Origin: Deltaproteobacteria bacterium
GTDB taxonomy: Bacteria; Bdellovibrionota_B; Oligoflexia; Oligoflexales; Bog-1112
DNA: 64,000 nt
Direction: 5' to 3'
NCBI GenBank assembly: GCA_016186945.1
Contig: JACPKR010000013.1
Coordinates: forward strand, 30,351 to 94,350
In this document: piece after piece, positions 1 to 64,000 of the stretch
Numbering within the stretch: the first letter of the stretch is position 1
How the letters are laid out: each line of letters begins with the position of its first letter
Made by a program: the position numbers and the translations under genes
The notes under the pieces: model-generated
Told to the model about the DNA's origin: nothing
What the model saw: only the letters and a program-made list of their open reading frames with translations
The model's database searches: none

Positions 1-767
1 GCCAGCCTGTAGACCGCAAAAGCAAGAAAATTGAAGCGGGCCAGGAACTTTATAAAATATTTGATCGTTAGATAGCCACTTACAAAAGAAACCCCTACAC
101 CCAGATAAAAAGTCGGGCTATCGGCATAGGCAAACATATCCTTTGCACTAAGTAAGGCCGCCCCCAACATGGCGGGTGTCCCTAGAAGAAAAGAAAATTC
201 CACAGCATCCTTTTTTTTGAAACCGAGCAAGCGACCACCTATTATGGTCGCTCCGCTGCGGGATACGCCCGGTATCAGGGCACAAGCTTGCGCAAGTCCA
301 ATGAGAAGCCCGTCCCGCAACTTCAACTCACCCAGCGCTCTTTTGCGCGGAGCGCGTGTATCCGCAAGCCACAGAACAATCCCTACTCCCGCAAGGGGGA
401 CTAACGTGGATGTGGGGTTGTGGAAAAAATGCTCGATGAGATCCTTCCCAAAGAACCCGAAGAGGGCCGCAGGTACACTACCCCAGAGCAGACAAGGAAA
501 GAGGACGCTCGTGCTGAAGGAACGCTCTCCGTACCGGGCCTTCCTCCAAAAGCCGTTACCCAACTGCCACCAGTATGATCGAAAATAAAGAAGCACAGCT
601 CCGAAGGTTCCGACATGCAGAGAGACATTGAGTTCCAGCGGGAGTGCCTTTCCGGAAAAAAACCACGATGCGACAATCAAATGAGCAGAGCTTGAGACCG
701 GAAGAAACTCAGTAATCCCCTGTAGGGCGCCAAGAAATGCTGCGGTGAGAGAATCAAAGTGTTCCAT
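1..767 (-). CDS. uppP: Undecaprenyl-diphosphatase (UppP/BacA), 3' end cut off by window
   Basis: This integral membrane enzyme removes a phosphate from undecaprenyl pyrophosphate, recycling the lipid carrier for peptidoglycan and other envelope polymers. Translating the minus strand from the ATG at 767 gives an open frame to the window edge (about 255 residues). It contains both hallmark motifs of the BacA family: GITEFLPVSSSAHL near residue 17 and a later PGVSRSGAT motif, which carry the catalytic Glu, Ser and Arg residues. Several hydrophobic segments are visible. The family is usually about 265-280 residues, so only the last 10-25 are missing. The gene is divergent from the small gene at 905. 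Identification is firm; only the C-terminus is unseen. Confidence 0.95.
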   Translation of the reverse strand, partial: MEHFDSLTAAFLGALQGITEFLPVSSSAHLIVASWFFSGKALPLELNVSLHVGTFGAVLLYFRSYWWQLGNGFWRKARYGERSFSTSVLFPCLLWGSVPAALFGFFGKDLIEHFFHNPTSTLVPLAGVGIVLWLADTRAPRKRALGELKLRDGLLIGLAQACALIPGVSRSGATIIGGRLLGFKKKDAVEFSFLLGTPAMLGAALLSAKDMFAYADSPTFYLGVGVSFVSGYLTIKYFIKFLARFNFLAFAVYRL

Positions 768-838
768 AGTTAACTCGCCTCGACTTTTTTCAGTTCCAAC
801 CTTACCATCTGGTGTGCAAGATATTCAATTTGGGGACA

Positions 839-872
839 AACTTTTTTTCAAAAAAGGTCCTCTCCACAAATT
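839..872 (-). repeat. Dispersed 34-bp hairpin repeat, copy A
   Basis: A 34-base stretch here is the exact reverse complement of positions 51490-51523. Its centre folds on itself: ACTTTTTTTC followed by AAAAAAGGT. It lies in the gap between divergent uppP and the small gene at 905. It looks like a terminator-type or REP-like intergenic hairpin. Function is not known. Confidence 0.75.
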
Positions 873-904
873 CTATTTCTCAAAGACTATAGAACGGAAT
901 GAAC

Positions 905-1165
905 ATGTCACAAATCAGTTCTGTAAAAGACCAGTTTGATTCCATTCGTCAGCGCTCCGCGGCTCAGGAAAATCAGATCCTTCGGGAGATCCGCATTGAA
1001 TCCTGGCAGAAGTCCGATGCGACGAAGGTTCTGATGGCCGAGCGGGTGATCGGCATCCTAGCACTCCCTGTATTGTTTCTGTGGGCCTTGATTCTCATGG
1101 CGCTTAGCATAGGTGTGGCCCTTTCCCTGGCTGTTTTTCAGTTATTCAACAAGTTGCTTCGGTAA
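905..1165 (+). CDS. Small membrane protein of unknown function
   Basis: This 86-residue protein has a polar, charged N-terminal half rich in Gln, Arg and Glu. It is followed by a long hydrophobic stretch from about residue 47 to 80 that could form one or two membrane helices, and it ends in basic residues. I do not recognise a family. The ATG at 905 is preferred over the one at 899 because a GGA lies about six bases upstream, but the choice is weak. The gene is divergent from uppP, and its last 20 bases overlap the 3' end of convergent ruvB. It could be a false ORF, but the clean hydrophobic profile supports a real gene. Confidence 0.5.
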   Translation: MSQISSVKDQFDSIRQRSAAQENQILREIRIESWQKSDATKVLMAERVIGILALPVLFLWALILMALSIGVALSLAVFQLFNKLLR

Positions 1166-2165
1166 TTCCCAAAGCTTGAGCAAGGGGTGTGAGGGAGCGA
1201 CCTCTCGGCCCTCTTTTTACGAAGCCTTTGTGGACGAGGTACGGCTCGTAGACTTCCTCTATGGTCGCTTTTTCCTCTCCTATTGTGGCTGCCAACGTGT
1301 CAATCCCCACAGGTCCCCCTTGGTACTTTTCTGCAATCGTTCTAAGTATGTCTCTATCAGTTCGATCGAGTCCGTGAGGGTCGATATCCAGTCGAGAGAG
1401 GGCGTAATTGACGATGTCTTCATCAATTACGGTTTTCCCTGCGACGTGAGCGAAGTCCCAGACCCTACGCAGCAGACGGTTGGCAATCCGCGGTGTACCA
1501 CGTGAGCGGCGTGCCATCTCGAAGGCCCCCTTCTGCTGCAGGGGAATGCCTAAAACTTCCGCACTTCGCATAAGGATTTCTCGCAAGGCTTCATCGTCAT
1601 AGTAGTCCAACCTTTCCTGAATTCCAAATCTACTGAGAAAGGGTCGAGACAGGCTGGACAGCTTAGTGGTAGCCCCGACTAGGGTGAAAGGTTTAAGGGG
1701 CATGCGAACGGAGCGTGCAGTCGGCCCTTGCCCAATCACGATATCAATGCAGAAATCTTCCATCGCCGAATAAAGGACTTCCTCAACCTGGATGTTGAGC
1801 CGGTGGATCTCGTCTACGAACAGCAGAGCGTTCTGCTCGATACCTGCCAACAATCCCGCTAAATCGCCAGGTTTTTCCACAGAGGGGCCGCTCATGTGGT
1901 AGAAAGGGACCTCCAGCTCTTTGGCTATAATGATGGCCAATGTTGTTTTCCCTAGCCCGGGGGGGCCGTGAAGGACGACATGGTCGAGAGGTTTTTTCCT
2001 TGCCCGCGCGGCACTCACGTAGATCCGTAGATTTTCCTTCACAAGGGTCTGACCGGGATAGTCGGCAAAACGTTGGGGACGCAGACCTTTCTCAACGTTT
2101 ACTGGTTCTTCACCTGCAATAGCGGAGGGATTTCCCAATCGCTCGATGATGATGCCAGGCTCCAT
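1146..2165 (-). CDS. ruvB: Holliday junction branch migration ATPase RuvB
   Basis: RuvB is the hexameric AAA+ motor that, with RuvA, drives Holliday junction branch migration in recombination and repair. The 339-residue length is normal. Visible are the Walker A motif GPPGLGKTT (about residue 67), the Walker B motif LLFVDEIHRL, the sensor motif GATTKLSSLS and a C-terminal winged-helix domain with GFVKRGPRGR. It starts 21 bases after the ruvA stop codon, so the two are surely cotranscribed. No ruvC is present nearby. The 3' end overlaps the small convergent gene by 20 bases. Confidence 0.98.
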   Translation of the reverse strand: MEPGIIIERLGNPSAIAGEEPVNVEKGLRPQRFADYPGQTLVKENLRIYVSAARARKKPLDHVVLHGPPGLGKTTLAIIIAKELEVPFYHMSGPSVEKPGDLAGLLAGIEQNALLFVDEIHRLNIQVEEVLYSAMEDFCIDIVIGQGPTARSVRMPLKPFTLVGATTKLSSLSRPFLSRFGIQERLDYYDDEALREILMRSAEVLGIPLQQKGAFEMARRSRGTPRIANRLLRRVWDFAHVAGKTVIDEDIVNYALSRLDIDPHGLDRTDRDILRTIAEKYQGGPVGIDTLAATIGEEKATIEEVYEPYLVHKGFVKRGPRGRSLTPLAQALGITEATC

Positions 2166-2186
2166 TTTATTGTCCTTGGCTTAGTG

Positions 2187-2864
2187 TCAAAAAATCTGCT
2201 CCAGGCTCCTTGCGGGTTCCTGAGCAGCCTCAGAGGGTTTGTGAATCAGTGTCAAGGCTCGTCTGATGAGGTCTTGAAACTGTTCTCCCTTGTAACCCCT
2301 AGCGAGGGTTTTGATAACGGGCAAAATGTCTTTTTGTTTGAAACCAAGGTTTTCCAGAGCTGAATAGAGGTCTTGAAAATCTTTGCGCTCCCTATTTGCA
2401 TGTGCCTGGTCGCTTGATCCTAGGTTTGGACTATCATCCGGCACCATCGCTTGCCCTGGCAGTTTGTCGATTTTGTTCTGCAGTTCGACCAGAATCTTCT
2501 CAGCGGTTCTATGCCCGATACCGGGAACAGTTTCCAGAAAATGTGTCTGACGTGTTTCGACAGCAGATTTCAACTGGGCAATGCTAAGGGTAGAAAGAAT
2601 GGCAAGAGCCACTTTCGGCCCCACTCCGCTTACATTGAGAAGGACTGAGAACGCCTGTCTATCTTCGAAAGTGGAGAAGCCGAAAAGTTTGATGGCATCC
2701 TCCCTCACCCGCGTATAGATCCAAAGGGAGCAGGGTTTTCCTTCTTCGGGAACTGCGCAAAGGGTGGGGAGGGGAAGGTCTACCCCATAGCCAACCCCTT
2801 GCACATTCAAAATGACCCCCGTAGGGAGTCGTCTTGTGACGATACCTTGGAGGAAGTCGATCAT
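2187..2864 (-). CDS. ruvA: Holliday junction DNA-binding protein RuvA
   Basis: RuvA binds the four-way junction and loads RuvB. The protein has the N-terminal OB-fold (residues 1-62, starting MIDFLQGIV), a helix-hairpin-helix region with [14 protein letters not shown] and [14 protein letters not shown], and a C-terminal RuvB-contacting domain containing [10 protein letters not shown]. At 225 residues it is somewhat longer than the usual 190-205, with the extra length in the linker around residues 140-165. The ATG overlaps the metK stop codon by four bases (ATGA), indicating translational coupling in a metK-ruvA-ruvB unit. Confidence 0.97.
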
Positions 2865-4015
2865 ATTCCCATCTTCAATGCTTCAGTTTTGTCAATTTTT
2901 TCCCACGGGAATTCAGAACGTCCAAAATGCCCGTAAGATGCCGTTCGGAAATAGAGCGGACGAAGTAGATCGAGATGGTCGATGATTCCCTTGGGCTTAA
3001 GAAGGAAGGTATCTTTCACCAGGCGGGCGAGTTGATCCTTCGAATAGCGAGAGGTCCCATAGCAATCAACATAAACACTGACCGGCTCAGCATAGCCGAT
3101 TGCATAGGCGATCTGAACCAGGCATCGTTTCGCGAGACCAGCTGCAACGACGTTTTTCGCTACGTAACGTGCCATGTAGGCCCCGGACCGATCCACCTTG
3201 GATGGGTCCTTGCCGGAGAAGGCTCCTCCTCCATGTGCTCCATGGCCGCCGTAGGTGTCTACGATAATCTTGCGTCCGGTTAGGCCGGCATCTCCTACGG
3301 GTCCCCCAATGACAAAGCGTCCTGTGGGGTTGATCATGAAGCGTGTGTTGCGGAGAAGTTCGGAGGGGATAGTCTTACGAATACACTCCTCGACAACAAA
3401 TTCTTTAATCTCGCTATGAGTCACATCGGGAGAATGTTGGGTGGAAATCACGACAGTATCAATACGACTGAGTTTGTTGTCCTTATATTCAGCAGTAATT
3501 TGACTTTTCGCGTCGGGTCGAAGCCAGGGGACGCGACGTTCACGCCTAAGGCTTGCCAGTTCTTGTAAAACCCGGTGAGCAAAACTAATCGTAGCAGGCA
3601 TGTACTCTTCGGTTTCATCGCAAGCGTAACCGAACATCATACCTTGGTCGCCCGCACCTTGCTCTTTCGAAGCCCCCTCGTCGACCCCTTGCGCAATATC
3701 GGGAGATTGTCTGTTAACGGACTGGATAACCCCACAGCTCTGGTAATCGAAGCCAAGGTCGCACGTATCGTAGCCGATCTTCTTTATGACCTCACGAGCA
3801 AGTTCTGCGTAATCTACACTAGCCTGAGACGTAATCTCGCCAGCGACAAATACGATGCCGCCTTTCACAAGAGTTTCACAAGCAACGCGCGAATGTTTAT
3901 CTTTTTCCAGAAGGCTGTCTAATATCTTATCACTGATTTGATCTGCTATTTTGTCGGGGTGTCCCTCACTGACTGACTCTGATGTGAAGAGATAAGTCGA
4001 TCCATCCGCTTTCAT
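2861..4015 (-). CDS. metK: S-adenosylmethionine synthetase
   Basis: MetK makes S-adenosylmethionine from methionine and ATP in the cytoplasm. The 384-residue protein shows the family signatures [12 protein letters not shown] near the N-terminus, [12 protein letters not shown] in the middle and the glycine-rich GGGAFSGKD phosphate-binding motif. Length is normal. It lies 36 bases downstream of truB and overlaps ruvA by four bases, so it seems to be the middle of a long nusA-to-ruvB transcription unit. I see no SAM riboswitch in the short gap upstream. Confidence 0.98.
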
Positions 4016-4051
4016 TCAACGCTCCTTTTTTTTTCCGTACCCTAATCGCCG

Positions 4052-4816
4052 TCAGTTCCGCCAACCTGCGTGGCGAGTCATGCGCGGCCCGTCAGGGAAT
4101 TTTTCGATGGGAATTATATATTGACTTATATCTTGCTCATTTTGGAGAAGCTTTTCAATTGTTTCCCAAGGCGCTGCGTTCTCGATAGATATTCCTGCGG
4201 CTTGGGTGCGTTCCAGCTCAATCACTGTACCGTGATAACCAAGCTGTGCAGCCATATCCTTAGCCAGGACTCGCACATAGGTTCCCCTGGAGCAAGTCAC
4301 TTCCACCTCAGCCCAGTCACTTCCGCCCCCTAAAATGCGCAGATCGAAAACTTGAACCTTTCTCGCTTTTTCCTCCAGGGGGACGTGCACACCCTTTCGA
4401 GCATAGTAGTAAAGAGGTTTACCTTTGTGTTTTACAGCGGAATACAGAGGAGGAATTTGTGTAATTTCGCCCAGAAATGTTTTTCCAATGTCGCTCATGC
4501 GGGCCAAGTCTACAGACACATTGTCTTGCTGTTCCAGGTTCTGTCCACAGATGTCGAGCGTATCCGTAAGGAGGCCGAAGCGGATTTTGAATCGGTAACG
4601 TTTAGGTAGATCGAGTAACGGGTCTTGAAACTTCGTAGCCTTCCCTAAGAGGATCGGGAGAACCCCGGTTGCAAGGGGGTCCAGAGTCCCTACATGCCCC
4701 ATTTTAAGTTTCCCGAAGGCTCGCTTGAGGTTGCGGGATACGTCTTTGGAAATCATCATGGCAGGTTTATTGATAGCAATCATGCCGCTCGGGTAAACCA
4801 TCATTCGAATGTTCAT
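4052..4816 (-). CDS. truB: tRNA pseudouridine-55 synthase TruB
   Basis: TruB converts U55 of the T-loop of tRNAs to pseudouridine. Motifs seen are GMIAINKPAMMIS near the start, GHVGTLDPLATGVL containing the catalytic Asp, and YSAVKHKGKPLYYYARKG. The C-terminal domain includes CSRGTYVRVLAKDM. At 254 residues it is on the short side; the long C-terminal PUA-type extension of some homologues is absent. The ATG at 4816 overlaps the rbfA stop by four bases, the classic rbfA-truB arrangement. Confidence 0.96.
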   Translation of the reverse strand: MNIRMMVYPSGMIAINKPAMMISKDVSRNLKRAFGKLKMGHVGTLDPLATGVLPILLGKATKFQDPLLDLPKRYRFKIRFGLLTDTLDICGQNLEQQDNVSVDLARMSDIGKTFLGEITQIPPLYSAVKHKGKPLYYYARKGVHVPLEEKARKVQVFDLRILGGGSDWAEVEVTCSRGTYVRVLAKDMAAQLGYHGTVIELERTQAAGISIENAAPWETIEKLLQNEQDISQYIIPIEKFPDGPRMTRHAGWRN

Positions 4817-5163
4817 TCCTTGGAATTGATCGTGGCAATCAGGTGCTCAATCCGAGCGCCTTTTTCGATGCTTTCATCATAAAAAAAGCGGAGTTCAGGC
4901 ACGCGCCGCAGGTCGACAGCATCGCCCACCATGCGCCGGAAAAGGCCCCGGCAACCCTCCAGACCTTTTTTCGCCTCTTCCTTGCTAGTCTTTTCGTCAA
5001 AGATACGAAAATAGACCGTGGCCAATTGAAGATCCCCGCTGAGGCGAACTTGAGTAATGACAACTTCCCTCACTCGCGGGTCGTTCAATGTCTGGGTAAT
5101 GCAATTGGCGATAATATCACGAATGGCATCTGCTAATCTAACTTGTCGTTTTTTTCGTAACAC
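4813..5163 (-). CDS. rbfA: Ribosome-binding factor A
   Basis: RbfA is a small KH-fold protein that helps mature the 30S subunit and 16S rRNA 5' end, and supports growth in the cold. The 116-residue protein starts with a basic segment (LRKKRQVRLADAIRDII). It contains the family features ITQVRLSGDLQLATVYFRIF and a C-terminal VPELRFFYDESIEKGARI stretch. The start codon is GTG, immediately after the infB stop (TAG at 5164-5166). Position between infB and truB matches the conserved order. Confidence 0.95.
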   Translation of the reverse strand: MLRKKRQVRLADAIRDIIANCITQTLNDPRVREVVITQVRLSGDLQLATVYFRIFDEKTSKEEAKKGLEGCRGLFRRMVGDAVDLRRVPELRFFYDESIEKGARIEHLIATINSKE

Positions 5164-7797
5164 CTATACATCCAACACTGGGGGGGATTCTTCGATTTGG
5201 TAAGCTTCCAAAACATCACCAATCTTGACCTCATTAAAGCCGTCAATGGAAATACCGCACTCATAACCAAGGGGGACTTCCTTTACATCATCTTTGAAGC
5301 GTCTGAGCGATGCAATTTTGCCGATATAGATGACCTCTGCATTTCGGATCACGCGCAGGAACGCATTTCGCGTAATCTTCCCGTCGGTAACGGACGAGCC
5401 TGCGACGACCCCGACTCTGGGGACACTTATCGTGTTGCGAACTTCCGCATGACCTTGGACGACTTCATTCTTAACCGGCGGCAATTTGCTTACCATCAGG
5501 CTTCTTACAGCTTCGATAACGTCGTAGATGATCGAGAAGGGCTTAATGACAACCCCCCGTTCTCCGGCCTGTATGGAAAGGGCTCGAGAGATTTTCACAT
5601 TGAAGGTCAGAATGGCTGACTTGCTGGTTTCTGCAAGGCTGAGATCGGAATCCGTAAGATCCCCTACACCTTGAGTCAGAACTTTCGTCCTTACTTTTGC
5701 AGAGTGAATGTTTTCGATCGCCTGTGCGATGGCTTCCGCAGAACCTTGCGTATCGGCCTTGAGGACAAGCGATAACTCAGGGATTTCATTTGCCTGAGCC
5801 ACGCTTAGCAATTCATCGAGGGTTGCTGCGCTTTTCCCGAGTTGTTTTCCTTCGAGTTCGCGAGCTTCTCTGAAGGCCACAGCTTCACGTGCGCTCTTCT
5901 CATCTTTCGCAACGTTGATGGAATCGCCCGCCATGGGAATATCCGTCAAACCTGTGATTTCGACAGGAATGGATGCAGACGCTTCCTTAACTGCTTTGCC
6001 GTTATGGTCTCTCATCCCACGAACACGGCCAAACACTTTTCCTGCGACAATAAACTGCCCTATGCTCAAAGTTCCCTGGGTCACCATGATTGTTGCGACT
6101 GCCCCAAGCCCTTTGTCGAGGTGGGCTTCCAAAACAATCCCGCTCGCCCTTCCTTCTGTTCTTGCGGTCAGTTCAAGCATCTCCGATTGGATCTGAATGG
6201 CTTCCAGAAGTTCGTCAATACCGATCCGTTGTTTAGCCGACACCTTCACACATTGGATGTCCCCACCCCAGCCCTCGGTCTGCACCCCTTGTTCGGAAAG
6301 TTCGGTAAAGATGCGATCGAAGTTAGGGTTAGGTTTATCAATCTTATTAATGGCAACGATGATGGGGACTCCCGCATCCCTCGCGTGCTGTATGGCTTCC
6401 CTCGTTTGGGGCATGACCCCATCGTCAGCAGCCACAACCAAGATCACAATATCGGTCAGCCGCGCTCCCCGTGCTCTCATGGCGCTGAATGCTTCATGAC
6501 CGGGGGTGTCAAGGAAAGCGATCTTGAATCCGTTGTGATCAACCGTGTAAGCGCCAATGTGTTGGGTAATCCCTCCCACTTCGCCATTTGCTACATCGGA
6601 TTTTCGAATGGCGTCAAGAATCGTAGTTTTACCGTGGTCGACGTGTCCCATGACTGTAACAATCGGCGGCCGTGTAATCTGCTCAAACTTCTCAGCCTCT
6701 TCCAGATTAAGGACGTCGTCCAGTGTTTTGATCGTCTGTTTGCACTCGTAATGATATTCGGTCGCAATTAGAGAAGCGGTGTCAAAATCCACGTTTTGAT
6801 TTGCTGTGACCATAACGCCTTGGTCCATCAGCTTTTTAATGATCTCACCGACTTTAACATGCAGTTGCTTGGCAAGTTCTGCCACCTGGATGGTCGGCGC
6901 ATTCATTTTCACAACACGGTAGGAGGCTCGTGGTGTCGTGATCTGTGTAGATCGTAGATCCTTACGACGTTTTATATCTCTCTTTTTTTGAGAAAGTGTG
7001 GGTGTGTAAACGGTTCTACGCCGTGCAGCTGGGGTGACTACCTCCTCAACGTCCTCATCACTAACTTGTGCAAGAAGGTCGCGTGTAGAAACGGAGCGGC
7101 GCTTAGGAACGGCATGCTTGATGCGTTTCCCTTCTTCGTCTTCTTCTGTACGTGCTCGGGTTTCTTTCTTTTTTTCCCGCACTCCTTCGCCTCGGGCTTC
7201 CAAAGAATCGGAGTCAACAAGCTCGGGGGTACGTGCCTGTGCTGGGCCCTGCTCTCGTTGTTTTGTCCTTAATTTTCTCTCTTCTTTCTTTTTCTGAAGG
7301 GCAGCTTCTTCTTCCGGTGTAGCCCGACGAATGATAGTTGCGCCCACAAAAGATTTTCTTTTTGCAGCTAGAATATCGTCACCCTTTTCCTCTGCCTTTG
7401 CCTCATGTGCCTTTTCGGCGGATTTCGCCTCCTCACTTGGGGCGACTTCAGCTGGGGCAGAAGCGATTTCCACGGCGTCCCCTGCTTCTACCTCTTCTTC
7501 TTCTTGAAGAGTAGGGGGAATTTCAGTGGCGATCTCGGATTCCGCTGTCTCAGCCGCTTCTTCTGTCTCTTGTGATATTTCTTCCGCGGTTTCTTCTTCG
7601 CTCACTTTTTTGCGGCGTCGTACGACAATCTTGGGCTTGGCAGCAGCAAGCGCCCCTCGCACCTTGTCGATCTGGGTGGGTGACAAAGTGCTCTGATGGC
7701 TCCCCACATCTATCTTGAGAGCTTTCAATTTTGCCAAGAGATCCTTGCTTTCAACTCCAAGGTCACGAGCAAGTTCGTAAACACGAATTTTAGCCAT
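5164..7797 (-). CDS. infB: Translation initiation factor IF-2
   Basis: IF-2 is the GTPase that brings initiator tRNA to the 30S subunit and promotes subunit joining. At 877 residues it has an N-terminal IF2_N domain (1-50), a long low-complexity region rich in Glu, Ala, Lys and Arg (about 60-300), and a second IF2_N domain (about 303-355). The G domain follows from about 380 with [16 protein letters not shown] and NKID, then domains II, III and the C-terminal tRNA-binding part. The charged linker explains the many overlapping reading frames in this stretch. It follows nusA by 45 bases and abuts rbfA. Confidence 0.98.
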
Positions 7798-7842
7798 TTA
7801 GCTATCCTTATTTGGGCCAACTAAGAGTGGGCTTATGTATCT

Positions 7843-9435
7843 TTATTCGTTGTTGGCTTCCGATTTGCCCGTCTGTTGAAGGTAGCGATCCGCAGCAATT
7901 TGAACGGTTCTGGCGATACCGATAGAAATATCAGCCTTCTGAGCAACCTCTTCTGCCGAGTCTGCTATGATATCACCTATAGTTCCATAGCCTGCATCAG
8001 CCAGGGCATGAGCTGTCGCCTCACCTACCCCACTCAATCGCATGAATATCTCTATACGGCTATTTCTCTCTTTGTCTACCTTCTCTTTTTCAGCATTGAT
8101 CGTCGGCGCAGCAGCAGCATCTTTTGCTGCGTATTCTGTTGTATCCACAATGCCACCGATTTCCAATTCCTTAGCTTTATCGGCCGCAGCCTGAATGATT
8201 CTCTCAGCCGCATCCAGTTCCAGATTTAGCAAACGGCAAAGAGATCGTGGGTTGACCGCTGCAAGCTCTGCCGGTGTTTTAATCCCCTCATGGACCAAAA
8301 TACCTGCGTGCATGTCACCCAACCCTTTGATGGATGCCAGAATAAGCTTAACCCCAGCTAGCTGCTCCTCAAGTTTCACTTCGCTCTTGATGTCCAAACG
8401 CCAACCCGTTAATTGAGCCGCAAGACGGACGTTTTGTCCTTTTTTCCCAATTGCCAGGGATAGTTGATCTTCCGCTACGATTACTTCCATAGCATGACGA
8501 TCTTCATCCACGATGACTTTGCTCACAACGGCCGGAGCGAGCGCATTGCAGACAAGCTTGGCTGGGTCCTTATCCCATGAAACGATATCGATCTTTTCAC
8601 CGTTTAATTCCTGCACAACAGCCTGCACACGAGCGCCCTTCATACCAACGCAAGCCCCGACGGGATCTACGGACGAATCTTTTGAGTACACGGCTATTTT
8701 CGAACGTGAGCCCGGGTCTCGTGCTGCAGTTTCAATAGTAACAATGCCGTCATAGATTTCTGTAACATGTTGTTCAAAGAGGGACATAAGAAAGCCTGGA
8801 TTCGCGCGGGACATGACAATCTGAGGGCCTCGGGAGGCTCTCTTGATTTCCACAACGTAAGCCTGAACTCGATCCTTGATGCGGAACTTCTCCCCCGGCA
8901 CCTGCTCGCGGTAAGGGATGACAGCCTCCGTTCGGCCCAAGTCGATGATAATGTCGTTGCGTTCAAATCTGCGAACGTGGCCGCTAAGGATTTCACCGAC
9001 TCGTTCTTTATATTCGTTGTAAATCTGGGCTCGCTCAGCGTCTCTAACTTTCTGAACAATGATTTGCTTGGCAGCCTGTGCCGCAATCCGACCAAATCGT
9101 GAAGTGTCAATTTTCAATCCGAGCGAATCGCCTAATTCGATATCGGGGTCAAGCGTCTTGGCCTCCTTGACCCCTACGTTTACATCTTTTTGGTCTTCGG
9201 AATATTCTTCGTCATCAACCACCGTACGAAATTGAAACAATTCAATCTCGTCCAGTTCCTCATTATAGTGAGCTTCCAGATCAGCGTTTAAACCATAATC
9301 TCGGCGTGCAGCATGTAGGATCGCCTGCTCCAAAGCATCTACGATGATCAATTTATCCAAATTCTTATCGCGGCTAACGGAAGAGATAACCCCGGAAAGA
9401 TTGCTGGGCTCCCCGCTTTCTCCAAACAAGGACAT
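7843..9435 (-). CDS. nusA: Transcription termination/antitermination protein NusA
   Basis: NusA binds RNA polymerase and nascent RNA, controlling pausing, termination and antitermination. The 530-residue protein has an N-terminal polymerase-binding domain with the ALEQAILHAARRDYG element and an S1 domain (about 140-205, GEILSGHVRRFERND). Two KH domains follow (GACVGMKGARVQAV and LAIGKKGQNVRLAA), then C-terminal helix-hairpin-helix repeats ending near the terminus (LSGVGEATAHALADAGY). It is the first gene of the nusA-infB-rbfA-truB unit. The usual upstream partner rimP is absent; a palindrome and a lipoprotein gene lie there instead. Confidence 0.97.
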   Translation of the reverse strand: MSLFGESGEPSNLSGVISSVSRDKNLDKLIIVDALEQAILHAARRDYGLNADLEAHYNEELDEIELFQFRTVVDDEEYSEDQKDVNVGVKEAKTLDPDIELGDSLGLKIDTSRFGRIAAQAAKQIIVQKVRDAERAQIYNEYKERVGEILSGHVRRFERNDIIIDLGRTEAVIPYREQVPGEKFRIKDRVQAYVVEIKRASRGPQIVMSRANPGFLMSLFEQHVTEIYDGIVTIETAARDPGSRSKIAVYSKDSSVDPVGACVGMKGARVQAVVQELNGEKIDIVSWDKDPAKLVCNALAPAVVSKVIVDEDRHAMEVIVAEDQLSLAIGKKGQNVRLAAQLTGWRLDIKSEVKLEEQLAGVKLILASIKGLGDMHAGILVHEGIKTPAELAAVNPRSLCRLLNLELDAAERIIQAAADKAKELEIGGIVDTTEYAAKDAAAAPTINAEKEKVDKERNSRIEIFMRLSGVGEATAHALADAGYGTIGDIIADSAEEVAQKADISIGIARTVQIAADRYLQQTGKSEANNE

Positions 9436-9611
9436 TCGTGTTTCCTTTTACTTAGTGCTTGCGTCACCTGAGCTTCTTACCCTGCAGGCAGTCAAAATAC
9501 AAATCCTTTTGGAAGGGATACACTCGACTGGGCTAGAAACATTCAGGAAATGATTTCAAGACTCGAGAACCATTAAGTTACCATGAGCTTAGGGGTTATA
9601 CAAGATTTGTA

Positions 9612-9668
9612 GCAAGGAGGTGGTTTGGAGGAAACTGCGCAGCTGGTTCCTCCAAACCACCTCCTTGC
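9612..9668 (+). repeat. Dispersed palindrome family, copy 1 (perfect arms)
   Basis: This is the most perfect member of a six-copy family. Two 22-base arms (9612-9633 and 9647-9668) are exact reverse complements, starting GCAAGGAGG and ending with GGAGGAA, around a 13-base centre beginning ACTGCGCAG. It lies just past the 3' end of the minus-strand lipoprotein gene and upstream of nusA, so it could act as a strong transcript-end hairpin. There is no adjacent T tract. Confidence 0.9.
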
Positions 9669-9680
9669 CCCGAGCGCTTT

Positions 9681-10085
9681 TCACATGACTACGTTTTTAA
9701 TAGCATGAGCACGCACATAGGGGATTCCCTTTTTCCCTCTTTCAACCATTCCAAGAATTTTCACGCGTAAGTTTCTGTTTTCCTTGACGGTAAAGCCCTG
9801 AAGCCCAGTCAAGATGACAAGCATCCTTGCCGACTCGTCGCTGACAACAACATAGGTCAGATATTTACCAACATCGACAATTTCACCCTCGATGACGACC
9901 TGACGACCGACCATAGGCGTGTTGTCGAGATGGATCTGCTTGATGGAAACTTCCTCAGGTTCGGAAAAAACCGTAGCGCCTAACGACTGGAAGCTCTTGT
10001 TATCAATATCGTGTGCAAAATCAACAAGAGAATAGTTGCAGCTTTGCAGAAGGAAACTCAAGAATAAGGGCAGAAAAACCTTCAT
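9681..10085 (-). CDS. Small lipoprotein with possible OB-fold domain
   Basis: The start at 10085 is chosen over an upstream in-frame ATG because it gives a compact signal peptide (MKVFLPLFLSFLLQSC) with a lipobox ending at Cys16, and a GGAG sits about eight bases before it. The mature part of about 118 residues is beta-rich. Segments such as VGRQVVIEGEIVDVG, LTYVVVSDESARMLV and LRVKILGMVE look like the strands of a nucleic-acid-binding-type or periplasmic OB fold. I do not know the function. It stands alone between rplQ and nusA on the same strand, with a hairpin at each end of the region. Confidence 0.7.
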   Translation of the reverse strand: MKVFLPLFLSFLLQSCNYSLVDFAHDIDNKSFQSLGATVFSEPEEVSIKQIHLDNTPMVGRQVVIEGEIVDVGKYLTYVVVSDESARMLVILTGLQGFTVKENRNLRVKILGMVERGKKGIPYVRAHAIKNVVM

Positions 10086-10173
10086 GACGACTCCGCAATG
10101 GACTTCCATTGCCTAATTTTACTCTATAGTATTCAAGACAATCAATTTTGGGAAAAACTTTTTCGAGTCTGTC

Positions 10174-10196
10174 ATCCCGCGGCTTGACCGCGGGAT
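10174..10196. repeat. GC-rich hairpin downstream of rplQ
   Basis: Nine-base arms ATCCCGCGG and CCGCGGGAT flank a CTTGA loop, inside a GTCAT...ATCCAA context. Similar short hairpins are widespread as dispersed repeats in several bacterial groups (general knowledge). It lies about 50 bases past the rplQ stop codon. It may help end the ribosomal operon transcript, but no clear U run follows directly. Confidence 0.6.
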
Positions 10197-10247
10197 CCAA
10201 CACAAAAAGCTGAGTTGCCAAAACCAGCTTTTGCCCTTTCTCTGGCA

Positions 10248-10691
10248 CTATCCGTGAGCGTGTTCTTCCGAAGCAACCGCTTTCTTTTCGCCGCGTTTCT
10301 TTTTTTCATCGGCTTTTACTTTGCCCTCATGATCCTGAAAATCGACAAGTTCAAGGTAGGCCATCTGTGTCGCGTCTCCCGAACGTTGGCCTAGCTTGAT
10401 GATACGTGTGTAACCGCCTGGCCGTGTATTGAAGCGCGTACTGAGTTTTCCGAAAGCTGCCTCCACCGCATCTTTCTTGAAAACATATGACAGGACTTGT
10501 CGCCTTGCGTGGAGCGTTTGTCGTTTTCCGAGGGTTATCATCTTTTCCACGATTGGACGCAATGCCCTTGCCTTAGCAAGTGACGTGCGGATTCTTCCTT
10601 CGATCAAAAAAGACGTTGTCATATTTCGCAACATTGCTCGTCTATGATCGGACGCTCTTCCTAAACTTGAATAACCACTTAAGTGACGCAT
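10248..10691 (-). CDS. rplQ: 50S ribosomal protein L17
   Basis: L17 is a large-subunit protein near the exit tunnel. The conserved N-terminal region begins MRHLSGYSSLGR with HRRAMLRNM and continues through RTSLAKARALRPIVEKMITLGK. The core ends near FNTRPGGYTRIIKLGQRSGD. At 147 residues it carries a charged, Lys/Glu/His-rich C-terminal tail of about 27 residues beyond the usual core. It is the last gene of the cluster, 10 bases after rpoA, the standard alpha-operon order. Confidence 0.97.
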   Translation of the reverse strand: MRHLSGYSSLGRASDHRRAMLRNMTTSFLIEGRIRTSLAKARALRPIVEKMITLGKRQTLHARRQVLSYVFKKDAVEAAFGKLSTRFNTRPGGYTRIIKLGQRSGDATQMAYLELVDFQDHEGKVKADEKKKRGEKKAVASEEHAHG

Positions 10692-10701
10692 GTTTTACCC
10701 T

Positions 10702-11718
10702 TTACGGATTTTCAGTCTCTTGATCAGACTCGGGTTTTCTAAGTGTGCTGGGATCGAAACCATCAATTTTCATCCCAAGTGACAGCCCCATTTCCATCAA
10801 AATATCTTTGATTTCGTTAAGCGACTTGCGGCCGAAATTTTTGGTCTTCAGCATTTCGCTTTCGCTTTTCGTTACAAGCTCTCCGATATATTTGATATTC
10901 GCATTTTCCAGGCAATTCGCTGCACGAACGCTCAGCTCAAGTTCATCTACTGTCTTGAACAGATGTTCGTTGAGTTTTGGCTTTTCAGTTTCCTCAGGGA
11001 CTTCGTCCTCGATGTCTTCGGCCTCATCGAAGTTGATAAAGACCGTAAGTTGCTCCTTCAAAATCTTTGCTGCGTATGCCATGGCATCATCTGGTCTGAC
11101 CGCCCCATTTGTCCACAGTTCGATAGATAGCTTATCGTAGTCTGTGTCCTGGCCCACACGAGCATTCTGAACACTGTAGGCAACCCGTCGCACGGGGGCG
11201 AAGATGGAATCTATGGCGATAAAACCGATAGGAATTTCCTTGCGTTTGTTTTTTTCTGCAGGAACATAACCGCGTCCATGCCTCACTATCATCTCGGCAT
11301 GAATCTTCCCCTCTTCGTTCACGGTGCAGATAACTTGTTCCGGATTGAGAATCTCAACATCGCCACTAGTCTCAATATCCTTCGCTGTCAGGATTTTGGG
11401 CCCTTTTGCCGATAGTCGGATGATCGCATCCTTTTCACCCAGGAATCGCAAGTTGAGCTGTTTAATATTCAGGATAATGTCTGTCAGATCTTCCTTGATC
11501 CCAGTAATGGTTGAAAATTCATGTTCAACGCCTTCAAAACGAATAGCGACAACGGCGGCTCCGTTTATGCTTGACAGGAGAACCCTTCGCAGAGAATTCC
11601 CCAAGGTCATGCCGTAACCCCTCTCCAGCGGCTTTGCCACAAACTTGCCATACCGCTCTTTCACTTGTTCCGCTTCCAGGGCTCTTGGCTTTATTAAATC
11701 TTTCCAGTTACGATGCAT
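10702..11718 (-). CDS. rpoA: RNA polymerase alpha subunit
   Basis: The alpha subunit dimerises to nucleate core RNA polymerase assembly and contacts upstream promoter DNA. The 338-residue protein has the N-terminal dimerisation domain ([19 protein letters not shown] near residue 32) and the insert domain. A flexible acidic linker (about 235-250) leads to a C-terminal domain with [16 protein letters not shown] and [13 protein letters not shown], the DNA- and activator-binding helices. It is preceded by a 170-base gap after rpsK, where many bacteria carry rpsD. Confidence 0.98.
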
Positions 11719-11888
11719 TTATTGTCTCCGTTGTTTCAAAACCCCGGGTTCCCCACTTGTGGGATTAAAACCCAGCCGAAGTCGATAGCAATGATTTTAC
11801 CCGAAGAATCTCGGGATTATTAAGAATTTCCAGCCCGCCAAACTTTCTTCCCATCATTATACGTTTTGTTCTTCCGAATCGGAATTGC
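11719..11888 (-). other. Gap between rpsK and rpoA with hairpins; rpsD absent
   Basis: No coding frame is visible here. In transcript sense, small hairpins can be drawn, including TCCCAC/GTGGGGA around 11745-11765 and CCCGA/TCGGG with arms at 11800-11804 and 11811-11815. The gap is long compared with the 1-47 base spacing of the rest of the cluster, and it occupies the usual place of rpsD. It may hold an rpoA promoter or a translational control site. Neither is proven. Confidence 0.4.
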
Positions 11889-12269
11889 TTACACTCTTCT
11901 TCTTTTGGGAGGTCGGCATCCGTTGTGGGGTATGGGGGTCACATCCTTAATCAGAGCGACTTTGATTCCGGAAGCACCGATAGCCCGAACTGCACTTTCC
12001 CGACCCCCTCCCGGACCGTTGACAAGTACTGCCACCGTTTTCACCCCGGCATCGAGAGCTTTACGAGAGCAATCTTCCGCAGCGACTTGCGCAGCGAAGG
12101 GCGTGCTTTTTCTTGACCCTTTGAACCCTTTGGAACCAGAAGATGACCAACAGATCACTTCTCCGTTTATATCGGTAAACGTCACATGGGTATTGTTAAA
12201 AGTCGATTGTATATGAGCAACGCCAATGGGTACATTTCTCTTTTTCTTTTTCTTAGGTGCTCGGTTCAT
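11889..12269 (-). CDS. rpsK: 30S ribosomal protein S11
   Basis: S11 lies on the platform of the small subunit near the E-site mRNA. The 126-residue protein shows the typical basic N-terminus (RAPKKKKKR), then [19 protein letters not shown], the central [17 protein letters not shown] and the C-terminal [16 protein letters not shown]. Length is normal. It follows rpsM by 24 bases. Confidence 0.98.
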
Positions 12270-12293
12270 CTTTTTTCCTTCATCCCTTAATGA

Positions 12294-12677
12294 TTACTTC
12301 GCGGTTGGTGCTTTTTTCTTCCCGGCGACTGTCTTTCGAGGTCCTTTGCGAGTCCTTGCATTTGTTTTTGTCCTTTGACCTCGCACGGGCAGCCCTCGGC
12401 GGTGTCTCAAGCCGCGATAATTACCGAGATCAACCAGTCGTTTCACGCTCAGGGCTACTTCCCTTCGCAAATCGCCTTCTACTGTATATTCACTGTCTAT
12501 GACTTGGCGGATATCGTTGATAGCTTTCGCGTCGAGATCAGCGGCTCTGATCCCGCCATCTACTTTTGCTTTCTTGACTATTTCCCTCGCCGACTGACGC
12601 CCGATCCCATAGATCGTTGTCAGGGCGATTTCAATTTTTTTCTGGGGGGGGAGATCAACTCCAGCGATACGAGCCAT
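12294..12677 (-). CDS. rpsM: 30S ribosomal protein S13
   Basis: S13 sits in the head of the small subunit and contacts the P-site tRNA and the large subunit. Conserved features are [10 protein letters not shown] at the start, a helix-hairpin-helix-like [30 protein letters not shown] and the basic tail [15 protein letters not shown]. At 127 residues it is of usual size. It follows rpmJ by 26 bases in the alpha-operon order. Confidence 0.98.
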
Positions 12678-12703
12678 ATTGCTTATCCTTTTATTTCTTT
12701 AAA

Positions 12704-12817
12704 TTAACCTTGTCGTTGCTTGTGTTTAGCAATACTGCACAACACCCGCACAACGCCTTTGCGTTTTACGATTTTGCATTTATCACATATCTTTTTTACG
12801 CTTGCTCGAACTTTCAT
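12704..12817 (-). CDS. rpmJ: 50S ribosomal protein L36 (zinc-ribbon form)
   Basis: This 37-residue gene was read directly from the minus strand: ATG at 12817, TAA at 12704. The product starts [14 protein letters not shown] and ends AKHKQRQG. It keeps the zinc ligands Cys11, Cys14, Cys27 and His32, so it is the C+ (zinc-binding) paralogue type. It sits between infA and rpsM, where rpmJ usually lies. It stabilises 23S rRNA folding near the peptidyl-transferase region. Confidence 0.97.
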
Positions 12818-12831
12818 ATTTGCCTGCCTTC

Positions 12832-13053
12832 CTATTTCTTCGACCTGTATACGATGCGTCCTCTTTTCAAATCGTAAGGTGAAAGTTCCACTCTCACCCT
12901 GTCGCCTGGCAAGATTCTAATAAAGTGCATACGCATTTTACCGCTGATATGTGCCAGAACTTCATGACCGTTGTCCAGCTCCACTTTAAACATTGCGTTA
13001 GGCAGTGGTTCTTTTACCGTCCCCTCAGCCTCGATGACATCTTCCTTCGCCAT
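12832..13053 (-). CDS. infA: Translation initiation factor IF-1
   Basis: IF-1 is an S1/OB-fold protein that binds the 30S A site during initiation. The 73-residue product has the standard features [36 protein letters not shown] (in two parts), [16 protein letters not shown] and a final RIVYR segment. It lies between adk (17 bases upstream) and rpmJ (14 bases downstream). Many bacteria carry map between adk and infA; it is not present here. Confidence 0.98.
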
Positions 13054-13070
13054 TACTTCCTCAACACTTC

Positions 13071-13706
13071 CTAACGTTCTAGCTTTTTCATCAATTGGAG
13101 CAGGTCTTTATTAATCGTCGCAGGCTTCCCGTTGCCATCTAGCCGAAAATACTTGCCTTTCTTCTTATAGAAGCCAAGCACTGGGGAAGTTTGCTTGTCA
13201 TAAGCATCCAGCCTTACGAGAATGCTCGATCTTACGTCATCTTTACGCCTAACAAGCTTTGCTTTGCATCTGTCACAGATCCCTTCTTTCTTAGGGGGGT
13301 TATCTGTGACGTGATAAACAGCCTCACACTTTTCACAAGTTAAACGCCCTTCGATACGTCTTATCAGCTCCTCTTGCCCAACATCTATATGTATGACACC
13401 TGTTGTATCCACATTCTCTTCCAGCCATTCCGCCTGGGGTTGGCTCCGGGGGAAGCCGTCTAGCACGACATTCGCGTTCTTCTCTCCTTCTATTTCTTGA
13501 CGGAGGACCTCTTGAAGAATGTCATCAGACACTAGGTGTCCGGCGCTCACGATCGTCTCGATTTTCTTCCCCAGCTCACTTTTAGCGGCTATATGTTTCC
13601 GCAGGATGTCGCCTGTGGATATTTTTCTAAAGCCCAGTGAATCCTTCAGGTAGTTCGCCTGTGTGCCTTTTCCTGCGCCGGGTGCGCCCATCAGGATAAC
13701 GATCAT
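13071..13706 (-). CDS. adk: Adenylate kinase
   Basis: Adenylate kinase interconverts ATP, AMP and ADP. The longer open frame begins inside secY; the ATG at 13706 gives a 211-residue protein starting [16 protein letters not shown], with the P-loop at the very N-terminus as in the family. Other marks are [23 protein letters not shown] and a zinc-type LID with CEKC and CDRC pairs around residues 125-150. The start codon lies one base after the secY stop (TAG), typical of secY-adk coupling. Confidence 0.97.
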
Positions 13707-13707
13707 T

Positions 13708-15033
13708 CTAAACCCCTCCGCCGCGCCTCGGCCGGATCGTGGTTTTACCCATGAAAGCCTCATAACGTAGAGACTGTCGATGGGCATCTATCTGTCGGAA
13801 GGTCTCTAGTGCTACCCCGACAACGATAAGAAGGCTTGTGCCTCCGAAATAGAACTGAACGTCGAACTTACCCGTCAGGATTGTGGGCAAAACACAAATG
13901 GCCGCCAGGTAAATAGCCCCGACCAGCGTTAGTCTGTTTAAAATCTTGTGAAAATACTCCGCGGTCCTTGCCCCGGGTCTCACTCCTGGAACAAAGCCCC
14001 CATGTTTTTTCAGATTTTCGGCAACATCATCCGCCTTGAAAACGATTGATGTGTAAAAATATGAGAAAAATACGATTAAAGCAACATAGACTGCATTATA
14101 AAGCCACCCGCCTGGAATGAACATCTCTCCGAAGTACTGACCGAGCGTGCTCTGTGGTGCCATCACAGCGGCTGTAACTGGAAATTGCAGGAGTGAACTG
14201 GCAAAAATAGGAGGCAAGACGCCGGCGGAATTGACTCTGATGGGTAGGTGGGATGCTTGTCCGCCGTAAATTTTCCTACCTACCTGACGTTTTGCATACT
14301 GGATGGGAATTTGCCTGGCACCCTGTTCCATAAAGACAACACCGGCGACGACTGCGACGCAAACGGCGATTATGGCAATGATCCGGAACAGATCCATCTG
14401 CTGACTAGAATATTGGGAATACGTGTTACCTATGATACCAGGCAATCCAGCTACAATACCGGCAAAAATAATCAGCGAAATACCGTTTCCGACCCCTCGT
14501 TCTGTGATCTGTTCCCCGAGCCACATTACGAAAGCGGTACCCGCGGTCAACGACACAGTTGTCAGAAGCTTCCACCCGATGCCTCCACTTAAAACTAGGT
14601 CTCCGCCCCCAAATTGGGTTTTTTCGAGTGTATTGGCAATCATGTAGCCCTGAAATAGAGCAAGTATAACAGTACCATAACGTGTATACTGGGTGATCTT
14701 TCGACGACCAGCCTCACCCTCTTTTGACAGCATTTCAAGGTGGGGAACGACGACTGTCAGAAGCTGTGCAATGATAGATGCCGAGATATAGGGCATCACA
14801 CCGAGGGCAAAAATACTGAAACGCTCAAGCGCGCCTCCAGAAAACATATTGAACATACCTAGAAGATTCGCCCCTTGTGTGTGGAAAAACTCGCCTAGGC
14901 GATAGGTATCCACACCGCCAATGGGAATGTGAACTCCAATTCGAAATATGGCAAGGAACAGAAGCGTGAAAAGAAGCTTCTTCTGGAGGTGATTGATCCT
15001 TCCCTGAGGCAATCTCTGAATAGACTGTGCCAC
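13708..15033 (-). CDS. secY: Protein translocase channel subunit SecY
   Basis: SecY is the ten-helix pore of the Sec translocon for export and membrane insertion. The 441-residue protein contains the expected conserved pieces: GIMPYISASI-like LGVMPYISASIIAQLL, TRYGTVILALFQGY, GERGVGNGISLIIFAGI-like motifs, VNSAGVLPPIFASSLLQFP and the cytoplasmic loop before TM9 with PGVRPGARTAEY. The start is GTG at 15033, overlapping the rplO stop (TAG) by one base, so translation is probably coupled to rplO. Confidence 0.98.
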   Translation of the reverse strand: MAQSIQRLPQGRINHLQKKLLFTLLFLAIFRIGVHIPIGGVDTYRLGEFFHTQGANLLGMFNMFSGGALERFSIFALGVMPYISASIIAQLLTVVVPHLEMLSKEGEAGRRKITQYTRYGTVILALFQGYMIANTLEKTQFGGGDLVLSGGIGWKLLTTVSLTAGTAFVMWLGEQITERGVGNGISLIIFAGIVAGLPGIIGNTYSQYSSQQMDLFRIIAIIAVCVAVVAGVVFMEQGARQIPIQYAKRQVGRKIYGGQASHLPIRVNSAGVLPPIFASSLLQFPVTAAVMAPQSTLGQYFGEMFIPGGWLYNAVYVALIVFFSYFYTSIVFKADDVAENLKKHGGFVPGVRPGARTAEYFHKILNRLTLVGAIYLAAICVLPTILTGKFDVQFYFGGTSLLIVVGVALETFRQIDAHRQSLRYEAFMGKTTIRPRRGGGV

Positions 15034-15482
15034 TATGTTTTCCCCTGAATTTTACCACCTAACTTTTCAACAGCCTCTTTCGCCTTGCTGGAAAGCTTGT
15101 CAACTTCGACCACGACAGGCTTCGTCAATTCCCCGTCAGCCAGAAGTTTTATGGGACAGTCCTTGTATCGAAGGAGATTTTTTTCTTTGAGAGACTTCCT
15201 GTTCACGACTTCATTGGTTTCAAAACGGTTTAAATCGCTCAGATTGATGATGTTGTAGACAATCTTTTTCTGATTATTTGTAAATCCGTGCTTTGGAATT
15301 CTACGATAGATGGGCGTTTGTCCACCTTCAAATCCGGGTCGCGGGTTCCCGCTTTTCCGTGCTTTTTGCCCTTTGTGACCCTTGCCCGCGGTCTTGCCAA
15401 GTCCACTACCGATTCCTCGACCGAGTCGTTTTGTCGACTTGTTGGCACCTTCTGCGGGAGACAAATTTCCTAAATTTTTCAT
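15033..15482 (-). CDS. rplO: 50S ribosomal protein L15
   Basis: L15 is an early-to-middle assembly protein of the large subunit. The 149-residue protein shows the N-terminal Gly/Arg/Lys-rich extension (KRLGRGIGSGLGKTAGKGHKGQ), GFEGGQTPIYRRIPKHGF and the globular C-terminal domain with LADGELTKPVVVEV. Size and place between rpmD and secY are standard. Confidence 0.98.
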   Translation of the reverse strand: MKNLGNLSPAEGANKSTKRLGRGIGSGLGKTAGKGHKGQKARKSGNPRPGFEGGQTPIYRRIPKHGFTNNQKKIVYNIINLSDLNRFETNEVVNRKSLKEKNLLRYKDCPIKLLADGELTKPVVVEVDKLSSKAKEAVEKLGGKIQGKT

Positions 15483-15490
15483 TGTTTCAC

Positions 15491-15673
15491 CTACCGACTC
15501 AGTTGGTAATCCACCAAATGGATGACCTTGTTGATCATTCCTCTGATGCAGTTATTGTCTTTATGCACCTTGCTTGACCCGGTCTTGCGGAGTCCGAGTG
15601 CCTGCATGATTTTTCTAGCTTTTTCTGTTTCCGCGATTGTGCTTCGCTTCTTTGTTACTTTTATCGTTCCCAT
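15491..15673 (-). CDS. rpmD: 50S ribosomal protein L30
   Basis: L30 is a small large-subunit protein present in some bacteria only. The 60-residue product has the family pattern: IKVTKKRSTIAETEKARK, then MQALGLRKTGSSKVHKDN and a C-terminal RGMINKVIHLVDYQL. Position between rpsE and rplO confirms the call. Confidence 0.96.
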   Translation of the reverse strand: MGTIKVTKKRSTIAETEKARKIMQALGLRKTGSSKVHKDNNCIRGMINKVIHLVDYQLSR

Positions 15674-15696
15674 CGTTGACCTCTCTTTGAGTCATT

Positions 15697-16254
15697 CTAC
15701 AGAGCTGCTCGTTCTGCCTGCTCTTCCAATTTTTTCTGAGCTGGACGTTTTTGCAAGACCTCTTCAGGAGCGAGTCCTCTGTCTTTTGCATAGCTATCGA
15801 CGGTTACGAGTTGACTGATCCCATCGAAAGTGGCCCGAACGATGTTGTGACCGTTTTTTGAGCCATGTGCTTTGCAAACAATATCCTTTATACCACCAAG
15901 TTCCATGATCATGCGAACGGCCCCACCGGCAATAATACCCTTGCCACTTTTAGCAGGATACATCTTAACCAATGATGAACCGAAATGTCCCTCCACCTCG
16001 AAAGGGATGCTCCCGTTCAGGTTTTGAACGGAGACCAGATGTTTCTTTGCATGCTCAGAAGCTTTTTTGATCGCGTCAGGCACTTCACCAGCGTTTCCGA
16101 TTCCGTAGCCCACTTGACCTTTTCGGTCTCCGACGACGACTAACGCGCTAAAGCTGAAGCGACGTCCGCCTTTTACTACTTTCGCGACACGGCTGATTTT
16201 AACAACACGGTCCTGAAAGCCGTCTAAATCTTTCTCTTGTTCATTTGCGCTCAA
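15697..16254 (-). CDS. rpsE: 30S ribosomal protein S5
   Basis: S5 shapes the mRNA entry site and affects decoding accuracy. The 185-residue protein has an acidic N-terminal extension, the double-stranded-RNA-binding-like domain (VVKISRVAKVVKGGRRFSF, VVVGDRKGQVGYGIGNAGEV) and the C-terminal domain with SGKGIIAGGAVRMIMELGGI. The tail after about residue 165 is charged and somewhat longer than usual. Confidence 0.98.
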   Translation of the reverse strand: MSANEQEKDLDGFQDRVVKISRVAKVVKGGRRFSFSALVVVGDRKGQVGYGIGNAGEVPDAIKKASEHAKKHLVSVQNLNGSIPFEVEGHFGSSLVKMYPAKSGKGIIAGGAVRMIMELGGIKDIVCKAHGSKNGHNIVRATFDGISQLVTVDSYAKDRGLAPEEVLQKRPAQKKLEEQAERAAL

Positions 16255-16272
16255 GGCTTACTCCATTCCTCA

Positions 16273-16641
16273 TCAAAATTCCACACCCGCCGCTCTTACA
16301 CCATCAGCGAATGCTTTGATTCTTCCGTGGTACATATTCCCATTTTTATCGAAAACAATCTGCTTAATGTTATTATCTCTACAGCGTTTGCCGAGTTCTT
16401 TTCCTAGGCCCTCGCACGCTTCCTTATTGGCTCGTTTGTGTTGGCCCTTCTCAAAGGAACTCACGCTCACAACCGTCCGTCCATTGGCATCATTCACAAC
16501 CTGGGCATAAACGTGCCTAGCCGAACGGAATACTGACAAACGAGGCCGTTCAGCACTGCCTGTGATGTTTTTACGAATCCGCTTTTTTCGCCTTAATCTC
16601 AGTTGTTTTCTTTTTGCTATCTTCGCACTCACTTTGATCAC
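16273..16641 (-). CDS. rplR: 50S ribosomal protein L18
   Basis: L18 binds 5S rRNA with L5 and L25-type proteins. The 122-residue protein has a basic N-terminus (KIAKRKQLRLRRKKRIRKN), then RPRLSVFRSARHVYAQVVND and the C-terminal FDKNGNMYHGRIKAFADGVR motif. It lies 24 bases after rplF, in standard order. Confidence 0.97.
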   Translation of the reverse strand: MIKVSAKIAKRKQLRLRRKKRIRKNITGSAERPRLSVFRSARHVYAQVVNDANGRTVVSVSSFEKGQHKRANKEACEGLGKELGKRCRDNNIKQIVFDKNGNMYHGRIKAFADGVRAAGVEF

Positions 16642-16665
16642 CTATCAAATTGGATGGCGTTAAAT

Positions 16666-17208
16666 TTACTTCTTAGCGCCTGATTTGCCCACTTTGGTTG
16701 CGATATGCTCATCCTTGTAACGCACGCCTTTGCCGTGATAAGGCTCGGGGACCCTAAAGGAACGGATATCCGCTGCGACCTGCCCTACCTGTTCTTTGTT
16801 AGCCCCGTTAACTGTGATTTCTGTCTGCTTATCGACTTTAATTTGTATACCTGTTGGGATATTAAAGACGATAGGATGGCTATATCCGAGTGTGAGATTC
16901 AACTCTGAACCCTTCACAGCGGCTCTGTAGCCGACACCACTTAGAACCAATTGCTTTTCAAATCCGTTCGTTACACCCAGGATCATATTATTGACCAGGG
17001 TTCTTGTCAGGCCGAAATATTTGTCCAGTTCCTTAGTTGTTTTTTTAGGAACAACTTTCAGCTTAGACTCTTCTTTTTTAACTTCCATCATCGGATGCAA
17101 TTTGCGGGTCAATTCCCCTTTTGGGCCTTTGACTTTTATGGTCGACTTTGCAAGTTCGACGTTGACGCCGCTAGGGATTGTTATGGGAAGTTTTCCTATT
17201 CTGGACAT
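16666..17208 (-). CDS. rplF: 50S ribosomal protein L6
   Basis: L6 lies near the GTPase centre of the large subunit. The 180-residue protein shows the starting motif MSRIGKLPITIPSGV, the two repeated L6 domains with GVTNGFEKQLVLSGVGYRA, and the C-terminal PEPYHGKGVRYKDE. Its length and place between rpsH and rplR are normal. Confidence 0.98.
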   Translation of the reverse strand: MSRIGKLPITIPSGVNVELAKSTIKVKGPKGELTRKLHPMMEVKKEESKLKVVPKKTTKELDKYFGLTRTLVNNMILGVTNGFEKQLVLSGVGYRAAVKGSELNLTLGYSHPIVFNIPTGIQIKVDKQTEITVNGANKEQVGQVAADIRSFRVPEPYHGKGVRYKDEHIATKVGKSGAKK

Positions 17209-17220
17209 ATTTTCACCTTA

Positions 17221-17625
17221 TTAGTAAACCGAGCAGAGCCATTCTCCGCCCACATTTCGCTTTCGCGCTTCACGGCATGTCATGACGCCTTCGGATGTCG
17301 ATAGGATCGCTATACCAAATCCGCTTTTAATATAGGGGATTTTTTCAGAGCGCACATAAACACGCCTTCCTGGTTTGCTTTTTCGATCCAAAAATCGAAT
17401 GACTCCCTGCTCGGCTCTCTCGTCACGATATTTCAACGCAATTTTGATAACGCCTTGTCTCTCATCTTTTATGCACTTATAGGCTTTTATAAAACCTTCT
17501 TGCTTAAGCAGATGAGTGACTGAAATTTTCAGTCGCGAAGCTGGTACGCTGATCACGTCTTTTCTAGCGCTCTGTGCGTTTCGTATTCGTGTTAAAAGGT
17601 CTGCAACTGGATCTGTGACTTTCAT
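17221..17625 (-). CDS. rpsH: 30S ribosomal protein S8
   Basis: S8 is a primary 16S rRNA-binding protein and, in some bacteria, a translational repressor of the spc operon. The 134-residue protein starts VTDPVADLLTRIRNAQ after MK and ends with GIAILSTSEGVMTCREAR followed by the usual GGEWLCSVY. Every core motif is intact. Confidence 0.98.
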   Translation of the reverse strand: MKVTDPVADLLTRIRNAQSARKDVISVPASRLKISVTHLLKQEGFIKAYKCIKDERQGVIKIALKYRDERAEQGVIRFLDRKSKPGRRVYVRSEKIPYIKSGFGIAILSTSEGVMTCREARKRNVGGEWLCSVY

Positions 17626-17634
17626 ATTTGTCTC

Positions 17635-17820
17635 CTACCATGAAGCCTTTGTTACGCCTGGCAGAAGGCCTTTAGACGCAAGTAGTCGAAAGCACAATCT
17701 ACACAGCCCAAATTTCCTATAAACCGCTCTTGACCTCCCGCACTTATTACAGCGGGTGTAGGCTCTTGTTGAAAATTTCGGTTTTCGTTTCGATTTTACA
17801 ATTAAAGATGTCTTAGCCAC
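17635..17820 (-). CDS. rpsN: 30S ribosomal protein S14, zinc-binding short form
   Basis: The protein is the 61-residue zinc type rather than the 100-residue zinc-free type. Two CxxC pairs are visible (CNKC at 24-27 and CRLC at 40-43), followed by [19 protein letters not shown]14 stabilises the head of the small subunit. It lies between rplE and rpsH, the standard place. No second S14 gene is visible in the window. Confidence 0.97.
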
Positions 17821-17828
17821 CGATACTC

Positions 17829-18389
17829 CTATTTTCGGAAGGGAAAGTTGAATTTTTCAAGTAACCCTTTTGCATGAACGTCATTTTTAGCGGTTGTAGT
17901 TATGGAAATACTCACACCGCGAATTTTGTCGACTTTATCGTAATCAATCTCTGGAAATACTATTTGCTCTCTCACTCCGATGGAGAAATTTCCTCGTCCG
18001 TCGAAGGATTTCATCGAATAGCCCCGAAAGTCTCTGATACGTGGGATCGCAATGTTTACGAGTCGATCAAGAAATTCGTACATACGGGCACCACGAAGTG
18101 TCACCATACATCCAATTGGCATCCCTTTTCGCAACTTAAATGTGGCAATACTCTTCTTGGCCTTGGTGGTAACCGGCTTTTGTCCTGTAATATACTCAAG
18201 GTCCTTGATTGCATTTTCCAGAACTTTGATATTCTGAACAGCTTCACCTTGCCCCATGTTGACGACGATTTTTTCGATCTTTGGCACTTCCATTATATTT
18301 TTCAAGGCGAGTTCCTTCATCAGTTCAGGAACTGCTTTCTTATAATCTTTCAAAATCCTTGGTTCGTAACTAGCCACTTTATTCTCCAT
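17829..18389 (-). CDS. rplE: 50S ribosomal protein L5
   Basis: L5 anchors 5S rRNA in the central protuberance. The 186-residue protein has [56 protein letters not shown] and the C-terminal [18 protein letters not shown]. Oddly, its ATG is only three bases after the rplN stop codon; rplX (L24), which normally lies between L14 and L5, is missing. Confidence 0.98.
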
Positions 18390-18392
18390 CCA

Positions 18393-18761
18393 TTAAAAGA
18401 CTTCGGGGGCAAGCGATGCGATACGGACAAAGCCTTTCACACGAACTTCGCGACTGATAGGCCCAAAAATCCGCGTGCCGATCGGTTCGTTTCCTTCTTT
18501 TATCAGAACGCAGGCGTTTTCATCGAAGCGAATCGTTGATCCATCATTTCTGATGATCGGCGCTTTTGTCCTAACAACGACAGCCTTATGGACTGCCCCT
18601 TTTTTTACCTTACTATTAGACAGTGCTTCCTTGATAGAGACGACGATTATGTCTCCAGTTTCGGCGAAATTCTTTTTACTTCCCCCAAGGACTTTTATGC
18701 ACTTTACGCTCTTAGCTCCCGAGTTGTCACCGGTTTTTAAGATAGATTCCATTTGAATCAT
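18393..18761 (-). CDS. rplN: 50S ribosomal protein L14
   Basis: L14 lies at the subunit interface of the large subunit. The 122-residue protein shows [19 protein letters not shown], the central [25 protein letters not shown] and the C-terminal [11 protein letters not shown]. It is complete. The neighbour downstream is directly rplE rather than rplX. Confidence 0.98.
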
Positions 18762-18771
18762 TACGATTGCC

Positions 18772-19041
18772 TCAATTGACTTCTGTTAATTCTGCTCTTT
18801 TTTCGATGGAAACGAGTTGAAAGCTTTTGTTAGCGCTTTTGGGCGCACATTCGGTAATGGTTACTTCATCGCCAATGTGTGACTCATTCTTTTCATCGTG
18901 AAACATGAATTTGCTTGTACGTTTGATGTACTTTCCAAAGACCGGATGTTTAACGGTTCTTACCAGCTCACCCACTCGAGACTTATTCATTCGATCGCTT
19001 GTAACAACCACGCGTCTTGTTTTTACTATTCGTTCCATCAC
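18772..19041 (-). CDS. rpsQ: 30S ribosomal protein S17
   Basis: S17 is a primary 16S rRNA-binding OB-fold protein. The 89-residue product shows [38 protein letters not shown] and [18 protein letters not shown], all typical. Its start overlaps the rpmC stop by four bases, showing tight coupling. Confidence 0.97.
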
Positions 19042-19274
19042 TTAACTGATCCCGTTTGTAAGGTTTGCTTCTCTTTTCGCAAAATGTTTTTGACCGTCAG
19101 AACTCTTGCAAGGTTCTTTTTAATTTTGCGCGTTTTTCCTGCGTGTTTTCCCTTCTCGGCATATATATCCATGCGAAGGTTCACCAGTTCATTTCTGAGC
19201 GAGATCTCTGTCTCCAGGAGTTTCTCCCCGCTCAGTGCTTTTATTTCGTCTTTTTTCAGCTTTTCAAGTTCCAT
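19038..19274 (-). CDS. rpmC: 50S ribosomal protein L29
   Basis: L29 is a small two-helix protein near the tunnel exit where chaperones and SRP dock. The 78-residue product has LEKLKKDEIKALSGEKLLE, ELVNLRMDIYAEKGKH and the IKKNLARVLTVKNILRKE helix. It is slightly longer than usual, with a short C-terminal tail. It lies between rplP and rpsQ. Confidence 0.95.
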   Translation of the reverse strand: MELEKLKKDEIKALSGEKLLETEISLRNELVNLRMDIYAEKGKHAGKTRKIKKNLARVLTVKNILRKEKQTLQTGSVK

Positions 19275-19285
19275 CTATGACCTCT

Positions 19286-19708
19286 TTAAATCCATGGATC
19301 CAGATCTTTAACCAGCAAGCGCGTTTTCAGTGGTAACTTGGCAGCCGCTAGTTTCAAGGCTTCAACGGCTGTCTCCTTCTCGATGCCACCGATTTCATAG
19401 AGCACTCGACCTGGTCTCACTTTAGCAGCGTAGTGATCAACGGCACCTTTTCCAGATCCCATGCGCACCTCAGCGGGTTTCTTGGAGACGGGGGTATCGG
19501 GGAAAACCTTGATCCAAACCTGTCCGCCCCTCTTAGTCTTCCTAGTGAGGGCAATCCTACCTGCTTCGATCTGTCGGGCGGTAAGTCTGCCTGGCTCTAT
19601 GACCATCAACCCATATTCTCCAAAGGCGAGCCTGTTACCTCTGCCTGCCTGCCCTTTGATACGTCGTTTCTGTTGTTTCCTAAATTTCGATTTCTTCGGA
19701 GCTAACAT
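19286..19708 (-). CDS. rplP: 50S ribosomal protein L16
   Basis: L16 helps position the A-site tRNA. The 140-residue protein has [19 protein letters not shown], the [20 protein letters not shown] motif, [20 protein letters not shown] and [20 protein letters not shown] (overlapping pieces). Length and place are typical. Confidence 0.98.
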
Positions 19709-19727
19709 TCTCTTACCTTCCTATCAG

Positions 19728-20390
19728 TTAGCCTTGCGCGGCTACCCTTGGTCCCTTCTCCAGTATCTCGCCATGGAAAATCCAGACTTTTACTCCGATA
19801 ATTCCGTACGTTGTCAATGCCTCAGCGGTTGAATAGTCGATATCAGCTCGGAGTGTATGAAGGGGCACACGACCCTCCTTATATCTTTCTGTCCGAGACA
19901 TATCGGCTCCACCCAGGCGACCTGCGCACTGGACTTTCACTCCTTTTGCACCGGCTTTCATGGTACCGGAAATCGCTTTTTTCATTGCTCGTCGGAACGA
20001 TACACGTCGCTCAAGTTGCTGCTTGACGCTATCCGCTACCAATTGAGCGTCCAATTCTGGCTTTTTTACTTCGTAAACATTAAGGATCAACTCAGATGAT
20101 TTAATTTTGCAGCGTCGGACGAGTTCTTCCTTCAACGATTCTGCTCCGGCGCCTTTCTTTCCGATAATGATTCCGGGCCTGCTGCTATAAATGTTGACCT
20201 TTATATTCTTTGCAGCACGCTCGATATTGATCGTTGAGAGACCCGCAGCTCCAAACTTCTTGTTCACGTAGTCACGGATCGCAATGTCTTCGACAACGAA
20301 CTTTGCGTAGTTATGAGTTGCAAACCATTTAGAGGACCAGGTCTTTGTTATTCCCAGTCGAAAACAAATTGGATTAACCTTTTGTCCCAC
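19728..20390 (-). CDS. rpsC: 30S ribosomal protein S3
   Basis: S3 lines the mRNA entry channel. The 220-residue protein begins [20 protein letters not shown], has the KH motif [17 protein letters not shown] and the C-terminal domain with [19 protein letters not shown] and [16 protein letters not shown]. The C-terminus stops soon after this core, close to the family's usual size. Confidence 0.98.
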
Positions 20391-20404
20391 CTTGTATCCT
20401 TCCT

Positions 20405-20746
20405 TTATCGTAACTCGGATAATTCAACAGTTATGTGCGAGCTGCGTTTACGAACGGGAGCAGCCCTACCTTGCGCACGCGGAATATATCGTCGAAACAT
20501 TGGGCCTTCATCCACGCATGCTTTTGACACGATCAGATTGTCGACATCCACGGTAGCTTGTGCTGTCGCGTTACTTATGGCTGCTCGTATCATTTTTGCC
20601 ACTACGGGGGCCGTTTTCTTCTGTGTAAAGCGAAGGGTATCCAAGGCATCCTGGACGTGCTTTCCACGAATCAAATTGACGACGAGCCTTGCTTTCCGCG
20701 GAGAAACTCTGATTCCTTTTAAATACGATCTGTAATTATCTTCCAT
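20405..20746 (-). CDS. rplV: 50S ribosomal protein L22
   Basis: L22 lines the exit tunnel with a long beta hairpin. The 113-residue protein has [39 protein letters not shown] and the hairpin loop [20 protein letters not shown], followed by the final ITVELSE strand. Standard size and position. Confidence 0.98.
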
Positions 20747-20764
20747 TATTACACCTACGTGCTC

Positions 20765-21028
20765 TTAAAGTTTCTTGCCCTTAGCATGCCCTTTGAACGT
20801 CCTGGTTGGTGAAAATTCACCAAGTTTATGCCCAACCATATTTTCGGTAACATAAACAGGGATAAACTTTTTGCCATTGTGTACTGCAAAGGTCAAGCCT
20901 ACGAAATCAGGAAGGATCGTCGAGCGTCGGCTCCATGTCTTTACGGGCTTCTTATCTTTCTGCGCCCGCTCAGCCTTTCCGACCATGTAGCTATCCACAA
21001 AAGGACCTTTTTTAATCGAACGAGCCAC
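20765..21028 (-). CDS. rpsS: 30S ribosomal protein S19
   Basis: S19 lies in the small-subunit head near the A site. The 87-residue product starts [12 protein letters not shown], has [20 protein letters not shown] and ends with [15 protein letters not shown] followed by AKGKK. Conserved throughout. Confidence 0.98.
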
Positions 21029-21038
21029 GAACTACCTC

Positions 21039-21860
21039 CTACTTCCTTCTCTTAATAATGTACTTATCAGTGCGTTTACTATTCCGTGTCTTATGCCCTT
21101 TGGTTGAAACCGCCCATGGAGTGACAGGATGACGTCCTCCTGACGTTTTACCTTCGCCACCACCATGTGGATGATCGACCGGGTTCATTGCCACCCCACG
21201 AACTGTGGGGCGAATGCCTCTGTGTCGGGACTTCCCCGCTTTTCCTATTTTCTGGTTGCTGTTATCCGGGTTGCTTACGACCCCGATACTGGCGATGCAG
21301 TTACTTGGCACTTTTCTCATCTCGCCTGATGGCATTTTCAGCTGAGTATAGGGGCCGATGCTTCCAGCGATTTGACAGTAGCTACCAGCTGACCTAGCAA
21401 TTTGCCCTCCTCGACCAGGCTGCAATTCGACGTTATGCACCATTGTTCCCACGGGGATATTTTTCAGAGGAAGAGAATTTCCTAACTTGATATCTGCATT
21501 TTCCGCCGCAACAACTTCGTCCCCTTTTTTCAAACCGTCGGGACAAATAATGTACTTGCGTTCTCCGTCTTTATACAACAAGCGGGCGATGAAAGCTGTG
21601 CGATTGGGATCATACTCGATATACTCAACCTGTGCGCCGATATCTTTCTTGTTACGTTTGAAATCCACAAGGCGATAGTGTTTCTTCGCGCCCCCACCTT
21701 GGTGACGAACGGTTATACGACCAAGATTGTTTCTCCCGCTCTTCCTTCGGCGAGATTTGGTCAGTGCCTTCAATGGTTCCACACGATCAAGGCCTGAGAA
21801 GTCGATCGTTGACATGCCTCGAAGGCCGGGAGATGTTGGTTTGTAGCTTTTGGTTCCCAT
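21039..21860 (-). CDS. rplB: 50S ribosomal protein L2
   Basis: L2 is a core protein of the peptidyl-transferase region and subunit association. The 273-residue protein has the RNA-binding and C-terminal domains intact, including [31 protein letters not shown] and the strictly conserved histidine-bearing [15 protein letters not shown]. Length matches the family. Confidence 0.99.
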
Positions 21861-21878
21861 TGTGAGTTCTCTTACCTT

Positions 21879-22172
21879 TTATCTATCTTCGAAAACTTTA
21901 ATCTTCTGCCCGCTTTTCAACGTCACGATTGCTTTTTTCTTGGAAGGGAGTTGACTTACAACCATTCCCCGCCTGCGAGACTTTCCTCGCGTAACCATTG
22001 TGTTAATGGATACGACGTTCACCTCGAAGATTTTCTCAACTGCCTTTTTAACATCGATTTTCGATGCCTTATCATGTATGAGAAAAGTGTATTTCCTTCC
22101 TTCTTCTCTCTCACGTGCCGTCATACTCTTTTCAGAAAGCACTGGTTTGACTAATACGCTGTATGGGTTCAT
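21879..22172 (-). CDS. rplW: 50S ribosomal protein L23
   Basis: L23 sits at the tunnel exit and is the docking site for trigger factor and SRP. The 97-residue protein has VLVKPVLSEKSMTA, a KYTFLIHDKASKIDVKKAVE core, and TMVTRGKSRRRG. The start overlaps the rplD stop by four bases. Confidence 0.97.
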   Translation of the reverse strand: MNPYSVLVKPVLSEKSMTAREREEGRKYTFLIHDKASKIDVKKAVEKIFEVNVVSINTMVTRGKSRRRGMVVSQLPSKKKAIVTLKSGQKIKVFEDR

Positions 22173-22816
22173 GCGGATTTCCTCATCAATCGTTCTGCAA
22201 GAATTTGCAGTGCTTTTTCGCTCAGAATCAGCGTCTCAAAACGGAGAACGTCTTCTGCATTGACCGTTTGAGGAGAAATTAGGTCTAGACCCTTAATGTT
22301 TCGCGCTGACTTGAATAGAAAGTCTCCTTTGCCATCATCGGACAGCAGCACTTTCTCTGGTGCTTCCAGAGAGCGCATGATTGTAAGTACGTTTTTTGTC
22401 TTGTAGGAGTCGATCCTAAAGTCGTCGACGATTATGAATTTCTTGTTTCGCACTTTGTCACTCAAGGCAATTTTCAGTGCGAGTGTTTTTACTTTCTTGC
22501 TTGTCCGCTCTGTATAACGTCGGGGTTGAGGACCGTGCAGAGTAGCTCCTCCGGGCATCAATGGAGAGCGGTTGGAGCCTTGCCGAGCATTACCGGTACC
22601 TTTTTGCTTGAAAGGCTTTTTACCACCACCGGAGACCATAGAGCGGGTTTTTGTCGCGTGAGTCCCTTGGCGTCGATTGGCTCGGTATGCTTTTACTACC
22701 GAGTGCAGGACAGGCTCGTTCATTTCGACACCGAACACTTCTTCGGGAAGTTCAAGTGTCTTAACTTGATTTCCTTTATGATCAAGGACGTTCCAGTTCA
22801 TAGGTGTCATCCTCAC
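22169..22816 (-). CDS. rplD: 50S ribosomal protein L4
   Basis: L4 has a loop that reaches into the exit tunnel. In some bacteria it also represses the S10 operon. The 215-residue protein shows AYRANRRQGTHATKTRSMVS, GGGKKPFKQKGTGNARQGS and the globular parts with ALSDKVRNKKFIIVDDF. It overlaps rplC by four bases and rplW by four bases. Whether it autoregulates here cannot be told from sequence alone. Confidence 0.98.
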   Translation of the reverse strand: MRMTPMNWNVLDHKGNQVKTLELPEEVFGVEMNEPVLHSVVKAYRANRRQGTHATKTRSMVSGGGKKPFKQKGTGNARQGSNRSPLMPGGATLHGPQPRRYTERTSKKVKTLALKIALSDKVRNKKFIIVDDFRIDSYKTKNVLTIMRSLEAPEKVLLSDDGKGDFLFKSARNIKGLDLISPQTVNAEDVLRFETLILSEKALQILAERLMRKSA

Positions 22817-23472
22817 TTACTTGCCTTAGCTTTGGTTTCTGTAGAGCGGACTTCGAGAAGTCCTTCTCTGTGCCCTGGCACGGAACCATGCAAAGCGATT
22901 ATGTTGTTTTCGAGATCGATATCGACGACTTTCAGATTTCGGACTGTACGAGCATCAACGCCCAAATGTCCTGGCATTTTCTTATTTTTGTAAACTTTAC
23001 CAGGGGTGGCTCGTTGTCCGATGGATCCTGTTCGGCGATGGTACATGGAACCGTGGCTCATGTTACCGATCTTCTTATGCCATCTTTTGATAGCGCCTTG
23101 GAACCCGCGTCCTTTTGTAATCCCGGTCACATCGACGAAGCCCACATCCTTCAGCATTTCTGCCGTTAGTGTCTGGCCCAATTCGGGAGCGGTTCCATCA
23201 AGAGCGCGAAACTCTCTAAACTTGGAGTAGTTCTCAGTAACCCCAATTTTTCGTAGCCGTCCGATTTCTGGTTTATTTAAATTCTTCTCGGCCTTTGCAA
23301 CGTAGCCGATCTGGTATCCGAGGTAACCGTCTTTTTCAACAGTCAGGAGTTTTGTTACTTTTTGATCGGGAATCTGCAAGAGTGTGACTGGAATGACATT
23401 GCCTTCGGCGTCGACCATACGAGTCATGCCAACCTTCTTAGCTATAAGTCCCTTCTCTCGAATTTTTGCCAT
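22813..23472 (-). CDS. rplC: 50S ribosomal protein L3
   Basis: L3 is an early assembly protein near the peptidyl-transferase centre. The 219-residue protein has GLIAKKVGMTRMVDAEGNVI, DVTGITKGRGFQGAIKRW, the methyl-acceptor-type region HGSMYHRRTGSIGQRATPGK and KKMPGHLG. It follows rpsJ by 47 bases and overlaps rplD. Confidence 0.98.
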   Translation of the reverse strand: MAKIREKGLIAKKVGMTRMVDAEGNVIPVTLLQIPDQKVTKLLTVEKDGYLGYQIGYVAKAEKNLNKPEIGRLRKIGVTENYSKFREFRALDGTAPELGQTLTAEMLKDVGFVDVTGITKGRGFQGAIKRWHKKIGNMSHGSMYHRRTGSIGQRATPGKVYKNKKMPGHLGVDARTVRNLKVVDIDLENNIIALHGSVPGHREGLLEVRSTETKAKASK

Positions 23473-23519
23473 TAGTAAGTCCGTTTTTCTAAATTGTCAT
23501 TTAATACAACAACTTATTG

Positions 23520-23834
23520 TCAATAAAGTTTAATTTCAACATCAACACCGGATGCCAGATCAAGCTTCATAAGAGCATCAATGGTTTGCTGTTTCGCATC
23601 GAGGATATCGATGAGTCGTTTGTGGGTACGAACCTCAAATTGGTCTCGCGACTTTTTATCGACGTGTGGGCTGCGCAAAACAGTATACCGATTAATTTCC
23701 GTGGGAAGGGGGATTGGGCCGGCGATGCGCGCGCCTGTCCTTCGAGCGCGTTCTGCAATCTCAGCGGTGGATTGGTCAATCAAGCGATGGTCGTAACCTC
23801 TGAGCTTGATTCTGATCTTTTGATTATCCATCAT
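23520..23834 (-). CDS. rpsJ: 30S ribosomal protein S10
   Basis: S10 (NusE) works in the small-subunit head and in antitermination with NusB. The open frame reaches a TTG at 23858, but the ATG at 23834 gives the usual 104-residue protein ([20 protein letters not shown]) and has AGGAAAG eight bases upstream. Visible motifs are [15 protein letters not shown] and the conserved [12 protein letters not shown]. It is the first gene of the cluster; no tuf, fusA or rpsL gene precedes it. Confidence 0.95.
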
Positions 23835-24014
23835 GGCGCTTTCCTGTTTCGCAGTCAATATTCACAGAGTCTCGCCCCCCTTTGGGGTAAGACTTAGTTT
23901 GCTCATTTTTTGTTGAAAAGAAGATAGGTAAGCAAGCTTCCAATGGCGCAGCATTAACGGCATTGGCGTGCCTTTTTTTAATGGCATGCATACCCTACCT
24001 CGATGAGTGGGGAG

Positions 24015-24043
24015 ATTTAAATTGAATCTCGGTACTTCGTCAA
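24015..24043 (-). promoter_or_regulatory. Probable sigma-70-type promoter of the ribosomal cluster
   Basis: On the minus strand TTGACG (24038-24043) and TTAAAT (24015-24020) are 17 bases apart, close to the consensus hexamers and ideal spacing. It points toward rpsJ, leaving a leader of about 180 bases. That leader contains small GC hairpins such as CCCC/GGGG near 23876-23888 and could carry regulation. Confidence 0.55.
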
Positions 24044-24110
24044 CTATATTTTTCTTTAGAAACACCGCGTAAGCTGCTTAATGAGAACGGCAGAGAAAAA
24101 GGGGACTAGC

Positions 24111-24554
24111 ATGGCGGAAATTCGATTAAGCCGCGGGATTTTTATCCTCGCTCATTTGGGCCTTTTGGCCATAGGAGCTTGCTCGCAAAAAGAGGCAACT
24201 GTCACGGACATTTTAGAGGTAGAAGAGCAGGAGAATGGGCCTACCTTTGAAGACGTTCTTGGGGATGAGGCACTGGATTTGAATGAAGACCTGTGGAAAG
24301 AGGAAGAAAGCTTGGAGAAGGCGGCTCTACTCGCATCGCAAGCAGTCTTGGAAGTGTCAGAAGGCGGGGGTCAGCGTTTTAGGGTCGCCGCTTCAAGCCT
24401 AAACGTACGTAAAGGACCCGGTTTGAAATTTCCAACTGTTGATAAGATGGAAGAGGGCACCGTCGTTGATGTCTCTCGGATCCAAGAGGAGTGGGCTAGG
24501 GTGGGCGAAGGAAAGTGGGTTGCCATGAGGTTTCTTAATCTTATCGCTCCCTAG
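24111..24554 (+). CDS. Lipoprotein with bacterial SH3 domain
   Basis: The ATG at 24111 is preferred over the one at 24081 because it gives a normal lipoprotein signal (RGIFILAHLGLLAIGAC, lipobox IGAC) and follows an AGGGG element. The mature protein has an acidic segment of about 60 residues (EVEEQENG, EDLWKEEES). A C-terminal SH3b-like domain follows with SSLNVRKGPGLKFPTVDKM and WARVGEGKWVAMRFL. Such domains usually bind cell-wall peptides. The total is 147 residues. It is divergent from the ribosomal cluster and upstream of the sulfatase operon. Its specific role is unknown. Confidence 0.8.
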   Translation: MAEIRLSRGIFILAHLGLLAIGACSQKEATVTDILEVEEQENGPTFEDVLGDEALDLNEDLWKEEESLEKAALLASQAVLEVSEGGGQRFRVAASSLNVRKGPGLKFPTVDKMEEGTVVDVSRIQEEWARVGEGKWVAMRFLNLIAP

Positions 24555-24601
24555 TCCAAGGTTGATGCAAAGTCATGGTGACTTGTACGAGACGATATTG
24601 T

Positions 24602-24644
24602 GAGACTGGATTGCTTCGTCGGGCTTCGCTTCTCGCAATGACAA
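24602..24644. repeat. Short intergenic repeat-like sequence
   Basis: The segment with ATTGCTTCGTC...CTCGCAATGAC has terminal ATTGC and GCAAT arms. Sequences of this kind are common as dispersed intergenic repeats in several bacterial genomes (general knowledge). Only one copy is seen here, so the call is tentative. Confidence 0.4.
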
Positions 24645-24666
24645 CGCGGAAAGATCAAGCATAGCA

Positions 24667-26694
24667 ATGGTACAAGATTCTCCCGGTAAAATCGCAGCAT
24701 GGGCTCTTTTGCTGACTTTGAGTGTAAGTGTTGCTCAACTGGCCTTTTCTGGTGGTGGTAATTTTTTTGGGGTGGACAGCAGCGTTCTGGTAGCGGAAAT
24801 CCTCCGTCTCTACCCTCTCGTTGCTGCAGAGGAGGCTTTCAAGCTGTTAGCGATTGTTTTTGTTCTTTTTTTCGTCCTTGTGGGCGCTACACTTTTCGCG
24901 TCCCGCAACTTGATGGGAAGGTCATTGTTTTTTAGTCTCGCGGTTCTTGCTTACCTTTTTTCCCTTGCTGGGTCGGTGCTGAGGTACCCTGCTCTCTACG
25001 TTGAGTTTCTTGATGAGGGGTTCCAGGAAAAACTATTCCATGCTTCTCGATTCTTAAGTCCGAACATACTAGATTTTCTTGCTTCTCTGCTTATAGGAGG
25101 GCTGGCCTTATACCTCGTGTCACGACTGAAGCGAAGAAAGCTGGTGTTTAGTGGCGTAGGCATTGTAATTGCTATCCTTCTATTTTCGAGCGCGTACGGC
25201 TTCATCATGAGACGGAGCAGCGCCAGTGCAAGCACGGAAGCAAGCCCTAATGTCCTTATCATAGGTATTGATTCTCTGCGTACTGATCGCGTCCTTTTTC
25301 AAATCATGCCCGAGTTGTTCTCTCTCAAAATGGACCCTCTTACTGTAGTGGGAGAGGATCATATTGTTGGTGTACCGCGCACATTTCCTTCATGGGTCGA
25401 GCTAGTGCAAGGGCGGTATGCTTCACAGACGGGTGTTCGCCATATGTTCCCGGACTTGGTGAGGCAGAGGGCTTTCTATCCGGGTCTAGTGAGTGAGTTG
25501 AGCAGTCTTGGTTACCGTACCTCTGTTGTCTCAGATTTTGCGGGTGATATATTTCCTCGCTTCAAGGCGGGGTTTCAGGACATTGACGCTCCGAATTTTG
25601 ACCTACGGACTCTCATAAAAAAGAGTGTTGATGAGGCCTTCCCTCTTTTTCTTCCTTTCGTGGCGAACCGATTGACGGCCCCTCTGTTTACGCACTTTCT
25701 CGAAAATCCGAGTTTCAGCGACCCGGACTTGCTTGTTGACAAGGCGATAGCTCGTTTGAAGGCTGACGGCCCCTTTTTCCTGAGTGTCTTTTTCTCGACT
25801 GCTCATTTTCCCTACGCAGCTCCCTGGCCGTGGTATTCGGCATACAGTCTAGATACTTACAGCGGGCCCTACTTTTTCAAGAAGGACCCCGATCTGGGCG
25901 CGAGTCAACTCAGCGAGGGTGACATTGAGCAAATTCGCTCCCTTTACTCCGGTTCCCTCTCTGCGGTCGATCAGTCGCTGGGACGACTGTTTAGTTTCCT
26001 GAAAAGTTCCGGAGTGTGGGAGCATACGATCGTCGTTGTTACGGCGGATCATGGGGAGGATCTGTTTGAATTCGACAACATCCAGGGTCATGGGGACCAC
26101 TTGCGGGGTGAAAATGTGTTGAAGGTTCCCCTTCTTATAAAGTTGACAGACAAGTTAAAGCCCGCACAAAAACGGCTTAGCTTCACAAGCAGGGTGATTG
26201 ATGTGGCGCCAACTCTTCTTGGCTTCTTCAAACGCGCTCTGCCGACGGCTCAGGGAACTGACCTTGGCCCATGGATATTGGGAGAAAAGGTAGGGGTTCC
26301 TGCTCAATCTGCCTATTCGGAAACGGGCATTTGGTTTACTCGCAATGGCGGGGCTTTCTTCCAAAGAGAGCGGCTGGACTACCCTAACCTTTCAGGTCTT
26401 TTAAATGTGGATCCAGGGCGTTCCGGTTCTATCGTCATGAGTCCGGACTATGAAAAATTGATAATTGCGGCGAAACATAGGAGTTTGACAAAGGCACGTT
26501 ATAAAATGATCTACACGCCGACGGCTAAAGGAGCTTTTTTCAGGCTTTATGATCGCGAGTTGGATCCCCAGAATCGGAAGGATTTGGCGGATGAGCTGCC
26601 GGACGTCTTCGCCTCGATGAAGGGGGAGCTAATGGAACTTATCCTCAGCATGGATCGAGTCTCATTCGTGGAAGACTATGTGGTGCCTTTATGA
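24667..26694 (+). CDS. Membrane-anchored sulfatase/phosphotransferase-family enzyme 1
   Basis: This 675-residue protein has about five hydrophobic segments in its first 185 residues. A large extracytoplasmic domain of the sulfatase (alkaline phosphatase) superfamily follows. Marks are NVLIIGIDSLRTDRV at about 195, PRTFPSWVELVQGRYAS with a probable Thr/Ser nucleophile in place of the Cys of true sulfatases, VVTADHGEDLFEF and the metal-ligand region GHGDHLRGENV. The layout (membrane helices plus periplasmic catalytic domain) resembles lipoteichoic-acid-synthase or phosphoethanolamine/phosphoglycerol transferases. Substrate is unknown. Its stop overlaps the next start by four bases (ATGA). Confidence 0.8.
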   Translation: MVQDSPGKIAAWALLLTLSVSVAQLAFSGGGNFFGVDSSVLVAEILRLYPLVAAEEAFKLLAIVFVLFFVLVGATLFASRNLMGRSLFFSLAVLAYLFSLAGSVLRYPALYVEFLDEGFQEKLFHASRFLSPNILDFLASLLIGGLALYLVSRLKRRKLVFSGVGIVIAILLFSSAYGFIMRRSSASASTEASPNVLIIGIDSLRTDRVLFQIMPELFSLKMDPLTVVGEDHIVGVPRTFPSWVELVQGRYASQTGVRHMFPDLVRQRAFYPGLVSELSSLGYRTSVVSDFAGDIFPRFKAGFQDIDAPNFDLRTLIKKSVDEAFPLFLPFVANRLTAPLFTHFLENPSFSDPDLLVDKAIARLKADGPFFLSVFFSTAHFPYAAPWPWYSAYSLDTYSGPYFFKKDPDLGASQLSEGDIEQIRSLYSGSLSAVDQSLGRLFSFLKSSGVWEHTIVVVTADHGEDLFEFDNIQGHGDHLRGENVLKVPLLIKLTDKLKPAQKRLSFTSRVIDVAPTLLGFFKRALPTAQGTDLGPWILGEKVGVPAQSAYSETGIWFTRNGGAFFQRERLDYPNLSGLLNVDPGRSGSIVMSPDYEKLIIAAKHRSLTKARYKMIYTPTAKGAFFRLYDRELDPQNRKDLADELPDVFASMKGELMELILSMDRVSFVEDYVVPL

Positions 26695-29063
26695 GGTCGC
26701 TCGTGCGAAATGTTTCCCTGTTCGTGTCGGCTCTGCTCCTCGTTTTTGCGCTGACGTACATCCTTCTCGTTTACCCCAATGACAGGCGCATCAGCTTTCC
26801 GTCGGAGACTTTGCCTCCCCTGCAACGTTTCAGAACAAAGATCTCATCACTTTTCACAGACAAGATCGCTTATGAGTTGACTCTCTCTCTGGAGGCGTAC
26901 CGTAAGAAGCTTGAGACTTTCGCCAACAGTTATGGCAATCATATAAGTTGGCACTCGCTACGCTTCCGCCATCCATTGCAACTTTACATTGCGGCAGGTT
27001 CCCACCCGCACCTGATCGAAGGTCGGGATGCCATTTTTCTTCCTTCCAAGGAGATTTTGACGATCCATCCAGCTTTGCAAGGGGACGTCATGGTGGAATT
27101 TGCAAGTGTTTCCCCCAAGGCAGATGCCGTCCTTACAGTCGGGCATGGAGGCAGAGTTCGGGAGTTTAGGCTTCCTAAGGTTCCTGAGCTGGAAGATACG
27201 GAGTCCCTTCTTTATAGAGCCGTTACCCGCTATTTGTTCCCGGACAGAAAACCTCATACTGGGGTTTGGCAGACTCACAATTTAGAACTAAGTTTGGAAA
27301 AGGGAGACAGCCTTAGGTTTTCATGCCAGTCGGACGAGGATTCATGTTTTCTGGGGGACATCCGCTTCATGTCCCAGACGACAAACAGGCACCCTCAGGG
27401 CGTTGTGCTCATACTTCTGGATACCTTTCGTTACGACGCGATAGCCGGCAAAAATTCGGAGTTTCTTGGGCAGACACAGTCCCACAGCCTCGACTTTGTG
27501 AACGCAGTGGGAGCGGGCAACATGACCTCGATCTCTACGAACGCACTTCTTTCGTGTCAGAAGCCTGCCGATTTAGAAGGCGTTGCTTTTTCCTATGGCA
27601 TTTCGAATGGTGATCAGGAAAGTTTTTACAAGAAGGGAAGAGCCTCTTTCCCCGAACTTCTCCGTCGCAACGGGATTAAAACCGCAGCCATTGGAAATAT
27701 CTCGATCATCTCAGACATACTCGGCATCGGTGTTGACCACGGGTTTGACGACCAGTTCGCAATTGAAACGGAAGGCTACGACACCGCGCAAATCACACGA
27801 GCGGCCCAACACTGGTTGGGGCAAAATGGAGACCAACCCTTTCTCCTCTATTTGCATTACAACAGCCCGCATGGTCCCTACCGCGCACCTTTACGGGACG
27901 TTTTGGCAACGTTCAACGCTTGGACTTCCCTGTCATCGTTAAGAAACATGATGCTCGATCTATATCAAGCGGAAGTCCGATACGTGGATCGATATGTTGA
28001 GAAAATATTTGAAACCCTAGACGAGTTAGGTCTTAGAGAACACACGACTGTGATCATTACATCAGATCATGGAGATCATCACGAAATTCGCTCTTTTTCC
28101 GACAATCAGGCAGGTCCTCCGTACGTAGGAAGCACCTTCGATCATGGGGAAACGCTATACAACGATGAAATCCATGTGCCGTTATTCATAAACACCCCCC
28201 AAGATCGGACCCACAGAATCGTTTCAACCTATGTTTCAAGCCTGGATATTGGACCTACCATATTAGACATGTTTGATATCGTCACCCCCTCGTGGTGTGC
28301 GGGAACCTCTCTTATCGCAACGGATGAGGAGGGTTTGAAAGAGCGAGTCGTGGCGTCTGAAGGTTTTAACCAGAGAGCGATATTTTACGACAGTAAATTT
28401 AAGTACATCAAGACTTACGCAAGTTCAAAGCGCAGCCTTGTGACCCCCTCTGGGTATTGGCGAGAGAGTGCGGAAATTTTTGCAGAGGAGCAGCTTTTCG
28501 ACATCGAGAAGGACCCCCAAGAACAATTCAACCTCCTGAGAAGTGATCTTGCGACATTCACCCTCATGAGAGACTTCTTTCATGACTACTACGGGATCAC
28601 TGAGCAATGGGACTTGCTTGTCGACTCTTTACGGACTGAGCCTGTCGAAATTCTTTTTGCGCCAGAAGACAAGCACAAGCTTTTCTGGAACGACAGTTTT
28701 TCGGAAAGCCCTGCCGGAGTGGTCTTTAAAGCGGAGGGCGAACAGCGTGTACGCATTTCCTTCCGAGAGGCTCCTCAGTCGTTACCTCAAGTGATGGTAG
28801 GGGGAAATTCCTTGGAAGTGACTTACACCTCCTACAGGCTGCCGCTCACTCTGCCTTTTTCTGAACTGCCTTTGGAAAGCGGCTTAAATCTGGACGGGCT
28901 TCCTCTCAGTGTGAAGGACGCGGCGTTTTTCGTAAGGGCCTCGAAAGATCCGCTGAAAGTGAGAAAAATCGTGATTGGCAACCCTCAATTCGAAAGACTC
29001 TTTCGTGAATGGGGATATCTCAACGATAATAATGGGGGCTATGTTCACGCGGAAACAAATTGA
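26691..29063 (+). CDS. Membrane-anchored sulfatase-family enzyme 2
   Basis: A single N-terminal membrane helix (about residues 7-28) anchors a 790-residue protein. After about 200 residues of unrecognised sequence comes a sulfatase/alkaline-phosphatase-superfamily domain: GVVLILLDTFRYDAIAGK near 235, a possible nucleophile in GAGNMTSISTNALLSC, YLHYNSPHGPYRAP, VIITSDHGDHHEI and FDHGETLYNDEIHVPLF. About 170 extra residues follow the domain. It is paired with a distinct paralogue directly upstream, suggesting two steps on one envelope polymer. Substrate and products cannot be read from sequence. Confidence 0.78.
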   Translation: MRSLVRNVSLFVSALLLVFALTYILLVYPNDRRISFPSETLPPLQRFRTKISSLFTDKIAYELTLSLEAYRKKLETFANSYGNHISWHSLRFRHPLQLYIAAGSHPHLIEGRDAIFLPSKEILTIHPALQGDVMVEFASVSPKADAVLTVGHGGRVREFRLPKVPELEDTESLLYRAVTRYLFPDRKPHTGVWQTHNLELSLEKGDSLRFSCQSDEDSCFLGDIRFMSQTTNRHPQGVVLILLDTFRYDAIAGKNSEFLGQTQSHSLDFVNAVGAGNMTSISTNALLSCQKPADLEGVAFSYGISNGDQESFYKKGRASFPELLRRNGIKTAAIGNISIISDILGIGVDHGFDDQFAIETEGYDTAQITRAAQHWLGQNGDQPFLLYLHYNSPHGPYRAPLRDVLATFNAWTSLSSLRNMMLDLYQAEVRYVDRYVEKIFETLDELGLREHTTVIITSDHGDHHEIRSFSDNQAGPPYVGSTFDHGETLYNDEIHVPLFINTPQDRTHRIVSTYVSSLDIGPTILDMFDIVTPSWCAGTSLIATDEEGLKERVVASEGFNQRAIFYDSKFKYIKTYASSKRSLVTPSGYWRESAEIFAEEQLFDIEKDPQEQFNLLRSDLATFTLMRDFFHDYYGITEQWDLLVDSLRTEPVEILFAPEDKHKLFWNDSFSESPAGVVFKAEGEQRVRISFREAPQSLPQVMVGGNSLEVTYTSYRLPLTLPFSELPLESGLNLDGLPLSVKDAAFFVRASKDPLKVRKIVIGNPQFERLFREWGYLNDNNGGYVHAETN

Positions 29064-30105
29064 TAGCCAAGCATTTGCTTGGAGGAACCAGCTGCGCAGT
29101 TTCCTCCAAACCACATCCTTGCCAGTTCTCGCTCTAATTGCTTTGTCCATGCCGACCCTCGTCTTTGGAAAATTCTATTTTCTGACAAATGAATGCCAAC
29201 TCCCGTCGGATCCGGTGGATGAAAAGGGTAGCTTGTCACGTTCCTTTTTTCTATGTGCCAATGGTCTTGCGAACTTAGACGGGATGTACATCACGAATAA
29301 GAGATTTGCTTCCTTAAGCCGTTACAAAATCAAGACATCATTTCACTATGGGCTAAAGCACACCCTTTTCTACCAGGGTTACATGGAGCAGATGGGGGGC
29401 ACAGGGGACGAGTTGCCGTTTCAGAGAGAGTCAAGAAGTGAGCTTGCCATCTACCAATACGGCACGCCGGGTAGTGATAGGGTTCTTTTCCGTGTCGGTC
29501 ATGGTCTTTTGCCATTTGGGATCAACCGAACGCCGCTTGTGGGCCTCAACCAGCTTTTTGACCCCCGTTTCTTCTGGGGTTCTCCTCTTCCTCATGTTGG
29601 ACTCACGCTGGACAACTTGAAAAACTTGACTTTTGAAGTTGCCGCTGGCTTGGAAAAAGAGATCGATGGAGACGAGAGTAAAGACTACAGTTTTTCGTCG
29701 CGAGTCATGTACGACTTCTCGGTTCTAAACGGGACCCGTGCCGTTCTTTCTTTCCTGGGCCAAAAGTCAGGTCCTCGCAAAATGGGAATCGGTCTGCTCA
29801 ATTTTGCGCCCAACCGTAGTCTTTTTCACCTTGAGTGGGCACGATACCGCAGCGCACCTTCTGGAGAAGAAGAGCCGGACCGACGGCTCCTTCGCATCGC
29901 TTACCAGGATCCTCCTCGCGCGAAGGCACAGACCTATGTTTTGTACGATGACGTCAATTTTCAACACCGACTGCTAGTGGTCGGCTCAAAACTTAGTTTT
30001 AACACCCAGTTTAACACAAACCTTGCTATCGCTTACAAAAAGGATGAAACTGGAATGAAAAGACATCGTTGGTATTTTAGTGGCGGTCTTGGATTTCAAT
30101 TATGA
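29041..30105 (+). CDS. Predicted outer-membrane beta-barrel protein with repeat-derived signal region
   Basis: The likely start is the ATG at 29041, giving 354 residues and overlapping the upstream gene by 23 bases. The N-terminal region up to LPVLALIALSMPTLVFG looks like a signal peptide with a long basic n-region. The mature protein alternates polar and hydrophobic residues, with many aromatic-ended strands (VLFRVGHGLLPFG, FHLEWARYRSAP). It ends HRWYFSGGLGFQL with a terminal aromatic/hydrophobic residue, as outer-membrane barrels do. No family was recognised. A dispersed palindrome forms part of the coding sequence (residues about 11-31). It overlaps the next gene by four bases. Confidence 0.65.
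   Translation: MFTRKQIDSQAFAWRNQLRSFLQTTSLPVLALIALSMPTLVFGKFYFLTNECQLPSDPVDEKGSLSRSFFLCANGLANLDGMYITNKRFASLSRYKIKTSFHYGLKHTLFYQGYMEQMGGTGDELPFQRESRSELAIYQYGTPGSDRVLFRVGHGLLPFGINRTPLVGLNQLFDPRFFWGSPLPHVGLTLDNLKNLTFEVAAGLEKEIDGDESKDYSFSSRVMYDFSVLNGTRAVLSFLGQKSGPRKMGIGLLNFAPNRSLFHLEWARYRSAPSGEEEPDRRLLRIAYQDPPRAKAQTYVLYDDVNFQHRLLVVGSKLSFNTQFNTNLAIAYKKDETGMKRHRWYFSGGLGFQL
29071..29133 (-). repeat. Dispersed palindrome family, copy 2 (within coding sequence)
   Basis: The element runs in the opposite orientation to copy 1. TTGGAGGAA (29079-29087) and TTCCTCCAA (29101-29109) form the inner stem around the conserved CAGCTGCGCAG core. The outer CCACATCCTTGCC arm is imperfect. It begins eight bases after the stop of the upstream gene and is translated in frame as WRNQLRSFLQTTSLP within the barrel protein's N-terminus. 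Confidence 0.85.
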
Positions 30106-32723
30106 GTGGTTTGACAAGCGTTTGGATCTTCCTACTGTGTACGACGTCTGTATTGTTTGCTCAGGATGAAAAAAAGGATGAAAGGCAGAAACCTGAAGAG
30201 AAAAAAGAAGAGCTGGAAGAAGAGCAATTTTTCCCACGTATAGACCTAATTTTCGACAATCCTTTCCTTCAACGCAGTCTTAATGCCGGGGCACAGGTCA
30301 TCAATAACTCACTCGACTCCCTATTAGAGGGGGTTTTTTACAGCTTACTCGACAACGAATTTAGTCAAAATCTCACCTCCCACATCCGGTTGGTGGAGAA
30401 CCTTGGCAGGACCGTTTTCACAACCGGCCAGGGAAAGTATGTCGTCGTGGATCGTCTACTTCTTGGTCCGACGTATAGACGTGAAATCATGCGTCACTTC
30501 AACATTATTTTCAATCAGGGTATGGACGCCAGTGTCGACATGCTAAACATTTACCTTCGTTCCGATCCGCAAAGGGTCGCTGAGGAAGTTAGCTTGCCTA
30601 CCTGGCGCTATGTGGTCAACAACTGGTTTGGAGTCTTGCCGTTTTTGGAAAGAGTGCTTACACCATCTTTCAATGCGAATGAACTTTACGACCCGCTTCG
30701 CCAGGTAGAAAGCCCTTTCACCTTTCCCTTCGACAGGAAAGGGTTTGCAAAGATGGAGCTAGGTTCCATCCGCAGTTACGCGTTGCAAGGAGGTCTGACC
30801 TTCCCGATAAATCTGGAGCAAATTTCGGACACCAGCATCCTCGACAATCTGGATCGGCTTGGCTTTGAATTTACAGTCCCCTACACACTCTTCCTCGAAG
30901 GGGAGTATCGGATAAACGTATTAAAGAAGAGCAAGCACATTGCCTGGGTGGGTCTTACCAAGAGTCGGAAATCAGGTCATTCCTTGTCAGGTGTGATCGG
31001 TGCCACCTACTTTCTTCTGGAAAACTCGCTTCGCCCCATCCCTTGGAAGGGGATTCCAACTCAGCTGTCTCTGATCGATGTAAGTCTGATACGGTCTTTG
31101 ATAGACAGATTTGACCAGCTGTACGAGTTTGATCTTAGAAAAAAGGCTGGCTATGAAGGCTTTCAAAAAGCGCTCAGAGGTGATTTCACGTTTGTTAAAA
31201 AAGGTAAGCCTTTAAAAAAAGGTATCTCTTTTCACTTCACAAGACAGTCGGAGTCCACGGTCAAGACTGCGGACAACAAGAAAAACTTCCTGCTTTTGTA
31301 TCGAAACAAGACAGACCACTCCCTTTCGAAAGCAGAAGTAAAGGTGAAGGATGAAAAAGGTGACTTTTTTGTTCTTGAAAATGAAAGCCGCTACGACCAG
31401 GAATCCTGGAATCTGCTCACCGGTGAGAAGGAGGTCAATGTTTCCCATGAACTCGCCGTGAATGTGGAAAAAATGATGGATCCCAAAAGCACCCTTGACG
31501 ATCCGAAGTATCACTATATTTTCCACCGTTCCATGAAGCCCAAGCAACTTGTCCTTAAGCTGCAGATTAAAGACCGTTTTGCACGGGTCAAAGATTTCTA
31601 CTCTTATATTGATCTGCTGCGTCTGTTTACGAATCTTCCGCTCGAGGAAATTCCGGAAATACCGGCGACAGATGACAATGAGCTGAGCCTGCGCCGGCGT
31701 GCGTCTCCCTTCATTTCGCCTTTGAGCAGCCCTCAGAATTTTCACATTACCAACACGATCATAGGAAAATTCAACGCGACGGCAATCGTGGTTTTTGACA
31801 CGCCGGTCTTAACTCACATCATAAGTCGAAGCGAATCCGAGAAAAGATCTGCTTTTTACAAAGCATTTGAAAGGGATTTAGAGCGAGACAGTTTGAGTTT
31901 TTTTGATCGGCTCCGTTACTATTCCGCGTATCCCTTACGGCTGGTCAATCTATCCTTTGATAGTGTTAACCTTCCTTTGGAAGTTAGGGATACTTTGAAC
32001 GCTTTTCTGAAGATTACTCCCGAAAGTCAGCCACTAGAGGTCTTGGATGCGTTCTATGAAATGTTTGACACGGAGTATCCCCACCGTTTGGCTTCAGCTT
32101 TCTTCATACTTTCTCCCTTGAAGGAGGTTCCTAGGAAGGCAACCCTGTATGTTTCCCCTGCCCGTCATTTGGCTGACAAGGTCAAGGCACTGATAGGCGC
32201 GATGAATGAAAAGTCGTTTCAAGCGGAAGCTCCCTTTCCTGAGCTTGAACGTTACCGCATTGCGCGCAACAAACTTAATGCCTTTGTCCCTCTTCACGTA
32301 AAGGAGGAGCAAGGCGACATCCTCATTTTGAGAATCTCACCTGACGAGGGTAAGGCGGTCAAGGTTTTTGTAAAAAACCATCTCAGTCCTCATCGCAAGT
32401 TGTTTTTTGTCCGGGTCGAGACAAAGGGAACCTTAAAGCTTGGGAAAAGTGTGGTCGGTCAGAAGATAGTCGAGGCCATTCCCTCCCAAGTTTCTCCTAA
32501 GGAGGACAGTTTGTCTTACACAATCAAGCTGGAAGGATTTGAAGCTCAGAAGCTTGACACCCAGTTGTGGCAATTGTTCCAGGATAACGATCTGAAGGAG
32601 GGAAAAGACTATCATTTGGTAATTTCAGTTTCGCATGATGCACGGACTTGGAGCGAAGCAAGTAGCTTGGATTTTCAATACAAAAATGGAAGCGTGGTTC
32701 CTATTGTACCCGAGGAGAATTAA
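30102..32723 (+). CDS. Large secreted protein of unknown function in sulfatase operon
   Basis: This 873-residue protein has a clear signal peptide (SVWIFLLCTTSVLFAQ, cleavage near residue 20). A Lys/Glu-rich segment follows, then a long sequence with no motif I recognise. Residues around 205-320 (FAKMELGSIRSYALQGGLTF, IAWVGLTKSRKSGHSLSGVIG) have amphipathic strands; later parts are richer in Lys and helix-forming residues. It may be periplasmic or associated with the outer membrane. Its ATG overlaps the barrel gene by four bases, making it the last member of the four-gene operon. Function is unknown; the context suggests it works with the barrel and the two enzymes. Confidence 0.7.
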   Translation: MSGLTSVWIFLLCTTSVLFAQDEKKDERQKPEEKKEELEEEQFFPRIDLIFDNPFLQRSLNAGAQVINNSLDSLLEGVFYSLLDNEFSQNLTSHIRLVENLGRTVFTTGQGKYVVVDRLLLGPTYRREIMRHFNIIFNQGMDASVDMLNIYLRSDPQRVAEEVSLPTWRYVVNNWFGVLPFLERVLTPSFNANELYDPLRQVESPFTFPFDRKGFAKMELGSIRSYALQGGLTFPINLEQISDTSILDNLDRLGFEFTVPYTLFLEGEYRINVLKKSKHIAWVGLTKSRKSGHSLSGVIGATYFLLENSLRPIPWKGIPTQLSLIDVSLIRSLIDRFDQLYEFDLRKKAGYEGFQKALRGDFTFVKKGKPLKKGISFHFTRQSESTVKTADNKKNFLLLYRNKTDHSLSKAEVKVKDEKGDFFVLENESRYDQESWNLLTGEKEVNVSHELAVNVEKMMDPKSTLDDPKYHYIFHRSMKPKQLVLKLQIKDRFARVKDFYSYIDLLRLFTNLPLEEIPEIPATDDNELSLRRRASPFISPLSSPQNFHITNTIIGKFNATAIVVFDTPVLTHIISRSESEKRSAFYKAFERDLERDSLSFFDRLRYYSAYPLRLVNLSFDSVNLPLEVRDTLNAFLKITPESQPLEVLDAFYEMFDTEYPHRLASAFFILSPLKEVPRKATLYVSPARHLADKVKALIGAMNEKSFQAEAPFPELERYRIARNKLNAFVPLHVKEEQGDILILRISPDEGKAVKVFVKNHLSPHRKLFFVRVETKGTLKLGKSVVGQKIVEAIPSQVSPKEDSLSYTIKLEGFEAQKLDTQLWQLFQDNDLKEGKDYHLVISVSHDARTWSEASSLDFQYKNGSVVPIVPEEN

Positions 32724-32736
32724 GGGGGGATGTGGC

Positions 32737-33930
32737 GTGAGTAAGAAAATCTGTGACTTTTTGATCGTCGGTGGTGGTGTCGTCGGATTATCTGTCGCGC
32801 GTGAATTGCGTAAGCGTAGCCCGAAGGCCTCCATTTGCGTTCTTGAGAAGGAAGGAAATGTTGGGGTCCATGCCAGCGGTCGCAACAGTGGGGTCATCCA
32901 TGCGGGCTTTTACTATTCCCCGGACTCTATGAAAGCGAAATTTACGAGGTCCGGAAACCTCGATCTTCATCAATTTTGCGATGAGGCTAAGATTCCTGTC
33001 AACCGTTGCGGGAAGCTGGTCGTTGCCGGTGATGAAAAGGAGGAACAAGTTCTTGACGTTCTGGCAGAAAGGGGACGTATCAACGGCGTTCCCTTAACAT
33101 TGATCGACAAAAGTCAGGCCGCAGACATTGAGCCGCGAGCAAAAACCTATCGTCGTGCCCTCTGGTCCCCGTCCACGTCCTCGATCAATCCCAGGCAAGT
33201 ATTGGACGCTCTGGTGACTTGCCTGAAAAAAACGGGGTCTTCCCTTTCCTTTGGCGAGACATTTGTCAGGAAGGGGCAAAATTCTATCCAAACGAACAAG
33301 GGGACGATCGAAGCTGGCATGATCATAAACTGTGCGGGCACATATGCAGATGCGATTGCCAAGCAGTTTGGCATGGGACGGGATTATGTGATCCTACCTT
33401 TCAAGGGCCTTTTTATCTATGCGCCAGAAGCAAATGGGGCCATTCGCACACATGTTTACCCCGTTCCCGACTTGTCCACGCCATTCCTGGGGGTTCATGT
33501 CACGATCGGGGCGGATGGAAAGACCAAGTATGGTCCAACCGCCATTCCTGCTCTATGGAACGAACATTATCAAGGCTTGAAGAATTTTCGAATGGGGGAG
33601 TTCTTGAAGGTGGCCTCGGCGGTGGGGAGGAAATTTTTGACGGACGGTGAATTCCGTCGGCTGGCACGAAGCGAGATTCGGAAATTATCTCGGCCTTTTC
33701 TCCTATCACAGGTTTCCCGTCTCATTTCAGGGGTCGATCTGAGTGCGAAACCTGAATGGGGTCCCTCGGGTATAAGGGCACAGCTTGTCCATAAGCCTAC
33801 AAAATCGCTAGTGATGGATTTTGTAGTAGAAGGGGATAAGAGATCGCTCCACGTTCTTAACGCTGTGTCTCCTGCCTTCACTTGCGCATTTCCTTTTTCT
33901 AGGCACCTTTGTGATCGCATTTTCTCTTGA
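32737..33930 (+). CDS. lhgO: L-2-hydroxyglutarate oxidase-like FAD enzyme
   Basis: The family (LhgO/YgaF, DAO fold) oxidises L-2-hydroxyglutarate to 2-oxoglutarate. The FAD motif DFLIVGGGVVGLSVAREL lies at the N-terminus, followed by HASGRNSGVIHAGFYY, typical of this family. A central INCAGTYADAIAKQFG and a late HVLNAVSPAFTCAFP are also present. The GTG at 32737 is chosen because a GGGGGG run lies about eight bases upstream and the product starts right before the FAD fold (397 residues). The longer frame reaches into the previous gene. It lies 13 bases after the sulfatase operon and might be cotranscribed. Confidence 0.85.
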   Translation: MSKKICDFLIVGGGVVGLSVARELRKRSPKASICVLEKEGNVGVHASGRNSGVIHAGFYYSPDSMKAKFTRSGNLDLHQFCDEAKIPVNRCGKLVVAGDEKEEQVLDVLAERGRINGVPLTLIDKSQAADIEPRAKTYRRALWSPSTSSINPRQVLDALVTCLKKTGSSLSFGETFVRKGQNSIQTNKGTIEAGMIINCAGTYADAIAKQFGMGRDYVILPFKGLFIYAPEANGAIRTHVYPVPDLSTPFLGVHVTIGADGKTKYGPTAIPALWNEHYQGLKNFRMGEFLKVASAVGRKFLTDGEFRRLARSEIRKLSRPFLLSQVSRLISGVDLSAKPEWGPSGIRAQLVHKPTKSLVMDFVVEGDKRSLHVLNAVSPAFTCAFPFSRHLCDRIFS

Positions 33931-33977
33931 TTTTATGGGAAAAAAAGCAGAGAGAGGTAACCTGTAAGGCATGTGGG

Positions 33978-34032
33978 GCAAGGAGGTGGTTTGGAGGAAA
34001 CTGCGCAGCTGGTTCCTCCAAGAAATCCCTTG
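33978..34032 (+). repeat. Dispersed palindrome family, copy 3
   Basis: Same orientation as copy 1: GCAAGGAGGTGG, the TTGGAGGAA/TTCCTCCAA inner stem around CTGCGCAGCTGG, then GAAATCCCTTG in place of the perfect right arm. It follows the lhgO stop codon, in a 210-base gap that otherwise holds a C-rich stretch and no gene. Confidence 0.88.
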
Positions 34033-34143
34033 GGGGAGCGACCCTTCGCTTTGCTCAGGGCAGGCTTTTCCCTCGCCCCCCCCAAACCCCCCTCTCCCTA
34101 TTTGCCCCAAATTGACACAGCGTCTGGTCTTATGGAGTCCTTG

Positions 34144-34572
34144 ATGAAACTTTTTCTTCTTTCCTTAACGATCGGTATTTGTTTTTTTACGGGCGTTCCT
34201 GCAAAAGCGTCTGCAATTCCCATCTCCTTGCAAGCTAATAAAGGAGAATTTCGTTTTTTAAAACAGGGGAACGGACTACGCTGGTATATTTCGTTCTTAG
34301 ACAATTTCAGTAATATTCGGGCCGCTCTCCCCTCGGGGGCTTCTATAGTCATACGTTTTGCGCACGGAAATTTTTCTGGCAACTCCTATCTTCTGCATTT
34401 GTCGGATCAGCCTCGCAGGGTGCTAGAGGAAGCTGCTAGCGGGCATGTCATGGGGATTTGGGATTACATCGCATGCCAAAGGTCGGAGCTTTCACTCATG
34501 CCTCTTAATCCATTTCAGTACGCCATATGGGTCTCATCTCTCCAGGCATGCACCTACGAATGGGATGACTAG
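34144..34572 (+). CDS. Small secreted protein of unknown function
   Basis: The ATG at 34144 follows a GGAG by about eight bases and opens with a clean signal peptide (MKLFLLSLTIGICFFTG, then VPAKASA cleavage). The mature part is about 120 residues, beta-rich, with two cysteines (ACQRSEL and QACTYEW) that could form a disulfide. It reads to the stop at 34572 without interruption. I recognise no family. It is flanked by two palindrome copies, so it is likely a separate transcription unit. Confidence 0.6.
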   Translation: MKLFLLSLTIGICFFTGVPAKASAIPISLQANKGEFRFLKQGNGLRWYISFLDNFSNIRAALPSGASIVIRFAHGNFSGNSYLLHLSDQPRRVLEEAASGHVMGIWDYIACQRSELSLMPLNPFQYAIWVSSLQACTYEWDD

Positions 34573-34593
34573 GCGAGGGAACCGTCATTCCCC

Positions 34594-34645
34594 CAAGGAA
34601 TTCTTGGAGGAAGCAGCTGCGCAGTTTCCCCCAAACCACCTCCTT
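34594..34645 (-). repeat. Dispersed palindrome family, copy 4
   Basis: Reverse orientation like copy 2, with CCAAGGAATTCTTGGAGG, the GCAGCTGCGCAG core and CCAAACCACCTCCTT. It lies between the ends of two convergent genes (34572 and 34654), where a two-way terminator is expected. Several bases differ from copy 1. Confidence 0.85.
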
Positions 34646-34653
34646 CGGTGACT

Positions 34654-35589
34654 TTAGTCCTTGACTATCTTGATATTAGATTGGGCGCGCTCAGTTTTTA
34701 GCCAATTTTGGGTCTGTCGATTCAGTTCGATGTTACGCAATTCCTGTTCCAGTTGTTTTTGTTGGCGGAGGAAATCTTGGCTTCCTGTAAGATTGCGATC
34801 GTCGCAGTAGAAGATGATGTAGCCAAGTGGTGTTTTCACGGGAGGGGTAAATTCCCCAACCTTCAGGTTATCCAGATGACGACGGATTTCTTGGGTGAGG
34901 TCACGTAATTTGAAGATCTTGGTTTCTTGTCGCTGACCATTTGAGTAAATCTTTTCAGCATCAGCAAACGACATACCAGCTTTCAGTTTCTCGAAAATCT
35001 GTTGGGCGAGTTTCTCTTTTTCCTTTCCAATAACGGGGTCGTCCACATCTTGAACAATGATTTGTCGCAACGTGAGTTCGACAAATTCCTGCGTCGAGCC
35101 TTGCTTTTTCAGGTAGTAAGCTTGAATATCTTGAGGGCTAAGTTTAATGCGGGGGATGATGACACGGCCACGGAACCGCATAAAGATCATCTGATCTCGG
35201 ATATCGGTCTTATAGGCTTCATATGTTTTGCCTTGCTGTTGGAGGAAGGTTTTCAACGACTCGCGGTTATAACCACCGCTTTCGGAAAGCATGCGTGTGA
35301 TTTGTTCCTCGACCTCTTCGTCGTTCACAACTATTTCCAACTCTTCTGCTTTAGCTTTGATCAGCCTGTAGTTTATGGCGTCATTCATCGCACGTGTAAA
35401 GTTGTCATCCTTTTCTGTGGAAGGGTAGTCGGAGACTTTCACAAGGGGAGCATGGTCAATTTTTTCTTGAATTTCGCTATAGAGAATAGGCTCAGAATCG
35501 ACTAAAGCAACGATTCTGTCGACCACAGATTCCTTTGCCCACAAGGATGGATTGAGTATAAAAATAATGCAGATCAACGTTATCTTCAT
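34654..35589 (-). CDS. surA: SurA-like periplasmic peptidyl-prolyl isomerase
   Basis: The 311-residue protein has a signal peptide (LICIIFILNPSLWA), a SurA-type N-terminal chaperone domain (VVDRIVALVDSEPILYSEI) and one parvulin domain. The parvulin part includes LRQIIVQDVDD, KAGMSFADAEKIYSN and a final KTPLGYIIFYCDDR. E. coli SurA has two parvulin domains; only one is visible here. It probably folds outer-membrane proteins in the periplasm. It is the third gene of an mfd-foldase-foldase unit. Confidence 0.85.
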   Translation of the reverse strand: MKITLICIIFILNPSLWAKESVVDRIVALVDSEPILYSEIQEKIDHAPLVKVSDYPSTEKDDNFTRAMNDAINYRLIKAKAEELEIVVNDEEVEEQITRMLSESGGYNRESLKTFLQQQGKTYEAYKTDIRDQMIFMRFRGRVIIPRIKLSPQDIQAYYLKKQGSTQEFVELTLRQIIVQDVDDPVIGKEKEKLAQQIFEKLKAGMSFADAEKIYSNGQRQETKIFKLRDLTQEIRRHLDNLKVGEFTPPVKTPLGYIIFYCDDRNLTGSQDFLRQQKQLEQELRNIELNRQTQNWLKTERAQSNIKIVKD

Positions 35590-35608
35590 GGGATTGGCTT
35601 CCCTCTCC

Positions 35609-36592
35609 TTATCTCAGGGTCCGAACACCTACTGAATGGATGGCTAGTTCGACCCAGTTTCGGTACACTTTATCTTGCTTTTCCTTGACTAAGGTGGAGA
35701 AGACCTTTTCCCTGGCTTCTTCAAAGCTAAGGGTTCTGGCGTTCTCTTTTTTGTCTAAAATAAAGATATGAAAACCGTAAGTGGACTTCAAAATATCACT
35801 AATTTGGCCCACTGACATTGAAAAAGCGACATCAAACACCCTAGGCAGAACCCCGCTGCGGTACGGGCCTACGACGCCGCCCTTTTCAGCTTCGGGTGCT
35901 ATGGAGTTTTCCTGAGCCAATCGCGAGAAATTTGACTTATTGACCTGCCCCCTTATGATCCGCGCCTTTCGTTCGTTTGCCAGAACAAGTTGGCGAATCT
36001 GTACGAGAGGGGGGCGGTTAAATTCTTCTTTATGTTCTTCGTAGTAATGGCGTAAGTCTGCTTCTGTCGCTTTGATATCTTTAAATAGTTTTTCGTGGCA
36101 ATACTGCTCGATCAAGCTTTTCTCGCACAGTCGGGTATTGAGTCGAGCTTGCTCCTCTTTATCCAAGTGGGGCAGAACTTCGAGGACTTTCCTCCACGCC
36201 TCGTTACAAGCGTTCAGGCGGGATATGTCTTTATGTTTGAAAGTCTTGTCTGATTTCACGAAATTATAGAGGATTTTTCGTTCGATGATCGCGTCGAGAA
36301 TCCTTGCCCGCAGGGATTCCAGCCCTTTCTCCTCTTTCACTTCGGGGATGGCTGTAAGTGTCTCATGATTGCCCAGTTCATGCGTATAAATTTTGTACTC
36401 CAGATCAACATCTGTCGTATAAATGCGTTCGTCGCCCACTTCCATGAGTACATTTTCCTCAAGCATGGAGTCGATGGGGGTTTGGATTTCGTCCGCATAC
36501 CTTCGCCCCATGTTCAGAAAGCGCCATGAGTACAGGCCCATCAGGAAGCATGCTACCGCAAGGATTGTAAAAAAGATGTAACGCCGTTTCAT
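35609..36592 (-). CDS. Membrane-anchored parvulin-type foldase (PrsA/PpiC-like)
   Basis: The 327-residue protein has an N-terminal membrane anchor (IFFTILAVACFLMGLYS), a helical region, and a parvulin (PpiC) domain with VQIRQLVLANERKARIIRG, FSRLAQENSIAPEAEKGGVV and LKSTYGFHIFILDKK. It probably assists folding of exported proteins at the outer face of the inner membrane. The start lies one base after the mfd stop, and surA follows by 19 bases, an arrangement common in deltaproteobacteria. Confidence 0.83.
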   Translation of the reverse strand: MKRRYIFFTILAVACFLMGLYSWRFLNMGRRYADEIQTPIDSMLEENVLMEVGDERIYTTDVDLEYKIYTHELGNHETLTAIPEVKEEKGLESLRARILDAIIERKILYNFVKSDKTFKHKDISRLNACNEAWRKVLEVLPHLDKEEQARLNTRLCEKSLIEQYCHEKLFKDIKATEADLRHYYEEHKEEFNRPPLVQIRQLVLANERKARIIRGQVNKSNFSRLAQENSIAPEAEKGGVVGPYRSGVLPRVFDVAFSMSVGQISDILKSTYGFHIFILDKKENARTLSFEEAREKVFSTLVKEKQDKVYRNWVELAIHSVGVRTLR

Positions 36593-36593
36593 A

Positions 36594-39500
36594 TTAAGTC
36601 AGAACCTCAAGGTGATTGAGCAATTTGGCAAGCTCAGCTTGTTTGTTATGTCGATCAGGGGAAACCATCAAGGAAATCTTTTCTTTTCCATCATAAGCGA
36701 AAACGTCTTGTTTATCTTTCACTAGCGCTCGAAGCTTAACCTTTTCTTTGTCTGTTTTTGCCAAGAGACGAATTTCGTAATGCCCGGGAGATTTTTCGAC
36801 GATGGCAAAAGCGTTCAGTTCCCTTAGTTTTAGGCGCAGGAGGGCAAGTTTCCCCAGAATTTTAAATTCTTCTGGGGTTTGTCCCGATTGATCTTCTGTA
36901 ATTTTGAGTGTCTCCTGAATTTCCTCCTCGTCGGATGCGGAGAAAAGCTTTTTGTAGACATTCAGTCGTTCCCGCTCTTCCGGAATATAGGAATGAGGGA
37001 TGAATGCCTTGACGTTAATCCGAATTTCCGGGTCTGTTTTTTTCTCAATTTTCTGTGAGGACAAGTCACGGATTTTCTCCTCCAGCATTTCGACGTACAT
37101 ATCCATACCAACGCTTGTGATATTGCCTGACTGCTCCCGACCTATAAGGTTACCTGTCCCTCGCAATTCCAGATCGTAGTTCGCAATCTGGAATCCCGCT
37201 CCCAGTTCCTGGTGGGTGGCGAGGATTTCCAGCCGCTTCAGAGCTTCCGGAGGGGGCTGGTCTCCCCGTTTCGTGAGAAGATACGCATACGCTTGGAGCG
37301 AGGAACGCCCAACCCGTCCCCGGAGTTGGTAAAGTTGCGAGAGGCCAAACATAGTAGCGTTGCTGACAATCAAGGTGTTGACGTTGGGCATGTCCACACC
37401 CGACTCTATGATTGTAGTACACACGAGCACATTAAATTTCTGCTCGATAAATTCGATGATGACTTTATCCAGTCTGTCTTCTCTCATCTGTCCATGGGCC
37501 ATTTTAATTTTCGCATCGGGAACAAGTTCCCTGAGGAACTGAACAACACCGTCCAACTCCTCAACGCGGTTATGAACGTAGAAGACCTGTCCTCCTTTAT
37601 GAATTTCTGCTTCAATCGCTGTGCGGATAAGTTTCTCGTCGAAAGGTGACACAACCGTGCGAATGGGGAAACGGTTCAATGGCGGCGTCGTGATGAGGGA
37701 AATATCACGCAAACCTAAGATCGCCGTATGGAGGGTTCGCGGAATAGGCGTTGCGGAAAGAACCAAAATATCAACGCTCGGGTTAATCTGCTTGAGCCGC
37801 TCCTTTTGCAGGACTCCGAATCGCTGCTCCTCATCTACGATAATCAGCCCCAGATGCTTCGGCTTTACGTCTTTTGAAAGCAGACGATGGGTGCCTACCA
37901 AAAGATCCAGGGTGCCAGCTTCAAACTCGGCAAGGGACTTCTTCTGCTCAGTCCTAGCCACGAAACGATTGACTTGGGCAACCCGCACTCCAAATTTTTC
38001 GATCCTGTATTGGAAATTATAGAAATGCTGGTAACACAAAACGGTCGTCGGCACGAGGAACATGACCTGGAGACCTTCCAAGATAGTTCGCATAGCCGCT
38101 CGCATCGCGAGTTCCGTTTTCCCAAAGCCGACATCTCCCACCACAAGCCGATCCATTGGGGCTGGACCGCGAAGGTCGTCCTCGATTTCTTCCATGCAAC
38201 GGATTTGGTCAGGAGTCTCCTGGTAGGGGAAGTCGTCAACGAATTTCTCATAAACTTCCGACGGCTGGGAATATTGGCGACCTCTTGCCAATTTCCTTTG
38301 CGCATGGATCTTCAAAAGGTCCTGCGCTATTTCCTGCACCGCTCGCTCGACCCTTGCCTTTCTGACCTTGAAGCTCTCCCCTCCCAACTTATCCAAAGTG
38401 GGAAATTCGTTCCCTTCTGCTTTTTTGTACTTCTGTAGAAGATTCAAGCGACTGATGGGCAGATAAATCTTGTCTCCCCCTCGATACACCAGGGTTAGAA
38501 ACTCTCCCTCCAAAGCTCCGAGCGTGAGTTGGGTCATTCCTATATACTGCCCAATCCCATGATCGACATGAACAACGAGATCGCCCGAGGATAATTCACG
38601 AAAGGAGGAGATAAGGGCTTTTAACTTTCGGGAGGAACTTCGATCTGCCAGACGTTTTTTGCGAAATATCTCATGCTGCGGGATGAAGAGAATCCCTTGT
38701 TCCGTATCGAGACAAGCTTCGGAAAGGTATCCCCTCGCTATGATCAAACGGTCGGTATGAAATGTTCCCTTGTAGAAGCGCTCCCAAATTGAGTCGTCTC
38801 GCAGGAACGTGCGGTGACTGAGAGTGAGTAAGTCGCGGAGCTTTCCCAGATCTTCTTCACTCTCCCCAAGGAAGGCAAGCGAGTGGCCCCGTTCCTCCTG
38901 TCTGTCGACATAATCCAACCACGAGTCAAAGGAGCTAAGTTCTTTTTTCTTACCTTTGTTAGGAAGATCAAGACTTGCTCCCTTCCAGGTTAAGACGAGT
39001 GCGCCGTCCTTTCTCGACGGGTTTTCGAACTCGACATTAGGAAACTGCGCTATGAACTTGAGAACGTCTGCCGAGGGGGCCATAAAACTTGACGGTGCGA
39101 CAACTGCATGGTTTTCCGCCCGGTCCTTTCTATAAAGGTGGGCTAGATCTTCTTCAAAGTTCTGGAACGCTTTCAGACAAAGGTCAATCGAATGAGGGAA
39201 AAGGAACACATCATGCAGGGAGGAGACGTCTATATATTGGAACGTAGGTACACTTTCCTCAAAGAGCTGAGGGGAGAGGGCGTCTATGTGCGGAGTTTTT
39301 TCACCTCTGTCGAAAGAGAACATGATCCCCTGGGTCTCGGAGGCAGACACATTGTTATCGAGTAAGAAGTTGTAAAGCTTTTGCGCAAGGTCCTTCTTTC
39401 GTGCTGGGCTGATAATCATGTCAGAAGCAGGGGGGATCGAAGCTGAAGAAAGCTCACCTTCCGACTTTTGCGATTCAAGGTGAAACTTACGAAGGGAGAC

Positions 39501-40127
39501 AAGTGCGTCTCCCATGAGTTCTACTCTAACGCCATATGGGGATTGAATGGGAGAGAGGTCTAAAATACCACCTCGTAGGGCAAAGAAGCCTTTTTCTTCA
39601 ACACGGGTACTTTGCTGGTAGCCAATTTCACGCAAGGTGAGGAGGAAGGTGTCCAGGTCGAGAGTTTGACCGACGGTGAGTGTAAGCTTGTGCTTGAGGA
39701 AGGCCCCCTTTGCGAGCGTCATCTGTCCAAGAGCAGGCAAGGTGGTGAGTATGATCGTCCGTTTCGGGGGAGCAACACTTCGGTCTTGCTCGGATAGGGC
39801 ATCGAGACAGGCCAGACGTTCGCGTTTCAAGGTCAGGTGGTGGATGTACTTCTCTGGCCCCCAAACTGAGTAATGAGGAAGAAGAAGGACCTGGCCAAGC
39901 CCTCGTGTGGCATCATCCAAACGGATCAGATTTTCCCGCCAAACAGGAAGGTCTTTGGCGTGGGGGAGGACTATAAAAATATTTCCGCAGTTCTCTGATT
40001 CAGGCACGAGTCCCAGCAATAGCAGTTGCAGAAGTCCGGGCGAAGTTCCAAGGACTTGTATCAGACCCTTGTCGCGCGTACTCCTGATTTCTTTTATGAG
40101 TGAATGAATGCCGTTTATGTTGACCAC
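36594..40127 (-). CDS. mfd: Transcription-repair coupling factor Mfd
   Basis: Mfd removes RNA polymerase stalled at DNA damage and recruits UvrA. The 1177-residue protein has a UvrB-like N-terminal part, the RNA-polymerase interaction domain (SGDLVVHVDHGIGQYIGM near 525), and the superfamily-2 translocase: GDVGFGKTELAMRAAM, LIIVDEEQRFGV, LSATPIPRTLH and QLRGRVGRSSLQAYAYLL. The C-terminal TRCF domain ends near position 1150. Length is normal. The plus-strand gene sodB is divergent, with a palindrome in the shared gap. Confidence 0.98.
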   Translation of the reverse strand: MVNINGIHSLIKEIRSTRDKGLIQVLGTSPGLLQLLLLGLVPESENCGNIFIVLPHAKDLPVWRENLIRLDDATRGLGQVLLLPHYSVWGPEKYIHHLTLKRERLACLDALSEQDRSVAPPKRTIILTTLPALGQMTLAKGAFLKHKLTLTVGQTLDLDTFLLTLREIGYQQSTRVEEKGFFALRGGILDLSPIQSPYGVRVELMGDALVSLRKFHLESQKSEGELSSASIPPASDMIISPARKKDLAQKLYNFLLDNNVSASETQGIMFSFDRGEKTPHIDALSPQLFEESVPTFQYIDVSSLHDVFLFPHSIDLCLKAFQNFEEDLAHLYRKDRAENHAVVAPSSFMAPSADVLKFIAQFPNVEFENPSRKDGALVLTWKGASLDLPNKGKKKELSSFDSWLDYVDRQEERGHSLAFLGESEEDLGKLRDLLTLSHRTFLRDDSIWERFYKGTFHTDRLIIARGYLSEACLDTEQGILFIPQHEIFRKKRLADRSSSRKLKALISSFRELSSGDLVVHVDHGIGQYIGMTQLTLGALEGEFLTLVYRGGDKIYLPISRLNLLQKYKKAEGNEFPTLDKLGGESFKVRKARVERAVQEIAQDLLKIHAQRKLARGRQYSQPSEVYEKFVDDFPYQETPDQIRCMEEIEDDLRGPAPMDRLVVGDVGFGKTELAMRAAMRTILEGLQVMFLVPTTVLCYQHFYNFQYRIEKFGVRVAQVNRFVARTEQKKSLAEFEAGTLDLLVGTHRLLSKDVKPKHLGLIIVDEEQRFGVLQKERLKQINPSVDILVLSATPIPRTLHTAILGLRDISLITTPPLNRFPIRTVVSPFDEKLIRTAIEAEIHKGGQVFYVHNRVEELDGVVQFLRELVPDAKIKMAHGQMREDRLDKVIIEFIEQKFNVLVCTTIIESGVDMPNVNTLIVSNATMFGLSQLYQLRGRVGRSSLQAYAYLLTKRGDQPPPEALKRLEILATHQELGAGFQIANYDLELRGTGNLIGREQSGNITSVGMDMYVEMLEEKIRDLSSQKIEKKTDPEIRINVKAFIPHSYIPEERERLNVYKKLFSASDEEEIQETLKITEDQSGQTPEEFKILGKLALLRLKLRELNAFAIVEKSPGHYEIRLLAKTDKEKVKLRALVKDKQDVFAYDGKEKISLMVSPDRHNKQAELAKLLNHLEVLT

Positions 40128-40158
40128 GAAGTTCCTTTAACTACAATCCCCGCTTGTG

Positions 40159-40214
40159 GCAAGGAGGTGGTTTGGAGGAAACTGCGCAGCTGGTTCCTCC
40201 AAAAAATCCCTTGC
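40159..40214 (+). repeat. Dispersed palindrome family, copy 5
   Basis: Same orientation as copy 1, with GCAAGGAGGTGG, the CTGCGCAGCTGG centre and the right end AAAATCCCTTGC. Unlike the 3'-end copies it lies between divergent starts (mfd at 40127 and sodB at 40257), so it may fall inside 5' leaders or promoters. Confidence 0.88.
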
Positions 40215-40256
40215 GACAAGAGTTTTATTCTGCACACGAAAATATAGGAGTACAAG

Positions 40257-40835
40257 ATGGCCTTTAAATTACCTGAATTGCCTTATGCTCTCGATGCCCT
40301 TCAGCCTTACATTTCCAGGGAAACTCTGGAATACCATCATGGCAAGCATCATGCCGCTTATGTCAACAATCTAAACAAGTTAGTAGAAGGAACGGAGTTC
40401 GCAGATGCTTCTCTTGAGTCTGTGATCCAAAAGTCGAAGGGGGGCGTTTACAATAACGCTGCTCAGATTTGGAATCACACATTTTACTGGAATTGTCTTA
40501 CCCCCAAAGGTGGAGGACTGCCACAGGGAAATATTGCGGCTCGCATCAACGATGCGTTTGGTTCCTTTGACAAGTTCCGAGACTTGTTCACCCAGGCGGG
40601 TGCTACCCTCTTTGGCTCCGGATGGGTTTTCCTCGTGCAGAACAAAAACGGCAAGTTGGAGATTACTCAAGAAGGGAATGCCGGCAACCCGATGACCAAA
40701 AATCAGAAGGCACTGCTGACCTGCGACGTGTGGGAGCATGCCTATTACATTGATTACCGCAACGCTCGACCTAAATATGTAGAAGCGTTCTGGAACCTCA
40801 TCAACTGGTCTTTTGTTGAGGCAAACCTAGGGTGA
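40257..40835 (+). CDS. sodB: Iron superoxide dismutase
   Basis: This enzyme turns superoxide into oxygen and hydrogen peroxide. The 192-residue protein has the metal ligands His27 (ETLEYHHGKHHAAYV), a His in AAQIWNHTFYWNCL, and Asp and His in DVWEHAYYIDYRN. AAQIWNHTFYW together with the later GSGWVFLV favours the Fe type over the Mn type. A GGAG lies about ten bases upstream of the ATG. The 3' end overlaps convergent gpsA by 35 bases. Confidence 0.95.
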   Translation: MAFKLPELPYALDALQPYISRETLEYHHGKHHAAYVNNLNKLVEGTEFADASLESVIQKSKGGVYNNAAQIWNHTFYWNCLTPKGGGLPQGNIAARINDAFGSFDKFRDLFTQAGATLFGSGWVFLVQNKNGKLEITQEGNAGNPMTKNQKALLTCDVWEHAYYIDYRNARPKYVEAFWNLINWSFVEANLG

Positions 40836-41865
40836 CATCGAACTCCAGCTCGTGGCGGGCGTCTGCGTGGGTAAGTTCTTCAGCTGCGTTCTTGAGTGGC
40901 TTTTTCTGCGAGAGAACTTCATAGACGACGGTTATGATCGGCGCTCGGACACCGAGGCGTTGGACGAGGGAATAGGCGGCTTTTGCGGTAGCCACACCTT
41001 CGGCCACCGAACCGAGGGTTCTCAGCACCTCGTCCAGGCGTTCTCCCTTCCCTAGTCGGTAGCCGACTGTGAAATTTCTACTTTTCTCAGAGCTGCAGGT
41101 GAGGAAGAGGTCTCCGACTCCCCCGAGGCCTTTGAACGTGAGCGGGTTAGCTCCCAAGGCAACACCTATTCTCGTAATTTCCGCGAGACCTCTCGTGATG
41201 AGTGCGGCGCGACTGTTGTTCTGAAAACCCAGACCTGAGCAGGCACCCGAGGCAAGTGCGATGACGTTTTTGAGTGCTCCTGCGACTTCCAGTCCCACAG
41301 GGTCATTGCTTGTGTAGACGCGAAATTGCGGTGAATGAAAAAGTTCTTGCGCGTGTTTAGCGATCGCGAGGTTTCGACTTCCGGCCGAAACCCCCGTGGG
41401 TTGCCCTTCCGCGACTTCAATGGCAAAGCTCGGTCCGGACAGAACCGCCAATTTTTCCAACACGTCCTCTCCCACTACCTGGCCTACAATCTGTGAAGGA
41501 AAGCACTCCGTGCCGATTTCTAAACCTTTCACTACGCTGACAATAAAGTTAGCATCCTTGAGTGGGTACTTTATTTTTTCCAAGACTGCCCTCAACCACT
41601 GAGTGGGTGTGGCTAGAACGACAGCGCTGCCGCTTAGATGCTGAAGCAAAAGGTCTTCACCAGAGAAGGCAGATACATTGTCGGGAATAACCACATTGGA
41701 AAGAAACTGAGGATTGCGGTGATTTTTGTTTATTCCCTCGGCTATCGAGGTTTCGTAAGACCACAGGAAGACCTGATGGCCGAGTCTTGCGAGGTGTATA
41801 GCAAGGCATGTTCCGAAACTGCCTGCGCCTATGATTATGACTTTTTGTTTCTCTTTACTTTGCAT
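40801..41865 (-). CDS. gpsA: Glycerol-3-phosphate dehydrogenase (NAD(P)+)
   Basis: GpsA makes sn-glycerol-3-phosphate from dihydroxyacetone phosphate for phospholipid synthesis. Motifs are the dinucleotide-binding KVIIIGAGSFGTCLAIHLAR, SVVKGLEIGT, VLSGPSFAIEVAEGQPTGV and the catalytic-region EVAGALKNVIALASGACSGL. At 354 residues it is slightly longer than usual. The AGGG before the ATG gives a fair ribosome site. The gene converges on, and overlaps, sodB. Confidence 0.96.
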   Translation of the reverse strand: MQSKEKQKVIIIGAGSFGTCLAIHLARLGHQVFLWSYETSIAEGINKNHRNPQFLSNVVIPDNVSAFSGEDLLLQHLSGSAVVLATPTQWLRAVLEKIKYPLKDANFIVSVVKGLEIGTECFPSQIVGQVVGEDVLEKLAVLSGPSFAIEVAEGQPTGVSAGSRNLAIAKHAQELFHSPQFRVYTSNDPVGLEVAGALKNVIALASGACSGLGFQNNSRAALITRGLAEITRIGVALGANPLTFKGLGGVGDLFLTCSSEKSRNFTVGYRLGKGERLDEVLRTLGSVAEGVATAKAAYSLVQRLGVRAPIITVVYEVLSQKKPLKNAAEELTHADARHELEFDVTLGLPQQKTS

Positions 41866-41933
41866 TTAATATCCCTTAGTAATCCGGTATACTGAAGCCT
41901 TCGATCGTTGCACGACGTTAGGACCATTGCTCC

Positions 41934-42284
41934 ATGAATCCGTATCTTCCCATTATCATCATCCTTGGCTTGGGTGTCGCGCTCGGACTTATTTTATCAG
42001 GGTTTGCCCATTTTCTCGGCCCGCGGCATCCAACCCCTGCCAAGGAGGAAATTTTTGAGTGTGGGGTGCCCACAGTGGCGAGCCGAGAACGCATGAGCGT
42101 CAAATTCTATCTGACCGCGATTCTATTCATACTGTTCGATATTGAAACCGTTTTTTTGTTCCTATGGGCCAAGGCATTTCGTTCACTTGCTTGGTTTGGG
42201 ATTGTGGAGGTGGCTGTGTTCGTCCTGATCCTTGTCGCTGGTTATCTTTATGTTCTCAAAACCGGAGCACTCGAATGGGATTAA
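41934..42284 (+). CDS. nuoA: NADH-quinone oxidoreductase subunit A
   Basis: NuoA is a three-helix membrane subunit at the junction with the peripheral arm of complex I. The 116-residue protein shows the conserved loop FECGVPTVASRERMSVKFYL and then FILFDIETVFLFLWA. It is the first gene of the membrane-arm block. It is followed at once by nuoH, with a ten-base overlap; nuoB-nuoG, normally next, are absent. Confidence 0.97.
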   Translation: MNPYLPIIIILGLGVALGLILSGFAHFLGPRHPTPAKEEIFECGVPTVASRERMSVKFYLTAILFILFDIETVFLFLWAKAFRSLAWFGIVEVAVFVLILVAGYLYVLKTGALEWD

Positions 42285-43357
42285 CAAGTTCGGAACTCCC
42301 CTTTATTGTGGATCTCATTGCGACCCTTTCGAAAATTGTTGTCGTGTTCCTGATTGGTCTCAATGTCCCCCCCATCATGCTTTGGGTGGAAAGGCGAGTC
42401 CCTGCGCTCATGCAGAGGAGGCGAGGCCCTAACCGTGTAGGTTTTTTCAAATGGAGGCTGTGGGGTCTATTTCAGGCTGTGGCGGATGCGATCAAGTTGA
42501 TTTTTAAAGAAGAGGCTGTGCCCGCGATGGCCAACAAGTGGTTTTTCCACCTTGGCCCCGTTTTCAGCGTTTTTCCTGCTTTTCTCGTACTTAGTGCCAT
42601 GCCTTTCGGCGAATATATTGAAGTGATGGGTTATCAGATTTCGCTAGTTGCTGTGCAGGTCAACGTTGGTTTTCTCTTTATACTTGCGATGGCAGGAATG
42701 GCCATTTACGGAGTAGCCCTTTCAGGTTGGGCATCGACAAGCAAGTACACGCTGCTGGGAGCTTTACGAGCTTCGGCTCAAATGATCAGTTATGAAATTC
42801 CCCTTGGGCTTTCTCTCATCCCGATCGCTCTCGTTTATAATTCCCTCGATCTAACGGAGATCGTTAAAGGGCAAAGCCATTTCTGGCAGTGGGGGATCTT
42901 TCTTTCTCCTCTGTCTTTCATAATTTTTTTAGTCTGCATGTTTGCTGAAACAAACCGCACACCTTTCGACTTAGCAGAGGCGGAAAGTGAGCTGGTGGTT
43001 GGGTTTCATACCGAATATGGATCGACGAAGTTTGCAGCGTTTTTCCTTGGTGAATATGTCAGCATGTTTGCTCTGAGCCTGCTTTGTTCGATTCTGTTTT
43101 TTGGCGGTTGGCATTTGCCTCTCCTTTCAAGGGAAAACTTGATAAACCTGACAGGCAGTGTAAATCTGGCGGCTCTGGTCGGGGTGGGAGTTTTGTTTTT
43201 GAAGGCTGCTTTCTTTATGTTCCTCTACGTCTGGGTACGGTGGACTGTCCCACGTTTCCGTTACGATCAACTTATGAAGCTGGGTTGGAAATTTCTCCTA
43301 CCCCTTGGGCTTGCAAATATCGCGGTTACCGCAGGAATTCTGGCTTTGAATTTTTAG
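42275..43357 (+). CDS. nuoH: NADH-quinone oxidoreductase subunit H
   Basis: NuoH forms the quinone-binding channel base of complex I. The ATG at 42275 (MGLTSSELPFIVDL) is chosen, ten bases inside nuoA; the frame is open further upstream but that part is only a shadow of nuoA. The 360-residue protein shows LWVERRVPALMQRRRGPNRVG in two pieces, GALRASAQMISYEIPLGLS and FAETNRTPFDLAEAESELV with the acidic quinone-site residues. Confidence 0.97.
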   Translation: MGLTSSELPFIVDLIATLSKIVVVFLIGLNVPPIMLWVERRVPALMQRRRGPNRVGFFKWRLWGLFQAVADAIKLIFKEEAVPAMANKWFFHLGPVFSVFPAFLVLSAMPFGEYIEVMGYQISLVAVQVNVGFLFILAMAGMAIYGVALSGWASTSKYTLLGALRASAQMISYEIPLGLSLIPIALVYNSLDLTEIVKGQSHFWQWGIFLSPLSFIIFLVCMFAETNRTPFDLAEAESELVVGFHTEYGSTKFAAFFLGEYVSMFALSLLCSILFFGGWHLPLLSRENLINLTGSVNLAALVGVGVLFLKAAFFMFLYVWVRWTVPRFRYDQLMKLGWKFLLPLGLANIAVTAGILALNF

Positions 43358-43366
43358 GAAGTCACG

Positions 43367-43864
43367 ATGAGTGATCAACTCGTTTTTTGGGGACTGGCAG
43401 GTTTTATTACTTTAAGTTCTGTTGCCGTAGTCACCGTTCGCAACCCAGTTACAGCGGCCGTGGCTCTGGTTATTAACCTGTTCTTGCTCGCGGGTGTCTA
43501 TGCTTTTCAGGGCGCAGATTTTGTCGCAGCGATCCAAATCATTGTGTATACCGGAGCCATAGTAGTTTTGTTCCTGTTTGTAATTATGATTTTGAATCTC
43601 GATCCCGAGCATTTGCGTTCTCCTCGACCACGGATTTGGGAGCATCTTGTTTTAGGAGTCGTCATCGCTGGTTTTGCGTACATCGGTTACCGATTCCTAG
43701 ATTCGCTTGATGTTGGGAAGGTGGCAAGCAATCGGCTTCCTGACAACACTTACGACGTTGCCATGATTTTGTTTAGCAATTACCTTTGGCCTTTTGAAAT
43801 CGTGTCGATCCTCATTCTTCTTGCCATCGTAGGAAGTGTCGCGATCGCCAAGAAACCAAAGTAA
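43367..43864 (+). CDS. nuoJ: NADH-quinone oxidoreductase subunit J
   Basis: NuoJ is a five-helix membrane subunit. The 165-residue protein shows RNPVTAAVALVINLFLLAG, FQGADFVAAIQIIVYTGAIV and LFLFVIMIL, the diagnostic TM3 region with its helix-breaking bulge. It begins nine bases after nuoH and is followed by nuoK 13 bases on. Confidence 0.96.
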   Translation: MSDQLVFWGLAGFITLSSVAVVTVRNPVTAAVALVINLFLLAGVYAFQGADFVAAIQIIVYTGAIVVLFLFVIMILNLDPEHLRSPRPRIWEHLVLGVVIAGFAYIGYRFLDSLDVGKVASNRLPDNTYDVAMILFSNYLWPFEIVSILILLAIVGSVAIAKKPK

Positions 43865-43877
43865 CGAAAGGCTGCTA

Positions 43878-44177
43878 ATGCCCATCGAATACTATTTCAG
43901 TCTCGCTCTAGTTATGTTCTTGTGTGGTGTGTGTGGCGTCCTTTTTCGGCGCAACATTCTCTTTGTCCTTATGTCGATTGAATTGATGTTGAATGCTGTG
44001 AACCTTGTCTTTGTGTCAGGTTCAACCTTTCTGAAAAATCTTGATGGTCAAATCATGGTCTTTTTCGTCATTACTGTGGCAGCCTGCGAGGCAGCGGTCG
44101 GCTTAGCGATGGTCATCGCCTTATTCCGCCGTTATGGCACGATCAAATCAGAGTTTTTTCGCATTTTACGAGGCTAG
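43878..44177 (+). CDS. nuoK: NADH-quinone oxidoreductase subunit K
   Basis: NuoK is a three-helix subunit with the conserved proton-path glutamates. The ATG at 43878 gives 99 residues (MPIEYYFSLALVMFLCGV), the usual family size, with AAGG seven bases upstream; the open frame extends further but not plausibly. ISIELMLNAVNLVFV-like sequence (MSIELMLNAVN) and VAACEAAVGLAMVIALFRR carry the two key Glu residues. Confidence 0.96.
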   Translation: MPIEYYFSLALVMFLCGVCGVLFRRNILFVLMSIELMLNAVNLVFVSGSTFLKNLDGQIMVFFVITVAACEAAVGLAMVIALFRRYGTIKSEFFRILRG

Positions 44178-44194
44178 TTCCTTAGGAGCGTCCT

Positions 44195-46138
44195 ATGCTT
44201 ATTTGGTTGGTCCTTTTGTTTCCATTGGTCGGTGCCGTATGGAACGGCCTTCTCCTACCCCGACACAAGCTTCTTTCTCACTCCATTGCCGTCGCTGGGG
44301 TGGGTCTTTCCTTCTTGGCAGCCTTGCCTCTGTTTGTCTCATTGTTGGGTGAGGGTGCTGCCGGCTCGGTCCATCTGGCGTTTTCCTGGATTCAAGCAGG
44401 GGACCTAGACATCGGCATGGAATTTGTCGTCGACCGACTTTCTGGAGTCATGCTTTTGATCGTAACGGGGATCGGCTCGCTCATCCATATTTATGCTGGT
44501 GGCTATATGAATGAGGAAAAGACGACGGCGCGCTTTTTTTCCTACTTAAACCTTTTCATCTTCATGATGCTTCTCCTTGTCTTAGGGAACAACATGCTCG
44601 TCATGTTCATAGGGTGGGAAGGTGTCGGGCTGTGCAGTTACTTACTGATTGGTTATTGGTACACGCACAAGCCGAACGCTGTAGCGGGGATGAAAGCGTT
44701 TGTCGTTAACCGCATAGGCGACTTTGGTTTTCTGATCGGCATCTTCCTGACTTATAAGATGTTTGGCACCTTGTCGTTTTCTCAACTTCACGAGGTATTA
44801 GCTGGGCAGGAAAGTTTAAGCCCTGCTTTGACTTCCGGTTTGACAGCGATCGGTATTTGCCTATTCATCGGAGCGTGTGGTAAGTCGGCGCAGCTCCCCC
44901 TCTATGTCTGGCTTCCTGATGCCATGGCAGGGCCAACGCCGGTCTCAGCTCTCATCCATGCCGCAACGATGGTGACGGCTGGTATCTACATGATGACTCG
45001 ATTGCATTTCATTTACTACCTGGCACCTTCTGCTCTCATGCTTGTTGCCTTTGTTGGTGGAGCGACGGCCCTTTTTGCAGCGACTATAGCCTTGGTGCAG
45101 AACGATATTAAGAAGGTACTGGCTTATTCTACCGTCAGTCAGTTGGGATACATGGTGCTTGCCTGTGGTGTGGGAGCTTTTGATGCAGGCGTGTTTCATT
45201 TGCTGACACATGCGTGTTTCAAAGCCTTGCTCTTCCTCGGCGCAGGGAGTGTGATCGTCGCCTTGCATCACAAGCAGGACATGCAGGAAATGGGGGGGTT
45301 AAAAAAGTACTTGCCCATTACTCACGCTGTCTTTCTTGTCGCAGTCTTAGCGATCATTGGTTTTCCTGGCTTGTCTGGATTTTTCTCAAAGGATGAGATC
45401 CTCTGGAGAGCGTTCTCGTTTCCCGGTGTTGGCTGGGTTCTGTGGCTGATGGGTCTTTTCGCGGCAATGTGTACGGCGTTTTACATGGTCAGGCTTCTTT
45501 GCCTTACCTTCTATGGTAAAAACAGAAGCGATGAGCACACAAGGCATCATTTGCATGAGACCTCTTCTGTAATGTGGGCCCCGCTCGTAGTCTTAGCCTT
45601 CCTCAGTATTTTCATCGGCTATCTGGGGATTCCTCCGTTTCTAGCAGAAGCTTTTCATGGTTCTAATTTATTTTCTCCGTTCCTAAGCTCCGTCATCCAG
45701 GTTCCTCCTGCGGGAGAAGTTTATTGGTCCTTCTTACATGAGCACCACAGTGAAGCTTTGGAATGGTCACTCATGGGTGCGTCCACACTCTTAGCGCTGG
45801 GCAGTGCTAGCTTTGCTTTTATATTGTATCGCAATGGTCCGACTCCTTTCCTTCAGGAAAGAAAGGAAGCTTTTGCTAGCGTGTACCGAACACTTTACAA
45901 CAAATATTGGGTTGATGAACTGTACGACCGAATCATTGTGCGACCTTTGAAAGAAATGTCTGAATTTCTTTGGAGGGTTGTTGACTTAGGAATCATCAAC
46001 GGTGGCCTAAATGTCCTCGGGCAGTCTCTTATGTTCCTAAGTGGGGTGACAAGCTTTCAGATGACGGGAAGTCTGCATCGTTACGCGGTTGTTTTCATCC
46101 TGGGACTTATGGGGCTGGTCGTTCTTGTGATCGTTTGA
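44195..46138 (+). CDS. nuoL: NADH-quinone oxidoreductase subunit L
   Basis: NuoL is the distal antiporter-like proton pump subunit with the long lateral helix. The 647-residue protein shows FIGWEGVGLCSYLLIGYWY, KAFVVNRIGDFGFLIG, LPDAMAGPTPVSALIHAATM and KKVLAYSTVSQLGYMVLAC with the conserved lysines. The C-terminal lateral-helix region (KYWVDELYDRIIVRPLKE) is present. Normal length and position. Confidence 0.97.
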   Translation: MLIWLVLLFPLVGAVWNGLLLPRHKLLSHSIAVAGVGLSFLAALPLFVSLLGEGAAGSVHLAFSWIQAGDLDIGMEFVVDRLSGVMLLIVTGIGSLIHIYAGGYMNEEKTTARFFSYLNLFIFMMLLLVLGNNMLVMFIGWEGVGLCSYLLIGYWYTHKPNAVAGMKAFVVNRIGDFGFLIGIFLTYKMFGTLSFSQLHEVLAGQESLSPALTSGLTAIGICLFIGACGKSAQLPLYVWLPDAMAGPTPVSALIHAATMVTAGIYMMTRLHFIYYLAPSALMLVAFVGGATALFAATIALVQNDIKKVLAYSTVSQLGYMVLACGVGAFDAGVFHLLTHACFKALLFLGAGSVIVALHHKQDMQEMGGLKKYLPITHAVFLVAVLAIIGFPGLSGFFSKDEILWRAFSFPGVGWVLWLMGLFAAMCTAFYMVRLLCLTFYGKNRSDEHTRHHLHETSSVMWAPLVVLAFLSIFIGYLGIPPFLAEAFHGSNLFSPFLSSVIQVPPAGEVYWSFLHEHHSEALEWSLMGASTLLALGSASFAFILYRNGPTPFLQERKEAFASVYRTLYNKYWVDELYDRIIVRPLKEMSEFLWRVVDLGIINGGLNVLGQSLMFLSGVTSFQMTGSLHRYAVVFILGLMGLVVLVIV

Positions 46139-46157
46139 CAAGGAGTGCATTTAAGAT

Positions 46158-47738
46158 ATGTTTGCATGGATAAACTCCTCAATTGTTAGCATTATTATAT
46201 TCCTCCCCCTCATTGTAGCGGTTCTCGCATTATTTTCACCCAGTGTCAGACTTAGTAAATGGATAGCTTTGGGAGGATCACTTGTCACTTTTATTGCATC
46301 CCTGCATATATGGTTTCATTTTGACGCTAAGAGTTCCGCCTTACAATTTGTGGAAGTGTACGACTGGCTTCCCTCCATGGGTATCAAGTATCTTGTCGGT
46401 GTCGACGGGTTGAATTTGCTTCTTGTGATGCTAACAAGCTTCCTCACACCTTGCGTTTTGGTCAGTCTGTGGGAAAGCAAGGTTACATATATCAAGCCCT
46501 TCCTCTCACTCCTACTTGTGCTGGAAACGGGGATGATTGGGGCGTTAGTAGCTTTTGATCTCGTCTTTTTCTATGTTTTCTGGGAAGTCATGCTGATTCC
46601 CATGTATTTTATTATCGGTATATGGGGTGGCTCAAACAAGATCTACGCGACGACAAAATTCGTCCTCTACACAGTCTTTGGTTCTCTATTAATGCTTGTG
46701 GCCGCGATCGTCCTCTACCTGGTTCATTATGAGGAGCACGGCTTTTACTCGACAAGTCTTCTCGACCTCTACAAGATCACGCAGATGGGTCTTTCCACTC
46801 AGAGCTATTTATTCCTTGCTTTTTCACTGGCCTTTGCGATCAAGGTTCCTCTCTGGCCTTTCCACACTTGGTTACCCCACGCGCACACGGAGGCGCCTAC
46901 GAGTGGGTCGGTTATCCTCGCTGGCATTTTGCTGAAAATGGGAACTTACGGTTTTTTACGTTTTGCTCTGCCCCTTTTTCCCGACGCTCTGGTTCGGTAT
47001 TCACCACTTCTCATGACTCTTGGCATTGTGGGGATCGTCTACGGTGCTCTCATGGCATGGATGCAGAAAGATGCGAAACGGTTGGTGGCTTATTCTTCCG
47101 TATCCCACCTAGGTTTTGTTGTTATAGGATCGGTCGTCATCTTGAATGGGAAGTTGTCGGAGGAAGCTCTTACGGGAGCGCTTTATCAGATGATCAACCA
47201 TGGCATCAGCACGGGGGCACTCTTCTTTTTGGTAGGAATGATTTACGAGCGCCGTCATACGCGCATCCTGTCTGAGTTCGGTGGAATTTCAGCGGTTATG
47301 CCTTGGTTTGCCGTTTGCTTGATGGTTGCAACTTTAGGATCTGTCGGACTACCGGGAACGGGTGGATTCGTCGGTGAGTTCTTAATTTTGTTGGGCGTGT
47401 TCAAGTTTAGCCCGCTAGCAGGCATCCTTGCGTCTACAGGGGTGGTACTGGGGGCAATCTACATGTTGAATCTGTGCTTGAGTATCCTTTTCGGTCCTTT
47501 GGACAAAGAAGAGAACAAGAAGCTGACGGATATGACCTTTCTTGAAAAAACGTACATGGTACCTCTGAGTGTGTTAGTCATCCTGATGGGGGTTTTTCCT
47601 AATTTTTTCCTCGACAAAACGAGGGCTTCCCTCCATCACCTTGCCGAGCATGTGTCGGAATATCGCCTCATGGTTTCTCATCATGACTCCGAGCCGGTCC
47701 ACGAAGTTGCCGGTGCCTCAGACACAAAAAACAAATAG
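46158..47738 (+). CDS. nuoM: NADH-quinone oxidoreductase subunit M
   Basis: NuoM is the second antiporter-like pump. The 526-residue protein shows FYVFWEVMLIPMYFIIGIW, PLWPFHTWLPHAHTEAPTSG and DAKRLVAYSSVSHLGFVVIG, the signature motifs of this subunit. The last 40 residues form a hydrophilic tail. Gap to nuoL is 19 bases and to nuoN 12 bases. Confidence 0.97.
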   Translation: MFAWINSSIVSIIIFLPLIVAVLALFSPSVRLSKWIALGGSLVTFIASLHIWFHFDAKSSALQFVEVYDWLPSMGIKYLVGVDGLNLLLVMLTSFLTPCVLVSLWESKVTYIKPFLSLLLVLETGMIGALVAFDLVFFYVFWEVMLIPMYFIIGIWGGSNKIYATTKFVLYTVFGSLLMLVAAIVLYLVHYEEHGFYSTSLLDLYKITQMGLSTQSYLFLAFSLAFAIKVPLWPFHTWLPHAHTEAPTSGSVILAGILLKMGTYGFLRFALPLFPDALVRYSPLLMTLGIVGIVYGALMAWMQKDAKRLVAYSSVSHLGFVVIGSVVILNGKLSEEALTGALYQMINHGISTGALFFLVGMIYERRHTRILSEFGGISAVMPWFAVCLMVATLGSVGLPGTGGFVGEFLILLGVFKFSPLAGILASTGVVLGAIYMLNLCLSILFGPLDKEENKKLTDMTFLEKTYMVPLSVLVILMGVFPNFFLDKTRASLHHLAEHVSEYRLMVSHHDSEPVHEVAGASDTKNK

Positions 47739-47750
47739 GAGGAGGATTCC

Positions 47751-49211
47751 TTGGCTACCCTACAAGTATCTCCTGAATTTTACATCGCAGCATTGCCTGT
47801 CTTTATCGTGACAGCGGCCAGCTTAGTTGCCATGCTTTTTCCATTCTTGAAAGTGAGAAGCGTCGGGGCGCATTTTTTCCTCGGGATCGTTGCACTTGTT
47901 GCCGCCCTACTCGCTCATTTCATAACAACTGATGCGTCCTCCTTCCTAGGGGGAGCTTATTTGTCGGAATCTTTGGCAAAGCTGGGGCAGGTACTCATCC
48001 TTTCCATCGGTTTGTTTGTGCTAATCCTTTTTAGGGGGAGTGCACTGAGTGCCTTTTTCTTCAAGAGTCAGTCGCTTAGCCTCTTTCTAATGACACTGCT
48101 GGGCATGATGGTTATGGTGGCAAGCAACGATCTGGTCACCTTGTTTGTGGGTTTGGAATTGAGCGCGATTGGGCTTTATGTCCTGGTGGGATATGTGTAT
48201 CCGAATCGGTCAAGCTTAGAGGGCGCCATCAAGTATTTCATCCTCGGGTCCTTTGCCTCGGCCTTTTTGCTTTTCGGGTTTGGACTTCTGTATGCGGGAT
48301 CTTCGTCGCTAAATCTAGTGGAAATTTTCCGTCATATGGATTTCGTGAATCGTTTTTGGATGTACATCGGAGGCTTGTTTGTCTTAATCGGCCTTTGTTT
48401 CAAACTCGCTCTCATGCCCTTCCACATGTGGGCACCTGACGCTTATGAATCTGCCCCCACGGGGATAACGGCCTTTATGGCGACTGCTACGAAAGTTATG
48501 ATTTTGATTGTGACCTTGAGATTGACACAGGGTCTTGATGTTATCTCCGCGCAATGGATGCCCACCCTCACCGTCTTGTCTTTTCTCTCTATGATCGGGG
48601 CAAATATTCTCGCCCTTGTGCAAACGAGCATCAAGAGAATGTTAGCGTATTCTGCGATCGCCCACAGTGGGTACATGGCAGTCGCCCTATGTGCCATGAG
48701 GTTTGGACAGGATCTTCCCTATCAGTCTATTTTGTTCTACTTGATTGGTTACGCGTTGACGTCACTATTGGCATTCGGGACCTTAATGTGGTTGGAAGAT
48801 GAGACAAGACAGAATCTACAAGTTGACGATCTTAAGGGTCTCGTAAAAAGCCATCCCTGGGCCTCATTCGCCCTTGCTGCTGCCATGTTTAGTTTTGCCG
48901 GGATGCCTCCCACCGTCGGGTTTTTCGGCAAGTTCTTTATTTTCAACGCCGCACTTCGCGAACACCTTTATCTGCTGGTGTTAACGGGCGTTTTAGGAAG
49001 CGTGATTTCCCTCTATTATTACCTTCGGGTTGTCGTCTTCATGTATATGCACAAACCAGAGGAGGGTGTGTCCTTCCAGCCTGTTCGTTCCTGGCTTACA
49101 TTAGGGATCCTGGGGTTTGCTTTTTCATCCGTTCTAGCTTTGGGAACGATATTTCCAGAGAAAGTGATGAACGGATTGAAACCGATCACAAGTTTTCTCT
49201 CACAACGTTGA
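47751..49211 (+). CDS. nuoN: NADH-quinone oxidoreductase subunit N
   Basis: NuoN is the third antiporter-like pump, next to NuoK/NuoM. The start is a TTG at 47751, supported by a strong AGGAGGAGG six bases upstream and by no better ATG in frame. The 486-residue protein shows ASNDLVTLFVGLELSAIGLY, FHMWAPDAYESAPTGITAFM, RMLAYSAIAHSGYMAVAL and FAGMPPTVGFFGKF. It ends the block; lgt starts four bases later. Confidence 0.96.
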   Translation: MATLQVSPEFYIAALPVFIVTAASLVAMLFPFLKVRSVGAHFFLGIVALVAALLAHFITTDASSFLGGAYLSESLAKLGQVLILSIGLFVLILFRGSALSAFFFKSQSLSLFLMTLLGMMVMVASNDLVTLFVGLELSAIGLYVLVGYVYPNRSSLEGAIKYFILGSFASAFLLFGFGLLYAGSSSLNLVEIFRHMDFVNRFWMYIGGLFVLIGLCFKLALMPFHMWAPDAYESAPTGITAFMATATKVMILIVTLRLTQGLDVISAQWMPTLTVLSFLSMIGANILALVQTSIKRMLAYSAIAHSGYMAVALCAMRFGQDLPYQSILFYLIGYALTSLLAFGTLMWLEDETRQNLQVDDLKGLVKSHPWASFALAAAMFSFAGMPPTVGFFGKFFIFNAALREHLYLLVLTGVLGSVISLYYYLRVVVFMYMHKPEEGVSFQPVRSWLTLGILGFAFSSVLALGTIFPEKVMNGLKPITSFLSQR

Positions 49212-49215
49212 GTTT

Positions 49216-49977
49216 ATGTACCCAATTTTGTTCAAATGGGGAACATTCCTTGTTCCTGCCTGGCACACATTCTTTCTTCTGGGAGCGTTGGCCTCTTTTG
49301 TCGCCTTTCGTAGATTGACGATGAAATATCAGCCTAAATTGTTAACCTGTGTGGGGCCGGTCTACTTTTACGGCTATTTGGGTGGCTTGGTCGGTGCTCG
49401 CTTGCTTTCCATTGTGGTGGAGGAGGACGACCCCAACCTTACACAAATGATGAGTCTGGATTCCTTCACTTTATTTGGGGGGGTATTAGGTGGGTTTGCC
49501 TTTGCTTCCTTGTATGTATGGTTCAAGAACTTACCTTTTGCCAAGCTGTGGGATTTAGCTGTTCCTTCTTTTTTATTGGGCCTCGCGATTGGCCGTATTG
49601 GGTGTTTTCTCAACGGAGACGACTACGGGATCGAGGTCTTTCCTGATGCTGAAGGAAAGTTCCCGTGGTGGGCGGTGGTTTTCCCCAATCATCCTGTCAT
49701 GGTACCTCGCGTCCCTGTCCAGTTGGTGGAGGCGGGGGGGGTAGCCATTCTTTTTGTATTGATTGTTGTGATGTTTAAAAGGGTTCAGAAGCTAGGGAAA
49801 GGACTTGTCGGAAGTCTTTCTTTAGCTGCCTATTGCGGTTTGCGTTTTTGTCTGGAGTTTCTACGGGGTGATCCTCGAGGGTTTTTCTTTGGTACAGCGT
49901 TATCGACGTCCCAGGGAATTGCCATCGCTATTTTCCTCATGCTTGCTGGGGTGTGGAGTTGGCGTGCTTCGCATTAA
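49216..49977 (+). CDS. lgt: Prolipoprotein diacylglyceryl transferase
   Basis: Lgt transfers the diacylglyceryl group to the lipobox cysteine of preprolipoproteins. The 253-residue membrane protein shows WHTFFLLGALASFVAF with the family His, YFYGYLGGLVGARL and the signature GRIGCFLNGDDYG, a slight variant of the usual GRxGNFxNGE. Later come VPVQLVEAGGVAILF and GLRFCLEFLRGDPRG. It lies four bases after nuoN and is likely cotranscribed with the nuo block. It serves the many lipoproteins seen in this window. Confidence 0.92.
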   Translation: MYPILFKWGTFLVPAWHTFFLLGALASFVAFRRLTMKYQPKLLTCVGPVYFYGYLGGLVGARLLSIVVEEDDPNLTQMMSLDSFTLFGGVLGGFAFASLYVWFKNLPFAKLWDLAVPSFLLGLAIGRIGCFLNGDDYGIEVFPDAEGKFPWWAVVFPNHPVMVPRVPVQLVEAGGVAILFVLIVVMFKRVQKLGKGLVGSLSLAAYCGLRFCLEFLRGDPRGFFFGTALSTSQGIAIAIFLMLAGVWSWRASH

Positions 49978-49986
49978 TCTCCTGTG

Positions 49987-51186
49987 TTAAGTACCCTGGC
50001 AAAGGTCAGGCAATTCTCGCGTATCGACACTGCCGCTTATTTCCTTGAAAGATGAGCACAGTTCTTCCTTCTGTTCCACCGAGTATGAGTCAACATCAAT
50101 GGAGTCAATTTTCTGAGCAATAACTTCGGACATTTGCCTGGTAAGGTCTCCTTTCAAGTTCTCCACCTGTGCTTTTTTCTCCCCGGCTCCTTCTACCCCT
50201 TCTTGTGCTTTTTGGCGGATGTCTTCAATTTTCTTTATGGATGCAACAACCGATTCAGTGAATTCGGTGGGGATTCCCTTGATTTTTTTGAACGCAAGGC
50301 TTGTGGAAACAAGATCATTGATAAGAGCCACCATCTGAGTCTGGGCATAAGCATCCGAGCAGCGTTCACTTATCGGGATGATTTTTTGAATCAAATTAGC
50401 CAACGATCCTACTTCTATGATGAAGCTTCCGATTTTCGACGGGTCTTTCAGATCGAAGTCTTGAACCTTTGCAACCCGAAGCTCGAGGTTTGTCTTCCCC
50501 GCATCCGTTGTGGCGTAAGTGATGACAGCATGGAATGCAAGTGCTTCCACAAGGTGAGACAGTGCCCAGAGAAGATGAGAGCTTGTCCCCCTTGACGACT
50601 GAAGATTGGAAACGCAATTGTGGCGTGTCTCATCTTCAAGATGCAGGTCAGGGTCAACAAACGGACAGATCGCTTGTATGGCAGCATTTACAAACCCGAG
50701 GCGCTGGATCAGTTCCCGAGCGTGGTCTGCACACTTAGGCTCGATGACGGGAAGGTCCTCTACATCTGTATTTACAGAGCCTAGAAGCGCAAACTCTTCG
50801 TCCGTAAATCCGAGAGCTGACTTGATGCTGGAAAGCTGATTGACGTCTTTCGACTTTCCAGACGAATCTGCAGCTTTTAACTTCGTGAGAATCGTAACAA
50901 CATCACCCCCTGCGAGGGAAAGGTAAACGAAACCAAGAATTGTAGCTGCTTCTTCCGAGTTTGGGTCGAGTTCATTAGCTTTCTTGGCATGATACAAAGC
51001 ACCTTCTATGTCTCCGCTATCATAGAGGATGCGCCCCAGGGCCAGGTGTGTATGGAAATCGTCCTTGAGCGGGGCGGGGACCAGCCTGCCACACGCCACA
51101 AGGAGAAAGGCAAGTGAGATCAGCAAAGCTTTGATAACCTGACTCCTTTTGCTAAACTTGATCTGCAAGGAATCGTGTAATGACAC
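49987..51186 (-). CDS. Repeat-containing lipoprotein of unknown function
   Basis: The frame opens at a GTG (51186) and reaches a lipoprotein signal (IKALLISLAFLLVAC, Cys about residue 32). A TPR-like segment follows (HLALGRILYDSGDIEGALYH, AKKANELDPNSEEAATILGF at about 45-90). The rest of the 399-residue protein is helical, with a Cys-containing middle and a possible coiled coil near residues 320-370 (IRQKAQEGVEGAGEKKAQVE). The chosen start overlaps the divergent IHF/HU start by seven bases, so a later TTG may be the real start. Function is unknown; TPR lipoproteins often scaffold envelope complexes. Confidence 0.7.
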   Translation of the reverse strand: MSLHDSLQIKFSKRSQVIKALLISLAFLLVACGRLVPAPLKDDFHTHLALGRILYDSGDIEGALYHAKKANELDPNSEEAATILGFVYLSLAGGDVVTILTKLKAADSSGKSKDVNQLSSIKSALGFTDEEFALLGSVNTDVEDLPVIEPKCADHARELIQRLGFVNAAIQAICPFVDPDLHLEDETRHNCVSNLQSSRGTSSHLLWALSHLVEALAFHAVITYATTDAGKTNLELRVAKVQDFDLKDPSKIGSFIIEVGSLANLIQKIIPISERCSDAYAQTQMVALINDLVSTSLAFKKIKGIPTEFTESVVASIKKIEDIRQKAQEGVEGAGEKKAQVENLKGDLTRQMSEVIAQKIDSIDVDSYSVEQKEELCSSFKEISGSVDTRELPDLCQGT

Positions 51187-51482
51187 TCACTAAGGACATT
51201 TTAGTTAAGTATATCCAGAGCGAAACTGGATTCCAAGCTAACAAATGCCGCTTGATCCTTGACATTATCCTGGAAGAAATGAAAAAGAGTCTGCAGGAGG
51301 GGAAAGCAGTAAAAATCAGTGGTTTTGGGATTTGGAAGGTAAGGAACAAGAAGCCTCGCAAAGCGCGGCATCCCAGCACTGGCGAGCTTATTCACATTGA
51401 TGAGCGTTCCGTCATTTCGTTTTATCCTTCACAGAAGCTCAGGAGTTTTCTGAATGAACATTGGCAGTCCTATAGTATTTGA
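51180..51482 (+). CDS. IHF/HU-family DNA-binding protein
   Basis: The 100-residue protein is a nucleoid-associated DNA-bending protein: TKDILVKYIQSETGFQANKC, then VKISGFGIWKVRNKKPRKAR and HPSTGELIHIDERSVISFYP. The PS/TG arm motif and length fit IHF alpha better than HU, but HU cannot be excluded. An AAGGA lies nine bases upstream of the ATG. It is divergent from the TPR lipoprotein, and a 34-bp hairpin repeat begins seven bases after its stop. Confidence 0.9.
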   Translation: MTLTKDILVKYIQSETGFQANKCRLILDIILEEMKKSLQEGKAVKISGFGIWKVRNKKPRKARHPSTGELIHIDERSVISFYPSQKLRSFLNEHWQSYSI

Positions 51483-51489
51483 GAAAAAG

Positions 51490-51523
51490 AATTTGTGGAG
51501 AGGACCTTTTTTGAAAAAAAGTT
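51490..51523 (+). repeat. Dispersed 34-bp hairpin repeat, copy B
   Basis: Exact reverse complement of 839-872, here just after the IHF/HU stop codon. The internal ACCTTTTTTGAAAAAAAGT pairing and the position suggest a terminator-like hairpin. More C-rich sequence (TCCCCTCCACGCCTCC) follows. Confidence 0.8.
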
Positions 51524-51594
51524 CCCCTCCACGCCTCCCTCCAAAAAACTTTAGATATTGAAGTTTTTGAAAAGGGGCTTGGGGAAGCTTAATT

Positions 51595-52137
51595 ATGAAA
51601 ATCTACACAAAAACAGGTGACAAGGGTACGACCGCACTTGCGAACGGAAAGAGGGTCCCCAAGTCTTCCCTGCATATTGAAGCTTACGGGACGGTTGATG
51701 AACTCAATGCACACACCGCTCTCCTTTGCGACTTACTGGGGGGAGAGGCGGGGAAGGCCCCCTCTCTCTGCAAGGCTTTGAGTCGCGTGCAGAACGAGCT
51801 TTTCACCCTTGGTGCACAGCTGGCAGCGTTTCAGTCCTCCGATTTCGCAGGTATCTCTGAGGCCGCTGTCAAACAGCTGGAGGGGGAAATTGACCGATTT
51901 TCCGAGCAAGTACCTGCGCTCAAACATTTCGTTCTACCCGGGGGGCATGTGGCTAACTCGCAAGCGCATGTGTGCCGATGCGTTTGCCGCAGAGCTGAGC
52001 GTCTGGTTTGCAAACTAGCAGAGTCCGAGTCCCTTTCCCCTCAATGCGTCATTTACCTCAACCGACTGAGCGACTGGTTTTTCACGATCAGTAGGGAAAT
52101 CAGCAGGCTTTTCAACGTAGAAGAAAAACTGTGGTAA
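51595..52137 (+). CDS. Cob(I)alamin adenosyltransferase, PduO type
   Basis: The enzyme transfers the adenosyl group of ATP to cob(I)alamin to make coenzyme B12. The 180-residue protein shows the PduO/ATR signatures IYTKTGDKGTTALANGKRV, the ATP-site EAYGTVDELNAHTALL, and HVCRCVCRRAERLV followed by YLNRLSDWFFTISREI. The motifs place it in the PduO family, not CobA or EutT. No other cobalamin gene, B12-dependent enzyme or cobalamin riboswitch is visible nearby. Confidence 0.93.
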   Translation: MKIYTKTGDKGTTALANGKRVPKSSLHIEAYGTVDELNAHTALLCDLLGGEAGKAPSLCKALSRVQNELFTLGAQLAAFQSSDFAGISEAAVKQLEGEIDRFSEQVPALKHFVLPGGHVANSQAHVCRCVCRRAERLVCKLAESESLSPQCVIYLNRLSDWFFTISREISRLFNVEEKLW

Positions 52138-52147
52138 CCCACTTGCG

Positions 52148-52200
52148 GCAAGGAGGTAGTTTGGAGGAAACTGCGCAGCTGGTTCCTCCAAGAAATCCCA
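52148..52200 (+). repeat. Dispersed palindrome family, copy 6
   Basis: Same orientation as copy 1, with one change in the left arm (AGGTAGT) and a right end reading AAGAAATCCCA. It begins 11 bases past the adenosyltransferase stop codon and lies upstream of pilB. Confidence 0.88.
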
Positions 52201-52269
52201 GTAAAGAAAATCTCAAGAATTCCGAAACTTACAGTGAGAGCCTAGGATCCATGACCTAAGGTGACAGGG

Positions 52270-53988
52270 ATGCTTACTGATAATCTGCAAGAAATTCTCA
52301 TAAATGAAACAAGTCTAACAGAGGAAGATTTCAAGCAGGCGAGTGCAGACAGCAGGTCAAGCAACATTTCCCTCATGCACGCGATTGAGAAACTTAACAA
52401 GGCGGACGGAGCGAAAGTCCTTGATATTTTTTCCCGCTATTATCACGTTACAAAAGTTAACCTCAATGAGCAGGATATTGATGAAGAAATCGTGAAACTT
52501 GTTCCGAAGAACATTGCCCAGCAATATCGCGTCATCCCCATCGAGAGGGTGGGGAACAATCTTATCGTAGCGACGGGAAACCCGCGTAACTTAGAAGCCA
52601 TGGACACGATCCGTTTCAAGTGCGGCTACTTAGCTAAGCCTATCCTTGCTTCGGAAACAAAGATCACCGAGGCTCTAGGAAAATATTACGGCAAAATGGA
52701 CCTCCCGAAGTTTGAAAGCAAGGTTCCTGACTCAGGTTTCACTCGTACGACAAGCACAACATCGGTCAGAAAAATCATCACCGGGGACGGGCGCGAGGAC
52801 GGACCCATCATCAAACTCGTTAACGATATCTTGATTAAGTGTCTGAAGTCACGAGCTTCCGACATACACTTCGAGGCCTATGAAGACCACATGCGTATCC
52901 GTCTACGAATCGACGGTGCCCTCGTCGAAATTGCCCGCCCCCCTTTGACCATGAAGGCACCTCTTATTTCGCGTATCAAAATCATGGCTGGCCTAAACAT
53001 TGCTGAGTCGCGTCTACCGCAGGACGGTGCCATTAACATCAGCATTGAAGATAAACCCATCGACTTTCGGGTGAACTCACTTCCCACAGTTTATGGTGAA
53101 AAGATTGTCATGAGGATTCTCGATAAGTCTAATCTCCAAGTTGACATGACTCAGCTTGGATTTGAAGAGGATCAGCTCAAACTTTTCAAGAATGCCATTC
53201 TATCACCATTCGGCATGGTTCTCGTAACGGGGCCGACAGGCTCAGGGAAAACGACAACCCTTTATTCAGCCTTACAGGAATTGAACCGAGAAGATACCAA
53301 CATCATGACAGCAGAAGATCCCGTGGAATATAACCTGACGGGAGTGAACCAAGTGCAGATGAAATCTGAAATTGGTCTAAATTTTGCTGAGAGCCTGCGA
53401 GCCTTCCTCAGGCAAGACCCCGACGTCATCATGGTCGGGGAGATTCGCGACCTCGAAACTGCGGAAATCGGCATCAAAGCAGCGTTAACAGGCCATATGG
53501 TCCTTTCTACCTTGCATACCAATAGCGCAGCTGACACGGTCTCTCGACTTCTCAACATGGGAGTCGCTCCCTTCAACCTTGTTGCTGCGTTGAATTGTGT
53601 CACTGCACAAAGGCTTGTTAGGAAAATCTGCACCTACTGTCGACAGGAAGACCCATCAGTAAGCCAGGAAGTTCTAAAAGAGCTTGGAATCAGCCCTGCC
53701 TACGCATCGAAAGTCAAAGCATACATAGGAAAAGGATGTGCCCAATGCGCTCAGGCAGGGACCAAAGGGCGAATTGCTGTTCATGAAGTGATGGTGATGA
53801 ATGAAGAAATAAAGAAAAGTATTCTGCGCGGTGATCCTTCCTCAGAAATCAAGAAGATTGCCATGCGAACAGGGATGAAAACGCTCAGACAATCAGCCCT
53901 AACAAAGATGGTTCAAGGAATCACAACAATAAAAGAAGTCCTCAAGACCACTGCAGCCGATCATGACTCCGTCAAAGTGGTGGCATAG
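52270..53988 (+). CDS. pilB: Type IV pilus assembly ATPase PilB
   Basis: PilB is the hexameric ATPase that powers pilus extension. The ATG at 52270 with AAGGTG eight bases upstream is preferred over a GTG at 52261. The 572-residue protein has the N-terminal T2SSE_N domain, the Walker A motif GPTGSGKTTTLYSAL, Asp box with TAEDPVEYNLTG, Walker B PDVIMVGEIRDLETAEI, the LSTLHTNSAADT box and a CTYC...CAQC zinc motif. Part of a pilB-pilT-pilC unit. Confidence 0.95.
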   Translation: MLTDNLQEILINETSLTEEDFKQASADSRSSNISLMHAIEKLNKADGAKVLDIFSRYYHVTKVNLNEQDIDEEIVKLVPKNIAQQYRVIPIERVGNNLIVATGNPRNLEAMDTIRFKCGYLAKPILASETKITEALGKYYGKMDLPKFESKVPDSGFTRTTSTTSVRKIITGDGREDGPIIKLVNDILIKCLKSRASDIHFEAYEDHMRIRLRIDGALVEIARPPLTMKAPLISRIKIMAGLNIAESRLPQDGAINISIEDKPIDFRVNSLPTVYGEKIVMRILDKSNLQVDMTQLGFEEDQLKLFKNAILSPFGMVLVTGPTGSGKTTTLYSALQELNREDTNIMTAEDPVEYNLTGVNQVQMKSEIGLNFAESLRAFLRQDPDVIMVGEIRDLETAEIGIKAALTGHMVLSTLHTNSAADTVSRLLNMGVAPFNLVAALNCVTAQRLVRKICTYCRQEDPSVSQEVLKELGISPAYASKVKAYIGKGCAQCAQAGTKGRIAVHEVMVMNEEIKKSILRGDPSSEIKKIAMRTGMKTLRQSALTKMVQGITTIKEVLKTTAADHDSVKVVA

Positions 53989-53990
53989 CC

Positions 53991-55088
53991 ATGAATACTA
54001 AACTTAACTACACACTTGCCCAGCTTCTCAAGGCGTTGGCTGATCAAAAAGGAAGCGACCTGCATCTGAGCGCTCTCTCACCTCCTCGCATGCGGATTCA
54101 GGGAGACCTACTTCCCCTGGAGCTTCCTCCCCTCACCCCGCAAAACACGCAGGACCTTTGTTACAGCATTTTAAGTGAAGAGCAGAGGAAACGATTCGAG
54201 CAGCAACGGGAATTAGACTTTGCCTTCAACGTGACAGGGGTCTCTCGATTTCGTGCCAACCTCTTCTGGCAACGGGGGACTGTCGGAGGGGCGTTCCGGG
54301 TCATTCCTAGCAAGATCCCCTCCATAGAAGAGCTTGGCCTGCCTGCCACCCTTCGAGAGGTGAGCAAGAAACCAAGGGGCTTGGTTCTTGTCACTGGCCC
54401 CACTGGTTCGGGGAAGTCAACGACCCTTGCCTCAATGGTGGATTTTATCAACACAAATTACACTCATCATATCATCACCATCGAGGACCCTATTGAGTTC
54501 ATCCATAGCAATAAACGTTCTCTCATCAACCAAAGGGAAGTGGGAAGCGACACCAATAGTTTTGCCCGTGCCCTCAAGAGTTCCCTGCGCGAAGACCCCG
54601 ACGTCATCCTTGTTGGTGAGTTACGGGACGTGGAGACAATTTCCATGGCACTCACCGCGGCGGAGACTGGACATTTGGTGCTGGCGACAGTTCACACAAA
54701 TTCGTGTATCTCTACGATCAACAGAATCATAGATGTTTTTCCGTCACATCAGCAAACACAGGTCCGCACCCAGTTAGCGCTCAGCCTTATGGGAATCGCG
54801 TCCCAACTTCTCATCAAAACCTTAGATCAAAAGCGGACGGTTTGTCTGGAATCGCTGTTTCCAAACAGTGCCATTCGCAACCTAATTCGGGAGGACAAAG
54901 TCCACCAGATTTACTCCGCAATGCAGATTGGTCAAGAGGGGAGCGGTATGCAAACGATGAACCAGGCTCTGCTGCATTTGATTTTAAAGAAAAAGGTAGC
55001 TGTTGTTACAGCATATCAGCTCAGTCCGGATCCTGTGGAATTTCAAGACATGCTCAACAAAGCGAACATAAAGGTGGCAAGCACGTAA
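53991..55088 (+). CDS. pilT: Type IV pilus retraction ATPase PilT
   Basis: PilT drives pilus retraction and twitching. The 365-residue protein begins with the short PilT N-domain (GSDLHLSALSPPRMRIQGD) and has VTGPTGSGKSTTLASMVDF, ITIEDPIEFIHSNKRSLINQ, LREDPDVILVGELRDVETI and TGHLVLATVHTNS. No zinc tetracysteine motif is present, as expected for PilT. It starts two bases after pilB and stops one base before pilC. Confidence 0.95.
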   Translation: MNTKLNYTLAQLLKALADQKGSDLHLSALSPPRMRIQGDLLPLELPPLTPQNTQDLCYSILSEEQRKRFEQQRELDFAFNVTGVSRFRANLFWQRGTVGGAFRVIPSKIPSIEELGLPATLREVSKKPRGLVLVTGPTGSGKSTTLASMVDFINTNYTHHIITIEDPIEFIHSNKRSLINQREVGSDTNSFARALKSSLREDPDVILVGELRDVETISMALTAAETGHLVLATVHTNSCISTINRIIDVFPSHQQTQVRTQLALSLMGIASQLLIKTLDQKRTVCLESLFPNSAIRNLIREDKVHQIYSAMQIGQEGSGMQTMNQALLHLILKKKVAVVTAYQLSPDPVEFQDMLNKANIKVAST

Positions 55089-55089
55089 A

Positions 55090-56355
55090 ATGGGTGAATT
55101 TTCGTACAAGGCCAGGACGAAAGACAACAGAATCAGGAGCGGTTCGTTCTCGGCATCTTCAAAAGCGGAGGCTAAGGCTATGCTGCAAAAGCGTGGTCTG
55201 CGTATTGTGTCCTTATCCCAGAGTGGAGGACAAGGCAGTTTCGAAGGACAAACGCGCATTCTAGGGGATTTTATCTATAGGGACGAGAAGGGATCGATTC
55301 AGATTCGTCTTGGCAGCCAGGCGCCTAAAACCAAGCATATCATTGTTTTCACCAAACAGCTTGCCACTATGATCAGCAGTGGGGTTCCCCTACTTCAAGC
55401 TTTGGGGATATTGGCAAAGCAGCAGGAGTCAATCGCTTTCCGCAGGACACTGGCTGCTGTGCAGACGTCTATAGAAAACGGAGCTTCCATGTCAGCCTCC
55501 CTCGCCCAACATCCTCACATCTTCGGGGCTTTGTATGTTGCAATGGTTGCTGCTGGCGAGGCTAGCGGAAATCTGGATGTCATCCTGGGTAAGCTCGTAA
55601 CGTACATTGAAAAGGCTGAAAAGATCAAACAGCAAGTTAAATCGGCCATGGCCTACCCGACTATAGTAGTCTTCGTAGCGTTTGTTGTGGTGGCAGGTCT
55701 CCTGGTCTTCGTGGTGCCCACTTTCGCACAACAATACGCGGAATCGGGGAGGGAACTCCCCTGGGTAACACAACAGGTAATTGATTTCTCAAACGCCTTT
55801 GTTGATAACTGGTATGTGATTTTCGGTGGACTCGTTGCCTTTATCATAGCATTTCGCTTCTGGTTGAAATCGGAGCGCGGAAGAAGGATCTTCGACAAGT
55901 ACATTCTCGATGCGCCTGTGATCGGCTCGCTGCTAAGGAAAATTGCGGTCGGTCGTTTCTGCTCGACGATGTCAAGTATGTTAACATCAGGTGTCAATCT
56001 GCTGGAAGCACTCAACATTTGCGCAGCTTCCTCAGACAATAAGACAATCGAGAATTTCGTCCTCTCCGTGCGATCCGCTTTGGAAAAAGGGAAAACATTT
56101 TCGGAACCTCTCGCCGAGGGTCATCTGTTCCCGGAAATGGTTGTGTCCATGGTTGCTGTTGGGGAGACTACCGGGGCACTAGACGAAATGTTAGGTAAGG
56201 TAAGCGACTTCTACGAAGAAGAGGTCGATCTTGCGGTAAAAACAATGCTCTCCATGATTGAGCCTATCATGATAGTCCTAATTGGGGGCATCATCGCCTT
56301 CATCGTTATAGCCATGTACCTTCCGATCTTCGAAATGGCCGGTGGTATTTCCTGA
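55090..56355 (+). CDS. pilC: Type IV pilus inner-membrane platform protein PilC
   Basis: PilC is the inner-membrane core on which the pilus ATPases act. The 421-residue protein has the N-terminal extension (FSYKARTKDNRIRSGSF), two GspF domains, with FTKQLATMISSGVPLLQALG and FCSTMSSMLTSGVNLLEAL, and three membrane segments including VVFVAFVVVAGLLVFVVPTF. The family's GEASGNLD and GETTGALDEMLGK motifs are intact. No prepilin peptidase (pilD) or major pilin gene follows in the window. Confidence 0.95.
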   Translation: MGEFSYKARTKDNRIRSGSFSASSKAEAKAMLQKRGLRIVSLSQSGGQGSFEGQTRILGDFIYRDEKGSIQIRLGSQAPKTKHIIVFTKQLATMISSGVPLLQALGILAKQQESIAFRRTLAAVQTSIENGASMSASLAQHPHIFGALYVAMVAAGEASGNLDVILGKLVTYIEKAEKIKQQVKSAMAYPTIVVFVAFVVVAGLLVFVVPTFAQQYAESGRELPWVTQQVIDFSNAFVDNWYVIFGGLVAFIIAFRFWLKSERGRRIFDKYILDAPVIGSLLRKIAVGRFCSTMSSMLTSGVNLLEALNICAASSDNKTIENFVLSVRSALEKGKTFSEPLAEGHLFPEMVVSMVAVGETTGALDEMLGKVSDFYEEEVDLAVKTMLSMIEPIMIVLIGGIIAFIVIAMYLPIFEMAGGIS

Positions 56356-56397
56356 TCGAGCTTAATTTCAAGGCATCCTTCTTCCGATACAAAACAA

Positions 56398-57564
56398 ATG
56401 AAGATTGTTGCCGCGATATGTCAATTTATCCTACCGATTTTATGGGGGTTTCTTTCCCAAATTGCGATCCTATTCATTTCACTACTGATTTTCTCAGTCA
56501 TTGTGAACAGTCGTATGCTCACGATCAGTGACGAAGTGCTGAGAGAGTGGATCGATCACCAAACTCCTCTTAATGAAGAGCAACGCGCGGTCCTCATCCG
56601 ACAGGGCTATGAACGCCTGGAGCTTTATGAACATCGTTTAAAAGAAAATTATCTTGTCGATGGAATGCTGGTCAATAGAGCCAATAACGGCGAGGCCCTC
56701 GACCTGTGCGACAGTCTACTGTTCTCCTCCTTGCGTTTTGCAGCCCTTAAAAAGCTAGACCGATTTGAGGATGCTCAAACAGCTTGGCAAGCGATCGAAA
56801 CCGCTAAAGATAACGGACACTGGTTTCGACATCCAAGCTGCCGGGAAGACCTTTCGAGGGATATGCTTGTCGGCCTTCTTGTCGCTCTCAGCCAGAACCC
56901 CCATCAAGGGGATTTTTACCTACAAGCTCTTGCAGACAAGATCCAAGCCAAGGCCGGCTTCTTCAGCCAAGGTTCTTTCCATGAAAGTTTTCTGACACCA
57001 GACGTGAAAAATACACTCGACAACCTTCTTATCCTAAATGGAATCAGCAAAATTGAACTATTCTGGTTCGATTTTTCTTTCCTTGACTGGCAAGTTTTGT
57101 TCGCCAACGATGGTTACCAGTCTCACCTTATCGCTCTGCAGATTTGGATGGAGTACGAACTTCAAACTCTCTACAAAGAAAAAGGGAGAATTTTTGAAGA
57201 ACCTGTTAGCCCTACTATAAGAGCATTGAACTTACTCAGCATTTTTACAAAGGAACCTATAAAAAAGCAACGTCTCCGATGGATCACACATCATCTTTAT
57301 GCAAACAATCGGCAAAATCTATTCTTCAAATGGCTTCACCTTAAATCTACGGGACTTCTCGATGAAAACATGAGGTTCCTCCTGCTTAAAGAACTGCTTG
57401 AGATGCATCAATTCCCTTCCCAACATCTTCCAAAAGACTGCGAACGGAAGGCTGACTACCTGTGGCAACGTCAGGGGGACGAGTATAGGCCAAATACAGC
57501 ATGTACCATGTCTTTCAACGGATCAGACTTCCTGTGGATGATAGCGTTACTACTGGGCGCGTGA
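56398..57564 (+). CDS. Membrane-anchored protein of unknown function after pilC
   Basis: This 388-residue protein has an N-terminal membrane segment (about residues 8-37: ILPILWGFLSQIAILFISLL) and then a soluble, helix-rich remainder with many Leu, Trp and Phe residues. The section LCDSLLFSSLRFAALKKLDR, EDAQTAWQAIETAKDN resembles helical repeats, but I do not recognise a family. It ends with a hydrophobic SDFLWMIALLLGA that could be a second membrane contact. It starts 42 bases after pilC and may belong to the pilus unit or be separate. Confidence 0.65.
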   Translation: MKIVAAICQFILPILWGFLSQIAILFISLLIFSVIVNSRMLTISDEVLREWIDHQTPLNEEQRAVLIRQGYERLELYEHRLKENYLVDGMLVNRANNGEALDLCDSLLFSSLRFAALKKLDRFEDAQTAWQAIETAKDNGHWFRHPSCREDLSRDMLVGLLVALSQNPHQGDFYLQALADKIQAKAGFFSQGSFHESFLTPDVKNTLDNLLILNGISKIELFWFDFSFLDWQVLFANDGYQSHLIALQIWMEYELQTLYKEKGRIFEEPVSPTIRALNLLSIFTKEPIKKQRLRWITHHLYANNRQNLFFKWLHLKSTGLLDENMRFLLLKELLEMHQFPSQHLPKDCERKADYLWQRQGDEYRPNTACTMSFNGSDFLWMIALLLGA

Positions 57565-57718
57565 GACAAACTTCCTAGTTCACATGCCTAATATTAGTTT
57601 TTGTTGATTTGATCAAGTTCAGATTACAAATTTTCTCCTAATCTTTCTTCCTCAGTCGTCGATATTCACTGATGTCCCTACTATGACAAGTCATTTTTAA
57701 TAAATTCGGAGATTTCCT

Positions 57719-59053
57719 GTGATTTTGTTGACAAAAAGTAAAGGAAACTTTTTCGCTTTTGTATTTTTTTTAACAAATTTCCCTTCATGTGCCTCTCTTG
57801 GGATTCTAAACGCACAAGAGTCCGGTTACAAAACGCTTAAAATCATAACTTTCGGAGATAGCGGAACGGGGACTGAAACTCAAATGACTGTTGCCCGTTC
57901 AATGAGGCGAATCTGCGCCAAATTCGGGTGCGAGGTAGGTGTCATGTTGGGGGATAATTTCTACGAAAACGGAGTAGGACATGTCGATGACAAACAGTTC
58001 TTAGACAAGTTTGAGGGCCCCTACGGTCCACTTCAGATTCCTTTTTACGTTGTTCTCGGCAACCATGATGATCGTGGGGATACACAAGCGCAGATAGAGT
58101 ACACACAACGCTCCAGATGGTGGAAAATGCCAGCTCGATACTATGACGTTATTATCGGAGACGTCCATCTAATCGCATTAGACACCAACGATTTTGACCA
58201 AAACCAGCAACGTTTCGTTGCTGACAAATTGAAAAGCTCCTCAGCTCGGTGGAAGGTTGTTTTTGGTCATCATCCGATTCATTCTTATGGGAGCCACGGG
58301 GATACTGGCAGTCTAGTTGACAAGCTCCTTTCTCTTCTATGTGAACATGGTTCACTTTATTTGTCCGGCCACGACCATGATTTGCAAGTTATGCAGTCGG
58401 ATTGTGGACTGCCTTTAATTGTTTCCGGCGCGGCAGCAAAACTTCGATCTACGAAAATGGGCAAACGCAGCCTGTTCGCGCAAAGCACTTACGGCTATAC
58501 GGTATTGGAGTTTAAAAAAGACTCCTTCGACATGTTTATCCATTCTTCTGACGATTCTTTGCTCTACCAGAATTCATTTGCCAGACGTGGTAATGATCCC
58601 AATCATAGCACCTACTACAAACCAATCGCCAGCTCCCTGGAAGCCTCTTGCAACCCTGGTGAAGCCATCAACGGTTTCAAGTACAAAAACTCAGGCGACG
58701 ACCACGTTCTGGGCATGTTCTGCCAGCAGTCATTCAACGAAGCTGACATCCGTCATAAAGACTATGTCGCGGTGGCGAACCTGTTTGGATTCGAGTATGA
58801 TGTGTCGTGTCCACATGATAATCAAATTGTCATCGGCGCTCGTTATAACCCCTCTGGCGACGAACACCTGGAAGGTTTTTACTGCGTCGATCGCACGGCC
58901 CCGCCTACAAACAAGAAGCCCTATTTCCAAAGTCTGAAAGGAATCCAGGACCTCGAGTTTGACATCTCATGCAAATTCAATACGGAGTCTGTTGTAGGCG
59001 TACGTTTCGATGACTGGAGCGACAAACACATTGAGGGTGTATATTGTCAGTAA
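57719..59053 (+). CDS. Secreted purple-acid-phosphatase-like enzyme with three cysteine repeats
   Basis: The GTG at 57719 follows a GGAG by eight bases and opens with a signal sequence (NFFAFVFFLTNFPSCASL). The catalytic domain belongs to the metallophosphoesterase superfamily. The order FGDSGTG, LGDNFYENGVG, VVLGNHDDRG, RWWKMPARYYD, FGHHPIHSYG, LSGHDHDLQ matches tartrate-resistant acid phosphatases and supplies all metal ligands. After about residue 300 come three repeats of roughly 28 residues, each with two Cys 24-25 residues apart and a GxxYxxSGDxHxxGxxC-like pattern. The repeats' role is unknown; they could bind substrate or a surface. Confidence 0.85.
   Translation: MILLTKSKGNFFAFVFFLTNFPSCASLGILNAQESGYKTLKIITFGDSGTGTETQMTVARSMRRICAKFGCEVGVMLGDNFYENGVGHVDDKQFLDKFEGPYGPLQIPFYVVLGNHDDRGDTQAQIEYTQRSRWWKMPARYYDVIIGDVHLIALDTNDFDQNQQRFVADKLKSSSARWKVVFGHHPIHSYGSHGDTGSLVDKLLSLLCEHGSLYLSGHDHDLQVMQSDCGLPLIVSGAAAKLRSTKMGKRSLFAQSTYGYTVLEFKKDSFDMFIHSSDDSLLYQNSFARRGNDPNHSTYYKPIASSLEASCNPGEAINGFKYKNSGDDHVLGMFCQQSFNEADIRHKDYVAVANLFGFEYDVSCPHDNQIVIGARYNPSGDEHLEGFYCVDRTAPPTNKKPYFQSLKGIQDLEFDISCKFNTESVVGVRFDDWSDKHIEGVYCQ
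58643..59050 (+). repeat. Three tandem cysteine-pair repeats in the phosphatase C-terminus
   Basis: The units start near 58643, 58802 and 58964, 53-54 codons apart. Each has Cys, a variable part with Ile/Val-x-Gly, then Asp/Ser-x-x-His-x-x-Gly and a second Cys (CNPGEAINGF...LGMFC; CPHDNQIVIG...LEGFYC; CKFNTESVVG...IEGVYC). The even spacing and shared pattern show internal duplication. They may form disulfide-bonded modules. Confidence 0.8.
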
Positions 59054-59101
59054 AAGCAAAAGGTTATCTACACACACAAAAGCATCGCCAGAGCTTTCAA
59101 C

Positions 59102-59130
59102 TTGACTTTGTTGGCATAAAAAAATAAGGG
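59102..59130 (+). promoter_or_regulatory. Possible promoter of the tRNA gene
   Basis: TTGACT (59102-59107) is followed 17 bases later by TAAGGG, a weak -10 match, about 20 bases before the tRNA. Position and -35 fit; the -10 does not fit well. Confidence 0.3.
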
Positions 59131-59148
59131 TTACACCTTAGAAGATTT

Positions 59149-59225
59149 GGCGAGATAGCTCAGTTGGTGAGAGCGCTGGATTCATAACCCAGAGGTCGAG
59201 AGTTCGAGTCTCTCTCTCGCTACCA
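59149..59225 (+). tRNA. tRNA-Met (anticodon CAT), island insertion site
   Basis: The 77-base sequence folds as a tRNA: acceptor GGCGAGA/TCTCGCT, D-arm GCTC...GAGC, anticodon loop TTCATAA and T-arm GAGAG/CTCTC with TTCGAGT loop, ending in an encoded CCA. The anticodon CAT means elongator Met, or Ile if lysidine-modified; I cannot decide between them. The last anticodon-stem pair is A-C. Foreign-looking genes begin four bases downstream, so its 3' end is a likely integration site. Confidence 0.9.
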
Positions 59226-59228
59226 AAT

Positions 59229-60023
59229 TTACGAGGGGCGACGGTTCCCTCTCCCCTCAGGCTCACTCTCCCTTAGAAGGGAATCCTTAAAAAAATTTGA
59301 AATCCGTTCCTTGATTGTTTCAAACACGTTTTCAAATCCCTCTTGATCAACTCTTGCTTTTAAGTCCGTTAATTTTATTTGATTTGAACCATCATCAAGG
59401 AATTCGATGGCTGGAAATTGATTACCAGATCCTCTATCTGCATCGTTAACAAATATGGCTAAATAATCATAATCTTTGTCATATTGCACTTCCCCGTTTT
59501 CTTGTAAAAGAGATCTCAAAAAATTTTTCAATGAACTTGCAAAATCTTCCTCTGGAAACATTAGGCGGCCTGCTCTGAAATAGGAGGGGGTAATATCTGA
59601 ATCGAAATAGTATTCGTTCATTTTTTTGCGAATAAAAATCCTCCAAAAAGACTTTAAAAGAAGGTTTTCTAGTCCGTCTTTGGGGTGCTTTTTAGTTAAG
59701 CACTCTTGTATTAATCCGTATTTTATAACTCTGCCTCGAAAATTAACTTCCTCTACCTTTAACCAATCCTCCAAGTCTGCAGGGTTTTCATTATTAGTGA
59801 ACTCTGCTTCGTTGGAGTAAAAATATTCTTCCAAAACATCAAAGTGATCAGTAATGAATTTCCTAACCTCCTGTCTCTCTGAATTGTTGCATGCGATCAT
59901 AATTGAACGCCTTGTTGTTAATTCAACATTTTCGTATTTATTAACAAAAAACTCTGCGATTGGGGGCCCAATATTAACTTTATTCAGGTCCTTCCATAAT
60001 TCAGAAAGGTAAGGTCTTTTCAT
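59229..60023 (-). CDS. Unknown protein paired with AbiGi-like gene
   Basis: This 264-residue protein is AT-rich in codon use and acidic in the middle. I recognise no motif. The stretch FRGRVIKYGLIQECLTKK and the later YDYLAIFVNDADRGSG stand out, but no nucleotidyltransferase, nuclease or P-loop signature is visible. Its ATG overlaps the upstream AbiGi-like gene by four bases, so the two are one operon. The stop codon lies only four bases from the tRNA 3' end, so the reading frame may have been trimmed by integration. Context suggests a toxin/effector or accessory of an abortive-infection system. Confidence 0.6.
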   Translation of the reverse strand: MKRPYLSELWKDLNKVNIGPPIAEFFVNKYENVELTTRRSIMIACNNSERQEVRKFITDHFDVLEEYFYSNEAEFTNNENPADLEDWLKVEEVNFRGRVIKYGLIQECLTKKHPKDGLENLLLKSFWRIFIRKKMNEYYFDSDITPSYFRAGRLMFPEEDFASSLKNFLRSLLQENGEVQYDKDYDYLAIFVNDADRGSGNQFPAIEFLDDGSNQIKLTDLKARVDQEGFENVFETIKERISNFFKDSLLRESEPEGRGNRRPS

Positions 60024-60754
60024 TGTTGTCCCTCTTGCCCAAAAATGTCACTTGCTACAATCAAGCCAACATGTGATTGCATCAAGTTGTTTAGGTTTTC
60101 TGATTCGATCGGAATATCCCTGTTAGGTAATAGGAGGAAAGCAATGTCCCAAAAATTAAGGCGAATTTCCTTAAACCCTCGCCACTCTCTTTCCTCATAA
60201 ATTTGATCAAATGATTCAGTATTTCTATTTTCTTTAGTTTTGGGAAACAAGGTCGGAACCTTAACATAGTTTCCCAATTCTGTCGCGTCATCTCTACGCG
60301 TCCAAAGGGCTTGTTGGGTTGTTAGGAATTCATGTGGATCGTTTACTGGGTAGTAAAGTACAGGGCGAATTCCAAATTCAACAAAACGATTGATCACCTC
60401 GTTTTTTCTCAGTCCAATGCCGATCGACCCATATCTATTCATATGCCCGCCAAGTTGGTTGAAAGGAATGTCACAAAAGCAAAGCGCACGAGGCTCAACA
60501 ATATCAACGAGTGGGAAATTTGCATTTGGTTCGCCCATTTCAGATGCTGATAAGGAATCTCCGCAAGGTAAACTAAATTGGCGCCTATGAGGCTCGTCTG
60601 TATGCGGTTTCAAAACTAAGACAGACCTGTCAACAGTCCCTTCAAAAAACGTTTCCAATCGCTGAAGGGACCTCTTTATCGATTCATTGTTCTTTGGTCC
60701 TATAAAATGCCACAAAATATTTGAGACATGATCAATATTTTTGTACGTAGTCAT
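60020..60754 (-). CDS. AbiGi-like abortive-infection family protein
   Basis: This 244-residue protein resembles the AbiGi family (putative antitoxin of the lactococcal AbiG phage-resistance system). Features are an early LWHFIGPKN, the core RALCFCDIPFNQLGG, then RYGSIGIGLRKNEVI and GIRPVLYY, and a late EEREWRGFKEIRL. The identification is from memory of the motif pattern, without a search. In AbiG systems the partner is AbiGii; the protein encoded next to it here does not show AbiGii-type nucleotidyltransferase residues. It is the first gene of a two-gene AT-rich cassette transcribed toward the tRNA. Confidence 0.6.
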   Translation of the reverse strand: MTTYKNIDHVSNILWHFIGPKNNESIKRSLQRLETFFEGTVDRSVLVLKPHTDEPHRRQFSLPCGDSLSASEMGEPNANFPLVDIVEPRALCFCDIPFNQLGGHMNRYGSIGIGLRKNEVINRFVEFGIRPVLYYPVNDPHEFLTTQQALWTRRDDATELGNYVKVPTLFPKTKENRNTESFDQIYEEREWRGFKEIRLNFWDIAFLLLPNRDIPIESENLNNLMQSHVGLIVASDIFGQEGQQ

Positions 60755-60885
60755 CTTAATGCTCAGTCAAAAATCAATCAGTTTAGATAAAGATAACCTT
60801 TTGTTTCTATAAATACTGCAAAAAAACCAGTCTTGAGAGTGACCTTTTAGAAATTTCGAAAGGATCGAAAAGATACCTGACTCTT

Positions 60886-61821
60886 TCAAAACCCCAACAC
60901 CTCGGTCTTCCCCCGCAGATGATCGGGTACAAAGTGGGTATACCTCTCCGTCACCTGGACGGTGGAATGCCCCAGAAGCTTTTGCAGGTCGTAGATACTC
61001 CCCCCACCCATCAGAAAATTCGAGGCAAAGGTGTGGCGAAGGTCATGGAAGCGAATCTCTTTGACCCCGGCTTCACGCGACATACGTCTGAAGATTTTCA
61101 AGAAGGAATCAGGATGACAGGCCGGAACCACATAGCCAGACGATCCGGTTAGTTCTTTTAAGCGCACTAGGTGGACCTGGAGGGAAGAGTTGATAGGAAC
61201 TCGTCGAATCGTGCCGCTCTTGGTCTGGTTCCGCACCATCTTTGCTGCTTTGCAATAGGAGCATTTGACGGTGATGAATCCCGAGGAGAAATCCACAGCA
61301 TCCCACTGGAGACCCAGTATCTCACCACGCCGCATCCCCGTATAGAGAGCAAGCATCACTGCCCAAAACATCTTGGGGGTGTGCCTGCGGGTCTGCCAAT
61401 ACCCAAGGAACAACTGGACCTCCGTTTTATTCCAAAATGCCATGTCACGCTCCGGCAGAGGCATCTTTCTAATGAAGATCAGTGGGTTTTGCTGGATAAA
61501 TCCCCAACGGGTAGCATCGTTCAGGAGCTTCCTGAACAGCACCAGCACGTCGTTGCACGACTTTGCCGACAGGCCAGAATCTTTCACAAGGTTGAGAAAC
61601 CAAAATTCGACGTTTCTCCCAGTTATTTCACCCAGAGGACAAATGCCATAAGCGGGCAGGATGTACTTTTTAAGCGTGATCTTGTCGCGGGCAATAGACG
61701 AGGGCGCCTTGCGAGCCTTCGCGTAGAAGGTCATCCAATAGACTGCCAGCTCTCCGACATTTGCCGGGGTCCAATTGTCCACTAACCGGGGGTCCAGAAT
61801 CGGAATTAGGGCGTTAGACAT
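60886..61821 (-). CDS. Tyrosine recombinase (integrase) of the island
   Basis: The 311-residue enzyme has an N-terminal SAM-like core-binding domain (about residues 20-110) and a C-terminal catalytic domain. The catalytic residues are visible: Arg in YTGMRRGEILGLQWD, His and Arg in IRFHDLRHTFASN, His in LLGHSTVQVTERY and the Tyr nucleophile in the same segment. The ATG at 61821 is preferred over an upstream one because GGAGG lies six bases before it. It overlaps the stop of the upstream replication gene by eight bases, so the two are coupled. It probably recombined the island into the tRNA. Confidence 0.92.
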   Translation of the reverse strand: MSNALIPILDPRLVDNWTPANVGELAVYWMTFYAKARKAPSSIARDKITLKKYILPAYGICPLGEITGRNVEFWFLNLVKDSGLSAKSCNDVLVLFRKLLNDATRWGFIQQNPLIFIRKMPLPERDMAFWNKTEVQLFLGYWQTRRHTPKMFWAVMLALYTGMRRGEILGLQWDAVDFSSGFITVKCSYCKAAKMVRNQTKSGTIRRVPINSSLQVHLVRLKELTGSSGYVVPACHPDSFLKIFRRMSREAGVKEIRFHDLRHTFASNFLMGGGSIYDLQKLLGHSTVQVTERYTHFVPDHLRGKTEVLGF

Positions 61822-63853
61822 GCTTGCCTCCGCTCTTTCCCCCAACAGGGATGGACGGATTAATGCGAATTACTTCGGATGGTCCTCCCTTTGTTTGCAC
61901 CTTTTGGAGCCGGACCCAGTTTTTCTGAGTCAGGCAATCCATCGCGTCCTGGATTCTTTCGGAGGAGTTAAGCCCTTTCCAGTTCTTGCGCCCAATTTCT
62001 CTGACTCGATCCCCATCGCAGATATCGAAATTCTTGATTTTTGCCGCTAGGGCTCTGGCACTAAAAAAATGATCGTGGATGGAGTTGTCGTATACTTTTA
62101 GGGTATGGGACTCTAATATCCGGCACCAGCGAATTGCTAGACGTACAAAAGGTTCTTCAACCTCTAAAGGGATTGCATGGTGGTGGGCGCCGTGCAAAAT
62201 GGAAAATAGAAGGGCCAAGCTTGGCAGTAGAGACCGATACTTACTGACGTGAGACCGAAAAATAGGTGCTATATTTTCATTGATAATCCGCATTTCCAGT
62301 TCGATACGCCACTGATCCGCGACTTTTTGCGCTTCCTGAGAAAAACGTAAGTAGGAACCATTGCTTACATTACCAGTTAGATTGTCCAAAAATGACAAGC
62401 ATTCAAAAGCTGTGTCAAAGGCCCCTGCTAGGGGTTTACGATCGATTAACTCAAACGTTTTTGGTCGCTCAGGATAGAACACGATCTGAAAACGCTCTAG
62501 AAAGCCATCATCACCAGCTGCGGTTGAGGTTCTATCGATGTAGCTTTCCAGTTTCGCAGGCTGAATTCCTCCAAAAACCGACAAACACAAAGCGTCCACA
62601 TGGACCGAGCCTCGACCAATACGGTCGACGGAGAACGAACCTTGCCCGTTCCATGTCTCCAGATAGAACTCCTTGCTTCCCTCCCGACCAGAACGGGTCA
62701 ATGAGTCAAGCCAACCGCTTAGCTCATCTCGCAGGAGGAGGACTCCTTGGGGATTGTCTTTGAGGATCAGGGCAAGCTTTTCCACCGTCGGGTCATTGGT
62801 TTTATATCGCTTTTCAGGGATCTCCTTGTGTTTGGAATCGAGGTGTTCGAGTTCATCCAGGCGACGCTGTTTTTCTTCCATTGCGTCCAGAAAGTCGCTG
62901 CGGAGGTCGACTTTGAGGGCTTGGCGGATGCCCTCAATCTCACTACGCCTTTTCCGTTGTTCTTCTTGGGTGGTGACGCAGGCTTTCTCAAACTTTTGGA
63001 GTTCCCCTTTCTCGATGATTTCCAGTGGTTTCATAGCTGCGGCTATTGCTGGAGATTTCATCGCTCCAGGTTCAGCGACCAGGAACCCCCAAAGATTTGG
63101 GACGACGGTCCAATCATCGTTTTGAAGAGGCCTGATCCCCATTTTGCGACCTACCAAGGTAGCCACTGATATCAAAGCTGGAGCTGCCACAAACTCGATG
63201 GGAATCTGCATCCGAGTGGCAATATCAGTTAGCCACGGAGCAAGACAGGCTGGAAGATCATCCGGAAGAAGAGGTTCGGATGTCGTTTTTGACTCAGGCA
63301 ATTCTTCTGGTTCACCCCAAGGCTGCCCGTGGTCGTATCGACTGAGGCTTTTCACGACTTGTCGGACTTCCTGTTCCGCTAGAGGAGGATCGAAAGATGT
63401 ATTTGATACCGTGAGCAGTATTTTTTCGAGCGAGGCTTGGGCAATGCCCCGTGCTTTGAGAAACCCTCCGATACTAATAAGGGTGTTATTGCGCCCACTC
63501 TCTGAAATCAAGCCATTCTGAGGGGTGACTTTGTCGGTTGAGGAATCGCGTAAAACTAAATCAAATAGCCATGAAGGGAGGAGGGCGATGTCTTCCGATT
63601 CATTCTGCCACTGGTACTGTTCTCCAGATATGTGCACGCTAGGTGGTGATACCACATAACCACCTTCACCGCGAAAATCGACCCCAGCAAGGATTCCCGT
63701 GCGATTTCTCAGGTTCCCCCCTGGATGTCTGAAATAGATGTGCATTCCTCCACCGCCTGTGCTAACCCGTTTGCTGCTTGGCAGACGCCCATGACGTGTC
63801 TCAAGCGTCTGTAGCGAGGAATAGCCGTTGTGTTTACGAAAAACGAATTGCAT
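61814..63853 (-). CDS. Primase/DUF3987 replication protein, N-terminus missing
   Basis: The 679-residue frame begins in the middle of a primase-polymerase domain: YSSLQTLETRHGRLPSSKRV, STGGGGMHIYFRHPGG, VDFRGEGGYVVSPPSVH. The N-terminal third with the catalytic DxD motif is absent; an in-frame TAA sits two codons before the ATG. A PriCT-like helical region follows (about 115-175), then a DUF3987 domain with the P-loop-like EPGAMKSPAIAAAM and the Walker-B-like LLLRDELSGWLDSL. The joint near 63840 changes from a normal to an AT-richer sequence upstream, so the gene was likely cut by rearrangement. The rest is intact. Confidence 0.75.
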   Translation of the reverse strand: MQFVFRKHNGYSSLQTLETRHGRLPSSKRVSTGGGGMHIYFRHPGGNLRNRTGILAGVDFRGEGGYVVSPPSVHISGEQYQWQNESEDIALLPSWLFDLVLRDSSTDKVTPQNGLISESGRNNTLISIGGFLKARGIAQASLEKILLTVSNTSFDPPLAEQEVRQVVKSLSRYDHGQPWGEPEELPESKTTSEPLLPDDLPACLAPWLTDIATRMQIPIEFVAAPALISVATLVGRKMGIRPLQNDDWTVVPNLWGFLVAEPGAMKSPAIAAAMKPLEIIEKGELQKFEKACVTTQEEQRKRRSEIEGIRQALKVDLRSDFLDAMEEKQRRLDELEHLDSKHKEIPEKRYKTNDPTVEKLALILKDNPQGVLLLRDELSGWLDSLTRSGREGSKEFYLETWNGQGSFSVDRIGRGSVHVDALCLSVFGGIQPAKLESYIDRTSTAAGDDGFLERFQIVFYPERPKTFELIDRKPLAGAFDTAFECLSFLDNLTGNVSNGSYLRFSQEAQKVADQWRIELEMRIINENIAPIFRSHVSKYRSLLPSLALLFSILHGAHHHAIPLEVEEPFVRLAIRWCRILESHTLKVYDNSIHDHFFSARALAAKIKNFDICDGDRVREIGRKNWKGLNSSERIQDAMDCLTQKNWVRLQKVQTKGGPSEVIRINPSIPVGGKSGGKHV

Positions 63854-64000
63854 CGGGAATTACTCACTGATGTTACGCACCCTGCAGTTTTTGTAGCTGA
63901 AAATAAGCCTGCTGAGTTGCTGTAAGCAACAGTTTTACCCTCAAAGCAAAATGATTCATCTTGTGTTTTATTTTCAGGCATTCGAGTTTAAAAACAGCGC

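Follow-up and report, generated by a model that had tools for sequence, protein, structure and literature searches.

Two separately inherited gene pairs in an Oligoflexales locus: putative threonine-type phospho-enzymes beside a predicted porin and its exported partner

A threonine nucleophile is used by EptA, MCR-1 and LtaS (PMC5175174, PMC7576196), and the corresponding metal-site pair in YejM is Asp268/Thr302 (PMC7576196). There is no demonstrated case of formylglycine formation from threonine, and uncharacterised threonine-bearing proteins of the PF00884 family cannot be counted as functional sulfatases (PMC5066984). These enzymes are the closest described counterparts of proteins A and B, the products of the first two of four overlapping genes considered here. 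Protein A shares with E. coli YejM (PbgA/LapC) a five-helix anchor, a periplasmic alkaline-phosphatase-type domain and the combination of Asp and Thr at the metal site. However, A retains full Asp-His and His ligands at positions that align with Gly-Arg and Trp of YejM, it is coupled to a second enzyme (B), and the tree places it apart from YejM. EptA/MCR-1 and LtaS/OpgB have the threonine nucleophile, the membrane anchor and the expected phospho-group chemistry in common with A and B, although the five-helix anchor of the EptA/LtaS type is found only in A, B having one helix and extra domains. They differ from A and B by Glu instead of Asp at the first ligand, and A and B form separate clades. 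The top PDB sequence matches of both proteins are not LtaS or EptA, but phosphonate monoester hydrolases, which are formylglycine enzymes (2w8s); A and B depart from these, and from formylglycine sulfatases, by Thr in place of Cys/Ser and by the lack of the signature Arg.

The third protein, C, is comparable to OmpF/OmpC, PorB and OprP/OprO, with which it shares 16 strands (Z ∼22, rmsd 3–4 Å, 260–290 residues). It differs from these general porins in having no sequence family match, in an invariant N-terminal cysteine pair (C52 and C72) and in the tie of its gene to that of the fourth protein, D. Modification of osmoregulated periplasmic glucans (OpgB with MdoG) was rejected as a further parallel, since MdoG (PF04349) is absent from all 56 genomes compared and was found in the E. 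coli control. Our best explanation of the whole locus, with a probability of about 0.42, is that A and B would be threonine-type phospho-group enzymes, that C and D would form an outer-membrane pair, and that the two modules would be functionally linked.

Gene order and surroundings of the locus

The window, i.e. the whole 64,000-nt stretch of DNA that was analyzed, contains the following features:

23520–23858, minus strand: rpsJ, ribosomal protein S10 (PF00338, 128.1 bits), start of the divergent S10 operon
24081–24554, plus strand: predicted lipoprotein-like SH3 protein, 157 aa (Pfam SH3_3, 26.7 bits, just below the cut-off of 27)
24667–26694, plus strand: gene A, 675 aa; five-helix membrane anchor and periplasmic alkaline-phosphatase-superfamily domain, putative Thr-nucleophile metalloenzyme
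26691–29063, plus strand: gene B, 790 aa; single-helix anchor, N-terminal extra domain, alkaline-phosphatase-superfamily domain and C-terminal extension
29041–30105, plus strand: gene C, 354 aa; predicted 16-strand outer-membrane porin fold with signal peptide, start codon uncertain
29059–29123, plus strand: copy of a REP-like dispersed palindromic repeat (repeat families D1/D3), spanning the end of B and the start of C
30102–32723, plus strand: gene D, 873 aa; exported, Oligoflexales family without Pfam match
34654–40127, minus strand: surA-like, ppiC-like and mfd genes (Pfam)

The open reading frames of A to D all lie on the plus strand and overlap by 4 (A/B), 23 (B/C) and 4 nt (C/D), exactly as the original prediction had described them. 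This arrangement is beyond chance, as many relatives show the same A-B and C-D junctions. The reading frame of C opens at a TTG codon at 28975, upstream of the ATG (29041) chosen originally.

The repeat copy at the B-C junction encodes 'AWRNQLRSFLQTTSLP' in the n-region of the predicted signal peptide of C. In a search allowing up to two mismatches, its 22-nt near-palindromic core was found in 396 copies in this 2.66-Mb draft genome and in about 50 copies in each of two relatives (G005 and G007), but neither in G001, which belongs to the same genus, nor in any of the 52 remaining genomes. More copies of the repeat are located in the window at 9605, 33971, 34603, 40152 and 52141, and the genome encodes a Y1-type transposase that could be the partner of repeats of this kind. 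Folding of the hairpin at the B-C junction is hardly more favorable than that of shuffled sequences (z −1.0). In G001, a gap of 91 nt separates B from the reading frame of C, which has an ordinary signal peptide. This gap, together with the repeat copy at the junction, indicates that the 23-nt overlap belongs to the present lineage and leaves the true start of C uncertain. A short repeat-like sequence just before A (24608–24642) is present as a single copy in this genome.

The gene rpsJ is a conserved left neighbor in several families, in which the block is divergent from the adjoining S10 operon, and the surA-like, ppiC-like and mfd genes are right neighbors in two families. In family f8, the block adjoins the rpoA operon and an lptF/lptG gene. 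The nearness to envelope genes is no more than suggestive. Homologues of the SH3 protein are found upstream of A, C or an HD-GYP gene in six relatives (G005, G006, G011, G014, G033 and G036). A scan for promoters and terminators gave terminator counts that were not clearly above those of shuffled sequences and promoter counts that were little above them. Elsewhere in the window, two 46-nt direct repeats that are 78% alike (53414–53459 and 54592–54637) look like a motif conserved between two ATPase genes that are related to each other.

Proteins C and D

Neither C nor D has a significant match in Pfam or NCBIfam, and no member of either family matches convincingly. A search of PDB sequences with the profile of C returned nothing but a weak match to EstA (E = 0.0023), an esterase that carries a barrel. 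The AlphaFold2 model of C, built from 17 sequences, has a mean pLDDT of 81.8 and 16 strands, and comparison with solved structures (Foldseek, VIA-align) places it next to OmpF, OmpC, PorB and OprO with Z-scores of 21–22. On the basis of this model, we are confident in predicting a 16-strand outer-membrane porin-type fold for C, and the barrel anticipated from its sequence thus survives structure prediction.

D has a signal peptide by inspection. Its AlphaFold2 model (mean pLDDT 77.6) consists of a β-rich N-terminal half, a helical middle and a fibronectin-III-like C-terminal domain, the last of which (residues 738–868) matches fibronectin-III domains with a Z-score of ∼8 and an rmsd of ∼2.7 Å (VIA-align). 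The profile of D matched no PDB sequence and showed no relation to that of C. The N-terminal half contains about 13 long strands between residues 95 and 565, its best structural matches are all outer-membrane barrels, and the two faces alternate in 7 of the 13 strands, compared to 8 of 16 in C. D itself could then be an outer-membrane barrel, with C and D forming machinery that exports or assembles a surface polymer or lipid, a possibility compatible with our best explanation. However, the best VIA-align Z-score is 10.4 at an rmsd of 7 Å over 202 residues, the TM-scores from Foldseek are about 0.2 or less, and the strands at residues 375–437 are polar on both faces, and we consider this combined reading of C and D somewhat unlikely. 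No known fold could be accepted for the N-terminal half, since none of these matches is convincing. The description of D as a secreted protein of no known family holds as far as the signal peptide and the lack of a Pfam family are concerned, but D may be located in the outer membrane instead of being soluble.

Separate inheritance of A-B and C-D

The distribution of the four genes was analyzed in 56 relatives, comprising the order Oligoflexales (43 members) and sister families, and D was additionally searched by profile in 58 genomes of the phylum. C-D is present in about 30 of the 43 order members, mostly without A-B (∼21 of 30 genomes). D was detected in 30 of the 58 phylum genomes, all from this one order, plus an end fragment in G030; the profile search did not find it in genomes of families f12 and f13 of the same class. 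The distribution of C is nearly the same as that of D. One genome (G008) has D without a detectable C and carries a 311-aa reading frame in its place, with the same 4-nt overlap. Ten order members carry the A-B pair, and so do seven genomes of genus g25 in the sister family f12, where it occurs without C-D and beside an endonuclease III-type gene. One order member (G017) also has A-B without C-D.

All four genes occur in this order in seven genomes, and an eighth (G001) fits across a contig break. In a ninth genome with both modules (G005), D is unlinked from A-B-C (L033, L032), the sole such case. The original prediction regarded the four genes as a fixed set. That view does not hold, as C-D mostly occurs without A-B, and a fixed four-gene operon is rejected: the locus is composed of two separately inherited pairs that are together in only some members of one order. 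The junctions follow the same division. D starts 4 nt inside the stop codon of C in 21 of 25 junctions, and the start/stop offset between A and B is −4 or −1 in 10 of 13. The B-C junction, by contrast, is variable, with −23 here, +87 to +91 nt in three relatives (G001, G007 and G033), and nearest starts or reading frames at offsets from −25 to +91 across relatives; a conserved B-C overlap is rejected on these grounds.

On the tree of D, the presence of A-B requires five changes. The trees of A and B, for which the f12 root was imposed, are quick trees with weak forks; they group most of the f1 rows and join f9 to f8 rows, as the D tree largely does, with f12 outside. An old A-B pair with repeated loss would fit these weakly forked trees better than recent repeated gain.

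The separate inheritance raises the question of whether A-B and C-D are simply independent neighbors that share transcription and no common pathway. Each pair occurs without the other, the junction between them is the loose one, and there is no excess of co-occurrence, since C-D is found in 9 of the 10 A-B genomes compared to 30 of 43 overall. C-D cannot depend on A-B, because most genomes with C-D lack it. On the other hand, wherever both modules are present (nine genomes from three families), A-B immediately precedes C, even where the whole block sits elsewhere on the chromosome (f8 and f9). We regard independence of the two pairs as unlikely, a functional link between them being the reading that we prefer.

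Active sites of A and B and a possible role of the locus

A and B belong to the PF00884 branch of the alkaline phosphatase superfamily according to their profile scores (95.6 and 122.9 bits, respectively, with a cut-off of 25) and their conserved Asp, Asp-His and His ligands. A transmembrane scan detects one hydrophobic segment in B and five in A, all of these five preceding the catalytic domain, in agreement with the original proposal of two different membrane-anchored enzymes of this superfamily. The putative active-site residues, assigned by alignment, are D202, T239, D461, H462 and H475 in A, and D244, T279, D459, H460 and H485 in B. Threonine occupies the nucleophile position in 12 of 13 rows of A and in 12 of 13 rows of B, including every row from Oligoflexales and g25 (T239 and T279), the exceptions being degenerate copies from a sister family. 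The same alignment position is Thr in E. coli EptA and YejM, and Ser/Cys in AslA/YidJ. Asp serves as the first metal ligand throughout the A homologues and, apart from one degenerate copy, throughout those of B, compared to Glu in EptA, LtaS and OpgB.

In the tree, which is weakly resolved, A and B each form a clade of their own, outside the EptA/OpgB group and outside AslA/YidJ, and the NCBIfam models for EptA and LtaS score A and B far under their cut-offs. The original prediction had posed a choice between LtaS/EptA-type transferases and true sulfatases. A and B have a threonine nucleophile, as in LtaS, EptA and YejM, and lack the formylglycine signature, but their clades fall inside neither group. 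A and B thus look, from their active-site residues, like threonine-type phospho-enzymes, whether or not they belong to a named transferase family; we infer their phospho-group chemistry from the related families. Two more PF00884 proteins are encoded on other contigs of the same genome (L089 and L090). They are about 630 aa long and multi-helical, have Glu and Thr at the metal site, and group with EptA/OpgB in the tree, making them candidate phospho-group transferases of this genome.

Catalysis could also be secondary, with A and B acting not as biosynthetic transferases but as a sensory or scaffolding pair of the YejM/PbgA type in the control of envelope synthesis. A and YejM share the five-helix anchor, and degenerate copies exist in the sister family: in G053, the homologues of A and B have both lost the threonine and most ligands while the 4-nt overlap is intact, and in G054, B has lost the threonine and the ligands and A is gone. 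What survives of A-B at these loci (L053, L060) is an apparent pair of pseudoenzymes in G053 and a degenerate B standing alone in G054. In genus g25 (L050, L051 and L052), B has Lys in place of the last metal-binding histidine (H485); these B homologues also have an extended N-terminus (964–971 aa). The joint decay of the pair argues for a shared function and is compatible with a non-catalytic role. The full active site is kept, however, in all Oligoflexales members examined, and we judge a primarily sensory or scaffolding role improbable. It is far less probable still that A and B are true sulfatases whose substrates would be sulfated polysaccharides entering by way of porin C, for although PF00884 membership, the presence of sulfatases among the closest PDB matches and a porin in the operon would fit such a degradation locus, both proteins are membrane anchored, the locus contains no glycosidase or transporter, no A or B homologue matches the updated formylglycine signatures (PMC5066984), including the second signature G-Y-x-[TSCV]-x(3)-G-K, all of which E. 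coli AslA and YidJ do match, and A and B are not formylglycine sulfatases because their nucleophile is Thr, with neither the Cys/Ser nor the Arg that follows it. A function as true sulfatases is rejected on this active-site evidence, and the sulfatase call that profile searches return for A and B is likely a mis-annotation.

In our preferred reading, A and B would be translationally coupled metalloenzymes that are anchored in the inner membrane, face the periplasm, and most likely form a phospho-threonine intermediate. Their substrate would be an envelope lipid or glycan, to which they would transfer, or from which they would remove, phosphoglycerol, phosphoethanolamine or simple phosphate. 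C and D would constitute a translationally coupled outer-membrane pair, in which C provides a porin-type channel and is served by D, a dedicated exported protein that probably resides in the outer membrane or at its surface. With A-B placed before C-D, the simplest reading is that a molecule modified by A-B would be handled by C-D. There is good support for the gene anatomy, the modularity, the threonine active sites and the porin fold predicted for C; the substrate of A-B and a functional link of the two modules are guesses, and the role of D is a proposal. Several observations speak against this reading: the locus contains no gene for glycan or lipid synthesis and no MdoG was detected, most C-D genomes lack A-B, D is unlinked from C in G005, the best PDB sequence matches of A and B are phosphonate monoester hydrolases, and the fold matches of D are only middling. 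With no polymer-synthesis gene in the locus and no MdoG in the genomes compared, the earlier suggestion that the genes decorate or export an envelope polymer keeps the standing of a conjecture.

A gene of the HD-GYP type (PF13487, with the GYP motif visible in the sequence) is located directly upstream of A or C in 17 loci. Its product, probably a cyclic-di-GMP phosphodiesterase, heads the block in most of the relatives that have it, and such a position would tie the activity of the block to cyclic-di-GMP. The present genome lacks this gene, with no homologue found at E = 1e-20 or better. A literature search found no paper joining HD-GYP, sulfatase, outer membrane, Bdellovibrio and operon. It is conceivable, if rather improbable, that C-D would represent an undescribed two-protein outer-membrane machine specific to Oligoflexales, controlled by cyclic-di-GMP and fed in some lineages by a new A-B pair of threonine-type transferases.

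D defines a large family of exported proteins that is kept in most of one order and absent from Pfam, with the porin-fold protein C as its near-constant partner. Resolving the roles of A to D would reveal what an envelope locus common among Oligoflexales does, and would correct the likely mis-annotation of A and B.

What the first reader, a model, noticed from the sequence alone, without database searches (positions are those of the whole stretch)
59229..60754. Two-gene AbiGi-like cassette between tRNA and integrase
A first gene with AbiGi-type motifs overlaps a second gene that I cannot assign. The pair has about 35% GC against roughly 50-55% around it, and sits between a tRNA gene and a tyrosine integrase. 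The second gene does not look like AbiGii, so this may be a new abortive-infection pair, or AbiGi paired with a different effector. This is the best candidate for an undescribed defence system in the window.
Basis: partly seen in the sequence, partly recalled or inferred. Interest (0 to 1): 0.75.

Follow-up and report, generated by a model that had tools for sequence, protein, structure and literature searches.

The report
ART-like AbiGi gene with orphan partner
A small mobile DNA element inserted in a bacterial tRNA gene carries a two-gene cassette whose first protein, of a family labelled an 'antitoxin', is predicted to fold like an ADP-ribosylating enzyme, while its second protein resembles nothing known; a second predicted phage-defence pair sits at the element's other end.

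Summary
In detail: two overlapping, AT-rich genes lie between tRNA-Met and a tyrosine integrase. Gene 1 (60020-60754, minus) has a PF10899 (AbiGi) domain; gene 2 (59229-60023, minus) matches no family and no homologue was found in any collection searched. The pair is cargo of a ~7 kb element bounded by an exact 48-bp repeat of the tRNA 3' half. The contig breaks at an inserted IS, and the element's far end carries the predicted defence pair PDC-M56A/B, which supports a defence role.

The label 'AbiGi antitoxin' should not be carried over. The gene 1 model matches ADP-ribosyltransferase (ART) folds, DarT first. Among 73 PF10899 proteins P131, Y134, E190, W191 and R192 are essentially invariant. 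H16, in a DarT-like 'HFT..L..IL..G' motif, is kept in 66; the seven without it form one clade that contains all four AbiGii-paired members. The window protein keeps every motif and lies outside that clade. Most PF10899 genes stand alone.

Best reading: an ART-type enzyme translationally coupled to an unrelated lineage-specific partner, probably a phage-defence module. The fold is moderately supported; activity, toxicity and gene 2's role are untested. New variant of a known kind; no recurring new system was shown.

The parts
60020..60754 (-). Gene 1: 244-aa PF10899 (AbiGi-domain) protein, predicted ART-like fold; keeps H16, P131, Y134, E188, E190, W191, R192
   Evidence: Pfam E=1.7e-11, PADLOC AbiGi E=7e-11, model and fold matches, residue conservation
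59229..60023 (-). Gene 2: 264-aa orphan protein, start codon overlaps gene 1 by 4 bp, stop 3 bp inside the attL repeat
   Evidence: ORF and shuffles; no family match; no homologue
59149..59225 (+). tRNA-Met (CAT), integration site, left intact
   Evidence: ARAGORN
59179..59226 (+). attL core: exact 48-bp direct repeat of G000 contig C11 positions 2526-2573 (attR)
60886..61845 (-). Tyrosine integrase of the element
   Evidence: PF00589 E=6.8e-26
61814..63853 (-). Primase-polymerase / DUF3987 replication protein, N-terminus of Prim-Pol missing
   Evidence: PF13148 E=9.2e-71, PF09250 from profile position 67; in-frame stop upstream
63867..64000 (.). One end of an inserted IS (14-bp terminal inverted repeat, 7-bp target duplication TTACTCA shared with the start of contig C11); the contig stops inside it

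Best explanation
Gene 1 is an ADP-ribosyltransferase-fold enzyme of the broad PF10899 family, and gene 2 is a translationally coupled, lineage-specific partner. Together they are cargo at the attL end of a compact tRNA-Met-integrated mobile element that carries a second predicted defence pair at its other end. Most likely working: gene 2 controls gene 1 (restrains it until infection, or couples it to a trigger), and gene 1, once active, uses NAD+ to modify a nucleic acid or protein needed for phage growth. Shown here: operon structure, PF10899 domain, element boundaries, second defence pair, conservation of the H, Y and E motifs. Inferred from a moderate-confidence model: the ART fold. Inferred only: NAD+ use, target, defence activity, gene 2's role.
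For: AF2 model built from 31 homologues (mean pLDDT 66, core blocks 84-91, pTM 0.67). The six best Foldseek PDB hits are all DarT (best 7yk3_C, E=2.9e-3, prob 0.94). All 14 entries that VIA-align lists at Z>=2 are ART-fold proteins: Tpt1 Z 8.6 (108 aligned, 3.1 A), DarT 6.0-7.3 (116-143 aligned, 3.4-4.4 A), then ART toxins and effectors. P131 and Y134 are invariant in 73 sequences and E190, W191, R192 in all with a letter there; H16 in 66 of 73. This also holds in the 26 not selected on the EREWR pattern. hhalign places AbiGi 'LfHFTgr..d.L..IL..G' on DarT 'l.HiT..Nlp.I...G' (P=0.0078; five controls 0.41-0.56); in DarT1 this His (H17) binds the NAD+ ribose and the catalytic Glu is E152 (E160 in DarT2) (PMC11543638). 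48-bp att repeat, IS join, PDC-M56A E=4.6e-122 and PDC-M56B E=1e-21 at the other end.
Against: No Foldseek E below 1e-3, global TM only 0.33, and the tool warns that Z below about 8 can be a common arrangement. No Pfam ART family matches; the best neighbouring hint is one member to DUF2971 at E=0.067. The hhalign match covers 22 columns, and gene 2 against the same profile gave P=0.029, so it is only suggestive. Gene 2 has no homologue and no usable model (pLDDT 38), so its role is a guess. Solitary PF10899 genes in core-like positions fit poorly with a toxin needing a dedicated antitoxin.
Confidence: 0.45

Rival explanations
1. Classical AbiG-like abortive infection: gene 1 is the antitoxin or sensor and gene 2 an unrecognised effector taking AbiGii's place.
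For: Same order (AbiGi first), tight overlap, and AbiGi-AbiGii pairs with 1-7 bp spacing exist (L005, L010, L014, L087). Pfam labels PF10899 'antitoxin'.
Against: Gene 1 lies outside the AbiGii-paired clade (99/94 support) and keeps the histidine which that clade lost. The NCBIfam AbiGI equivalog scores 16.8 against a cut-off of 300. Gene 2 has no similarity to AbiGii. The 'antitoxin' label lacks support: neither lactococcal AbiGi nor AbiGii was toxic in E. coli (PMC3985639).
Confidence: 0.2
2. Gene 1 acts alone, as most PF10899 genes appear to; gene 2 is an independent or decaying cargo ORF that merely overlaps it.
For: Of 86 PF10899 loci only 8 have a same-strand ORF within 30 bp downstream. 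Gene 2 has no homologue and ends 3 bp after the att core, so it could be a junction product.
Against: A 264-codon ORF, a 4-bp ATGA overlap with a ribosome-binding-like site and shared low GC point to a real coupled gene.
Confidence: 0.2
3. Not defence: an element-maintenance (addiction) toxin-antitoxin pair that stabilises the integrated element.
For: Location at the very end of an integrative element; two-gene overlapping order; ART toxins are common in toxin-antitoxin pairs (DarTG, PMC11543638; CmdTAC, PMC11618068).
Against: Gene 2 lacks any recognised antitoxin domain; the element also carries PDC-M56, a defence-associated pair. The two readings are not exclusive.
Confidence: 0.15

Closest known systems
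AbiG (AbiGi/AbiGii) of Lactococcus, PF10899 + PF16873
   Same: PF10899 domain in the first gene; two-gene overlapping order
   Different: No AbiGii; gene 1 far outside the AbiGii-paired clade; keeps the H16 motif which that clade lost; NCBIfam AbiGI cut-off not reached
DarT of DarTG (ssDNA ADP-ribosyltransferase toxin), PF14487
   Same: Predicted fold (top Foldseek hits), N-terminal H motif, Glu near the C-terminal end of the core; toxin-first two-gene order (DarTG order from general knowledge)
   Different: No PF14487 match; no macrodomain or NADAR in gene 2; EREWR instead of QAEFLV
CmdTAC (mRNA ADP-ribosyltransferase phage-defence system, PMC11618068)
   Same: Precedent for an ART as the phage-defence effector with an unrelated protein antitoxin
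   Different: Three genes with a SecB-like chaperone; no sequence relation was tested
Stand-alone PF10899 proteins (e.g. beside cysS in Desulfarculaceae, L027, L043, L045)
   Same: Same half of the family tree as gene 1 and the same intact motifs
   Different: Solitary, in core-like neighbourhoods, no mobile element seen in the stretch examined

Membership tests
PF10899 (AbiGi domain) | Curated Pfam score | tested here: met
   44.9 bits against 22.4; PADLOC AbiGi E=7e-11
AbiG system (AbiGi/AbiGii) | AbiGI equivalog score (NF042957) | tested here: not met
   16.8 bits against 300
AbiG system (AbiGi/AbiGii) | AbiGii partner (PF16873) | tested here: not met
   no Pfam match; hhalign P=0.58, control level
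AbiG system (AbiGi/AbiGii) | Gene 1 groups with AbiGii-paired AbiGi | tested here: not met
   no-H clade, support 99/94, holds all four AbiGii-paired members; the window protein lies on the other side of a 100/100 branch, though its own branch is long
AbiG system (AbiGi/AbiGii) | Phage restriction | not testable with these tools
   needs an experiment
ART superfamily | ART fold | tested here: inconclusive
   every VIA match is an ART, Z up to 8.6; Foldseek best E=2.9e-3; moderate-confidence model
ART superfamily | Conserved H, Y and E motif residues | tested here: met
   H16, Y134, E190 present; conserved 66/73, 73/73 and 72 of 72 with a letter; placement in an active site not verified
ART superfamily | NAD+-dependent transfer activity | not testable with these tools
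   needs biochemistry
DarTG | PF14487 match in gene 1 | tested here: not met
   no PF14487 hit up to E=10 in any of 31 members
DarTG | Macrodomain or NADAR antitoxin as gene 2 | tested here: not met
   no Pfam or NCBIfam match in gene 2
tRNA-integrated mobile element | Integrase and direct repeat of the tRNA end | tested here: met
   PF00589; exact 48-bp repeat
Phage satellite | Dependence on a helper phage, packaging or hijacking genes | not testable with these tools
   only integrase, primase and HTH were seen; no packaging gene

The most novel reading that the evidence does not exclude
PF10899 proteins that keep the H-Y-E motifs are a large, unrecognised class of ADP-ribosyltransferases, the AbiGii-paired 'antitoxin' branch being a derivative with an altered site; the window pair is a new two-gene ART defence system with a partner of unknown fold.
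Probability: 0.3. Interest if true: 0.72.

Novelty: new variant of a known kind. Interest (0 to 1): 0.5.

Why it matters
How AbiG works has stayed open, and its first component is annotated as an antitoxin. If the AbiGi family has the ART fold, with the active-site histidine kept everywhere except in the AbiGii-paired branch, the annotation is misleading for most members and a simple test follows: NAD+ turnover by intact members, and loss of function on H or E mutation. The window adds a distant member with an unrelated coupled partner inside a very small mobile element loaded with predicted defence genes.

Tried and rejected
Gene 2 homologues: tblastn in phages and plasmids (the only phage hits were E about 0.9 to an RNA-phage polymerase, taken as chance), genome contigs, viral contigs with the whole protein and three overlapping pieces, all 58 genomes of its own phylum, seven genomes with PF10899, 158 genomes of the phylum of L045, and every ORF of all loci by phmmer (best E 0.03 to a 66-aa reading frame, taken as chance). 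All negative, but the collection scans rely on exact short peptide patterns, so distant relatives would be missed. The weak phrog_14705 match (E=0.003, 51 residues) was followed by searching that segment in phages: nothing below E=1, so dropped. The structure of gene 2 from its single sequence was useless (pLDDT 38) and was not searched. The AbiGi profile against PDB sequences found no relative. The empty site could not be shown: the tRNA-Met genes of seven relatives have other flanks. The promoter and terminator scan found no more than chance. A HEPN-like R-x5-H in gene 2 (RKFITDH) was considered and rejected as too weak. Gene 2 as a decayed AbiGii was rejected. No paper in the open library was found to link AbiGi to ADP-ribosylation; the original AbiG papers are not held.

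Full report
1. Observation. The two genes exist where stated. Gene 1 (60020-60754, minus, 244 aa) and gene 2 (59229-60023, minus, 264 aa) overlap by 4 bp (ATGA), with an AGAGGG upstream of gene 2's start. In 1000 dinucleotide shuffles of the segment the longest ORF was 209 aa. The flanks are tRNA-Met and a tyrosine integrase.

2. Families. Gene 1 matches PF10899 (44.9 bits, cut-off 22.4) and PADLOC AbiGi, but the NCBIfam AbiGI equivalog gives only 16.8 bits against 300. Gene 2 matches nothing in Pfam, NCBIfam or PADLOC; a PHROG match (E=0.003 over 51 residues) could not be followed up in phages.

3. Setting. A 48-bp exact copy of the tRNA 3' half lies on another contig of the same genome (window 59179-59226 = C11 2526-2573): attL and attR. 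The window's contig ends at 64000 inside an IS. Its end at 63867 and the end at position 134 of C11 share a 14-bp terminal inverted repeat and are flanked by the same 7-bp target duplication TTACTCA, so one IS copy joins the two contigs; the helix-turn-helix gene reads through that junction. Without the IS the element is about 7.0 kb: attL - gene 2 - gene 1 - integrase - Prim-Pol/DUF3987 - HTH - PDC-M56A - PDC-M56B - attR. The join is inferred from sequence, not from reads. PDC-M56A and B are PADLOC candidate-defence families (E=4.6e-122 and 1e-21). Relatives in the family have one tRNA-Met each with unrelated flanks, and none of the other 57 genomes of the phylum has gene 2; one has a different PF10899 gene.

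4. What PF10899 proteins are. I collected 86 loci from plasmids, viral contigs, species genomes and family searches. Only 8 have a same-strand ORF within 30 bp downstream: four AbiGii-type (L005, L010, L014, L087), one large protein of unknown family (L008), the same Bacteroidales locus twice (L054, L091), one acetyltransferase-like (L081). Shedu (PF14082) follows at larger distance in rhizobial plasmid L006 (85 bp). In Desulfarculaceae the gene repeatedly follows what reads as cysteinyl-tRNA synthetase (identified by eye from sequence). In L011 it follows a phage head-morphogenesis gene (same basis). So the family is mostly solitary, and its tie to AbiGii is a minority case.

5. Fold. The gene 1 model (31 sequences, pLDDT 66, pTM 0.67, core blocks 84-91) has DarT as its six best Foldseek hits (best E=2.9e-3). 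In the second look every entry with Z>=2 is an ART-fold protein, from Tpt1 (Z 8.6, 108 residues, 3.1 A) and DarT (6.0-7.3) down to ART toxins. Viral-library matches are weak but include a DarT and a phage minor capsid protein. By itself this is not conclusive.

6. Residues. In 73 distinct sequences P131 and Y134 never vary, and E190, W191 and R192 are present in every one that has a letter there; E188 in 71; H16 in 66. The 26 found by the Pfam profile alone, not through the EREWR pattern, show the same. The first motif, S..LfHFT.....L..IL..G, resembles DarT's YHIT..NL..II..G; hhalign aligns exactly these (P=0.0078 against 0.41-0.56 for five unrelated profiles), though gene 2 against the AbiGi profile reaches 0.029, so the statistic is weak. 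In DarT1 that histidine contacts the NAD+ ribose and the catalytic glutamate is E152, E160 in DarT2 (PMC11543638).

7. A split in the family. The seven sequences lacking H16 (N, R or T instead) form one clade (support 99/94, one change on the tree, none of 500 shuffles as low) and include all four AbiGii-paired members. L012 is cut by its contig end; L064 and L084 show no AbiGii within the stretch held. None of the 66 H-bearing sequences is next to AbiGii. Gene 1 lies in the other half of the tree behind a 100/100 branch, on a very long branch of its own (2.8), so its exact place is unsure. The lactococcal-pair label 'antitoxin' therefore does not transfer to gene 1; in fact neither lactococcal AbiGi nor AbiGii was toxic in E. 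coli (PMC3985639).

8. Gene 2. No homologue in phages, plasmids, viral contigs, 84,980 species genomes (pattern-based), its own phylum, 165 further genomes, or beside any PF10899 gene. No usable model. It is not AbiGii and shows no macrodomain. Its role is open.

9. Mechanism. Best reading: gene 1 is an ART-type enzyme; gene 2, made by coupled translation, controls it; the pair acts in phage defence or element stability. CmdTAC is a precedent for an ART defence effector held by an unrelated antitoxin (PMC11618068). Shown: gene structure, domain, element, motif conservation. Inferred: fold. Guess: trigger, target, direction of control.

10. Verdict. A real, coherent cassette of a known domain family with an unknown partner: a new variant. 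The more interesting outcome is the hint that PF10899 is an ART-fold family whose AbiGii-paired branch lost a conserved histidine. As a recurring new defence system the pair remains unproven.

Noticed in passing
L059 (G000:C11) 149-2450: Far end of the same element: HTH gene followed by PDC-M56A (AAA ATPase, 403 aa) and PDC-M56B (150 aa), just before attR.
   Followed up: yes
window 63867-64000 and L059 1-134: Ends of an IS with 14-bp terminal repeat CTGATGTTACGCAC and 7-bp target duplication TTACTCA, inserted in the element's HTH gene; it explains the contig break.
   Followed up: yes
window 61814-63853: The Prim-Pol domain of the replication protein lacks about its first 66 profile positions, with an in-frame stop upstream, apparently before the IS arrived: the element may be defective.
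   Followed up: partly
L005, L010, L012, L014, L064, L084, L087: The AbiGi branch that contains all AbiGii-paired members has lost the conserved histidine kept by all 66 other sequences.
   Followed up: yes
L027 3986-4705, L043 1978-2697, L045 3941-4663: A solitary PF10899 gene sits directly after a gene that reads as cysteinyl-tRNA synthetase in several Desulfarculaceae-type genomes; the best VIA match of the fold is tRNA 2'-phosphotransferase.
   Followed up: no
L011 4971-5741: A phage contig carries a PF10899 protein overlapping the end of a head-morphogenesis-like gene.
   Followed up: no
L006 3743-5726, L031: PF10899 gene upstream of a Shedu nuclease gene in Rhizobium and Neorhizobium; L008 and L030 pair it with a large protein without a Pfam match.
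   Followed up: partly
window 57719-59053: Metallophosphoesterase with three C-terminal repeats of the type GEAINGFKYKNSGDDHVLGMFC, left of the tRNA.
   Followed up: no
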